NCBI GenBank assembly: GCA_946541275.1
Contig: CAMNJH010000004.1
Coordinates: forward strand, 1-46,751
DNA: 46,751 nt
Source: an uncultured Prevotellaceae bacterium
GTDB taxonomy: Bacteria; Bacteroidota; Bacteroidia; Bacteroidales; Bacteroidaceae
Reading direction: 5' to 3'
Part shown: in pieces, positions 1 through 46,751 of the stretch
Numbering within the stretch: position 1 is the stretch's first letter
Layout of the letters: each line of letters opens with the position of its first letter
Notes under the pieces: model-generated
Database searches by the model: none
Told to the model about the DNA's origin: nothing
The model's input: only the letters and a program-made list of their open reading frames with translations
Made by a program: the position numbers and the translations under genes

Positions 1-2
1 TT

Positions 3-2276
3 CACACCGGTGGTGACATGACCATGGGTCTGCGCGTCATTGGCAGTGCCGAGGCCCAGATGCCCGCTAACTGGATTGCCATGGACAACCTGACCCTGAC
101 CTACTATGGTGAGGTGAAGGAAGATCCCGACAAGGTGCTGATGGACCTGGCCATTGCTGAGGCCCTGAAGGTTTACCCGCTGGAAAGCCTTGGCGATGTC
201 GTAGCATACGTGGGCGATAAGGAGGCCTTCAAGGCAATTGTCGAGGAGGCTTGGGCAGCTACAGAAGGCTATCAGGAACTGCTCGAAAAGGTGAATGCTG
301 CCAAGAAGCAGTTGGATGCTTCTGTTGCCGCATACGCCAATTTCTCTACCAAGTATGAGGGCTGGAAAGCCAGAATGGTTGACTTCGATTTCGAGAATGA
401 TCTCTGGTTTGCTTACTGTGACTTTATCGACGGTATGAGCGAGGAGGGCTCGCCCTATCCCGAGGAGACTCCCGAGGAAGTCCTGACCAAGCAGGATCTG
501 ACCATCGAGCAGATTAATGCTTATATTGACCTCGTCGACGACCTCTTCCGCAAGGCATTCAGTGCCAGTTTGACCGACGGCTCAGATGTGACGCTGTTGC
601 TGAAGAATGCTGATCTGGTGAATGGCAGCGCTGGCTGGACTACCTCTGCTTCAGGTGGTAACTTCCTGCCTGGTGGCTATGAGCTGTATCATTGCTTCGA
701 GGCTTGGCATGCTACCAACTTCAATTTCTCGCAGACCATTGAGGATCTGCCCATTGGTGTGTACGAGCTCTCTACCCAGGGCTATGTGCGCTATCTGGAC
801 GGACAGTCGGCCATCGACCAGGCTGAAAATCGTCCCGCCAACATCCCCATCTACATCTTCATGAACGACTCGAAGGCCAACCTGCCCAACTGGATTGAGT
901 ACGGTCAGGAGCCCGGCTTCTTCAACGACTTCAATGAACAGCTGTCAGCTAATGGCTGGTGGAGCAGTCAGTCGTCGGCTACCTTCCTCACCGATGCTAA
1001 CGGTCTGGAGTATCCTGACAATATGACCGCCGCTGCTGCAGCCTTTGCAAAGGGTGACTACACTGTTCGTACCTATGGCCTGGTTGCCAATGAGGGCGAA
1101 AGCTTCACCCTGGGACTTAAGGGCGATGTCAGCGAAGCTCAGTACTGGCCGCTCTGGGGTCAGTTCAAGCTCACCTATCGTGGCTTCAACCCCGAAGTGA
1201 TTGCCGAGGCTCTCGATGCTGCCCTGCCAATGATTGACACCAGCAAGCCCATGGCCAAGTCGCTCTTCACCAGAGCTACCGAGCTTCAGGAGGCTGCCGC
1301 TGCTGCCAAGGCTGCTGATGATGGCGAGAAGATGTTTGCTGTGCTGAAGGACATCTATGCCCTCACCGAAGACATCAACAACAGTGTCATCCTGTTCAGC
1401 AAGCTGCAGACCGCTGTTGATGATCTGATTGCTGTTGCCAATGAATTTGATTCTCCTGCAAAGGCCGAGGCACTGGCTTTGGCCACCGAAATCCAGTCAG
1501 GTATCGATGAGCTCAAGCTGGAGAATGCCGACGCTGAGGCTTACTTGGTGAAGATTAGCGCCATGAAGACCAAGCTGCGTCTGCCCGCTAATGTGAACGA
1601 GGCTAACGACGATGCTCCTGTTAACGTGACCGCAGTCATTGAGACTCCTGGCTTCGAGAAGGACGGCACCAACAGCATCTACGGATGGACGGCCACTGGT
1701 CAGAAGTTCGGTAACGATGATCAGCTCTCAGCCCTCGCCCTTGAGTCGTGGGAGAGCGTGTTCCACATCTATCAGGACATCATTGGCTTGCCCGAAGGCA
1801 CTTATACGCTGAAGGTGAATGGATGGCAGCGCACCGCTAGTCCTACCTACCTCTATGCCGAGTCAGAGGGTCAGACCTTCGAGAAGGAGCTCATCAAGCT
1901 GGCCGACGGTATGCCCGCAGGCCTGAGCGAGCCCAGCACGCTGATTGGTGCTCGTGATATGTTCGACGAGGTGACCTTCATGAACACTCTCGTGGTGAAG
2001 GCTGCCGGCGACAAGCTGCGCATTGGTGTCCGCAAGGACGAGACGACAAGTGCCGACTGGATTGTGATTGACGAGTTCCAGCTCTGGTACCATGGTGCCA
2101 ACAGCCAGCTCAATCCTGATTCCGATGGCATTGAGGACGTGGCTAACTCGCAGACCGTGAAGGTGGAGTACTTCACGCTTGACGGTCGTAAGGCCAACAG
2201 TCTGCAGAAGGGCATCATGATTCAGAAGATAACCTTCGATAACGGTGCTGTGATTGTGAAGAAGATTCGCAAGTAA
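3..2276 (+). CDS. Secreted modular protein with jelly-roll/CBM-like modules and C-terminal sorting-like tail; truncated by left window edge
   Basis: Frame is open to the window start (H-T-G-G-D before the first ATG at 18). Repeated 'W..F....Q.I..LP.G.Y.L...G..R' modules separated by alpha-helical segments; tail VEYFTLDGRKANSLQKGIMIQKITFDNGAVIVKKIRK. Confidence 0.75.
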   Translation, partial: HTGGDMTMGLRVIGSAEAQMPANWIAMDNLTLTYYGEVKEDPDKVLMDLAIAEALKVYPLESLGDVVAYVGDKEAFKAIVEEAWAATEGYQELLEKVNAAKKQLDASVAAYANFSTKYEGWKARMVDFDFENDLWFAYCDFIDGMSEEGSPYPEETPEEVLTKQDLTIEQINAYIDLVDDLFRKAFSASLTDGSDVTLLLKNADLVNGSAGWTTSASGGNFLPGGYELYHCFEAWHATNFNFSQTIEDLPIGVYELSTQGYVRYLDGQSAIDQAENRPANIPIYIFMNDSKANLPNWIEYGQEPGFFNDFNEQLSANGWWSSQSSATFLTDANGLEYPDNMTAAAAAFAKGDYTVRTYGLVANEGESFTLGLKGDVSEAQYWPLWGQFKLTYRGFNPEVIAEALDAALPMIDTSKPMAKSLFTRATELQEAAAAAKAADDGEKMFAVLKDIYALTEDINNSVILFSKLQTAVDDLIAVANEFDSPAKAEALALATEIQSGIDELKLENADAEAYLVKISAMKTKLRLPANVNEANDDAPVNVTAVIETPGFEKDGTNSIYGWTATGQKFGNDDQLSALALESWESVFHIYQDIIGLPEGTYTLKVNGWQRTASPTYLYAESEGQTFEKELIKLADGMPAGLSEPSTLIGARDMFDEVTFMNTLVVKAAGDKLRIGVRKDETTSADWIVIDEFQLWYHGANSQLNPDSDGIEDVANSQTVKVEYFTLDGRKANSLQKGIMIQKITFDNGAVIVKKIRK

Positions 2277-2296
2277 TCTGCACTCATCGCTTCATT

Positions 2297-2335
2297 CAAT
2301 CGCTGCGAGGCTCCGGCTTCGCAGCGATTTCTCTT
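2297..2335 (+). terminator. Rho-independent-type terminator
   Basis: AATCGCTGCGA / TCGCAGCGATT perfect 11-bp stem just after the stop codon, followed by a T-rich tract. Confidence 0.7.
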
Positions 2336-2370
2336 ATCTCTTACCTCTCCCCTCCAAATTCATGGTTCCT

Positions 2371-2457
2371 TCAAGTGTTAAATCCACACTATTTTGGGAG
2401 AAAAGGAAAAAAAACTTTGAAAAATGATACGAGTTATTAAATTTTTGATTATCTTTG
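2371..2457 (+). promoter_or_regulatory. Promoter/regulatory module copy 1, ending in TATCTTTG (-7 type box)
   Basis: TCAAGTGTTAAATCCACACTATTTTGGGAG...GATACGAGTTATTAAATTTTTGATTATCTTTG; aligns without gaps to 7035-7121 (about 79/87 identical by eye). Confidence 0.65.
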
Positions 2458-2576
2458 CAGCGGAAATCTGCTCATGTGCGAGAGATAACCTCTTTTTAGA
2501 GGCAGGTGATGGCATACAACCCTGAAAAATACTTTCAACAAACATTTATTATTAACTAACTTTAAATTCATTGCTT

Positions 2577-5500
2577 ATGAAATTTTCAAAACTTCTCGTT
2601 TTGAGTGCGCTCTGGCTAGGAATAGCTGGTAGTGCAAAGGCAGAAGTTCCTGATGGCATTTGGACCATGCCCGAGCCCTCAGGTTTGGTGTTCACGGATG
2701 TGACGTTCGATGACTATCAGCGTTACTATCTGTACAACGCCGATGCCAAGATGTTCTTTGCCAGTGGTAATGAGTGGAGCACTCGTGCCAGCGTGGCAAC
2801 GTTTGGCTACGAGGTGTGGCTGGTTGCCAGCTCCGAGGTGGATGCCCCCGAGGGTTCCTATGAGCTGTGGGACAACTGCCAGCATCCCGACCGCATTCTT
2901 GGTGACAAGAACTGCTTCACTGACGACGGTGGCTCTACATGGGTTGACCATGCCGACCAGGGCAACTACTCATGGTCTGTCACCAAGGTGGGCGATTTCT
3001 ATCGCTTCCAGAATGTGGCCCTGATAGCCGACAAGCCCGAGTTCGACGGCAAGTACTTCGGTTGGAAGGGTGACTATTCTGACAGCCGCCTCTACATGAT
3101 TGCTCCTGAAGAGGGCTTCGTGGACTGGAAGTTCGTCACCGCTGACTCTTATCTGGCTTTCGTCGAGTCGGATGCTTATGCAGCTTACAAGTCTGGTGCT
3201 GAGGCATTTGCTGCCGCCCTGGCTCTGAAGAGCGTATTGGAGCAGGCTGAGGCTCTGGGTGCCAACATCGCTACCCAGCTGGCTGTCTACACCAATACTG
3301 CCAGCACCGCTGCCGAGCTGAATGCAGCTGCCAGTGCCCTGACTTCCATCATCGACGCCCGCAAGGCCCTGAAGGAAGCCATTGACGATGCCAAGGCTAA
3401 GGGCTTCACCGAGACCGCTCCCTATGAGGCCGTGTTTGCCAATGGCGACGCTACTGCCGACGAGCTGAAGAAGGCCCTTGAGGATCTGAAGACCGCTATG
3501 GTGGAGTGGGGCAAGAACCACGCTTCTGTGGACAATCCTGCCGACATGACCGCCAAGATTGTCAACCCGAACTTCGACAACGCCAGCTCTTCGGGCTGGA
3601 GTGGCACGGCTCCCAACATGAAGGGCTCTGGCTCACATGGTCCTGCCAATGTGGCTGAGGTATGGAACAATACGTTCGACACCTATCAGGACATCGAGGG
3701 TCTGCCCGCAGGTGTCTACGCCCTGGGTGCCAAGACCTCATGGCGTGGTTCATGGAACGACATGATCAACAACATCGGCCCTGCTGCCAGCCTCTATGTG
3801 AAGGTGGGCGACATTGAGACCGCTGCTCCCTTCAACTACATCTGGTCGCCCATGAACACCGAGGCTCTGGGTGGCTCAACCTACTTCGGAACGGGTGCTG
3901 GTGAGAATGCACAGGTCGACGAGGAGACCGGCATCACCTACTACTCGCCCAACGATCCTTCGGCTTTCCGTCTGTATGAAGAGAAGGGATTCTATGACAC
4001 CAAGGTCATGTTCGGCGTTTCTGAAGGCACCGTACGCATCGGCGTGAAGAACCCCAGAATGATGGGTGACGCCGACAACTGGAGCTGCTTCGACACCTTC
4101 ACACTCACCTATTACGGTGCCGGTGCTGATGCCGCCAAGCTGTATCTCGACCTGCAGCTGCCCAACTACAAGGAGTTCGTTCCTGAGGAGGGTCAGCTCT
4201 ACACCGAGGCCTATGCCGAGGAGTACAACAAGCTGATTGCTGCTGAGTACACCGCAGCTTCCATGGAAGAGGCTTCTGCCATCGTGAAGTCTATCAACGA
4301 TGCCTACAATGCTCTGATGAAGAACATCGACCTCTGGAAGCAGTGGCAGGAGAAGGTGAACACCATCCGCAGCGAATACGTGGTCAACGACGAGTATGCT
4401 GAAATCACTCCTGAGATTGACGACCTCTCCGACTATTGCGATGAGTTCAACGTGGAGGAAATCCTGGAAGCTCACGACTGGACCAACGAGAAGCTGGAGG
4501 AAGAGCTGGCTACACTCGACGAGTGGGTAGAGTCACTCCTGGAGAAGTCGAAGGACCAAGTTTGGGATGGCAAGGACATGACCATGTTCATCAACAATCC
4601 TTCCTTCGAGAAGGACCATGAGACCAACTCTGGCAACAAGGATGGCTGGACCGTTGACCGCATCGATGGTGGCAACGTGACGCCTGGTCCTATCAATGGC
4701 GATGGCGACACCTTCCTGGAGAAAGTGGGCTACTACAATGCCTGCTTCGAGTCGTGGCACTGCCACAAGTGGGACGTATGGCAGGAAATCAAGAATCTGC
4801 CTGTCGGTATGTACGAGCTGCAGGTGCAGGGCTACGTGCGCTGCGAGGTGGGTGGCTACAACCGTGGCGACGAGCTGGTTGAGCCCTACACTTCACCTGT
4901 GTACCTCTACATGAACAATGCCACGAGCCAGTTCCCCAGCGTTTACTCTGAGATTCCTGCCGAGCACGGCGTGGACTTCCAGATTGTTGAGGGCTGGACT
5001 ACTGAGGAAATCAATGGCAACCTGTTCCCCAACTCTATGGGCGGCGCTGCTCAGTGCTTCAGCACCGATATGTACAAGAAGACCGCCTTCGGTCTGATTG
5101 CCAAGAAGGGTGACACCTTCCGCATTGGTGTGAAGATGGATGCCGACCAGGACTGGTGGTGCATCTGGGATAACTTCAAACTCACCTATCGTACGCCCAC
5201 TGCCGACCTGGTGCTGCCTGTGCTGGACGAGGCCATGCAGGTCATCAACCCCGACCAGTTCATGGGTAAGTCTGTCCATGAGGCAGCCCTGGCACTGGAA
5301 GAGCGTGTCAACGCTGCCAAGGCTTCTGGCGATGGTCAGGCCATGTTCGACATGCTGGCAGAGGTCTACGACCTGTCTGAGAGCATCAGCAACTCTGTGG
5401 CTCTGTTCAAGAAGCTCATTGCTGCTAACGAGAACCTCATCGACGTGCAGAGCTACTCATCTGCCTCTGCCGCTGTGAAGGACGAGGCCAAGGCTCTCTA

Positions 5501-6386
5501 CAACCGTATCAACGACGGCGTTGAGGGCTGGCAGTTCGAGGACGCCGAGGTGGAAGGCCTGATGGCTGAAATCGGTGCCATGATCACCAAGCTGGGTATT
5601 CCTGCTGATGCCGATCTGGCTTCTGACGCTAATCCCGTTGAGTTCAAGGTCATCAAGAACCCCGACTACGACGAGGATCTGAGTGGCTGGCTGGGCACTG
5701 GTGCTGCTCGCAATGCTGACTGGACCAATGCTGAGATCTTCAATGCCAACTTCGACTACTATCAGGACATCATCGGTCTGCCCGAGGGTACCTATCAGCT
5801 GATGGTGCAGGGCTTCTACCGTGCCGGTAGCGCTAAGGACGATTACGACAAGCGCGATGACGAGAGCATCAGCCATGCATTCCTGTATGCCCTGACCTCG
5901 CAGAATGGTGACTCTATCACCTTCAGCAAGCCCCTGGTGCGCCTGGGTGCTGAGGCCGACGAGCTGAACATCGGTGTTGACGGCTACGTGACTGTTGTGG
6001 AGCCCAGCGAAGAAAGCAATGGCGTTGCAGTTTGCAACAGCATGGCTACCGCTGGTCAGGAGTTCGAATATGGCAAGTACAACAACAACCTGATCTTCAA
6101 GGTGAAGGCTGGTGAGAATGTACGTGTCGGTCTGAAGAAGAACGTGAACATCAATGACAACTGGACCATCTGGGATTCCTGGAAGCTGATGTACTTCGGT
6201 AAGAACAGCGACAAGACGCCCGCTGGCGATCCTTCTGGCATTGAGAACGTGAACAGCGTTCCCGCTGTGCAGGTGGAGTACTTCACCCTCGACGGACGCA
6301 AGGCCAACAGCCTGCAGAAGGGCATCATGATTCAGAAGGTTACCTTCGAGAATGGTGCTGTGCTCGTGAAGAAGATTCGCAAGTAA
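2577..6386 (+). CDS. Secreted multi-module protein (three jelly-roll/CBM-like modules plus helical spacers), paralogous to the upstream CDS
   Basis: ATG at 2577 (ORF track used an upstream TTG) gives MKFSKLLVLSALWLGIAGSAKAE signal peptide. Repeats near 'NPNFDNASSSGWSG', 'NPSFEKDHETNSGNKDGW' and 'NPDYDEDLSGWLG'; C-terminus nearly identical to the upstream CDS. Confidence 0.8.
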   Translation: MKFSKLLVLSALWLGIAGSAKAEVPDGIWTMPEPSGLVFTDVTFDDYQRYYLYNADAKMFFASGNEWSTRASVATFGYEVWLVASSEVDAPEGSYELWDNCQHPDRILGDKNCFTDDGGSTWVDHADQGNYSWSVTKVGDFYRFQNVALIADKPEFDGKYFGWKGDYSDSRLYMIAPEEGFVDWKFVTADSYLAFVESDAYAAYKSGAEAFAAALALKSVLEQAEALGANIATQLAVYTNTASTAAELNAAASALTSIIDARKALKEAIDDAKAKGFTETAPYEAVFANGDATADELKKALEDLKTAMVEWGKNHASVDNPADMTAKIVNPNFDNASSSGWSGTAPNMKGSGSHGPANVAEVWNNTFDTYQDIEGLPAGVYALGAKTSWRGSWNDMINNIGPAASLYVKVGDIETAAPFNYIWSPMNTEALGGSTYFGTGAGENAQVDEETGITYYSPNDPSAFRLYEEKGFYDTKVMFGVSEGTVRIGVKNPRMMGDADNWSCFDTFTLTYYGAGADAAKLYLDLQLPNYKEFVPEEGQLYTEAYAEEYNKLIAAEYTAASMEEASAIVKSINDAYNALMKNIDLWKQWQEKVNTIRSEYVVNDEYAEITPEIDDLSDYCDEFNVEEILEAHDWTNEKLEEELATLDEWVESLLEKSKDQVWDGKDMTMFINNPSFEKDHETNSGNKDGWTVDRIDGGNVTPGPINGDGDTFLEKVGYYNACFESWHCHKWDVWQEIKNLPVGMYELQVQGYVRCEVGGYNRGDELVEPYTSPVYLYMNNATSQFPSVYSEIPAEHGVDFQIVEGWTTEEINGNLFPNSMGGAAQCFSTDMYKKTAFGLIAKKGDTFRIGVKMDADQDWWCIWDNFKLTYRTPTADLVLPVLDEAMQVINPDQFMGKSVHEAALALEERVNAAKASGDGQAMFDMLAEVYDLSESISNSVALFKKLIAANENLIDVQSYSSASAAVKDEAKALYNRINDGVEGWQFEDAEVEGLMAEIGAMITKLGIPADADLASDANPVEFKVIKNPDYDEDLSGWLGTGAARNADWTNAEIFNANFDYYQDIIGLPEGTYQLMVQGFYRAGSAKDDYDKRDDESISHAFLYALTSQNGDSITFSKPLVRLGAEADELNIGVDGYVTVVEPSEESNGVAVCNSMATAGQEFEYGKYNNNLIFKVKAGENVRVGLKKNVNINDNWTIWDSWKLMYFGKNSDKTPAGDPSGIENVNSVPAVQVEYFTLDGRKANSLQKGIMIQKVTFENGAVLVKKIRK

Positions 6387-6409
6387 TCTGCGCTGAACAC
6401 ACTTTATTC

Positions 6410-6445
6410 AATCGCTGCGAAGCTCCGGCTTCGCAGCGTTTTTCT
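6410..6445 (+). terminator. Rho-independent terminator
   Basis: CGCTGCGAAGC-TCCG-GCTTCGCAGCG perfect 11-bp stem and tetraloop followed by TTTTTCT. Confidence 0.8.
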
Positions 6446-6519
6446 ATTATGAGAGGGGAGAGGGGAGAGGTAGGAGCAATACCATTACTTTGGCCAAGGA
6501 CCCAAGGGCTGGACTCCTT

Positions 6520-6906
6520 CGCGCGCGCGTAATACGCGCGTGAGTAAGTGCTACAAGTGCTACTGTGCTTGTATTCTGCTGATAACCAGCGTGTTCTGGG
6601 TGCATATTGGCTCATTTTTGGTGCTACCGAAGTGCTACCGGAAAAGCTACCAGCCCTCCAACCAGCAGATGCCACTTTTTGGGAAAAGGAGCACGACTTT
6701 TTTCAAAAAGTCGCCGCCGTTTTCTAAAAAGTCGGCCCCGTTTTCTGAAAAGTCGCCGTCGTTTTTCCCGGTAGCATTTCCAGTAGCACTTCGGTAGCAC
6801 CAAAAATGAGCCAAAATGCACCCGTAACTTTCTGTAAGACAAGTAAATATGAGCACGGTAGCGCCTGTAGCACTTTTGTTTCGCTCTAAATAACGTGCGC
6901 GCGTGA
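6520..6906. repeat. Palindromic non-coding element, copy 1, bracketed by alternating CG tracts
   Basis: CGCGCGCGTAATACGCGCG at left and GTGCGCGCGTGAGCG at right; 54-nt inverted arms 6598-6651 / 6770-6823 (51/54); outer GTGCTACAAGTGCTAC (6548-6563) vs GTAGCGCCTGTAGCAC (6858-6873); core of AAAAAGTCGCCGCCGTTTT-like repeats. Confidence 0.75.
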
Positions 6907-7034
6907 GCGTTCAGGGATTACCCGAGCCTTCCTGTACGTAGAAATACTCCGCTCCAGAAGGGGGGAAGGGTAGGGGTGTCTCCGCTTTTTTATAGTAAAA
7001 ACGTGAGGTGGAAACATACGCATAGGAAAACGTG

Positions 7035-7121
7035 TCAAGTGTTATATCCACACTATTTTAGGAAAATTAGAAAAAAAACCTTGAAAAGTGATACGAGTTA
7101 TTAAATTTTTGATTATCTTTG
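7035..7121 (+). promoter_or_regulatory. Promoter/regulatory module copy 2 upstream of the fasciclin/SusCD run
   Basis: Ungapped 87-bp match to 2371-2457, ends in TATCTTTG. Confidence 0.65.
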
Positions 7122-7368
7122 TACCCGAATTGTGCCTGTGGGCACTGATAACTGTTAACAAGATTCAAAAATAAACAACTGTTGTTTACTAACTTCGCTA
7201 ACCTAACAGAGGCCGATGGCAGGGGGAAATTGCATGTTGACCTCGTATTTCCGTCTCTACACGATGGGGCTCGATGAGCTCTTGTCGTGAGTTGTCGTAT
7301 TACCTTAATTTAACCATCTGATCAACCATCTATAGCACAAGAGAATTTAATAATATAAACCAAAACCT

Positions 7369-10113
7369 ATGAAACGAAAAACTATCATCAAGCAAGGACG
7401 ACGGGCAGTGCTCGCCACCTGCGGCTTGCTGGTTGGAACCACGGTGCTACAGTCCTGTAAGGACGATGTGCTCACTGGTCAGCCGGAATGGCTGGGCAAC
7501 TCCATCTACGAGCGTTTGCAGGATGAAGGCAACTACACCACCGTGCTGCGTCTGATTGACGACCTGGGGCAGACCGAAGTGTTGCGCCACACAGGTTCGA
7601 AGACGTTGTTTGCTGCCGACGACCAGGCCTACCAGAAATGGTACCAGGGCAACAGCTGGGGGGTGCGCAGCTACGAACAGTTGACGGATGCGCAGAAGAA
7701 ACTCCTTCTGAACAACGCCATGATCAACAATGCTTACCTCATCGAGCTGATGTCGAATGCGAAGTCGCAGGGCGATTCCGGCTCACCTGAGGAAGGCAAG
7801 ACCATGCGCCGCGAGACCGCCACGAGTGTTTTTGACTCGGTCTATGTGATGCCGGCATCGAAGATGCCCAACACCAAGGCCTGGGCTAGCTATCGCGACC
7901 GCGGTAAGAGCATGCCCATCCTGATGGATGCCACCGCTGCACCCATGATCCACTTCCTGCCTGCCTACATGCAGTACAACAAGATTACTGATGAGGACCT
8001 GTCCGTGCTGACCAACCATCAGGCTACTTCCATTGCCGAGGCTTGGGTGAACGGGCAGCGCGTAGGTGAGCGCGACATCACCTGCAAGAACGGATACATT
8101 CAGAAGGTGGACGGCGTGGTGGAGTCAAGTCCCAACATGGCCCAGATTATCCGTCAGCATGCCAACATGTCGATGTGGAGCCATCTGCTCGACCGTTATT
8201 CAGCCCCCTACTATTCGGCTGAGAACACCCGCCTGTACAATAATATCTACAATAATGAAGACTCGCTGTTCGTCCTGCGCTACTTCAGCAGCCGTTCAGT
8301 GGGTGGCCAGCCCCTGGATAGGGACCCGGATGGCGACCCCGTGAAGGCCCTGCTGACGTATGATCCCGGATGGAACCAGTACATTGATGCCAGCCAGGAT
8401 AAGGACCTGCACAATGATGCCGGCGTGATGTTCGTTCCCACTAACCAGGCTCTGGAGACTTGGTGGAACAATGAGGGCCGCGACCTGCAAGACGAGTATA
8501 AGGTTTGGGACTCTATTCCTGATAACACACTGGCCAAGCTAATCAACGTGAACATGAAGGCTGCCTTCTCTGAGGCTGTACCCTCGAAGTTTGAAACGGT
8601 GCTGAACGATGCCAAGGAAACCATGGGCATCACCATCGCCGATATCGACTCCTGCTTCATGGGCTGTAACGGTGTGATCTACCTGACCAACAAGGTGTTC
8701 ACCCCCGCTGAGTATTCATCGGTGGCCTATCCTGCCCTGGCACATGCTTCGACCATGAACGTGTTCTACTGGGGCCTTTCCGTGGGTTCGGAAAGTGGAG
8801 CCACTGATAAGCAGAAAGGCCTGTTGAACTTCCTGCCCTACCTGCTTTCTATGGACTCCAAGTATGCCCTGATCATCCCCACAAATGAAGCTATGTTGCA
8901 GTTCCTGGATCCAGGCAGCTATGGACAGGTGAGCACCAGCGACAGTCTGACGAGTGAGGCTGCTGACCTGATTGAGTTCACCTTTGATGCCACAAAGGGC
9001 ATCTCTGCCCGCGTGCAGGCTACCCGCTATGCCGCCACCATCGACGCTGACGGCATCATCACAAAGGGGGATCGCAAGCAGGCCAGCGTGGCTACGAATG
9101 TGGTTGCCACCATCATGTCACAGCTGGTTGACCAGCTCATCATTGTGATTCCTGACAAGACAAAGACGCTGGAAGACTACGTCAATGAAGGCTATACCTA
9201 CTTCAAGTCGAAGGGTGGCTCCATGGTGCGCGTCACCCGTGATGCCGCTGGCAATCTGGCCTTCGAAGGCGGTTTCCAGATGGAGCACAATGGAAATGCC
9301 ATTCCTTCCACGGAGCGTTTCCAGAAGACCAACGGTGTCTCCTATCAGATTGAGAAGCAGGTGCCCATGGGAGCCGAGAAGACCCTCTACCTGACGCTCA
9401 GGGAGCATCCTGAATACGAGTACTTCTATAACCTGCTGGAGAGTGACTATGGTACTGACCTGCTCGCCACCAAGTTGAACAATAAGTACAACGCTGGTAT
9501 GCAGTCAAGGTCGAGCAAGAACCTGCGCCTCTTTGACAACTATAACTACACGGTCTATATCCCCACTAATGCTTCGATTGCCAAGCTGCAAGAGGACAAC
9601 ATCCTGCCTAAGTTCGAGGAACTGGAGATGGGTGATGAGAACGACGAGGTGGTTGACAGCATCTGCATGGCCGAGGGATGGTATGACCTGAACCCTGACC
9701 GCACCGCTGTGCAGAACACGGTCAAGAACACCCTGAAGACCATTGTGACCGACTTCCTGCGCTATCATGTGCACGATAATTCCGTGGCTATTGGCCTGGC
9801 AAAGGATCCCGCCAGCGAGGGCAAGTATGAGAGTATGAAGCGCAACCTGGAAACCGGTCGTTTCTACCCCATCATGGTTAACTACGACACTAGCAGCATG
9901 ACCATCACCGACGCCACTGGACAGACACACCAGGTGGTTACCACACCGGGACTCTACAACAACATCTGCCGTGAATACTGGTTTGAGGGCTCTGGCAACA
10001 CTGCCCAGCTGTTCATGGCCAGTGATGCCGTGGTGCACCAGATTGACAGCCCCCTGATGTATGAGAACCTGAAACCCTGGCGACAGGTGGTCAGAGAAGC
10101 ACTTAACAAATAA
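7369..10113 (+). CDS. Fasciclin-domain-type lipoprotein
   Basis: Lipobox-like TTVLQSC; fasciclin-like 'YTTVLRLIDDLGQTEVLRHTGSKTLFAADDQAY', 'YTVYIPTNASIAKLQ', 'YALIIPTNEAM'. Confidence 0.75.
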   Translation: MKRKTIIKQGRRAVLATCGLLVGTTVLQSCKDDVLTGQPEWLGNSIYERLQDEGNYTTVLRLIDDLGQTEVLRHTGSKTLFAADDQAYQKWYQGNSWGVRSYEQLTDAQKKLLLNNAMINNAYLIELMSNAKSQGDSGSPEEGKTMRRETATSVFDSVYVMPASKMPNTKAWASYRDRGKSMPILMDATAAPMIHFLPAYMQYNKITDEDLSVLTNHQATSIAEAWVNGQRVGERDITCKNGYIQKVDGVVESSPNMAQIIRQHANMSMWSHLLDRYSAPYYSAENTRLYNNIYNNEDSLFVLRYFSSRSVGGQPLDRDPDGDPVKALLTYDPGWNQYIDASQDKDLHNDAGVMFVPTNQALETWWNNEGRDLQDEYKVWDSIPDNTLAKLINVNMKAAFSEAVPSKFETVLNDAKETMGITIADIDSCFMGCNGVIYLTNKVFTPAEYSSVAYPALAHASTMNVFYWGLSVGSESGATDKQKGLLNFLPYLLSMDSKYALIIPTNEAMLQFLDPGSYGQVSTSDSLTSEAADLIEFTFDATKGISARVQATRYAATIDADGIITKGDRKQASVATNVVATIMSQLVDQLIIVIPDKTKTLEDYVNEGYTYFKSKGGSMVRVTRDAAGNLAFEGGFQMEHNGNAIPSTERFQKTNGVSYQIEKQVPMGAEKTLYLTLREHPEYEYFYNLLESDYGTDLLATKLNNKYNAGMQSRSSKNLRLFDNYNYTVYIPTNASIAKLQEDNILPKFEELEMGDENDEVVDSICMAEGWYDLNPDRTAVQNTVKNTLKTIVTDFLRYHVHDNSVAIGLAKDPASEGKYESMKRNLETGRFYPIMVNYDTSSMTITDATGQTHQVVTTPGLYNNICREYWFEGSGNTAQLFMASDAVVHQIDSPLMYENLKPWRQVVREALNK

Positions 10114-10131
10114 GAGAGGAGGACACAACGT

Positions 10132-13100
10132 ATGACTAATCAATTCCATAGCTTCGCTGTGCGAAGATTTCTGAAAGCCATCATATTGACACTGACCCTG
10201 ATGGTCGCCACGACGCTTAGGGCACAGGATATTACGTCTGTTCACGGTACGGTGAGCGACGAGTTTGGTGGACTGATGGGCGCCACTGTTTGTGAGATTG
10301 ACGGCAATGGCCGTATCATCAACTCGGCAGTGACTGACCTGAATGGTAACTTTACGATGAAGGTGAAGAACCCCAAGGACAAGATCCGCTTCACCTACGT
10401 GGGTATGGCGCAGCAAATCATGCCCATCAACAAGACTACTTTCAATGTGCGCATGAAGTCGGCCACTACGCTGAAGGAGTTGACCATCACTTCGAAGAAG
10501 CGTGCACAAGGCAACGGCCTGCCCATTCCTGAGCGAGAAATCTCGTACGCTGCGCAGACCATCTCCACCAAGGAATTCGAGGGCCTGGGTATCACAACCA
10601 TCGATGAGGCCCTGCAGGGACGTATTGCCGGTCTTGACATTATCGGAAACTCTGGTGACCTGGGTGCAGGCTCTACCATGCGTCTGCGTGGTGCCAGCAC
10701 ACTGTCAACGCTGACTGATGGCAACCCCCTCATCGTGGTCGATGGCAACATCCGCGAGGTGAACCTGGACGGCTTCGATATGGCAGGTGCCAACAACGAG
10801 AAGTTCGCCGAGCTGCTGAACATCAACCCTGAGGACATCGCCTCCATCACCGTGCTGAAGGATGCCGCTGCCTGCGCCGTCTACGGTTCGCAAGGTGGTA
10901 ACGGTGTCATCGAGCTCATCACCAAGCGTGGTGCGCGTGGTAAGCCAAAGGTGACCTACTCACTGAAGCTGACCGGCACCTACCAGCCCAAGGGCTATGA
11001 CCTGCTGAATGGTGACGACTACACCATGCTGCTGAAGGAGGAATACTTCAACCCCCGTCAGGATGATAACGCTTCTGACCAGAACCGCATTCCTGAAATT
11101 AACTACCTTGACGATACGGGTGGCTTCCCTGACTGGAGACAGTACCGCGACAACACCGACTGGCGTGACGCCGTCACCCAGTGGGGTCTGCGCCAGAACC
11201 ACTACGTGACCATCTCGGGTGGTGGTGAGAAGGCTTCCTTCCGTATTGGTGGCGGTTTCGACCATGAGACGGGTACGATGATCGAGCAGAAGCTGAACCG
11301 CTTCTCTACCCGTGTGGCCCTGGACTACAACGTGTCTGAGCGTATTCGCGTCAGCACCAACTTCGCCCTGACCTACACCAAGAACGACATGAACAGTGAC
11401 GGCCTGCTGAACATTGCCCTGAAGAAGATGCCTAACATGAGCATCTACGAGAAGGACCCCATCACGGGAGAGGACACTGATACCTATTATAATATGCGAC
11501 AGAGCGAGCCTTATATTGGCTCAGCTGTGTTTGCCAATGACCAGCGCACTTATGTGAACCCTGTGGCATCAGCACACCTGGCCAAGAACCAGCGCCGCAC
11601 CTACGACATGTCGCCTGAGCTGATACTGGACTACAACCTGCTGGGCCTGGACGAGGATCACTGGCAGCTGAAGTGGCGTGGCTCGGTGTATATGAACATC
11701 TCAAGTAACTACACGGACTCTTTCTATCCCCAGGAACTGGTGACCAATCAGTGGAACTCGGGTGTGAACAAGTCGAGCACTGGCTCGTCGAAGAGCGTGT
11801 CGTTCAACACCAAGCAGACGCTGCAGCTCACCCCGGCCTTCAAGAACAAGGACCATTCCATGATGATGATGGGACGCTTTGAGCTGACCAGCGGTTCTTC
11901 GAACTCACAGTCCACCAGCGGACATGGCCTGCCCTCAACGGGTGGCGTCATCACCAGCCCCTCGGGCGGTATGATTGATTCGCCCAGTTCTGGCTACTCG
12001 CAGTGGCGCTCCATGTACTACACCTTCTCTACGCACTACGCCTACAAGGGTCGCTATGTGGCTGACTTCACCGTCCGTGCTGACGGTACCACGAAGTTCG
12101 GTCCGGGCAACCGCTGGGGTTATTTCCCCTCGGTATCACTGAAGTGGATTATCAGTGATGAGCCTTGGATGGAGAAGCTGAAGCCTGCCCTGTCCATGCT
12201 GGCCATCCGTCCCGCATGGGGACGCACGGGCCACCAGCCGGGACAGAACTATCTGTTCACGTCCAAGTACGGACAGGCTGACCCCTACATTGACCGTAAC
12301 TCCATGCGCCCGCTGAACATTCGCCTGACGGACCTGAAGTGGGAGTTGGTGTCCAGCTATAACTTTGGTATGGACCTGGGCTTCTTTGACGGACGACTGA
12401 ACCTCACTCTTGAGGCCTACAACTCCACCACCTCCGACATGCTGCTGCAGCCGTTCCGCATTCCTTCGAATGCTGGTTTCGCAGAAGTACCTTATCATAA
12501 CAACGGTAAGATGCGCAACACGGGTTGGGAGTTCCACATCAATACCAACAGACTGCTGAAAGCCGGTGATTTCTCCATGGACATGAATGCCAACTTCGGT
12601 AACAACCGCAACGAGATTCTGGAGATGGATGAATACATCCTGGAGACCAAGAACTCCACCTATGGCTATCAAAATGGTGAGACGCTGAAGCGCGTGCAGC
12701 TGCACAACCCCTTCGGTGCCATCTACGGCTTCAAGTACAAAGGTGTTTACCAGTACAATTATAATACGTTCAAGAATGCCGTCGCAGGCATGACCAAGGA
12801 GCAGATCCTGGCCTACTGGGAGCAGTTCAAGGCCGAAGGCAAGACGGCTCCTGTGGCCTTGAATGCCGACGGACAAATCATTCTGGATGCCAACAACGTG
12901 CCCCTGCGCATGCGCTATGACTATCGTGTGGACGGTACGGGTCATGACCAAAGCTATCCTGGCTTCAACGGTGGTGATGCCATCTATGAAGACCTGAACT
13001 ACGACGGTCAGATCAACGCTCTGGATATTACCTATCTGGGTTCCTCGCTGCCTAAGCTGACGGGTGGTTTCGGCTTCTCGTTCAGTTACAAATCTTGGCG

Positions 13101-13545
13101 CCTGAGCACCCAGTTCACCTATCGTGTGGGTAATAAGATTATCAACATGGCTCGCCTGCATGCTGAAGCCATGGTGGGTAACGACAACCAGAGTCAGGCT
13201 GTGAACTACCGCTGGCGTAAGGAGGGTGACATCACCTCTATCCCGCGTGCAATGTATGGCAACAGCAGTAACTACAACACGCTGGTCAGCGACCGCTTCG
13301 TGGAGGATGGTACTTATCTGCGTATGAGCTATGCACAGCTGAACTACTCTATCAAGAAGAAGTACCTGAAGTGGATTGGCATTAATGGCATTTCACTCTA
13401 TGCTTCTATCAACAACCCGTTTGTGCTGACGAAGTATTCTGGCGTTGACCCCGATATCGCCTTCGGCGGTGAGGATCCGGCCATCGACAATGCCCAGACT
13501 CCCCGTTCACGCTCTTATACCTTGGGTATCACGGTCAACTTCTAA
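10132..13545 (+). CDS. SusC/RagA family TonB-linked outer membrane protein
   Basis: Carboxypeptidase-regulatory-like N-terminal domain, plug signatures (DEALQGRIAGLDI, MRLRGASTL, PLIVVDG, ITVLKDAAACAVYGSQGGNGVIELITKRG), terminal beta strand SRSYTLGITVNF. Confidence 0.95.
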   Translation: MTNQFHSFAVRRFLKAIILTLTLMVATTLRAQDITSVHGTVSDEFGGLMGATVCEIDGNGRIINSAVTDLNGNFTMKVKNPKDKIRFTYVGMAQQIMPINKTTFNVRMKSATTLKELTITSKKRAQGNGLPIPEREISYAAQTISTKEFEGLGITTIDEALQGRIAGLDIIGNSGDLGAGSTMRLRGASTLSTLTDGNPLIVVDGNIREVNLDGFDMAGANNEKFAELLNINPEDIASITVLKDAAACAVYGSQGGNGVIELITKRGARGKPKVTYSLKLTGTYQPKGYDLLNGDDYTMLLKEEYFNPRQDDNASDQNRIPEINYLDDTGGFPDWRQYRDNTDWRDAVTQWGLRQNHYVTISGGGEKASFRIGGGFDHETGTMIEQKLNRFSTRVALDYNVSERIRVSTNFALTYTKNDMNSDGLLNIALKKMPNMSIYEKDPITGEDTDTYYNMRQSEPYIGSAVFANDQRTYVNPVASAHLAKNQRRTYDMSPELILDYNLLGLDEDHWQLKWRGSVYMNISSNYTDSFYPQELVTNQWNSGVNKSSTGSSKSVSFNTKQTLQLTPAFKNKDHSMMMMGRFELTSGSSNSQSTSGHGLPSTGGVITSPSGGMIDSPSSGYSQWRSMYYTFSTHYAYKGRYVADFTVRADGTTKFGPGNRWGYFPSVSLKWIISDEPWMEKLKPALSMLAIRPAWGRTGHQPGQNYLFTSKYGQADPYIDRNSMRPLNIRLTDLKWELVSSYNFGMDLGFFDGRLNLTLEAYNSTTSDMLLQPFRIPSNAGFAEVPYHNNGKMRNTGWEFHINTNRLLKAGDFSMDMNANFGNNRNEILEMDEYILETKNSTYGYQNGETLKRVQLHNPFGAIYGFKYKGVYQYNYNTFKNAVAGMTKEQILAYWEQFKAEGKTAPVALNADGQIILDANNVPLRMRYDYRVDGTGHDQSYPGFNGGDAIYEDLNYDGQINALDITYLGSSLPKLTGGFGFSFSYKSWRLSTQFTYRVGNKIINMARLHAEAMVGNDNQSQAVNYRWRKEGDITSIPRAMYGNSSNYNTLVSDRFVEDGTYLRMSYAQLNYSIKKKYLKWIGINGISLYASINNPFVLTKYSGVDPDIAFGGEDPAIDNAQTPRSRSYTLGITVNF

Positions 13546-13575
13546 GCTAAGAATCAATAATTAGGAATAATAATT

Positions 13576-15369
13576 ATGACTACCAAGATAAACAAGAGAC
13601 AACTGATAGGTGCATCATTTATCATTTGTACTTTGTCATTTGGCGCAGCGCTGCTTGGCTCATGCGCTGACTTCCTGGAAATCAAGCCACAGAGTGAAAT
13701 CATTCTGGAGGATTTCTGGAATGAGAAGGCCGACGTGGAAAACGTCGCCATTGGCTGCTATTCTGCTTTGCAACGCGACGCAGTAATGCAGAGAATGATC
13801 ATCTGGGGTGAAGCCCGAAGCGAGAATGTGCAGTCGGGACAGAACATCAATAACAATCTGGACCTGTACAATGTGCTGCGTGAGAACATCACGGCTAAGA
13901 ACAGGTTTACTACCTGGGATGGCTTCTACGATGTGATCAATCGTTGCAACACCGTGCTGAAGTATGCCCCCGGTGTGGCTGAGGCCGACCCGGGCTTTAC
14001 TCAGGGCGACTTGAATGCCATCATTGCTGAGATGACTGCACTGCGCTCTTTGTGCTATTTCTACCTGATTCGCACCTTCCGCGATGTGCCTTACTCCACA
14101 GTGGCCTTTACCGACGATGACCAGGAGATGGATTTGCCTGCCACGCCGTTCGAGGATGTGCTCGACAGCCTGATCAACGACCTGGAGCGAGTGAAGAAAG
14201 ACGCCGTGGTGCGCTATCCCGAAAGTTCGCAAGGTGTTACGCCCCGCTATCAGACAGGTCGTATCACGCGTGATGCCATCTATGCCATGCTCTGCGAGAT
14301 GTACTTGTGGAAAAAAGACTATGACAACTGCATCCGCTATGCTGAACTGGTGATACAGTCAAAGAAGGATATGTATGAGGAAGAGAAGAGCCTGGGTGGA
14401 CGAGCTTCACTCCGCTCGAATGATGCCATCATGGAGAAACGCCTGAATGGCTATCCGCTGGTCAACGATGCTCTCTCTGGCAATATATTTGGTTCTGCTT
14501 ATGAAGCCATCTTTGCACAGGGAGTTAGCCGTGAGACTATCCTCGAATTGGGCTTCAATGAGAATCCCTCTCAAAGTGATTATCTTGCCAATTCGGCCAT
14601 CAGCTCCTTATTTGGAAATGCTGACAACCAGAAAGGACTGCTCCAGGCTTCAGAAGTCCTGAAGGATGATATACAGAAGGAATCGGGACGTGCCATCTTT
14701 GAGGATAACAACAAGAAGCTGGATGCTCGTCTGTATTTCAATTGCAATTATGATAATGGCAATATCTTAAAGCATGCAGTCAGTTCGGTGGAAATTGATG
14801 CTGGTGGCACCTCTCCTAAGCTGAATAGGCAATCTTACTATGCCAATGGTAATAACAGCAGCAAGTGGATTATCTATCGTCTGCCCGACATCATGCTTCT
14901 GGAGGCTGAGGCTCTCTGCCAGCAGATGCAGGAAGGCAATGAGCAGTCTGTCCTGGATTTCAATGCTCCAAAACTGGATAAGTGCTTCCAACTGGTGAAC
15001 GCCATCAACAAGCGTTCTATCTGCAAAGCTACACTGACGGATGCCGACACACTGAAGCGTGGTGACTACACCACGAAGAACCTGATGGAACAGCTGGTGA
15101 TGCGTGAGCGTCAGCGCGAACTGATGTTCGAAGGAAAGCGCTGGTATGACCTGGTACGCTATTGCATGCGTGCTGGCAACACCAATCCTATTGTCAATGT
15201 GGTGTCGAAGCGTGACGATGTGAACGCCAGCTTTGCACAGAACTTCTTCAAGAAGATGGATGCCATCTTCTGGCCTTACAACATGGAGGAGATGAAGGTG
15301 AACAAGAACTTGAAACCGAACCCCGTCTTCGGAAGCGGTGAGAGTACAAGCTACGAGAAAACAAAGTAA
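13576..15369 (+). CDS. RagB/SusD family nutrient-uptake lipoprotein
   Basis: Lipobox LLGSC; 'DFLEIKPQSEIILEDFWNEKADVENVAIGCYSALQ'; 'RQRELMFEGKRWYDLVRYC'. Confidence 0.95.
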   Translation: MTTKINKRQLIGASFIICTLSFGAALLGSCADFLEIKPQSEIILEDFWNEKADVENVAIGCYSALQRDAVMQRMIIWGEARSENVQSGQNINNNLDLYNVLRENITAKNRFTTWDGFYDVINRCNTVLKYAPGVAEADPGFTQGDLNAIIAEMTALRSLCYFYLIRTFRDVPYSTVAFTDDDQEMDLPATPFEDVLDSLINDLERVKKDAVVRYPESSQGVTPRYQTGRITRDAIYAMLCEMYLWKKDYDNCIRYAELVIQSKKDMYEEEKSLGGRASLRSNDAIMEKRLNGYPLVNDALSGNIFGSAYEAIFAQGVSRETILELGFNENPSQSDYLANSAISSLFGNADNQKGLLQASEVLKDDIQKESGRAIFEDNNKKLDARLYFNCNYDNGNILKHAVSSVEIDAGGTSPKLNRQSYYANGNNSSKWIIYRLPDIMLLEAEALCQQMQEGNEQSVLDFNAPKLDKCFQLVNAINKRSICKATLTDADTLKRGDYTTKNLMEQLVMRERQRELMFEGKRWYDLVRYCMRAGNTNPIVNVVSKRDDVNASFAQNFFKKMDAIFWPYNMEEMKVNKNLKPNPVFGSGESTSYEKTK

Positions 15370-15427
15370 ATGCCGACGTCCTTACCCTCCCTCCGCGGAG
15401 GGGCAGGCAAGCAAAGAGTAATCACAA

Positions 15428-17602
15428 ATGAATATAAACACTATGAATAGAATAAAAGCACTTGCAACCAAAGCTCTTATGCTGTTGGCACTCCCTATCG
15501 GGGGCATCGGAGGAGGGCTGCTTCTCTCTTCCTGCTCTGACGAGCCCGACAGTGAGCACTTCTACACCTTTACGGGTGAGATGCTGAGCGACTATCTGGG
15601 CAACCGCCCGCAGTATAGCGAATTCAAGACCATTGTGGAGCGTGCCAAGATGATGGACCTGTTGGCTACTTACGGTCACTACACCTGCTTCTTGCCCTCC
15701 AACGAGGCCATTGACACCTATCTTCATGAGCGGGGATTGCAGAGTCTGGACCAGCTGACTGATGCTGACTGCGACACCATCGCACGTACTCACTTGGTGG
15801 CTAACATGTACTCCACCTTTGAAATGACGGGCGACCGCCTGTTTACTGCCAACATGCTGGGCCGCTACCTGGCTACTTCTCAGGGTGTGGATAACGACAG
15901 CAATGCCGTGGTCTACCTGGAAGGAACTGCTCATATTATCTTTGAGCAGACGCTGGCCGACGGACAGGTCATCCACCAGAATGACTCGGTGGAGAATGGT
16001 ATCGTGCAGCCTGTAAATATGGTCATCGAGAAGTCAAACAGCTATGTGTCTGACATCCTGCGTGATAATCCTAAAATTAGTATCTTCTACGAGGCTCTCA
16101 CGGCTACCAACGTGAGGGAGCAGATCCTGCCTGTGGAGGATCCCGAATATACTAAGAACCAGCCCAAGTACTACTATAAGTCGCATACTTGGAATGAGGT
16201 GGCATGGGTGCCCGATACCAAGAAGTATGGCTTTACGGCTTTCGTGGAACCTGATTCCATCTATCTGGCTAAGTTCCAGGAGTATGGCATCTCTACTGCC
16301 AATGGTAATCTGAGGGCTGTCTATGAGCTGGCTTGCAAGATTTATGACCCTGTCTTCCCAGAAGATGTGAATGCTGCAGGCCACAGCTTTGAGAACCTCA
16401 CTGATAGCGTCAACCCGCTGAAGCGTTTTGTGCAGTACCACATCATGACCCGCTATGTGCCTGGCACTGATGACTTGACGGCACGCTATTGCCCTGAGAC
16501 GAAAGAGTGCTTCGGCTTTGATGAGACACTGATCAATCCTATTGACTGGTATCAGACGCTGCTGCCCCACACCATGCTGAAGGTGGAGAAGCTCACCATG
16601 AACAAGGACTCCAAAGGAAATGACTGCCGTGGTGAGGATGCCAAGTATCTGAAGCGCCACTTCATCAATCGTCGCTATGCTGCCCCCGAGTACACATTCC
16701 GTGGAGCACTGGTTGACAATACGGTGGAAAAGGAGCCCAACCACGATGCTCTGAATGGACACTATTTCTATGTGGACGACCTGGTGGTGTTCAGCTATGA
16801 TGTTCAGAATAAGGTGCAGAACCAGCGCATTCGCATGGACTTCTCTACCGTCTTCCCGGAAGTGATGACCAACGATATGCGTCTGAAGGGTAACTACACC
16901 GTGGATGATCCGGCTGGTACTCCTGACGATTCGAACGAACCGAAGAACGGTAAGAACTACTACTTCCCTGACGGATACCTGGATGGTGTGACCATCAATA
17001 ACAACGGCCACCTGGTGATGCGCCGCCCGCACTGCAACTTCTGGTCGTGGCAGGGCGACGAATGGAACCTCTTCGGCGACTATGACATGACTTTCCGCAT
17101 TCCGCCCGTGCCCTATAGCGGTGAATGGCAGATGCGTCTGGGATTCTGTGCCATTGAGACCCGTGGCGTCATGCAGAGCTATTTCGACGGCATACCTCAG
17201 GGTATTCCCGTGGACATGACGAAGTTCCTCAATTCTGAGTATTATCTTGGCGACCGTTTCACTATTGATGAGTCGCTGGGTGACTATAAGAAGAAGACCG
17301 ATGAAGAGAAGGCCGAGGAGCAGAAGACCCTGAAGAACCTGGGCGTCTATCGTGATGGCCGCAGCCAGTATCACTTCGGTAGCGGTGGCAATAAGAGCTA
17401 CTTCCTGGGCAATGAGCGTTGCCACCGTAAGATTGTTTACCAGGGCTATATCGATGCCACAAAAGATCACTTCGTGCGCTTCCGCGTGGCCAGTGATGGT
17501 AAGCAAGGTAACAACAATGAGTTCATGTTCGACTTCTGGGAGATGGTGCCGAAGAGCGTCTATGGCGTTGACGGCGACGGCCAAATGGAAGACGACCTCT
17601 AA
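15428..17602 (+). CDS. Fasciclin-domain-type lipoprotein
   Basis: Lipobox LLLSSC; 'IVERAKMMDLLATYGHYTCFLPSNEAIDTYL'. Start may instead be the ATG at 15443. Confidence 0.75.
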   Translation: MNINTMNRIKALATKALMLLALPIGGIGGGLLLSSCSDEPDSEHFYTFTGEMLSDYLGNRPQYSEFKTIVERAKMMDLLATYGHYTCFLPSNEAIDTYLHERGLQSLDQLTDADCDTIARTHLVANMYSTFEMTGDRLFTANMLGRYLATSQGVDNDSNAVVYLEGTAHIIFEQTLADGQVIHQNDSVENGIVQPVNMVIEKSNSYVSDILRDNPKISIFYEALTATNVREQILPVEDPEYTKNQPKYYYKSHTWNEVAWVPDTKKYGFTAFVEPDSIYLAKFQEYGISTANGNLRAVYELACKIYDPVFPEDVNAAGHSFENLTDSVNPLKRFVQYHIMTRYVPGTDDLTARYCPETKECFGFDETLINPIDWYQTLLPHTMLKVEKLTMNKDSKGNDCRGEDAKYLKRHFINRRYAAPEYTFRGALVDNTVEKEPNHDALNGHYFYVDDLVVFSYDVQNKVQNQRIRMDFSTVFPEVMTNDMRLKGNYTVDDPAGTPDDSNEPKNGKNYYFPDGYLDGVTINNNGHLVMRRPHCNFWSWQGDEWNLFGDYDMTFRIPPVPYSGEWQMRLGFCAIETRGVMQSYFDGIPQGIPVDMTKFLNSEYYLGDRFTIDESLGDYKKKTDEEKAEEQKTLKNLGVYRDGRSQYHFGSGGNKSYFLGNERCHRKIVYQGYIDATKDHFVRFRVASDGKQGNNNEFMFDFWEMVPKSVYGVDGDGQMEDDL

Positions 17603-17635
17603 TAATTAGTAATGAGTAATTAGAAATTAGCAATT

Positions 17636-19489
17636 ATGATTACCTATATCAAACAAATATTTCGTGCTGGCCTGTTGTGCTGCGGTTTTGCCGCAGCCCT
17701 CACGGCCTGTACCGACACGTGGGATGACCACTATAATAGCTTAGGCGACAGCAGTGGCATGCATGACGGCACTTTGTGGCAGGCCATCAAAAGCGACCCC
17801 AACCTGAGCAATTTTGCCAGCGTGGTGGAGGCTTGCGATTATGCCAAGGAGCTGAATGGCAGCCAGGTGTTTACCGTCTTCGCTCCTACCAATGATCATT
17901 TCTCGCAGGCTGAGGCTCAGGCTCTCATTGCTGACTACAAGCAGCAGGAGAAAGATCTTGTGGTTCGTGAGGACAACACCGTCATCAAGGAGTTCCTGCA
18001 GAACCACATTGCGCTCTACAATTTCTCTGTGTCCAGTGAGACGAACGACTCTATCGTGCTGATGAACGGGAAATATGCCATCCTGAAGAGCAATGATATC
18101 GATGGCGTGCGCATGCTGTCCAAGAATCAGCTTTATAACAATGGCGTGCTCTATAAGCTGGAGAATCAGGTAGGTTACCTGTCGAATGTCTTTGAATACA
18201 TCCGTAAGGATCCTGAACTCGACAGCCTGCGCAACTTCCTTTACAGCAGCCGTTTCTACTACAGGGACTTTGAACCTTCACTGAGTGTGCCTGGCAGTAT
18301 CATCAATGGTAAGACGCATTATCTCGATTCCGTCTTTACTCAGCGTAATGAGCTCTTCAACATCCTGGGACGCCTCAGCACTGAGGATAGTACCTATATG
18401 ATGGTGGCTCCTACGAATGCTGTTTGGAAACAGCTGATAGAAGAGTATGAGCCTTACTTCAACTATCCCGAGGGCACTACCGACCGCGACTCTATGGTGT
18501 ACACCAACAGCCGTCTGGCCATTGTAAGGGGCACGACGTTCAGCCGCACTTTCAATCCCGACAAGTCGCTGCAGGACTCGGCCATGTCAGTGAACTCTAT
18601 CAAGAACTACACCACCCGTAAATCCGCCTATGGCGCACCGTTCCAGTACTATCAGTACTACAAACCTTTGCAGCAGCCTTATGGCGTTCTGGCTCAGGAG
18701 GACATCGTCACTTGCAGCAATGGTGAACTGCACAAGGCTCATCAGTGGAATATTGACAAACTGATGGGATTCCATCAGTATATCTACATTGAGCCAGTTG
18801 GTAACAACATCAAGGAAGTGAAGAAAGTGGCCGACTCTCGTGGTGATTCCATCAACACGGTTACCAATAACGTTCGCTTCGTGACCAGCGACAATAAGCG
18901 CTACTATGATAAGGTGTGGAACAATAACTTCGTGGAGTTTGCTCCAACCATTACCACAGTGAACCCGTCAGTGACGTTCAATCTTAGAGATGTCCTTTCC
19001 AACATTGGCTACGACATTTATTTGGTGACTTCACCTGCTCTGGCTAATGACAGCAATGCTACCGACGAGCAGCGAGTGCCAGCCAAGTTCCGTTGCTCGC
19101 TTTACCAGCCAGGAAAGGGCTCTGAGCAGCTGAAGACCGTGGATGGCAGTGCCGATTTCATCACATCTGCCGACGATGTTGACTATCTGCTGCTGGCTGA
19201 GGACTATAAGTTTGACGTCTGCACTTATGGCGTGATAGATGATAACCTGCAGGTGACGCTCACGCTGGAGACCCGTGTCACCAGTGCTGAGTTGCGTAGA
19301 AATGCTTATACCCGTACCATGCGAATTGACTGCATCCTGCTGGTGCCTCATGGCACACTGCAGTTGGTTGATGCCCTGCCGCAAGAAAGCATTATTCCCA
19401 TGGCTGCCTGGGGTACGCCGGGCCTGCTGATGTATCCGCATGGAAAGTACTCTGACCGTCCTTACCTGTGGTGGTATATGCAACGTTAA
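17636..19489 (+). CDS. Fasciclin-domain-type lipoprotein
   Basis: Lipobox AALTAC; 'DTWDDHYN...LWQAIKSDPNLSNFASVVEACDYAKELNGSQVFTVFAPTNDHFS' is a clear fasciclin repeat. Confidence 0.8.
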   Translation: MITYIKQIFRAGLLCCGFAAALTACTDTWDDHYNSLGDSSGMHDGTLWQAIKSDPNLSNFASVVEACDYAKELNGSQVFTVFAPTNDHFSQAEAQALIADYKQQEKDLVVREDNTVIKEFLQNHIALYNFSVSSETNDSIVLMNGKYAILKSNDIDGVRMLSKNQLYNNGVLYKLENQVGYLSNVFEYIRKDPELDSLRNFLYSSRFYYRDFEPSLSVPGSIINGKTHYLDSVFTQRNELFNILGRLSTEDSTYMMVAPTNAVWKQLIEEYEPYFNYPEGTTDRDSMVYTNSRLAIVRGTTFSRTFNPDKSLQDSAMSVNSIKNYTTRKSAYGAPFQYYQYYKPLQQPYGVLAQEDIVTCSNGELHKAHQWNIDKLMGFHQYIYIEPVGNNIKEVKKVADSRGDSINTVTNNVRFVTSDNKRYYDKVWNNNFVEFAPTITTVNPSVTFNLRDVLSNIGYDIYLVTSPALANDSNATDEQRVPAKFRCSLYQPGKGSEQLKTVDGSADFITSADDVDYLLLAEDYKFDVCTYGVIDDNLQVTLTLETRVTSAELRRNAYTRTMRIDCILLVPHGTLQLVDALPQESIIPMAAWGTPGLLMYPHGKYSDRPYLWWYMQR

Positions 19490-19517
19490 TGTTCACTTGA
19501 CAAAAATAGAAGGATTT

Positions 19518-22500
19518 ATGAAACGATATATCTTATTTGGACTTATCACTGGTCTGCTAGTCTTCCCCACGACGATTCTCGCTCAGGACGATGAAACGGA
19601 AGAAGAGGTCGAGGTGAAAGCACCCGTCAGGAAAGTGATTGTGAAGAAGAATTATGAAACGCGCACCGTCAGTGGTGCTGTTGTCGATGCTGCCACGAAG
19701 AAGCCTGTGGCTGGTGCCATTGTGCGGGCTGCTGAAATCGACGGCTATAGTGTGCTGACCGACGATGACGGAACTTTCGAGCTGAAGGTGCCTGTGTTTG
19801 CCTCGTCCCTTTATGTGACGACGACAGACTATAATCCCGTGCGCCAAGGTTTGACACTGGAAGAGAAGCAGAAAACCATTCAGCTCTATTCTACCGCCTT
19901 TGATGCAGAGTATGCTCCTGTGACCAATGTACGCGGTGACCATGAGACGACGGATTTCCGCTATAGCAGCGTTGTCAACATTAAGGACGAGATTCAGAAT
20001 CAGCTGGGTGCCTATGTGCACTCCGTCAGTCGCAATGGCACGCCTGGCGTGGGTGACGTCATGTTCATTCAGGGTCTGAACTCACTCAATGTCAATGCGC
20101 AGCCACTGGTGGTGGTTGATAATGTGATTATTGACCAGCAGTATGGTCGCACCTTGCTGCACGATGGTTTCTTCAATGACGTGCTGACCAACATCAGCCC
20201 TGCTGATATTGAGAAGGTGACCGTGCTTCGCAATGGTACTTCCCTTTATGGTTCCAAGGGTGCCAATGGCGTCATCCTGATTCAGACGCGCCGCAACAAG
20301 TCAATGGCTACCCGAATCACCGCCAATATCTCGGCAGGTGTTTCGCTCGAGCCTAAGTATGTGTCGGTGATGGATGCCAGCCAGTATCGCAGCTATGCTT
20401 CTGAGATGCTGAAGACCACCAACACCACGAACCGTAAGTTTAAGTTCCTCAATGAGGACCCCACCTATTATTACTATGACCAGTATCACCAGCAGACTGA
20501 CTGGAAGGACTACGTTTATCGTACGGCCTTCACACAGAACTATGGCATCAACGTAGAGGGCGGTGACGATGTGGCCAACTACAACCTCTCCGTAGGCTAT
20601 AGTAATGCGCAGAGTAATCTGAAGGACAATGGCATGGGCCGCTTGAATGTTCGTTTCAATACCGATATCTGGCTGTCCAACAAGCTCAGTGTGCGTTTCG
20701 ATGCTTCGTTTGCCAACGTAACGCGTGACATCCGAAACGATGGCGCTCCTCAGAACTATGAAGAGGGCACGCCCACAGCACCTTCTTTCCTGGCCTATGT
20801 GAAGAGTCCCTTCATGAGCGCCTACAGCTATGGTCACGATGAGACAGGGTCTGGACGCTTCTCGGATACACAGTATGACATCGTTGAGGAGTCCTACCTG
20901 GCGGAAGCCCTGGTCCGCTACAATGGTTACAACTGGCAGCTGGGCAACCCCGCCGCCATCAATGAGTATGCTGAGGCTGAGAACAAAAACCGTTTTGAGA
21001 ACTCCATGCTCAATCTGACGGTAACTCCCAAGTTCCAGATTAATCAGAACCTCTTCGTGAGCGAGCACTTCAGCTACAATCTGGTGAACACCAACGAGAT
21101 GTTCTACATCCCCATCAACGGTACACCTAGCTATTATGTCACCAGTCTGGGTGGCTATCGTACCAATGAGGTACGTTCGCTGGCCTCTAAGCAGAACTCT
21201 GTTCAGAGCGACACGCGCATCGACTGGAACAAGCGCTTCGGTGCCCACTACTTACACCTCTTTGGTGGCGCCCGCATCAACTGGGAAAGCTATACCACCA
21301 ATTCGCAGGTGGGCTACGACACAGGTAGTGATAAGACCCCGTTCATGAGCAATAAGCTGAAAGACGTGAGCGTGACGGGTGTGAATGAGAACTGGAATTC
21401 ACTCTCCTGGTACGCCCAGGGCGAGTATGACTACAAGAGCCGCTATTACCTGCAGGCCAATTTGGCCATCGATGGTTCATCGCGCTTCGGCCAGGACGGT
21501 GGCGACTTCAGACTGTTCAAGGCTGCCTGGGGCATCTTCCCCGGCGTGCAGGCTGCCTGGGTCATCACCAACGAGCCCTGGATGGCTAACGTTAATGGTA
21601 TCAACTACCTGCGCCTCACAGCTGGTTTCGACGTCAGTGGTAACGATGATATTGACTATTATGCTGCCCGCAGTTATTTCCGCTCCTCTCAGTTCCTGCA
21701 TACGGTGGCAGGACTGTCTTTCGACGGTATCGGTAATAACAAGATTAAGTGGGAAACCACGCGCCGCTTCAATGTCGGCCTGGAGTCCAGCCTCATCAAC
21801 AACCGCCTCAGCGTAGGTCTGAACTATTTCCGTTCAAAGACCAGCAACCTGCTCACCATGCAGCAGCTGGGATTCCTCAGCGGTCTTGACACCAACTGGT
21901 CGAACGGCGGCAAGCTGGAGAATGAAGGCTTCGATGTTAACTTCACTGCCAAGGTGCTGGCCCTGAAGGACTGGCAGTGGCAGGTGGGAGCCAGCGTAGG
22001 CCATTACAAGAACAAGATTACCGAGCTGCCCGACGGTGCACAGTTTGTTGACAATAAGATCTACGGTGCCACCATCCGCACGCAGGTGGGGAATACTGCC
22101 AATGCCTTCTATGGCTACAAGTCGCTGGGCGTGTTCAGCACTACCGAAGAGGCTATGGCCGCAGGCCGTCCTGGAGAGAAGGGCCTGTATTTCCTGGCCG
22201 AGAATGGTATTGACAAGAACTATTTCCAGGCTGGTGATGTCCATTTTGCTGACCTGAATGGTGACGGCCAGATTACAGAGGCCGACCAGATGTTCATTGG
22301 CGATCCTAACCCCGACATCTATGGCAACATCTTCACTTCGCTCTCTTGGAAGCATTTCCGTCTTGACGTGCGCTTCAACTATTCACTGGGCAACGATGTT
22401 TACAACTATCTCCGCTCACAGCTCGAAGGCGGCAGCCGCTTCATGAACCAGACCACCGCCATGCAGCGCCGTTGGCAGGTTGAGAACCAGCATACTGATA

Positions 22501-22799
22501 TACCTCGCATCACCTTCCAGGATCCTCTGGGTAACAGCCGCTTCAGCAACCGCTGGATTGAGGATGGTTCTTATCTGCGCCTGAAGACTGCCACCCTGTC
22601 TTATGACCTCCCGTTGAAGTCTGAGTACATCCAGGGCTTGCAGTTCTGGATCCAGGGTAACAACCTGCTCACTTTCACCAAGTATCTGGGCAGCGATCCT
22701 GAGTTCACCATGACCAGCAGTGTCATCGGTCAGGGCATCGACCTGGGTAGCCTGGGTCAGAGCCGTAGTATCGTGGCTGGCGTGAAGATCAATCTGTAA
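19518..22799 (+). CDS. SusC/RagA family TonB-linked outer membrane protein
   Basis: ATG at 19518 gives MKRYILFGLITGLLVFPTTILAQ; the track start at 19440 overlaps the previous gene. Plug motifs VLRNGTSLYGSKGANGVILIQTRR; terminal SRSIVAGVKINL. Confidence 0.93.
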   Translation: MKRYILFGLITGLLVFPTTILAQDDETEEEVEVKAPVRKVIVKKNYETRTVSGAVVDAATKKPVAGAIVRAAEIDGYSVLTDDDGTFELKVPVFASSLYVTTTDYNPVRQGLTLEEKQKTIQLYSTAFDAEYAPVTNVRGDHETTDFRYSSVVNIKDEIQNQLGAYVHSVSRNGTPGVGDVMFIQGLNSLNVNAQPLVVVDNVIIDQQYGRTLLHDGFFNDVLTNISPADIEKVTVLRNGTSLYGSKGANGVILIQTRRNKSMATRITANISAGVSLEPKYVSVMDASQYRSYASEMLKTTNTTNRKFKFLNEDPTYYYYDQYHQQTDWKDYVYRTAFTQNYGINVEGGDDVANYNLSVGYSNAQSNLKDNGMGRLNVRFNTDIWLSNKLSVRFDASFANVTRDIRNDGAPQNYEEGTPTAPSFLAYVKSPFMSAYSYGHDETGSGRFSDTQYDIVEESYLAEALVRYNGYNWQLGNPAAINEYAEAENKNRFENSMLNLTVTPKFQINQNLFVSEHFSYNLVNTNEMFYIPINGTPSYYVTSLGGYRTNEVRSLASKQNSVQSDTRIDWNKRFGAHYLHLFGGARINWESYTTNSQVGYDTGSDKTPFMSNKLKDVSVTGVNENWNSLSWYAQGEYDYKSRYYLQANLAIDGSSRFGQDGGDFRLFKAAWGIFPGVQAAWVITNEPWMANVNGINYLRLTAGFDVSGNDDIDYYAARSYFRSSQFLHTVAGLSFDGIGNNKIKWETTRRFNVGLESSLINNRLSVGLNYFRSKTSNLLTMQQLGFLSGLDTNWSNGGKLENEGFDVNFTAKVLALKDWQWQVGASVGHYKNKITELPDGAQFVDNKIYGATIRTQVGNTANAFYGYKSLGVFSTTEEAMAAGRPGEKGLYFLAENGIDKNYFQAGDVHFADLNGDGQITEADQMFIGDPNPDIYGNIFTSLSWKHFRLDVRFNYSLGNDVYNYLRSQLEGGSRFMNQTTAMQRRWQVENQHTDIPRITFQDPLGNSRFSNRWIEDGSYLRLKTATLSYDLPLKSEYIQGLQFWIQGNNLLTFTKYLGSDPEFTMTSSVIGQGIDLGSLGQSRSIVAGVKINL

Positions 22800-22832
22800 T
22801 AGTTAGCAATTTGTAATTAGGAATTAATAATT

Positions 22833-24707
22833 ATGATTACCAAGATAAGTAAAAGACGACTGATAGGTTTTTCCTTTATCATTTGTCAGTTATCATTTAG
22901 TGCAGCACTGTTCACTTCCTGCGATGATTTCTTCAACCAGGAGTCTGACGATGTGCTGTATGCGGAGAGTGAACATCTGAACAATGCCGTGGATACGCTG
23001 TACTCCGTTGTCGGTATCCTGGGCAAGATGCAGGCACTGGCTGACCGTACTATCCTGCTGGGTGAAGTGCGTGGCGACCTGGTCGACCTGACCAACGTAG
23101 CCAGCAATGACCTGCGCGAGCTGGCCACTTTCAGTGTCAGTGATGATAATATCTTCAACAGGCCCTCTGACTACTATGCCGTCATCAACAACTGTAATTA
23201 CTTCATTGCCCATGCTGATACGACCCTGCGCAGCAATCGTGACGTGGAGGCTATCTTCATGAAGGAGTATGCAGTGGTGAAGGCCATTCGTGCATGGACC
23301 TACTTACAGCTGGTGCTCAACTACGGTCAGGTGCCTTTCGTCACCGAGCCTCTGCTCAGCAAGGAGGAGGCCGAGGCTGCCGAGACAGGTCCCAAGGCTG
23401 ACCTGCAGACGGTGTGCTCCTATTTCATCAAGGATTTGTCCACCATCCCTGAGCAGTACAACAATGAGTACCCCACCTACACTAATCAGCAGACCTTCCG
23501 TGGCGTGCGTGCTGAACTGCTGTTCTTCCCGCTCAGCATCATTCGTGGCGAGCTCTATCTGTGGCTTGCCAGTGTGACTGGCAATAAGGAGGACTATAAG
23601 CAGGCAGCCCTCAACTATTACAAGTACATCAGCGAGCGCAATGGTCGTAACTCTGCCTATCCCCTCACCATGTCCTACTCTATGTGGGAGCCAGGAACCT
23701 CTGACTATCTGAGGCCGACTGGCAGATTGCAGATGAGTTTCCCGGAAACGACCGGTAGGGATGATGAGCTGATTACCATGATTGCTGGCGACTCTATCCG
23801 AGCCGAAGGTAACTACAGTGAACTGCGCAACTATTTCACTTCGCGTGAAGAGAACGACGAAAAGGTGAGCATCACTCCGTCGCAGCGCATGTTCGACATC
23901 TCTGCAGCTCAAGCCAACTGTCAGGTATCCCCCGATGGCAACAGCGTGGTCTATGCACCTGCAGGACTTCCTGACTATCAGTCGGGCGATTTGCGCTTGT
24001 CGAACGTTTATTCGGAAGGTTTCTCTACAGCCCGTTACACGGGTGAGCGCATCGAGACGCAGACGATTACCAAGTATAGCAGTTCGCGCAATGTGCATAT
24101 CTATCGTCGCGTGATGGTCTACATCCGCATGGCCGAGGCGCTCAACATGGCCGGCTATCCGCGCATGGCCTTCCAGATCCTGTCTGAGGGCCTGAGCAAC
24201 AGAGCCATCCAGACCAATGTGATGCCTTTCTACGACACGGAGGACAAGGCCGACTCTATCTTCCTGGCCAATTTCGACTTCAACGACACCCGCTATGCCG
24301 TGGCCGATGTGTATGATTTCATCAATAACCCCGACCCAGATCATAATCAGATGGGCATTCATACTCGTGGTTCTGGCTTCACGCCCATGAACGAGTACTA
24401 TGTGCTGCCCAATGACACCATTGAGCCCGACCTGAACAAGCGTGCACAGCTCATCAAGGAGCAGCAGGTCGTAGTCAACAGCCTCCTGCTCAATGAGAAC
24501 GCTCTGGAGTTTGCCTTCGAGGGCACCCGCTACTATGACCTGATGCGTTTTGCCATGCGCCAGAGCAATCCCGGTGCATTCTTTGCCAAGCACATCTATG
24601 CCCGCCGTGGTGTTGCCCGCAGCGCTGAGGTACAGTCTGAGATTAAGGTCAACCTGGCTGACCAGCGCAACTGGTATCTCAACTGGAAAGGCAAGATGGG
24701 ATTCTGA
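22833..24707 (+). CDS. RagB/SusD family nutrient-uptake lipoprotein
   Basis: Lipobox LFTSC; 'CDDFFNQESDDVLYAESEHLNNAVDTLYSVVG'; 'ALEFAFEGTRYYDLMRFAMRQ'. Confidence 0.93.
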   Translation: MITKISKRRLIGFSFIICQLSFSAALFTSCDDFFNQESDDVLYAESEHLNNAVDTLYSVVGILGKMQALADRTILLGEVRGDLVDLTNVASNDLRELATFSVSDDNIFNRPSDYYAVINNCNYFIAHADTTLRSNRDVEAIFMKEYAVVKAIRAWTYLQLVLNYGQVPFVTEPLLSKEEAEAAETGPKADLQTVCSYFIKDLSTIPEQYNNEYPTYTNQQTFRGVRAELLFFPLSIIRGELYLWLASVTGNKEDYKQAALNYYKYISERNGRNSAYPLTMSYSMWEPGTSDYLRPTGRLQMSFPETTGRDDELITMIAGDSIRAEGNYSELRNYFTSREENDEKVSITPSQRMFDISAAQANCQVSPDGNSVVYAPAGLPDYQSGDLRLSNVYSEGFSTARYTGERIETQTITKYSSSRNVHIYRRVMVYIRMAEALNMAGYPRMAFQILSEGLSNRAIQTNVMPFYDTEDKADSIFLANFDFNDTRYAVADVYDFINNPDPDHNQMGIHTRGSGFTPMNEYYVLPNDTIEPDLNKRAQLIKEQQVVVNSLLLNENALEFAFEGTRYYDLMRFAMRQSNPGAFFAKHIYARRGVARSAEVQSEIKVNLADQRNWYLNWKGKMGF

Positions 24708-24734
24708 TCTCCCCCATCTTCATGAATAAAAGGC

Positions 24735-24775
24735 CATTGCCATGTTTGCTCAAGCAGACATGGCAATGACTTTTT
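24735..24775 (+). terminator. Rho-independent terminator ending the SusCD/fasciclin run
   Basis: CATTGCCATGT / ACATGGCAATG perfect 11-bp stem followed by ACTTTTT. Confidence 0.8.
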
Positions 24776-24847
24776 AGCTGGTAATTGTTGCTGAGCCGCA
24801 AATTGCAGCAGATTGTCAAATTTTTGCAAAGATTTTCCTCGTTTTCC

Positions 24848-24878
24848 TTGGTTGTTATCAGAATTTTTCCTATCTTTG
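24848..24878 (+). promoter_or_regulatory. Bacteroidota-type promoter for gdhA
   Basis: TTG - 20 nt - TATCTTTG, 42 nt upstream of the ATG. Confidence 0.7.
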
Positions 24879-24920
24879 CGCTGTACTAATTACACATTGA
24901 TAACTTTAAAACATAAAACT

Positions 24921-26261
24921 ATGGAAGTAGAGAAAATCATGCAAGCACTGGAGCGCAAGCACCCCGGTGAGTTAGAGTTCCTTCAGGCCGTGCGCGAAGT
25001 ACTGGAGAGTATCAAGGATGTGTACAACCAGCATCCCGAATTTGAGAAAGCCAAGATTGTTGAGCGCCTTGTTGAGCCTGAGCGTATCATCACGTTCCGT
25101 GTGCCCTGGGTCGACGACAAGGGAGAGGTCCAGGTGAACATCGGCTACCGCGTGCAGTTCAATAGCGCTATTGGTCCCTATAAGGGCGGACTCCGTTTCC
25201 ACCCCTCCGTCAACCTGTCCATTCTGAAGTTCCTCGGCTTTGAGCAGACGTTCAAGAACGCCCTCACCACGCTGCCCATGGGTGGTGGCAAGGGCGGCAG
25301 TGACTTTGCTCCCCGTGGCAAGAGCGATGCTGAGATTATGCGCTTCTGCCAGGCCTTCATGATGGAGCTCTATAAAGTCATTGGCCCCGACATGGACGTG
25401 CCTGCTGGCGACATCGGCGTGGGTGGCCGTGAGATTGGCTATCTGTTCGGCATGTACAAGAAGCTCACCTCGCAGTTCCATGGCGCTACTCTCACGGGCA
25501 AGGGCCTGGAGTGGGGTGGCAGCATCCTGCGTCCTGAGGCAACGGGCTTTGGTGCCCTCTACTTTGTGCACCACATGCTGGAGACCCACGGACTCGACAT
25601 CAAGGGCAAGACGGTGGCCCTCTCCGGCTTTGGCAATGTGGCCTGGGGCGCAGCCAAGAAAGCCACTGAGCTGGGTGCCAAGGTCATCACCATCAGCGGC
25701 CCCGACGGCTACATCTACGACCCCGCAGGCCTGGATGCCGAGAAGATTGACTACCTGCTGGAGCTTCGTGCCAGTGGCAACGACATCTGCCAGCCCTATG
25801 CTGATGAGTTCGAGGGCGCACAGTTCTTCGAGGGCCGCAAGCCTTGGGAGCAAAAGGCCGACATCTATCTGCCCTGTGCCACCCAGAACGAACTCAATGG
25901 CGATGATGCCGACAGGATTCTGGCTCAGAAGCCGCTGTGCGTAGCCGAGGTGAGCAACATGGGTTGCACGGCCGAGGCTGTCAATAAGTTCATTGCCGCA
26001 GGCCAGCTCTTCGCTCCTGGCAAGGCTGTTAATGCCGGCGGTGTGGCCACCAGCGGCCTGGAGATGACGCAGAACTCCATGCGTATGTCGTGGACGGCCG
26101 AGGAGGTCGACCAGCGTCTGCACCAGATTATGCAGGGCATCCACCAGCAGTGCGTCAAGTACGGCAAGGAGCCCTCGGGCTATATCAACTATGTGAAGGG
26201 TGCCAACGTGGCAGGCTTCATGAAGGTGGCCCATGCCATGATGGCCCAGGGAATCGTATAA
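24921..26261 (+). CDS. gdhA: NADP-type glutamate dehydrogenase
   Basis: ATG at 24921; 446 aa; 'GPYKGGLRFHPSVNLSILKFLGFEQTFKNALTTLPMGGGKGGSDF' and 'ALSGFGNVAWGAAKKATELGAKV'. Confidence 0.96.
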   Translation: MEVEKIMQALERKHPGELEFLQAVREVLESIKDVYNQHPEFEKAKIVERLVEPERIITFRVPWVDDKGEVQVNIGYRVQFNSAIGPYKGGLRFHPSVNLSILKFLGFEQTFKNALTTLPMGGGKGGSDFAPRGKSDAEIMRFCQAFMMELYKVIGPDMDVPAGDIGVGGREIGYLFGMYKKLTSQFHGATLTGKGLEWGGSILRPEATGFGALYFVHHMLETHGLDIKGKTVALSGFGNVAWGAAKKATELGAKVITISGPDGYIYDPAGLDAEKIDYLLELRASGNDICQPYADEFEGAQFFEGRKPWEQKADIYLPCATQNELNGDDADRILAQKPLCVAEVSNMGCTAEAVNKFIAAGQLFAPGKAVNAGGVATSGLEMTQNSMRMSWTAEEVDQRLHQIMQGIHQQCVKYGKEPSGYINYVKGANVAGFMKVAHAMMAQGIV

Positions 26262-26297
26262 GATAATAGGAGAATTGAGGTTTGAGGATTGATATTT

Positions 26298-26738
26298 ATG
26301 AGATTAGCTTTTCTACATCGCCTGCCCATAGCCACCATGTTGTTGATGGGGGCAGCTTTGAATGTCAATTCTCAAACCTCAAGTCTCAGAATAGAAAAGG
26401 GCATTGCCTCCTATTATGGCAAGCGGGCAACGGGGCGTCTCACTAGCAGCGGTGAGCGGCTCCATCACGACAGCCTGACCTGTGCTCACAAGAAACACCC
26501 CTTTGGCACGCTTCTGCGCGTCACCAATCCTGCCAATGACAGCGTCGTCGTTGTGAAGGTCAACGACCGTGGTCCTTTTGGCCGCGGACGCATTGTCGAC
26601 CTGTCCTGGTGTGCCGCCCGCCAGTTGGGCATTCTCCGCCAGGGCATTGCTCCCGTCGTTGTTGAAGTCATCTATGACCCCCGTAAGGATGGCCCCAATC
26701 CCCCTGCTCTTGATTCTCTTTCTCGTGCCGTTCCATGA
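26298..26738 (+). CDS. RlpA-like double-psi beta-barrel protein
   Basis: Signal peptide then 'KGIASYYGKRATGRLTSSGERLHHDSLTCAHKKHPFGTLLRVTNPANDSVVVVKVNDRGPFGRGRIVDLSWCAARQLGI'. ATG at 26298 preferred over the TTG in the track. Confidence 0.9.
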   Translation: MRLAFLHRLPIATMLLMGAALNVNSQTSSLRIEKGIASYYGKRATGRLTSSGERLHHDSLTCAHKKHPFGTLLRVTNPANDSVVVVKVNDRGPFGRGRIVDLSWCAARQLGILRQGIAPVVVEVIYDPRKDGPNPPALDSLSRAVP

Positions 26739-28465
26739 AAATGGCTGTTGCTTCAGTTCTTATCATCGTGTTGGCATGCCTTTGTTCATGTAGCGGCAAG
26801 CCCATCTATCCTGACCTACTTGTTCAGGCCGATAGTGCCTATGTTCAGGGACATTATGCTCTAGCTGACAGCCTGCTCCACATTTATGATATGCATTCTG
26901 AAGATAATGACGATGCTATTCGTAATTACCATCAGTTACTAAAGATGGAGCAGAATTTCGTTTTAGGCAACCTCAATGAAAATCAATTTTCCTCTATAGA
27001 CTTTTTAGCTAGATATTATAGTGATGTAAATTTGCCTGAAAAGTATAGTAAAGTCTTACTATTCATGTCTGCTGTATATCGTTCCAGTGGAGATTATCCA
27101 GCAGCACTTGATGTACTTTTAAAGGCTAAGCAGGTGGCACATTCTATCAATAATACACGTTTACTTTGCTTAATTAGTCGTTCTCAAGGTGATCTTTATT
27201 TTGAACAACAGCTATTTGAAGAATGCATCCCGTATTATAGAGATTATTACTATTATGCCAAAGAAAATCGCGATACACTACGCATAGCACTTGCCTCTTT
27301 GTGCATGGGCAAAGTCTCAACTATCAATGATGAGGTTGATAGTACTCTGTATTATTATAAAAAAGCATTGCAATTGTCAAGGGCCAAGAGCAGTTTTAAT
27401 GAGATAGAGTCCGACGCAAAAAATCGTCTTGCAGATATTTATATTCAGACTTGTGAATTTGATTCAGCGTTGATCTATATGCAACACAACGAAGAAAATG
27501 ACTACAATTGGGCTTTTTGGCATTATGGGCAAAATCATTTAGACTCTGCGGCCTTCTATCTCAACAAATCATTAGGAAGATTTAGATGGGCTGGGGAAGT
27601 AGAGTTGTTGAGAATGCTGGCACAATTGGAGATGCAAAGAGGTAATAGTTTAGTTGCACTTAATTATTATCAACAGTACATTTCAGCAGATGATTCTCTG
27701 AAAAATCAGCATAAGATAGAGCAAACATTAAAGACAAATGCCCAGTTTAATTACAATTCCATCAAGCAAGATCGTGACAAAATGGAAACTAAAGGGCAGA
27801 GAATGAGACATTTGCTATTCACTATTCTAGTTGCCGTTTTATTGTTGAGTGTAGCCAGTTTCTTTGCATGGAAATCATACAGGCAAAAGAAGAATGCAGA
27901 ATTGGTGCGCGAAAGACGTTTGAAGATAGAGGTGGAAAAGCATTATCGCCAAAGCATGGAGCAGTTGGAAAAGAATCAAATGCGGATGGTGGAACTGGAG
28001 CAGCAGTTGGAAGCAGCTTTGAGAGAAGGCAATGATGAAAAGGCCGAAGAACTAAGGGCTGACACTCAGATTCTGACGGCAGAGAACCAGGAAATCAGGG
28101 CCATTCAGCAGAAGAAGAAACTTCAGGAGGATAATTTCAAACGTCAGCCTCTCTATTCTATGGTGATGAATAATGTAGGCACAAATGCCAAGTTGCTTAC
28201 ACCAGATGACTGGCAGCGCCTGGCTGTGCTCATTGATGCTACCTATTCTGATTTTACCAGCCGATTGATTAGTCTTTCCAAGTTGAAGGATACGGAATTG
28301 CACGTTTGCTATTTGCTGAAAATGGGAGTCTCGCCTGTTGACATCGGACCAATGGTTGGGCGTGTGAAGTCAACAGTCAGCATGATGAGTTCTCGGCTCT
28401 ATAAAAAGTTTACCCAGGGTAGGGGCTCTACCAAAGAACTTGCAGACTTTCTTTTGAAGTTCTAG
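26735..28465 (+). CDS. Lipoprotein-like TPR protein with one TM helix, coiled coil and C-terminal LuxR-like HTH (putative membrane-bound regulator)
   Basis: ATGA overlap with the upstream gene; LACLCSCSG lipobox-like; TPR-like helices; TM 'HLLFTILVAVLLLSVASFFAW'; coiled coil; 'LKDTELHVCYLLKMGVSPVDIGPMVGRVKSTVSMMSSRLYKKF' HTH. Confidence 0.75.
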   Translation: MKMAVASVLIIVLACLCSCSGKPIYPDLLVQADSAYVQGHYALADSLLHIYDMHSEDNDDAIRNYHQLLKMEQNFVLGNLNENQFSSIDFLARYYSDVNLPEKYSKVLLFMSAVYRSSGDYPAALDVLLKAKQVAHSINNTRLLCLISRSQGDLYFEQQLFEECIPYYRDYYYYAKENRDTLRIALASLCMGKVSTINDEVDSTLYYYKKALQLSRAKSSFNEIESDAKNRLADIYIQTCEFDSALIYMQHNEENDYNWAFWHYGQNHLDSAAFYLNKSLGRFRWAGEVELLRMLAQLEMQRGNSLVALNYYQQYISADDSLKNQHKIEQTLKTNAQFNYNSIKQDRDKMETKGQRMRHLLFTILVAVLLLSVASFFAWKSYRQKKNAELVRERRLKIEVEKHYRQSMEQLEKNQMRMVELEQQLEAALREGNDEKAEELRADTQILTAENQEIRAIQQKKKLQEDNFKRQPLYSMVMNNVGTNAKLLTPDDWQRLAVLIDATYSDFTSRLISLSKLKDTELHVCYLLKMGVSPVDIGPMVGRVKSTVSMMSSRLYKKFTQGRGSTKELADFLLKF

Positions 28466-28494
28466 AAACCTTTTGCCCCCTTTTTTCTGCAATA

Positions 28495-28538
28495 GTTCAA
28501 TTATAGTTCAATTATTCACGATTGAACTGTAATTGAAC
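28495..28538. promoter_or_regulatory. 44-bp four-half-site palindromic operator, copy A
   Basis: GTTCAATTATAGTTCAAT-tattcacg-ATTGAACTGTAATTGAAC (17/18 arm complementarity); 8 nt upstream of a TTG-N20-TAACTTTG promoter. Confidence 0.7.
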
Positions 28539-28546
28539 CGTTTTCT

Positions 28547-28577
28547 TTGTGCCTCTTTCCCTGATGCTTTAACTTTG
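28547..28577 (+). promoter_or_regulatory. Promoter next to operator A
   Basis: TTG (28547-28549) - 20 nt - TAACTTTG (28570-28577). Confidence 0.7.
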
Positions 28578-28755
28578 CACCCAGAAATCGATTTCGTGTG
28601 TTCCAGCTACTTATAACGATTTTATTCGTGTTGTTGCTCCAGAACTACCTGAGAGTTACATACTCGAAATACGAGACGATAAAGGTACGGTATATACTGA
28701 GTCAGAAGATTAATCAACAATAAAGCTATTATTAACATTTTAAAAACAAGGTATT

Positions 28756-29553
28756 ATGAAAAGTTTAGTTATTTCTATGAGTATGATGCTCAGCCTGCTG
28801 TTTGTGTCGTGTTCGAAGGATGATACCAGCATTACAGACCGTGACCCAGTCGGTCGCGAGATGACTTCCGAGGAGAAGCAGAACACAGTCTTAAATGACA
28901 ATCCCTATGCATTTGTCGGTACTATTCACAATGAAGTCCTAGATCGTCTGATGTGTCAGCCTTTCTACTCCACGAGGTCAGTCCGAGATTCTCTGGAACT
29001 GTTGGCTACGATGAAAGCAAATGCTTATGCCGAATATGCAGAATTAGAGGAAGGCACATTGATGAGGGTGGAGGATTTTAATGATTTGTTTGATGAAGTG
29101 ATGGGAATGTCGCTTAATGCTACTTCACCTTCATCGTCAATTAGTTTAGAAAAGTACCAAATGAGTTCCCAACTGGAATCTTGTGTCAGTGAAATTGATA
29201 ACATCGTGGACGATAATGACACGAATATAGTCTCATTGCTAAACAGAGTAGACAGTGTCCAAAGTGTTGCCATGGCTTGTCCGATGACTACAGGCAGGGA
29301 TGTGGTTCTTTCAGTAGCCTCCATAGCATCAAGTTCGTTGACATATTGGTATGATAACTTCCAAGAAGTTTATGAACCTCTTCCTGGTCTTCCTGTGGAA
29401 ATAGAAAATATAAGAAAATGGAAAGATGCTTGTAAGGCTGATTATAAAGCAGGAAAAAGCGTATGGCAACTAGGCCGAGCGGGAGGCGTCTGGGGCTGGG
29501 TCGCAGTAGGAGTTATAGTAGGAGCCGCTTCAGCCGTTAGTTATTATCTATAG
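28756..29553 (+). CDS. Uncharacterised lipoprotein with Gly/Ala-rich hydrophobic C-terminal tail
   Basis: MKSLVISMSMMLSLLFVSCSKDD lipoprotein signal; 'NPYAFVGTIHNEVLDRL'; tail GRAGGVWGWVAVGVIVGAASAVSYYL. Confidence 0.8.
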   Translation: MKSLVISMSMMLSLLFVSCSKDDTSITDRDPVGREMTSEEKQNTVLNDNPYAFVGTIHNEVLDRLMCQPFYSTRSVRDSLELLATMKANAYAEYAELEEGTLMRVEDFNDLFDEVMGMSLNATSPSSSISLEKYQMSSQLESCVSEIDNIVDDNDTNIVSLLNRVDSVQSVAMACPMTTGRDVVLSVASIASSSLTYWYDNFQEVYEPLPGLPVEIENIRKWKDACKADYKAGKSVWQLGRAGGVWGWVAVGVIVGAASAVSYYL

Positions 29554-29586
29554 TGCTCTTCTTATCGTCGCCAAGAAGGTAAACTC

Positions 29587-29719
29587 CAACGCCAGAACTA
29601 CAACTAGACATAGATTAATGTAAAAACGAAAAGGGCCAGGCGTGGCCAGTCTTTGAAAGCAGCTCTCCGCAACCTAGTGGGGAAGTGGAGGGCTCTTTCT
29701 TCATGTAGCTCTGGCGTTT
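29587..29719. other. Nested inverted repeats (possible structured RNA or terminator region)
   Basis: CAACGCCAGAACTAC (29587-29601) vs GTAGCTCTGGCGTTT (29705-29719), 13/15 complementary; inside it GAAAGC-AGCTCTCC...GGAGGGCT-CTTTC. Confidence 0.4.
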
Positions 29720-29776
29720 TCCTCAGTTTTGGCTGCTTTTGAAACTTGCCAAGACAGCTGATACCCCTATTGCAGA

Positions 29777-29820
29777 GTTCGCAAAAGTTCGCAAGTTTTT
29801 TTATGCGAACTATTGCGAAC
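29777..29820. promoter_or_regulatory. 44-bp four-half-site palindromic operator, copy B
   Basis: GTTCGCAAAAGTTCGCA-agttttttta-TGCGAACTATTGCGAAC (16/17 arm complementarity); 8 nt upstream of a TTG-N20-TAACTTTG promoter. Confidence 0.7.
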
Positions 29821-29828
29821 ACATTTTC

Positions 29829-29859
29829 TTGCTTTTTATCTTCGCTTGTTTTAACTTTG
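29829..29859 (+). promoter_or_regulatory. Promoter next to operator B
   Basis: TTG (29829-29831) - 20 nt - TAACTTTG (29852-29859), then GCATTCAGAAATC, matching GCACCCAGAAATC at promoter A. Confidence 0.7.
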
Positions 29860-29910
29860 CATTCAGAAATCAGGCAATGGTTGTCTGGTAAGAACTAAAT
29901 GTATTGCGCT

Positions 29911-30102
29911 ATGAACAGGAAATTAGCAATTCTCTCAAGCCTCGTTTGCTTTCTTGGTTTTATGTTCTGGGTTCTCGCCTTGAAATACAGCCCCAATGCA
30001 TATATGATTTACATGATTATGGCAGGCTTCGTCTGGGTCGTTTTGACTGGAGTGTGGTGTAAAATGGCAAGCAAAGAAGGTGCACATGGAAAAGTTCATT
30101 AA
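29911..30102 (+). CDS. Small membrane protein, two predicted TM helices
   Basis: MNRKLAILSSLVCFLGFMFWVLALKYSPNAYMIYMIMAGFVWVVLTGVWCKMASKEGAHGKVH; ATG at 29899 also possible. Confidence 0.5.
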   Translation: MNRKLAILSSLVCFLGFMFWVLALKYSPNAYMIYMIMAGFVWVVLTGVWCKMASKEGAHGKVH

Positions 30103-30304
30103 GTTTATTATAGATGAAATCGTAGATGACCTCTTTCTGGTATGCATTTTTGCATTGATAGGTGGCATTTTCCTCGGAGAAGAGTTTACCCTCAAAAACC
30201 TAGGAATCACTCTTCGTGACTTCGTGATTGTTGATGTCATTATTGGCTCAATTTGTTTCGCGGGGATGCTCTATAAGAGACGTACCAATAGAAAGCATGA
30301 TTAG
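30080..30304 (+). CDS. Small membrane protein overlapping the preceding ORF
   Basis: Hydrophobic helices LFLVCIFALIGGIFLG and FVIVDVIIGSICFAGMLY; start at 30080 or 30086. Confidence 0.5.
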   Translation: MHMEKFIKFIIDEIVDDLFLVCIFALIGGIFLGEEFTLKNLGITLRDFVIVDVIIGSICFAGMLYKRRTNRKHD

Positions 30305-30344
30305 TGCATTCGAATCAATATTGAAGGTCAGTTTGAAGAACTAT

Positions 30345-30822
30345 GTACGCGCGCGCGTATATATAGCGCGAAAAATGGTGCTACAAGTGCTACTGACGAA
30401 CTTAACCTGCTGATATATTGCTATTTACGGGTGCAAATTCACCTACGTTTCGTGCTACCGAAAATGCTACTGGTGCTACCAAGTGAAAAAGTCGGCACCA
30501 GAAGAAAAAAGGGCGGCGACTTTTTGTAAAAAGTCAACGAGATTTTTCAAAAAGTCGCCGCCGTTTTGAAAAATCTCGCCGCCGTTTGAAAAATACCAAA
30601 TGAGACATAGAGAAAAGTAGCGTTCCACTTTTCTCTATGTCTCATTTTGCACCCAAAAGTCATGATACTAAAACGAAAGTGCGTTAGCAGCAGTAGCATT
30701 TCCGGTAGCACTTTTCTTGAGCAAAAATGCACCCAGAACCACCACAATGTCAGGCAATTACGCGCTTCGGTAGCACTTGTAGCACTTTCTTTCCGACATA
30801 TTTACACGCACACGCGCGCGAG
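30345..30822. repeat. Palindromic non-coding element, copy 2, bracketed by alternating CG tracts
   Basis: GTACGCGCGCGCGTATATATAGCGCG at left, CACGCGCGCGAG at right; GTGCTACAAGTGCTAC (30378-30393) exactly inverted at 30770-30785; core of AAAAAGTCGCCGCCGTTTT repeats; 21-bp perfect hairpin at 30598-30647. Confidence 0.75.
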
Positions 30823-30835
30823 TCGCCGGCTGCCT

Positions 30836-31672
30836 CTATCTCTTCACAGCCTTTGCAGTGGGAATGGTGAAGCGCTTGGTCTGCGAGTGAATGACGCTGT
30901 TACCCTGTGCCACGCCCACGCGTACCTCAATCTGTCCGTTCTTCAGTCCGTTGTCGGCCACGAGGGTGGCCGTGTAGCGGATGGCCCGGTGTGGGTCAAT
31001 GCTCTCTACGCGCAAGTTGGGCGAGATGTGTACGTGCTTGTTGCCCGTTGCCTCTTCCACGAGTGGGAAAACGTCGTAGACGGTCTGCTCGGAGTTGTTG
31101 GCAATCTCGAAAATGACCTGGCACTTCTCTCCACGGCATAGCACGCCGTCGCGCTGGTCCTCGTAGACGCCGGCATTGCGTACCTCCAGGGCCGGCCTGG
31201 TGTTGCGGATGTTCAGGGTGCGCATGTTGCCTTGCTCGGTGGGGTAGGAGCCATAGCTGCCGTCGCCCTCGTTAGAGAAGCTGATGCGGTCATCGCCCCT
31301 CATCTGTGGGTCATAGCCACTCTGGTCGTAGTCCTGCTGGCTCTGCGTGCCGCGGTCGTAGCTGTCCTGTCCGTAGGTGCTGTTACGGCGGTTCATGGCA
31401 CTCTGTTGTCGGCGTGCCACTGCACGCTCTTCGTATTTGCGCTCCTGGGCTTTGTCGGCAGCATGGCCTATGGCTGCACCGGCAGCAGCTCCGCCAATAG
31501 TGCCGATGATAGACCCTACCTCATGACCGCGCCAACCACCCGACAGGCCTCCGATGGCTGACCCGATGATGTTTCCAAACTGGCCACCGGTGTAAGCTCC
31601 CGTAGCCTCGTAGCTGCCGCAGCTGCTCATGAGCAGGGCGGCGCCTATCAGAATTGTCAGTACTTTCTTCAT
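30836..31672 (-). CDS. Glycine-zipper-containing lipoprotein
   Basis: Start at 31672: MKKVLTILIGAALLMSSCGSYEATGAYTGGQFGNIIGSAIGGLSGGWRGHEVGSIIGTIGGAAAGAAIGHAADKA. Confidence 0.85.
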   Translation of the reverse strand: MKKVLTILIGAALLMSSCGSYEATGAYTGGQFGNIIGSAIGGLSGGWRGHEVGSIIGTIGGAAAGAAIGHAADKAQERKYEERAVARRQQSAMNRRNSTYGQDSYDRGTQSQQDYDQSGYDPQMRGDDRISFSNEGDGSYGSYPTEQGNMRTLNIRNTRPALEVRNAGVYEDQRDGVLCRGEKCQVIFEIANNSEQTVYDVFPLVEEATGNKHVHISPNLRVESIDPHRAIRYTATLVADNGLKNGQIEVRVGVAQGNSVIHSQTKRFTIPTAKAVKR

Positions 31673-31704
31673 ATCGCAGTCTTTCTTATGATGGTTCTCG
31701 GGTG

Positions 31705-31735
31705 CAAAGGTAGTGATTTTTTTAGAATGGGGCAA
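31705..31735 (-). promoter_or_regulatory. Bacteroidota-type promoter for the glycine-zipper lipoprotein
   Basis: Minus strand TTG - 20 nt - TACCTTTG. Confidence 0.7.
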
Positions 31736-31847
31736 TAGGAAAATCCCTAAATGTGTTTAGGGAAATCTCCATGAAATGCAAACAGGTCGGCGTACAATAA
31801 ACAGCACCCTTCACGCGTTATTCTACTATAGACTAATAGTCATTATC

Positions 31848-33158
31848 ATGCCTTTGGCATCTGTCGTATCCCCCAAAATGCTGCTGGGAGTGGGCACTGC
31901 GCTCCATTTCCTGGTTGATGCGCTGTGCGCCTGCTGCCTCTACGAGCTGGCCGTGGGCGGTGGGGTGGCAGGTGTGGCGGCAGTCATCGTCCTTTATAAT
32001 GTACTGGCCTTCCTGACGCAGCCGCTCACTGGCATGCTGGCCGACCGCCTGCGTGAGCCCCGCCTACTGCTGGCCTTGTCGGTAGTGCTGCTGTCGCTGG
32101 GGGTGGCGGTAGCCTCGGTGATGGCGTCGGGCTTCATGGCGTCGTTTCAGCGCGTGAGCCTCCTGGTGGTGGCCGTGCTGTTGGGGTTGGGCAACTCGCT
32201 GTTCCACGTTTGGGGAGGCAAGCGGGTGGCCGTCGTCACGGGCAACGACATGCGGGCGCTGGGCGTTTTCGTTTCAACAGGGGCGCTAGGCCTGGCCGTA
32301 GGCCTGTTGTTCCATTCGTGGCTGTTGCTCTTTGGCCTGTTGCTGCTCACTGGCCTCCTGGCGGGGTTGGTGATGATAGGCCGGTGTGGCGCTGACCGTC
32401 AGCGCGCCACTGCACCCCATCGTTGTTGGGGGCTGCTGCTCCTGGTGCTGATGGCCGTGGTGATGCTGCGCTCACTGGTGGGCCAGACCTTCACCGTCTC
32501 CCTGTCGCACGTAGGCATCGGGGCGCTGGCCGTGGGGCTGGTGTCCATGCTGGGCAAGATGTGGGGCGGCTGGCTGGCGCGGTGGTTGGGGGTCGTGTGG
32601 TCCATGGTGCTGGTGGTGGCGGGTGTGGTGGCCTGCCTGCTCGCCGTCCATGCCGGGGCCGTCGTGCTGCTGGCGGGACTGCTGCTGGTCAACATGACCA
32701 TGGCCGTCACACTGTGGCTGGCCAATGTGGTACTGCCAGGACGCGAGGGGCTGGCCTTCGGCCTGCTGGCTGCGGCACTGATGCCTGGCTATCTGCTGGC
32801 CCAGTTTGCGGGCGAGGGCTTCAGTGTGTTACCTTCGCTGCTGCTGACGCTGGTGCCCACCATAGTCATTGAGTTGTGCGTGCTGTGGGCGCTGCGCGAA
32901 CGGCGGCCCGACGTGCTGTGGTCATCGGTGGTGGTCAATGTGCTGACCAACGTCCCCCTCAACCTCTATATCACATACGTTGATGGCTCCATCGCTGCCA
33001 TGGTGGCAGGCGAAGTGCTGGTGCTCGTGGTAGAGGCGTTGTGGTATGCCTACTTCGTCAGGCGCTGGCAGCAGGCCTTCGTCTATAGTTTCCTTTGCAA
33101 TGGCATCAGTTGCGTGGCTGGCGTGCTGGTCATGCTGCTGCTCACCTTGTTCCGATAG
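31848..33158 (+). CDS. MFS-like multi-pass membrane transporter
   Basis: About 12 hydrophobic segments; 'LTQPLTGMLADRLREPRLLLALSVVLLSLG' MFS-like loop. ATG at 31848 preferred over 31776. Confidence 0.65.
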   Translation: MPLASVVSPKMLLGVGTALHFLVDALCACCLYELAVGGGVAGVAAVIVLYNVLAFLTQPLTGMLADRLREPRLLLALSVVLLSLGVAVASVMASGFMASFQRVSLLVVAVLLGLGNSLFHVWGGKRVAVVTGNDMRALGVFVSTGALGLAVGLLFHSWLLLFGLLLLTGLLAGLVMIGRCGADRQRATAPHRCWGLLLLVLMAVVMLRSLVGQTFTVSLSHVGIGALAVGLVSMLGKMWGGWLARWLGVVWSMVLVVAGVVACLLAVHAGAVVLLAGLLLVNMTMAVTLWLANVVLPGREGLAFGLLAAALMPGYLLAQFAGEGFSVLPSLLLTLVPTIVIELCVLWALRERRPDVLWSSVVVNVLTNVPLNLYITYVDGSIAAMVAGEVLVLVVEALWYAYFVRRWQQAFVYSFLCNGISCVAGVLVMLLLTLFR

Positions 33159-33182
33159 TTTAACCTCTTAATATAACATGTT

Positions 33183-33446
33183 ATGATCAGACTTTTAGCC
33201 GACGTTCTTCCTTATGACCCCGATGTAGAAAGGTATCGTCGGGTCATCCCCGACACGGTCGACACGCTGCGCGGCGTAGTGCAGGAATTTAGTAATGGGG
33301 TCTCTTCAGGCGGCAGTGGCAGCCACACCACCTCCTACATCCTGGGGGCCATCCTGGCAGCCCTTGTGGCCCTGGGATTCCTCATCTTCCTGGTGCGCAG
33401 CTATAGGCGCCGTGGCGAACAGCAGGTGCAGCTGAATCGCGCTTAG
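33183..33446 (+). CDS. Small single-TM hypothetical protein
   Basis: 87 aa, one TM segment (YILGAILAALVALGFLIFLV), 24 nt after the MFS-like gene. Confidence 0.55.
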   Translation: MIRLLADVLPYDPDVERYRRVIPDTVDTLRGVVQEFSNGVSSGGSGSHTTSYILGAILAALVALGFLIFLVRSYRRRGEQQVQLNRA

Positions 33447-35933
33447 TCAGAAGGTCAGTCGGCGCGTCTTTCCGGCTTTCATGCTGACCTTGTGGGCAGC
33501 TCCGTTACACACAATGGTAACGGGGCCTTTGCGCCGTGCCTGCACGGTGACCTCGGTTATGCGACCCCGTCGCCACTTCATGCTCACCTCATAGCCTCCG
33601 CGGGCGCAGAGTCCCTGCACCTCGCCGTCGGCCCATGCTGCGGGCACTGCGGGAAGCAGCTCAATAATCGTCTGTTCAGCACCGCCCATGCTTTGCAGCA
33701 GCATCTCGCACACACCAGCCGTTCCGCCGAAGTTGCCGTCAATCTGGAAGGGTGGGTGAGCGTCGAACAGGTTGGGGTAGGTGCCGCCGCCAGGCCTGCG
33801 CCGGTCAGGGCCCTTGTAAGCGTCGGGGCTGACGTAGGTGAGCAGCTTCTGGTAGATGTGGTAGGCCTCTTCGCCTTTGTGCAGCCGGGCCCAGAGGTTG
33901 ATGCGCCAGCCGGTGCTCCATCCTGTGGTCTGGTCGCCCTTCTGAATGAGCGTCTTCTCGCAGGCGGCGCGGAGTGATTTCTTTTCTGGATCTTCTAGAT
34001 TTCCTAGGTTTTCTAGATTATCTAGGTTTTCTAGAATATCTAGATGATCTAGGCTTTCTAGTCTTTCCAAATGATGGCCGGGGTAAAGCCCAATGAGGTG
34101 GCTCTGGTGGCGGTGGTGCGGGTCGTAGTCGCGCCAGTCGTGATACCACTCGTTCAGGTCGCCATCCTTGCCTACGGTGTAAGGGCGCAGCTTGCCTAAT
34201 GCCGTCAGCAGGGGCTGGCAGTCGTCTGCGGAGCCTGTGGCCAGGTTCTGGTTGTGCTTCTCCAGAATCCTATGGGCAGCAATAGTGTTCATGAACAGTT
34301 CGCGTATGATGGCCAGGTCGGCGGTGCCTCCGTAGCAGGTCATGCCGTGGTAGCCCTTGTCGGTCACGTATTCATTCTCGGGCGATGTGCTGGGAGCGGT
34401 GATGAGCTCCTGCGGGTTGTTGGGATTGGGCACCAGCCATGCCAGGCAGAAGTCGGCGGCCCCCTTCATCAGCGGATAGGCCACCGTGCGCAGGTAGTCA
34501 GTGTCCTGTGTGAACAGATATTTCTCCCAGAGCGCTTCCACCAGCCAGGCGCCGCCCATGGCCCAGTTGGCCCATTCCGGCTTTTCGTTCTTCTCGCCCA
34601 CGGGGTTGGCCATGGCCCAGATGTCGGTGTTGTGGCCGGCGCTCCAACCGTTGCTGATGCCGTAGTAATTCTGGCTGGTGTAGCGTCCGTTCTCGGCCAG
34701 GGCCTTCAGGAATCCGTCCAGTGGCATGGCCATCTCGGTCAGGTTGCAGTTGAAGGCGGGCCAGTAGTTCTCTTCCAGATTGATGTTGATGGTATAGTTG
34801 CCACGCCAGGGAGCCCACTGATGCGGATTCCACAGTCCTTGCAGGTTGGCGGGCACGCTGGGTGTGCGCGAGCAGCCTATGAGCAGGTAGCGGCCATACT
34901 GGAAGTAGAGCGTTTCCAGATAGCGGTCGGCAGCGCTGTGGCCCTGGTTGTAGTTCAGCAGCAGTTGGTTGGTAGGCGTCTGATACACGGCGAATGGCGT
35001 CTGGCCCAGGCTGAGCTGTACGCGGCTGAAGTAGTGACGATAGTCGTTGATGTGGCGCTGGCGCACGTCGGCATAGCTGACGTTCTGCGTGTGCCACGCG
35101 CGGTTGTTGGCCAGCTCAATGTAAGGTGCTCCCTGGTGCACAGGGTGATGGTCGAAGCCATTGAAGCTGGTGGCGTTGACCAGCCAAATGGTGGCCTCGT
35201 TGACAGCCTGCAGCTGCAAGGTGGAGTCGGTGGCCACCAGCTGGCCTCCGTCGGCTTTCACGCGTAGGATGGTGCAGAAGTGTATGCTCTCATCAGCATC
35301 CCCATTGGCATGGCCCAGCATGGTCAGCTGGCCGTGACTGGCCTTCACCTGATGGGGCAGCAGCGACTGTAGTCCCAACTCCAGGTTGATGCTGCCAGGC
35401 TTTGAGGCCGTGAGATGGATGGCGATGAGGCTGTCGGGGGCCGATGCCAGGTATTCCCGCTGGTAGTCCACGCCGCCCTGCGTATAGCTGACCGTGGCCA
35501 GTGCAGAGTCGAGGCTGAGCGAGCGCCTGTAGTGGCTGACAGATAGTGATGTGGCCTTGCCCAAGGGCAGCAGGCGCAGCGTGCCCAGTGGCTGATAGTG
35601 GCTGGAGTTATGTCCCTGCACGTGCAGCTGCAGCGAGTCGGCCAGGGCATAGTCCTCGGCGAAGAGCGCCTTGCGGATGTCTGGAATCCAGCGGCTGGCG
35701 CCAGCGTCCTCCTGGCGGTCAATGGGCTTTCCCGTCCACAGGGTGATGTCGTTCAACTGGACAATGTCCTCCTGCGGATTGCCATAGACCAGTGCTCCCA
35801 GCCGGCCATTACCCAGCGGGAGTGACTCTTCGAAATACTTTGCCGGCTCATCGAACCAGAGCTGCAGGGGCTGTTGCTGTGCCTCGGCGCTGATGGCTGC
35901 CGAGAGCAGAAGTAGGGAAAAATAACCTTTCAT
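33447..35933 (-). CDS. Glycoside hydrolase family 95 (alpha-L-fucosidase/galactosidase type)
   Basis: Signal peptide; 'LWFDEPAKYFEESLPLGNGRLGALVYGNPQEDIVQLNDITLWTGKP', 'PPFQIDGNFGGTAGVCEMLLQS', 'GLWNPHQWAPWRGNYTININLEENYWP'. Confidence 0.92.
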   Translation of the reverse strand: MKGYFSLLLLSAAISAEAQQQPLQLWFDEPAKYFEESLPLGNGRLGALVYGNPQEDIVQLNDITLWTGKPIDRQEDAGASRWIPDIRKALFAEDYALADSLQLHVQGHNSSHYQPLGTLRLLPLGKATSLSVSHYRRSLSLDSALATVSYTQGGVDYQREYLASAPDSLIAIHLTASKPGSINLELGLQSLLPHQVKASHGQLTMLGHANGDADESIHFCTILRVKADGGQLVATDSTLQLQAVNEATIWLVNATSFNGFDHHPVHQGAPYIELANNRAWHTQNVSYADVRQRHINDYRHYFSRVQLSLGQTPFAVYQTPTNQLLLNYNQGHSAADRYLETLYFQYGRYLLIGCSRTPSVPANLQGLWNPHQWAPWRGNYTININLEENYWPAFNCNLTEMAMPLDGFLKALAENGRYTSQNYYGISNGWSAGHNTDIWAMANPVGEKNEKPEWANWAMGGAWLVEALWEKYLFTQDTDYLRTVAYPLMKGAADFCLAWLVPNPNNPQELITAPSTSPENEYVTDKGYHGMTCYGGTADLAIIRELFMNTIAAHRILEKHNQNLATGSADDCQPLLTALGKLRPYTVGKDGDLNEWYHDWRDYDPHHRHQSHLIGLYPGHHLERLESLDHLDILENLDNLENLGNLEDPEKKSLRAACEKTLIQKGDQTTGWSTGWRINLWARLHKGEEAYHIYQKLLTYVSPDAYKGPDRRRPGGGTYPNLFDAHPPFQIDGNFGGTAGVCEMLLQSMGGAEQTIIELLPAVPAAWADGEVQGLCARGGYEVSMKWRRGRITEVTVQARRKGPVTIVCNGAAHKVSMKAGKTRRLTF
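33985..34074. repeat. Tandem 9-bp repeat (about 10 units, TCTAGxTTT-like) inside the GH95 CDS
   Basis: tctggatct|tctagattt|cctaggttt|tctagatta|tctaggttt|tctagaata|tctagatga|tctaggctt|tctagtctt|tccaaatga; encodes LERLESLDHLDILENLDNLENLGNLEDPE. Confidence 0.85.
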
Positions 35934-35937
35934 GGTG

Positions 35938-35968
35938 CAAATTTAGTAAAAAAAGTAATAATTTCCAA
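35938..35968 (-). promoter_or_regulatory. Promoter for the GH95 gene, directly abutting its start codon
   Basis: Minus strand TTG - 20 nt - TAAATTTG, then CACC-ATG. Confidence 0.65.
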
Positions 35969-36003
35969 GAATCTCCGTTTAAAAATAATAAACAACTACG
36001 AAG

Positions 36004-36663
36004 ATGAAGAAAAGATTTGTATTAGTTTTCTTGGGATTGACGTGTCTTTTGTGTGCTCAGGCGCAGAGCGAGGTGGGCTCGTGGACCCTCACCCCCAAGG
36101 TGGGCGTCAACTGGGCAAAGACCACCACGCCCGACATCTATTATTTGGCTGGTCCGCAGATGGGGGCTACGAAGCTTTCACCCCAGAACAAGGCGGGGCT
36201 GGTGGCGGGCGCCGAACTGGAATATCAGCACTTGCAGAGCCTCAGCTGGAGTGTGGGCCTGCTATATTCTCAGCAGGGCCGCACCTTTGACAATGCCGAC
36301 ACGGAGCCATCAGGCTTGCGCAATATGAAAACCACGTTGGACTACCTGAACATCCCCGTGATGGCCCATCTCTATCTGGCCAAGGGACTGGCTGTTGAAG
36401 CCGGCGGACAGCTGGGCATCTTGCTGCACAAGCGCGGCAGCGAGGAAGAGGTGAATCTGGCTGGCGTGTGGACCAAGAACGAAGGGTCCACCTGGCATCG
36501 CTGGTGGGACATCAGCATTCCCGTTGGTGTGTCCTACGCTTTCGACAACGGCCTGCAGCTGGATGTCCGCTATAATCTGGGCCTGAACGACATTGGGAAG
36601 TACAGTACGTCTGAGCGTAATAGGGTGCTGCAGCTTACCGTGGGTTATCGCTTCCATCTTTAA
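36004..36663 (+). CDS. Outer-membrane beta-barrel protein (PorT-like)
   Basis: Signal peptide MKKRFVLVFLGLTCLLCAQAQ; alternating amphipathic strands; terminal LQLTVGYRFHL. Confidence 0.75.
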   Translation: MKKRFVLVFLGLTCLLCAQAQSEVGSWTLTPKVGVNWAKTTTPDIYYLAGPQMGATKLSPQNKAGLVAGAELEYQHLQSLSWSVGLLYSQQGRTFDNADTEPSGLRNMKTTLDYLNIPVMAHLYLAKGLAVEAGGQLGILLHKRGSEEEVNLAGVWTKNEGSTWHRWWDISIPVGVSYAFDNGLQLDVRYNLGLNDIGKYSTSERNRVLQLTVGYRFHL

Positions 36664-36677
36664 TATATGATGAGCCT

Positions 36678-39600
36678 ATGAAACGCCTTCTCCCCCTCCT
36701 GTTGATTGGCTGCATGGTGTGCAGCATTGTGACGGCAGCATCCGTCAGTGTTGTGAACCTCCGAGTGGAGAACCTCACTGAGCCGCTGGGTATCGACACC
36801 AGTGAGCCGCGCTTCTCGTGGATGATTACGTCGGAACAGAATGACGTGGTGCAGACGGGCTATCAGCTGGTGGTAGCAGGCGACGAGGGCGAAGTGTGGA
36901 ACACGGGGCGCGTGGCATCTGACGAGCAGCTGTGGATTCCCTATCGTGGCAAACGGTTGCGCAGTGGCCAGCATCTGACTTGGAAGGTGAAGGTGTTCAC
37001 CAACAAGGGCGAAACGGCATGGAGCGCTGAACAGCGCTTCAGCATTGGCCTGCTTACCGAAGGGCAGTGGGGCGGCCGGTGGATAGGGCTGGAAAGCGTG
37101 CAGACCGGCGAAAAGGCTGGTCAGGTGCATAGTCGGCTGGCAGCGCGCTATCTGCGCCAGCTGTTCGTGCTGCAGGGCAAACCCATCCGCCGGGCTACGG
37201 CCTATGTGTCGGGACTGGGCTTCTACCGCTTCTTCGTGGGCGGACAGGAAGTGGGAGCCGACGACATGCTGAAACCAGCACCGTCGGACTATCGGAAAAC
37301 CATCTATTACAATACTTATGATGTAACGGCACAGATGGCCGACAGCCTGGTGGTGGGCATCATCCTGGGCAATGGCAAATATTTCGCCCCGCGCCAGGAC
37401 AAACCCTATAAGAACACCACTTTTGGCCTGCCGAAATGTCGTGTGAACATTATCGTAGAATATACCGACGGCACCACGCAGCGGCTGGTCACCGACGAAA
37501 AATGGCGCGTCACGGCCAGTGGCCCCATCCGTGCCAACAATGAGTACGATGGCGAGGAGTATGACGCTCGTATGGAACTGAGCGGTTGGCTCAGCCCTGG
37601 CTATGATGCTTCTGCCTGGTTGCCAGCCGAGCGTACCGCCCTGCCAACGGCCACCCTGCGTGGGCAGATGATGGCGGGCATGAACCCTATGGGTCCCATC
37701 AGCCCCACTGCTGCGGGTTCCCAAGGCACCATCTATGATTTCCGCCAAAACATGGCTGGATGGGTGTCGTTCCGGCCCAAAGGCAAGGCTGGCGATACCA
37801 TCCGCGTGCGCTATGCCGAGCGGCTGAACGACGACGGCTCGCTCTATGTGGCCAATCTGCGCAATGCCAGTTCTACCGATGTCTATGTCTGCAACGGCCA
37901 TGAGACCACCGCCTGGCATCCCTCATTTGTCTATCACGGCTTCCGCTATGTGGAGGTGACGGGCCCCGCTGAGCAGGTACAGGCCTGGACCGTTGGAGAC
38001 AAAATGGAGCTGACGGGCACCTTCGAGTGCAGTGATACCATCCTGAACAAAGTGATGGAGGCCGCTCGCTGGGGCATCGCCTCCAATTACAAAGGCATGC
38101 CTGTCGACTGTCCGCAGCGCAATGAGCGTCAGCCCTGGCTGGGCGACCGTACTGTGGGCGCCCTGGGCGAGAGCTTCCTGTACGGCAATGAACGCCTCTA
38201 TGCCAAGTGGATGCGTGACATTTGCGAATCGCAGCGCAGTGATGGCGTCATCCCCGATGTGGCACCTGCCTTCTGGAACTATTACAGTGACGATGTCACC
38301 TGGCCAGCCGCCCTGCCGTTCATCTGCCAGATGCTCTATGAGCAGTTTGGCAATCCGCAGCCCATCCGTGACAGCTATCCGGCCATGAAGCAATGGGCGC
38401 TGCACATGATGGATGAGGGCATGCGCGACGGGCTGGTCACCAAGGATAAATATGGAGACTGGTGCATGCCGCCCGAGAAGCTGGAACTGATACACAGTCA
38501 GGATCCTGCCCGCCAGACCGATGGCTCGCTCATTGCCACAGCGTATATGATTCGTTGCCTGCAGCTGTTGCAGCAGTTTGCCCAGATGCAGCAACTCAGC
38601 GACGACGCCTATTACTGGCAGAAGCGCTGCGAAATCATGGCCACCGACTTCAATCGCCGTTTCCTCCATGTCAACAAGGGCAGCAGTCCGCGCCCTGGCC
38701 ATCCGCTCTTTCCTGACAGTACCTATTACGACAACAATACCGCCACCGCCAACCTGTTGCCGCTGGCTTTCGGCATCGTGCCCGAGGAGCATCGGCAGGA
38801 GGTGATGAAAAACGTGGTGACTTCCATCCTGGAGCAGGGCAATGGCCATGTGTCAAGTGGTGTCATCGGCATCTCGTGGCTCCTTCGCACGCTGGCCGAC
38901 AATGGCTATCAGGATGTGGCCTATCTGATTGCCACCCAGAAGACCTATCCTTCATGGGGCTACATGGTAGAGAACGGCGCCACCACCATCTGGGAGTTGT
39001 GGAACGGCGACAAGGCCGACCCCGCCATGAATAGCGGAAATCATGTGATGCTGCTGGGCGACCTCATCACCTGGGTGTATCAGTATCTGGGTGGCATCAG
39101 GCAGCAGCCCAGGGGCGACGATGGTGCCACGGCCTACAAGACCATTCAGCTGAAACCCTCGTTCCATTTGCAGGACTGCGAGTGGGCCAACACCACCTTC
39201 CAGTCGCTCTATGGGCCCATTGTCAGCAACTGGAAGAAGACTTTGCAGCATGTGGACTGGCATGTGGAGGTGCCCTGCAACACTTCGGCTCAGCTGTGCC
39301 TGCCCGATGGCAGTACGAAGCTGTTGGGTTCTGGCAAGTACGACCTCAGCCTGGATATTCCCACTGCTGATGCCGCCATCGTGGCCGATGAGTTCCTATA
39401 CGACCATACCTATTTCCCGCAGGCACATGCTTCAACCATCGTAGAGCTGAAGAATGGTGACCTGGTGGCGTCCTACTTCGGCGGCACCAAGGAGCGCGAC
39501 CCCGACGTGTGCATCTGGGTGAGTATCAAGAAGAAGGGAGCCAAGCAGTGGAGCGCCCCCATTCTGGCTGCCGATGGCGTGCTGTCGCTCGACGACCCCC

Positions 39601-40583
39601 GTGCCCCATTGGCCGGCCTCAGTGGCCTGGATGGCGAGACCACACCAGCCGTCAATGGCCCCATCCGCTCCTTGTCGTACAAGGCCGTGGCCAAGAGTGG
39701 CCTTCCTGATGAGCAGAACTACGACTATGGCACCAAGACCACTCGCCTTTCCGGCATCCCTGAAAGCCTGAAGCGCAAAGCCTGCTGGAATCCTGTGCTC
39801 TTCCAGATGCCAGGTGGCGAACTGTGGCTGTTTTTCAAGATTGGTTCCACCGTGGGTGACTGGGCAGGCTGGCTGACCAAGTCGAAAGATGGCGGACGCA
39901 CATGGAGCGATAAGGAGCCCTTACCTGAGGGCTTCCTGGGTCCTATTAAGAACAAGCCGCTGCTGTTGACATCCGACAAGGATAAGAAGGGTGGGCGCTT
40001 GATCTGTGGCTCCAGCACCGAGTCGAAGGGATGGCGCTTCCATGTGGAAATCTATGACCTGCTCACCCGCCAATGGCAGTATGTAGGTCCCGTGGAGTCC
40101 ACGCTGGCACCGCCCACCGAGAAGCCTGACACGCTGCAGCCCATCGACTGCATACAACCCTCACTGTTGCAACTGAAGGATGGTCGTCTGCAGGTGCTGA
40201 TGCGCACCCGCAACGGCAAGGTGGCCACCAGCTACAGCGCCGACCAGGGCCTGACATGGACACCAGTGGAGCTGACCACGCTGCCCAACAACCAGTCGGG
40301 AACCGATGCCGTCACCATGAGCGATGGTCGCCATGTGATTATCTACAATGACTTCGAAACCCTGCCTGGCACGAAGAAAGGCCCGCGCACTCCGCTCAGC
40401 TTGGCCGTCAGCGATGACGGGGTGACTTGGCAGCATGTGCTCACCCTGGAGGATTCGCCCGTCAGCCAGTATTCCTATCCCGCCATCATCGAAGGTCGCG
40501 ACGGCACGCTCCTTATGGTCTACACCTGGCGCCGTCAGCGTGTGGCTTACAAGAAGGTCAATCTGAACCTGCTGAACCGCTGA
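36678..40583 (+). CDS. Two-domain enzyme: N-terminal GH78 alpha-L-rhamnosidase type, C-terminal BNR/sialidase-like domain
   Basis: GH78: 'VVNLRVENLTEPLGIDTSEPRFSW', 'GMPVDCPQRNERQPWLGDRTVGALGE', 'GATTIWELWNGD'. C-terminal half (from ~39385): 'HASTIVELKNGDLVASYFGGTKERDPDVCIW' and Asp boxes SKDGGRTW, SADQGLTW, SDDGVTW. Confidence 0.88.
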   Translation: MKRLLPLLLIGCMVCSIVTAASVSVVNLRVENLTEPLGIDTSEPRFSWMITSEQNDVVQTGYQLVVAGDEGEVWNTGRVASDEQLWIPYRGKRLRSGQHLTWKVKVFTNKGETAWSAEQRFSIGLLTEGQWGGRWIGLESVQTGEKAGQVHSRLAARYLRQLFVLQGKPIRRATAYVSGLGFYRFFVGGQEVGADDMLKPAPSDYRKTIYYNTYDVTAQMADSLVVGIILGNGKYFAPRQDKPYKNTTFGLPKCRVNIIVEYTDGTTQRLVTDEKWRVTASGPIRANNEYDGEEYDARMELSGWLSPGYDASAWLPAERTALPTATLRGQMMAGMNPMGPISPTAAGSQGTIYDFRQNMAGWVSFRPKGKAGDTIRVRYAERLNDDGSLYVANLRNASSTDVYVCNGHETTAWHPSFVYHGFRYVEVTGPAEQVQAWTVGDKMELTGTFECSDTILNKVMEAARWGIASNYKGMPVDCPQRNERQPWLGDRTVGALGESFLYGNERLYAKWMRDICESQRSDGVIPDVAPAFWNYYSDDVTWPAALPFICQMLYEQFGNPQPIRDSYPAMKQWALHMMDEGMRDGLVTKDKYGDWCMPPEKLELIHSQDPARQTDGSLIATAYMIRCLQLLQQFAQMQQLSDDAYYWQKRCEIMATDFNRRFLHVNKGSSPRPGHPLFPDSTYYDNNTATANLLPLAFGIVPEEHRQEVMKNVVTSILEQGNGHVSSGVIGISWLLRTLADNGYQDVAYLIATQKTYPSWGYMVENGATTIWELWNGDKADPAMNSGNHVMLLGDLITWVYQYLGGIRQQPRGDDGATAYKTIQLKPSFHLQDCEWANTTFQSLYGPIVSNWKKTLQHVDWHVEVPCNTSAQLCLPDGSTKLLGSGKYDLSLDIPTADAAIVADEFLYDHTYFPQAHASTIVELKNGDLVASYFGGTKERDPDVCIWVSIKKKGAKQWSAPILAADGVLSLDDPRAPLAGLSGLDGETTPAVNGPIRSLSYKAVAKSGLPDEQNYDYGTKTTRLSGIPESLKRKACWNPVLFQMPGGELWLFFKIGSTVGDWAGWLTKSKDGGRTWSDKEPLPEGFLGPIKNKPLLLTSDKDKKGGRLICGSSTESKGWRFHVEIYDLLTRQWQYVGPVESTLAPPTEKPDTLQPIDCIQPSLLQLKDGRLQVLMRTRNGKVATSYSADQGLTWTPVELTTLPNNQSGTDAVTMSDGRHVIIYNDFETLPGTKKGPRTPLSLAVSDDGVTWQHVLTLEDSPVSQYSYPAIIEGRDGTLLMVYTWRRQRVAYKKVNLNLLNR

Positions 40584-40611
40584 GCGGTTGCTTCTGCTCC
40601 GTCCCCGGTCC

Positions 40612-42594
40612 TTATGATTTCTTGGTGCGGGTAGCGCGGATGAAGTAGGCAATCAGCAAGATGTAGGCTGCAAGTGCTGCCAGCTCTGAGAGCGGGTTGG
40701 CCATCCACTCCTCGCTGATGAAGTTCAGTCCGCCGAAGCGCATCAGTGCGCTCACCACGCCCATCAAGGCACCGCCGGCAATGAATCCCGAGGCAATGAG
40801 CGTACCACGCTCGCCGCGAGCTTCATTCTCGGCCTTGTCCTTCGAACGCGAGGTGACATACCAGTTGATGGCGCCGCCTACCACCAGCGGGGTGTTCAGC
40901 TCCAGGGGGATGAACATGCCCAGCGCCACGGCCAGGGCCGGCATTCCGCAGAAATTGATAATCAGTGCTATGACAGCGCCAATGCCATAGAGCACCCAGG
41001 GGGCTCCCTGTCCGCTCATCACGGGGTCTATGACGGCGGCCATGGCGTTGGCCTGAGGAGCAGCCAGCTGTCCTGAAGCAAAGCCATAGGTCTCGTTCAG
41101 CAGCATGATGACGCCGCCCACCGTGGCAGCCGATACCAGTGTGCCCAGGAACTTCCACGACTCCTGCTTGCGGGGCGTCGTGCCCAGCCAGTAACCAATC
41201 TTCAGGTCAGTGATGAAAGCTCCGGCCATGCTCAGCGCCGTACATACCACGCCGCCCATAATCAGTGCAGCCACCATGCCGCTGGGGCCCTTCAGTCCCA
41301 CTGCCGACAGTACGACGGAGGCCAGGATGAGCGTCATCAGCGTCATGCCTGATACGGGGTTGCTGCCCACGATGGCAATGGCGTTGGCTGCTACGGTGGT
41401 GAAGAGGAAGGCTATGAAGGTGACCAGCAGAATGCTGACCACGGCAAACATCAGGTTGTGCATCACGCCCAGCCAGAAGAACACGAACGTGACGGCCAGC
41501 GCCGTCATGGAGGCAATGGCGATGAAGCGGAATGACAGGTCGCGCTGCGTGCGCACCTGTTCGGCTGTGCCTCCGGCGCTGCCTTTCAGCTCGCGGCTGG
41601 CCAGCGAGACGGCCGAACGGATGATGCCCCACGACTTCACTATGCCGATGATGCCGGCCATGGCTATGCCGCCAATGCCGATGGAGCGGGCATAGGTCTT
41701 GAAAATCTGCTCGGGTGACATCTGCCCGACGGTCATGCTGACGGCCTCGCCGCCCAGGTTCAGCACCGTGTCGTGGAACAGCAGCGACATGCCCGGAACG
41801 ATGAGCCACCACACGGCCAGCGAGCCCAGACAGATGTACAGGGCGTATTTCAGTCCGATGATATAGCCCAGGCCCAGCACGGCGGCGCCTGTGTTCACCT
41901 TGAACACCAGCTTGGCTTTCTCAGCCACGGTTTCACCCAGTCCCACCATGCGCGTGGTCACCGTTTCATTCCACCAGCCGAAGGTGGCCACGATGAAGTC
42001 GTACAGACCGCCTATCAGTCCGGCCACGATGAGGGGCTTGGCCTGGTCGCCGCCCTTGGCACCGCTCACCAGCACCTGCGTGGTGGCTGTGGCCTCAGGG
42101 AAGGGGTATTTGCCGTGCATGTCCTTCACGAAATACTTGCGGAAGGGTATGAGGAACAGGATGCCCAGTATGCCGCCCAGCGCCGAGGCCATGAACACCT
42201 GCACGAACGAGGCCGACATCTCAGCGCCGTACTTGGCTTGCAGGATATAGATGGCAGGCAGGGTGAAGATGGCACCGGCCACCACTGCACCACTGCAAGC
42301 GCCGATGCTCTGTATGATGACGTTCTCGCCCAGCGCTTTCGAGCGCTTTGCGGCTGTCGACACGCCCACGGCGATGATGGCAATAGGAATGGCTGCCTCG
42401 AATACCTGGCCCACCTTCAGTCCCAGATAGGCGGCTGCTGCCGAGAAAAGCATGGCCATAAGGATGCCCCACGTCACCGACCATGTGTTTACTTCGGGGT
42501 ACTGGCTGCGGGGCGACATCAGCGGCTCGTACTCTTCTCCTTCTTTCAGCTCGCGGAACGCGTTGTCCGGCAGCTGGGTCTTGATTTCTTCCAT
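40612..42594 (-). CDS. OPT-family oligopeptide transporter
   Basis: 660 aa multi-pass; 'ELTIRA'-like start replaced by 'EVNTWSVTWGILMAMLFSAAAAYLGLKVGQVFEAAIPIAIIAVGVS', 'GKYPFPEATATTQVLVSGAKG', 'GNPVSGMT'-like SNPVSGMTLMTLI. Confidence 0.9.
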   Translation of the reverse strand: MEEIKTQLPDNAFRELKEGEEYEPLMSPRSQYPEVNTWSVTWGILMAMLFSAAAAYLGLKVGQVFEAAIPIAIIAVGVSTAAKRSKALGENVIIQSIGACSGAVVAGAIFTLPAIYILQAKYGAEMSASFVQVFMASALGGILGILFLIPFRKYFVKDMHGKYPFPEATATTQVLVSGAKGGDQAKPLIVAGLIGGLYDFIVATFGWWNETVTTRMVGLGETVAEKAKLVFKVNTGAAVLGLGYIIGLKYALYICLGSLAVWWLIVPGMSLLFHDTVLNLGGEAVSMTVGQMSPEQIFKTYARSIGIGGIAMAGIIGIVKSWGIIRSAVSLASRELKGSAGGTAEQVRTQRDLSFRFIAIASMTALAVTFVFFWLGVMHNLMFAVVSILLVTFIAFLFTTVAANAIAIVGSNPVSGMTLMTLILASVVLSAVGLKGPSGMVAALIMGGVVCTALSMAGAFITDLKIGYWLGTTPRKQESWKFLGTLVSAATVGGVIMLLNETYGFASGQLAAPQANAMAAVIDPVMSGQGAPWVLYGIGAVIALIINFCGMPALAVALGMFIPLELNTPLVVGGAINWYVTSRSKDKAENEARGERGTLIASGFIAGGALMGVVSALMRFGGLNFISEEWMANPLSELAALAAYILLIAYFIRATRTKKS

Positions 42595-42748
42595 ATCTGT
42601 GTTGATTTGATGTGCGTTTGATGGGTTGGCTGCTCGCGGAGTGGGGATGCTGAGCTCCTCTTTTTCCGTTTTTCAGCTGCAAAGGTACAAAAATATTCAT
42701 AATTAAGGCTGAATAATTCACAATAATTTTGTACCTTTGCGCCCAATT

Positions 42749-43885
42749 ATGACAGAACGCGCTATAATAGGTTTCGATGCCAAGCGCATTGTGCGCAATG
42801 GCACTGGGCTTGGTAATTACGGACGAACGCTGGTGAACGACCTGGCTGCGCTCGACGAGTTTTCGCTGCGCCTTTATGCCCCTGACGAGGGGGTTGACGA
42901 GCTTCGTTCACAGATTGTGGAGCGGCAGAATGTGGACTTCTGCTTCCCCCGCCATGCCCACACCTCACTGGGCAAGGCCATGTGGCGCAGTGGCGGCATG
43001 GTGAAGCAGCTGCTGGCCGACGGGGTGCAGATATACCATGGCCTGTCGGGCGAGCTGCCCAAGGGCATCAGCCAGAGCGGCATCCGTTCAGTGGTCACCA
43101 TCCACGACCTCATCTTCATGCGTCATCCCGAGTATTATAATAAGGTGGACGTAAAGCTCTACACCCGCAAGTTCCTGCAGACGCTGCAAGAGGCCGACCG
43201 CATAGTGGCCATCAGTGAGTGCACGCGCCGCGACATCTGCGAGCTGGGAGGCATTGACCAGAGCCGGGTCGACGTCATCTACCAGAGCTGTGCTCCCCGT
43301 TTCGACCAGGTGCCAGAGCCCAGGAAGATGTGGCAGGGGCGTGAGAAATACGACCTGCCCGACCGCTATGTGCTGAACGTGGGCTCGGTGGAGGAGCGCA
43401 AGAATGTGCTGCTGGCCGTGCGTGCGCTGGACCATCTGCCCGAGGACGTGTCGCTGGTTGTCGTGGGTCGCCAGACGCCCTATAGTGATGCCGTGCACGA
43501 GTACATTCTGGAACACCGGCTGCACAGCCGCGTGCAAATGCTGCACAACGTGCCCGACGACGACCTGCCGTCGCTCTATCGCATGGCCGACTGCTTTGTG
43601 TATCCCTCGCGCTATGAGGGCTTTGGCATTCCCATCATCGAGGCCATCAGCCAGGGACTGCCCATCGTGGCCTGCACGGGCTCGTGTCTGGAGGAGGCAG
43701 GTGGCCCCGACGGCTTGTATGTGGACCCCGACGATGACAAGGCCTTGGCCGACGCCATCAGCCAGGTGCTCTTTGGTGCCCCGGGCCGTCAGCAGCGCAT
43801 TGACCGTAGCCGTCAGTACATCCGCCGTTTTGAGAATACTGATGCAGCACGCCGTTTTGCCCAGCTGTATCAGAGTCTGTTGTAA
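42749..43885 (+). CDS. Family 4-type glycosyltransferase
   Basis: ATG at 42749 (track start is a TTG within the promoter box); 'VVTIHDLIFMRHPEYYNKVDVKLY', 'PDRYVLNVGSVEERKNVLLAVRAL', 'YPSRYEGFGIPIIEAISQGLPIVACTGSCLEEAGG'. Confidence 0.92.
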   Translation: MTERAIIGFDAKRIVRNGTGLGNYGRTLVNDLAALDEFSLRLYAPDEGVDELRSQIVERQNVDFCFPRHAHTSLGKAMWRSGGMVKQLLADGVQIYHGLSGELPKGISQSGIRSVVTIHDLIFMRHPEYYNKVDVKLYTRKFLQTLQEADRIVAISECTRRDICELGGIDQSRVDVIYQSCAPRFDQVPEPRKMWQGREKYDLPDRYVLNVGSVEERKNVLLAVRALDHLPEDVSLVVVGRQTPYSDAVHEYILEHRLHSRVQMLHNVPDDDLPSLYRMADCFVYPSRYEGFGIPIIEAISQGLPIVACTGSCLEEAGGPDGLYVDPDDDKALADAISQVLFGAPGRQQRIDRSRQYIRRFENTDAARRFAQLYQSLL

Positions 43886-43904
43886 TTAACTAAAACAAGA
43901 AGTC

Positions 43905-44069
43905 ATGGAAAAGAAGGTGAAGACGCTCTTGGCAGCCATCGAGAAAGAGGTGCTGCACAAGCCGAGCAAGAAAACACTCGACGCCCTGTCGCTATTGGCT
44001 GGTTTTCAGGACTGGGAGTCCTTTCAGAAAACCTTCAATGGCGATGCTGAGATTCCAGAATCAAAATAA
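43905..44069 (+). CDS. Small 54-aa hypothetical protein (not in the supplied ORF track)
   Basis: MEKKVKTLLAAIEKEVLHKPSKKTLDALSLLAGFQDWESFQKTFNGDAEIPESK*; AACAAGAAGTC leader upstream, 19 nt after the GT stop. Confidence 0.6.
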   Translation: MEKKVKTLLAAIEKEVLHKPSKKTLDALSLLAGFQDWESFQKTFNGDAEIPESK

Positions 44070-44075
44070 TAGGAG

Positions 44076-45551
44076 TTATCCGAAGAACTCGCCGTCGCCC
44101 TGCTGCTGGTCGTAGCTGGAACCGTCGAAGCAGTGGGTGCAGACGTGGTCTTTGGGCAGGCCGATAGACTCAACGAGGTCTTCCAACCGGGCAAACTTCA
44201 GCGAGGTGAGGCCCAGTCGGCGTGCTATCTCGTCGACCATACGCTGATACTCGGGCGAGTCGGTCTTTGCATATTTGTCCAGGTTCTTCTTGTCATCGCC
44301 TTCAAAGTCGCGTATGATGCGGCGGGTGATAAGTTCCAAGTCGCTCTTCGACGAGGTGAAGCCTATGAACGGACAGCCGTAGACCAGTGGGGGGCAGCTG
44401 ATGCGCACGTGCACTTCACTGGCACCATTCTGCACAAACTCGCGCACGTTGTCGCGCAGTTGCGTACCGCGCACGATGCTGTCATCGCAGAACACCACGC
44501 GCTGATCGCGTAGCAGGGCCTCGTTGGGTATCAGCTTCATCTTGGCCACCAGGTCGCGACGGCTCTGGTTGCCCGGGGTGAACGAGCGGGGCCAGGTGGG
44601 CGTGTATTTCAGCACGGCACGCTTGTAGGGAATGCCGCTGCCTTCAGCATAGCCCAGCGCCATGCCCACACCACTGTCGGGGATGCCGCATACCAGGTCG
44701 GCCTCTATGTCGTCGCGCTTGCCCATCATCTTGCCGTTCTTCTCGCGTACATATTCTGTATTGATGCCCTCATAGCACGAGGCGGGGAAACCATAGTACA
44801 CCCACAGGAACGAACAAATCTGGCAGCGCTTGAAGGCTGGCTGCAGCACCTCCATGCCGTCAGCACGCAGGCGCACTATCTCGCCTGGGCCCACATCGCG
44901 CAAGGGCTTATAGTCCAGGTTGGGGAAGCTGGTGGTCTCGCTGCTCGCGGCGTAGGCCTGTATGTATTCGTCGGTGCCGATGGGCGACAGGCGGTGCACC
45001 TCTTTCCGCCCGATGACAATGGGCGTGCGCCCCAGGAAGTCGCGGGCGGCAATGATGCCATCCTCCGTCAGAATGAGTATGGAGCACGAGCCTTTTATCT
45101 TCTGGTAGACGCGGTTGATGCCGTCCACGAACGAGTTGCCCATGTTGATTAGCAGCGCCACTAGCTCCGTCTGGTTCAGGTTGTTGGCGCTCTGCTCGCT
45201 CAGGTGCATGCGCTGGGCCAGCAGCTCGTCGGCAATCTCGCGCAGGTTGTTGATTTTCGCCACCGTCACCACGGCGTAGCGCCCCAGGTGTGAGTTGATG
45301 ATGATGGGCTGCGGGTCGGTATCGCTGATGACGCCCAGTCCCTGGTTGCCCTTGAAGTCCTGCAGCTCGTCCTCGAATTTCGACCTGAAGTAGTCGCGTT
45401 CCAGCGAGTGGATGCTGCGTGAAAAGCCCTTCTCCTTGTCGAAGGTGACCAGACCTGCACGGCGTGTGCCAAGATGTGAGTTGTAGTCGGTTCCGTAAAA
45501 CAAATCGTTTACGCAATCCCTGGTGCTGATGGTTCCGAAAAAGCCGCCCAT
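44076..45551 (-). CDS. PurF-like amidophosphoribosyltransferase homologue lacking the N-terminal catalytic Cys
   Basis: 'MGGFFGTISTRDCVNDLFYGTDYNSHLGTRRAG' class-II-GATase-like fold; PRPP motif 'VVFCDDSIVRGTQLRDNV'. Confidence 0.85.
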   Translation of the reverse strand: MGGFFGTISTRDCVNDLFYGTDYNSHLGTRRAGLVTFDKEKGFSRSIHSLERDYFRSKFEDELQDFKGNQGLGVISDTDPQPIIINSHLGRYAVVTVAKINNLREIADELLAQRMHLSEQSANNLNQTELVALLINMGNSFVDGINRVYQKIKGSCSILILTEDGIIAARDFLGRTPIVIGRKEVHRLSPIGTDEYIQAYAASSETTSFPNLDYKPLRDVGPGEIVRLRADGMEVLQPAFKRCQICSFLWVYYGFPASCYEGINTEYVREKNGKMMGKRDDIEADLVCGIPDSGVGMALGYAEGSGIPYKRAVLKYTPTWPRSFTPGNQSRRDLVAKMKLIPNEALLRDQRVVFCDDSIVRGTQLRDNVREFVQNGASEVHVRISCPPLVYGCPFIGFTSSKSDLELITRRIIRDFEGDDKKNLDKYAKTDSPEYQRMVDEIARRLGLTSLKFARLEDLVESIGLPKDHVCTHCFDGSSYDQQQGDGEFFG

Positions 45552-45578
45552 AAGTATCCTGTTTCTGTTTTGAGGCTA

Positions 45579-45608
45579 CAAAGTTACGAAAAAAGCAGGG
45601 CAATACAA
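45579..45608 (-). promoter_or_regulatory. Promoter for the PurF-like gene
   Basis: Minus strand TTG - 19 nt - TAACTTTG. Confidence 0.6.
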
Positions 45609-45797
45609 AACGTTTTTTCTCATTTTTTTCTTCAATTGAACATTTATTGACTTTGCGCAGGACGGGGAATAGGTGTACCACAGGCCAGTCGGGCAGTGCA
45701 ACACAGTTGGACGAGCTGATAGCTGAATTCTAGTCGTGTCCGTCTTTGCAGCGTCTGTCTTTGTAGGGTGGGGTGGTCATCTTTTCCCTGCTTTTCT

Positions 45798-45828
45798 TTG
45801 GTCGTTTTAAGATATTTTCGTATTTTTG
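45798..45828 (+). promoter_or_regulatory. Promoter for the GH35 gene
   Basis: TTG - 20 nt - TATTTTTG, 31 nt before the ATG. Confidence 0.65.
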
Positions 45829-45859
45829 CATGTCGAAAACAAAAACCTGAAGAAAAAAT

Positions 45860-46751
45860 ATGAGAAAACTACTGAGAATCCTTGCCTTGGCAGCAATGCT
45901 GCTGGCAGCCCCGTCACTGGTGAGCGCAGCCGACCAGAAACCAGGCACGTTCACCGTGGGCGACAAGACTTTTCTGCTAAACGGACAGCCCTTCGTAGTG
46001 AAGGCCGCCGAAGTTCACTACCCCCGCATCCCGCGCCCCTATTGGGAGCACCGCATCCAGATGTGCAAGGCTCTGGGCATGAACGCTGTGTGCATCTACA
46101 TCTTCTGGAACATCCATGAGCAGCGTGAAGGCCAGTTCGACTTCACGGGCAACAACGACGTGGCCGAGTTCTGCCGCCTGGCTCAGAAGAACGGCCTCTA
46201 CGTCATCGTGCGCCCAGGCCCCTATGTCTGCGCCGAGTGGGAGATGGGCGGCCTGCCTTGGTGGCTGCTAAAGAAAAAGGACATACGCCTGCGCGAGCGT
46301 GATCCTTATTTTATGGAACGCGTAAAGATTTTCGAGGAGAAGGTGGGCGAGCAGCTGAAGCCCCTCACCATCCAGAACGGCGGCCCCATCATCATGATTC
46401 AGGTGGAGAACGAGTACGGAAGCTATGGAGAGGACAAACCATACGTCTCAGAGATTCGCGACTGCCTGCGGGGTATCTATGGCAAGGAGCTGTCGCTCTT
46501 CCAGTGCGACTGGTCGTCTAACTTCGAGAAGAACGGCCTTGACGACCTGACGTGGACCATGAACTTCGGCACGGGTGCCAACATCGACCAGCAGTTCCGC
46601 CGCCTGGGCGAGCTGCGCCCCAACGCGCCAAAGATGTGCTCTGAGTTCTGGAGCGGCTGGTTCGACAAGTGGGGAGCACGTCACGAGACGCGCCCTGCCA
46701 AGGATATGGTCGAGGGTATGGACGAAATGCTGTCGAAGGGCATCAGCTTTT
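45860..46751 (+). CDS. Glycoside hydrolase family 35 beta-galactosidase, truncated by right window edge
   Basis: Open to window end, so absent from the ORF track; MRKLLRILALAAMLLAAPSLVSA signal peptide; 'KAAEVHYPRIPRPYWEHRIQMCKALGMNAVCIYIFWNIHE', 'VRPGPYVCAEWEMGGLPWWLLK', 'IMIQVENEYGSYG'. Confidence 0.93.
   Translation, partial: MRKLLRILALAAMLLAAPSLVSAADQKPGTFTVGDKTFLLNGQPFVVKAAEVHYPRIPRPYWEHRIQMCKALGMNAVCIYIFWNIHEQREGQFDFTGNNDVAEFCRLAQKNGLYVIVRPGPYVCAEWEMGGLPWWLLKKKDIRLRERDPYFMERVKIFEEKVGEQLKPLTIQNGGPIIMIQVENEYGSYGEDKPYVSEIRDCLRGIYGKELSLFQCDWSSNFEKNGLDDLTWTMNFGTGANIDQQFRRLGELRPNAPKMCSEFWSGWFDKWGARHETRPAKDMVEGMDEMLSKGISF

Follow-up and report, generated by a model that had tools for sequence, protein, structure and literature searches.

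Paired operators of one geometry and different half-sites, probably read by two members of a membrane-tethered regulator family of Prevotella

Two operators built to the same measure

Two 44-bp operators, A and B, in the 46.7 kb window (the whole stretch of DNA analysed) of a Prevotella genome from gut or rumen probably serve as binding sites, each with its promoter, for two one-component regulators that belong to a single large, membrane-tethered family present in Prevotella and its relatives. Operator A (28495-28538, + strand), GTTCAATTATAGTTCAAT-TATTCACG-ATTGAACTGTAATTGAAC, consists of two direct and two inverted half-sites GTTCAAT(T) repeated with a period of 11 bp, whereas operator B (29777-29820, + strand), GTTCGCAAAAGTTCGCA-AGTTTTTTTA-TGCGAACTATTGCGAAC, is a palindrome of four half-sites GTTCGCA(A) with a period of 10 bp. 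The two lie 1.3 kb apart and have in common the outer GTTC...GAAC and an equal outer footprint. In both cases, the palindrome ends 8 nt before the TTG of the -33 element, assigned from the sequence (28547-28549 for A and 29829-29831 for B, both +), and a 20-nt spacer leads from there to the -7 box TAACTTTG (28570-28577 and 29852-29859, both +), which is located 31 nt past the operator and 75 nt from its start. These coordinates, lengths and distances, taken over from a preliminary description of the region, all proved correct when re-measured.

The arrangement is rare. Four agreeing half-sites at a period of 10 or 11 were found only at A and B in a scan of the window, and the four-half-site structure occurred in none of 30 simulated Markov-1 windows. 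The window contains 22 TAnnTTTG boxes, with a tandem half-site at 30-33 nt only at A and B, and genome-wide TTGAAC-N5-TTGAAC is confined to A. By contrast, the GCAnnCAGAAATC tail that follows both operators, which the preliminary description included in the shared layout, turned out to be a general motif of promoters and starts in this genome: two more exact copies (contigs C12 and C21) stand at promoters without a palindrome, and the tail is therefore no evidence for an operator system. The string TAACTTTGCAnnCAGAAATC is found in four exact copies, at promoters (28570-28589 and 29852-29871 in the window, and C12:28537 and C21:15416 elsewhere in this genome, G000), and with up to two mismatches at 22 sites, compared with 0 for the reversed pattern, a recurrence that suggests a conserved transcript-start context.

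The regulator gene beside operator A

The gene that ends 29 nt before operator A (26735-28465, + strand) encodes P0001, a protein of 576 aa with a signal carrying a lipobox-like cysteine (C19, nearly invariant among close homologues), a periplasmic TPR region, a transmembrane (TM) helix at about residues 360-378, a long helix (coiled coil) and a C-terminal helix-turn-helix (HTH). The AlphaFold (AF2) model of the last 130 residues, including the HTH, has a pLDDT of 93.6, and the top PDB matches of the HTH in Foldseek are mostly LuxR/NarL DNA-binding domains (probability up to 0.96, with weak E-values of 0.3-1), suggesting that the modelled HTH folds like those domains. Pfam recognises the TPR alone, with no match to the GerE profile at E <= 1, and no defence family was matched. 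The BT3442 family model NF053779 aligns with residues 92-558 (E 7e-13), at 48.1 bits against a curated cut-off of 940. The match to A2, the HTH of the TM-HTH family, has an E-value of 2.3e-67, P0001 itself being a row of A2.

Recurrence of the arrangement across the family

P0001 homologues (E <= 1e-30) are encoded in 16 of 250 genomes of the genus, its own genome counted, and a search with the TM-HTH region identified members in 98 of 150 genomes. Similar structures with GTTCACAA, GTTTACA, CTGCACAAA, GTTAACAAA and GTTGACAA stand directly downstream of many P0001 homologues, and those with the first four half-sites reach scores of 19-27, where shuffled sequences gave at most 11-15. The half-site varies by regulator, with GTTCACA, GTTTACA, GTTGACA, GTTAACA, CTGCACAA and GTTCAAT among the variants. 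It is this variation of the half-site, rather than of GTTC, that accounts for the near-empty outcome of GTTC-fixed patterns, which across 150 genomes recovered almost nothing besides A and B.

A half-site-agnostic scan of the fetched loci was applied to 139 unique family members, with a tandem repeat defined as a match of at least 7/8 at period 10 or 11; these members are related to each other, and the counts are not independent trials. Tandem repeats peak at 30-33 nt before TAnnTTTG (51, 65, 58 and 40 of about 368, respectively), compared with about 0-13 off the peak, and are carried by 41% of the boxes beside the regulator gene (79/192) versus 3% of the control boxes in the same loci (7/235). 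Given that both flanks and half-sites differ among members, shared copied sequence fails to explain the repeats. An operator was detected for 74 of the 139 members (28/65 long TPR members, 22/36 short ones and 20/22 of a lipocalin-like type), and in about half of the family none was detected within about 400 nt. Its placement differs: behind the regulator gene, ahead of it in the same orientation (autoregulation) or within a divergent promoter. For instance, two homologues, L043 and L056 (the latter nearly identical to L040), lack a downstream operator and carry it in the divergent promoter. The preliminary description had proposed scanning for further copies and for linkage to TPR-HTH genes, the lack of which would have spoken against its reading; both were found. 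Likewise, its suggestion of P0001 as a candidate binder of A gains from the recurrence of TPR-TM-HTH genes beside operators of the same geometry with other half-sites.

Three types of regulator can be distinguished. The long TPR members (64/65 with an internal TM segment) have a period of 11 in most cases and very varied half-sites. The short members, which lack the TPR (helix HSKESVASTRSR), have a period of 10 and GTTCGCAA/GTTTGCAA ahead of their own gene (21/21), with NfeD and SPFH genes next in most cases examined. The third type (helix STISTVRSR), with a different, lipocalin-like-looking N-terminal domain, has a period of 11 and GTTTGCAT (20/20). The choice between 10 and 11 bp is thus a trait of the regulator subfamily. 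The left pair of half-sites varies, with an inverted orientation in some members and a direct one in others, and it often escapes detection, so that the promoter-proximal tandem pair represents the constant core.

Several other members deserve mention. The third TM-HTH regulator of this genome (L025, contig C6) has the lipocalin-like-looking N-terminus, and its own half-site GTTTGCAT precedes a gene for a secreted protein; the idea that such a sensor resembles its target gene product was unsupported (E 0.02). The genome encodes a fourth family member beyond P0001, L025 and L024, a short regulator discussed below. In L048, L171, L181 and L176, the recognition helix reads SK(A/S)K... in place of ...R.R, and a distinct half-site, (A/G)TTGAATT, is common to the four.

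Activation or repression

We infer that the family works as follows. The cytoplasmic HTH, probably dimeric on each tandem pair, would bind two half-sites of about 8 bp, 10 or 11 bp apart, that end about 31 nt before the -7 box and beside the -33 element; a second upstream pair, often inverted, would complete the four-site operator; and the -33-proximal pair would likely contact RNA polymerase, resulting in activation. LuxR/NarL-type proteins often activate from just upstream of -33.

The main live rival is repression, with the TM-HTH proteins blocking the promoters until a signal arrives. The sites adjoin the -33 element, a position that certain repressors use too, and the short class is autoregulated, both of which would fit. 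However, operators of the scored class have a proximal pair that stops short of -33 on its upstream side and leaves the -7 box free, which is the usual position of an activator, and we regard repression as unlikely, albeit a serious contender.

Two probable readers for two operators

The TGCGAA-N4-TGCGAA motif (period 10) is present at three places in the genome: once in each arm of B, and once ahead of a TM-HTH gene on contig C58, in its promoter. That gene (L024) encodes a short, TPR-less TM-HTH regulator and belongs to an HTH-NfeD-SPFH operon. Given this exclusivity, the most plausible reader of B is the C58 regulator, and that of A is P0001; judging by the motifs, one family probably supplies a separate regulator for each of the two operators. 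B has an inverted left pair, and some C58-type promoters have a direct one; because the assembly is only 77% complete, another reader of GTTCGCAA could be missing. The preliminary description had envisaged related, specificity-diverged paralogous activators. Reading by two family members is supported, but the likely reader of B is TPR-less and encoded on another contig, and it is from promoter position that we infer activation.

P0001 alone might instead read both operators, tolerating either half-site via the common GTTC, as could be imagined from their separation of 1.3 kb, the shared GTTC...GAAC and the common outer footprint. Yet the periods differ (11 versus 10), and the period is specific to the subfamily; furthermore, the B motif exactly equals that in the C58 regulator's own promoter and is found nowhere else in the genome. 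A single reader accordingly appears improbable.

With two readers, the TPR domain of P0001 would sense a periplasmic (envelope or secreted) ligand or other signal and switch on operator A, the output of which would be a DUF3244-like secreted protein, decayed in the window, and a lipoprotein. The first gene of operon A (28591-28713, + strand) is recognised from protein identities as a C-terminal remnant of such a protein, of about 40 codons without a start codon: it agrees at 18 of 36 positions with the C-terminal end (residues 77-112) of the protein encoded first in the L226 operon and at 15 of 34 with that of L225. The second gene (28756-29553, + strand) encodes a 265-aa lipoprotein with homologues in two other genomes, G149 and G223, where the P0001 homologue is accompanied by an operator, a small DUF3244-like secreted protein and the lipoprotein, in this order. 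Since the first gene is reduced to its C-terminus, promoter A would run through the remnant into the lipoprotein gene. Elsewhere, the first genes after TPR-type operators mostly encode secreted proteins, and Pfam assigns several of these to DUF3244; the 260-aa lipoprotein of L042 shows no recognisable homology to the 265-aa lipoprotein of the window.

The C58 protein, in turn, would read operator B and control its own HTH-NfeD-SPFH operon. Given this second target, B probably adds two small membrane proteins to an envelope regulon. The first gene after promoter B (29911-30102, + strand) is predicted from its open reading frame and hydrophobicity to encode a 63-aa membrane protein; a putative gene overlapping it (30086-30304, + strand) could encode a further predicted membrane protein of 72 aa, with no homologue in the 249 other genomes of the genus. 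Other genomes also have this autoregulated order of HTH, NfeD and SPFH genes (L207, L209, L219 and L220; 0 with the reversed-pattern control), and it is possible that the short TM-HTH regulator, NfeD and the stomatin-like SPFH protein form an envelope-stress unit of Prevotella. Further downstream, the intergenic region at 30340-30820 is odd in its own right, with gtgctac/gtagcac repeats, several AAAAAGTCG-type repeats and a long inverted repeat, AAATGAGACATAGAGAAAAGT ... ACTTTTCTCTATGTCTCATTT (about 30599-30646), that runs into TTTTGCACCC.

Divergence of half-sites and regulators

Half-sites and regulators co-diverge across the family: half-site distance correlates with regulator distance over the rest of the domain (r 0.61) and with that of the recognition helix alone (r 0.50, permutation p 2e-4). 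The covariation of half-site with recognition helix that the preliminary description proposed to check was, however, not established, given that in partial Mantel tests the helix contributed little once the remainder of the domain was taken into account (partial r 0.07-0.13, p 0.05-0.11). Residue 552 of P0001 is Ser, whereas the position is R in 127 and K in 10 of the 139 members; that Ser552 accounts for site A is only suggestive because two alignment registers are possible for the half-sites. The preserved geometry combined with diverged half-sites suggests that the paralogues would be insulated from one another.

Two further readings involve no regulator. As RNA, A and B each fold into a hairpin of about -23 kcal/mol, and A comes after the stop codon of P0001, as might be expected if they terminated transcription of the genes before them or formed RNA hairpins belonging to those genes. 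Nevertheless, stem A is A+T-rich, the usual U-tract is absent directly after A and B, no Rfam family was matched, the same repeats are also located ahead of the gene for the regulator itself and within divergent promoters, and many arms are direct rather than inverted, with a distance locked to the downstream -7 box, all of which makes this explanation very improbable. Repeated palindromes can be mobile, but A and B are unlike in sequence, each motif is found at one or two genomic places and, in comparisons across genomes, the geometry goes together with promoters, so that the chance of their being mobile or recombination repeats that came to lie before promoters by accident is negligible.

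Implications and comparison with known systems

We tentatively propose, as a possibility well short of an even chance, that Prevotella is expanding a set of insulated envelope-to-gene channels, in which paralogous LuxR-like regulators keep the promoter architecture while sensor and operator diverge together and each regulator controls private secreted proteins, among them DUF3244-like proteins and lipoproteins, which may in turn feed the periplasmic sensor. If this is true, such channels provide a natural series for reading out a DNA-recognition code. Dozens of regulator-operator pairs among paralogues, with fixed geometry and varied half-sites, make the evolution of separate specificities directly testable. 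The practical yield consists of predicted control targets for P0001, the C58 protein and their relatives and, more generally, predicted sites, promoters and target operons for widespread Bacteroidota proteins otherwise labelled TPR or hypothetical.

Among characterised proteins, BT_3442 of Bacteroides thetaiotaomicron heads the MACPF/lipoprotein cluster BT_3442-BT_3433 and was presented merely as a TPR protein, with no operator reported (PMC2954219). The BT3442 family (NF053779) resembles the present one in that a TPR protein of similar length precedes genes for a DUF3244-like protein and lipoproteins, as in G149 and G223, but P0001, at 48 bits, falls under the curated cut-off of 940. The two true BT3442 equivalogues considered, L065 and L084, show no four-site operator downstream, and among BT3442-like proteins and further TPR regulators of Bacteroidales there were a few tandem repeats but no palindrome of four sites.

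The 12-TM LuxR-type regulators DadR, CadR and HcdR of Eggerthella lenta likewise are expanded membrane-spanning LuxR-HTH paralogues that each activate adjacent genes; they differ in having an N-terminal domain of 10-12 TM segments instead of a periplasmic TPR and one TM helix, and belong to another phylum, and in the parts of the account considered here no operator code is given (PMC9734109). The DNA-binding domains of NarL, DosR, LiaR and RcsB resemble P0001 in tandem half-sites at about one helical turn and may do so in the predicted fold, whereas P0001 lacks a GerE match and has extra N-terminal helices and a membrane tether. In the open-access journal literature, we found nothing specific on TPR/LuxR membrane regulators of Bacteroidota or their operators. 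The SusR-like regulators of Bacteroides, also Bacteroidetes-specific, similarly combine a periplasmic sensor, a TM segment and a cytoplasmic HTH and activate nearby genes. Their predicted motifs, with polysaccharide genes as targets, consist of direct repeats at a spacing of 67 or 77 bp (Ravcheev 2013, PMC3878776), in contrast to half-sites 10-11 bp apart inside a 44-bp palindrome. Set beside these systems, a large family of membrane-anchored regulators that combines the same switch layout with different DNA half-sites apparently has not been described before.
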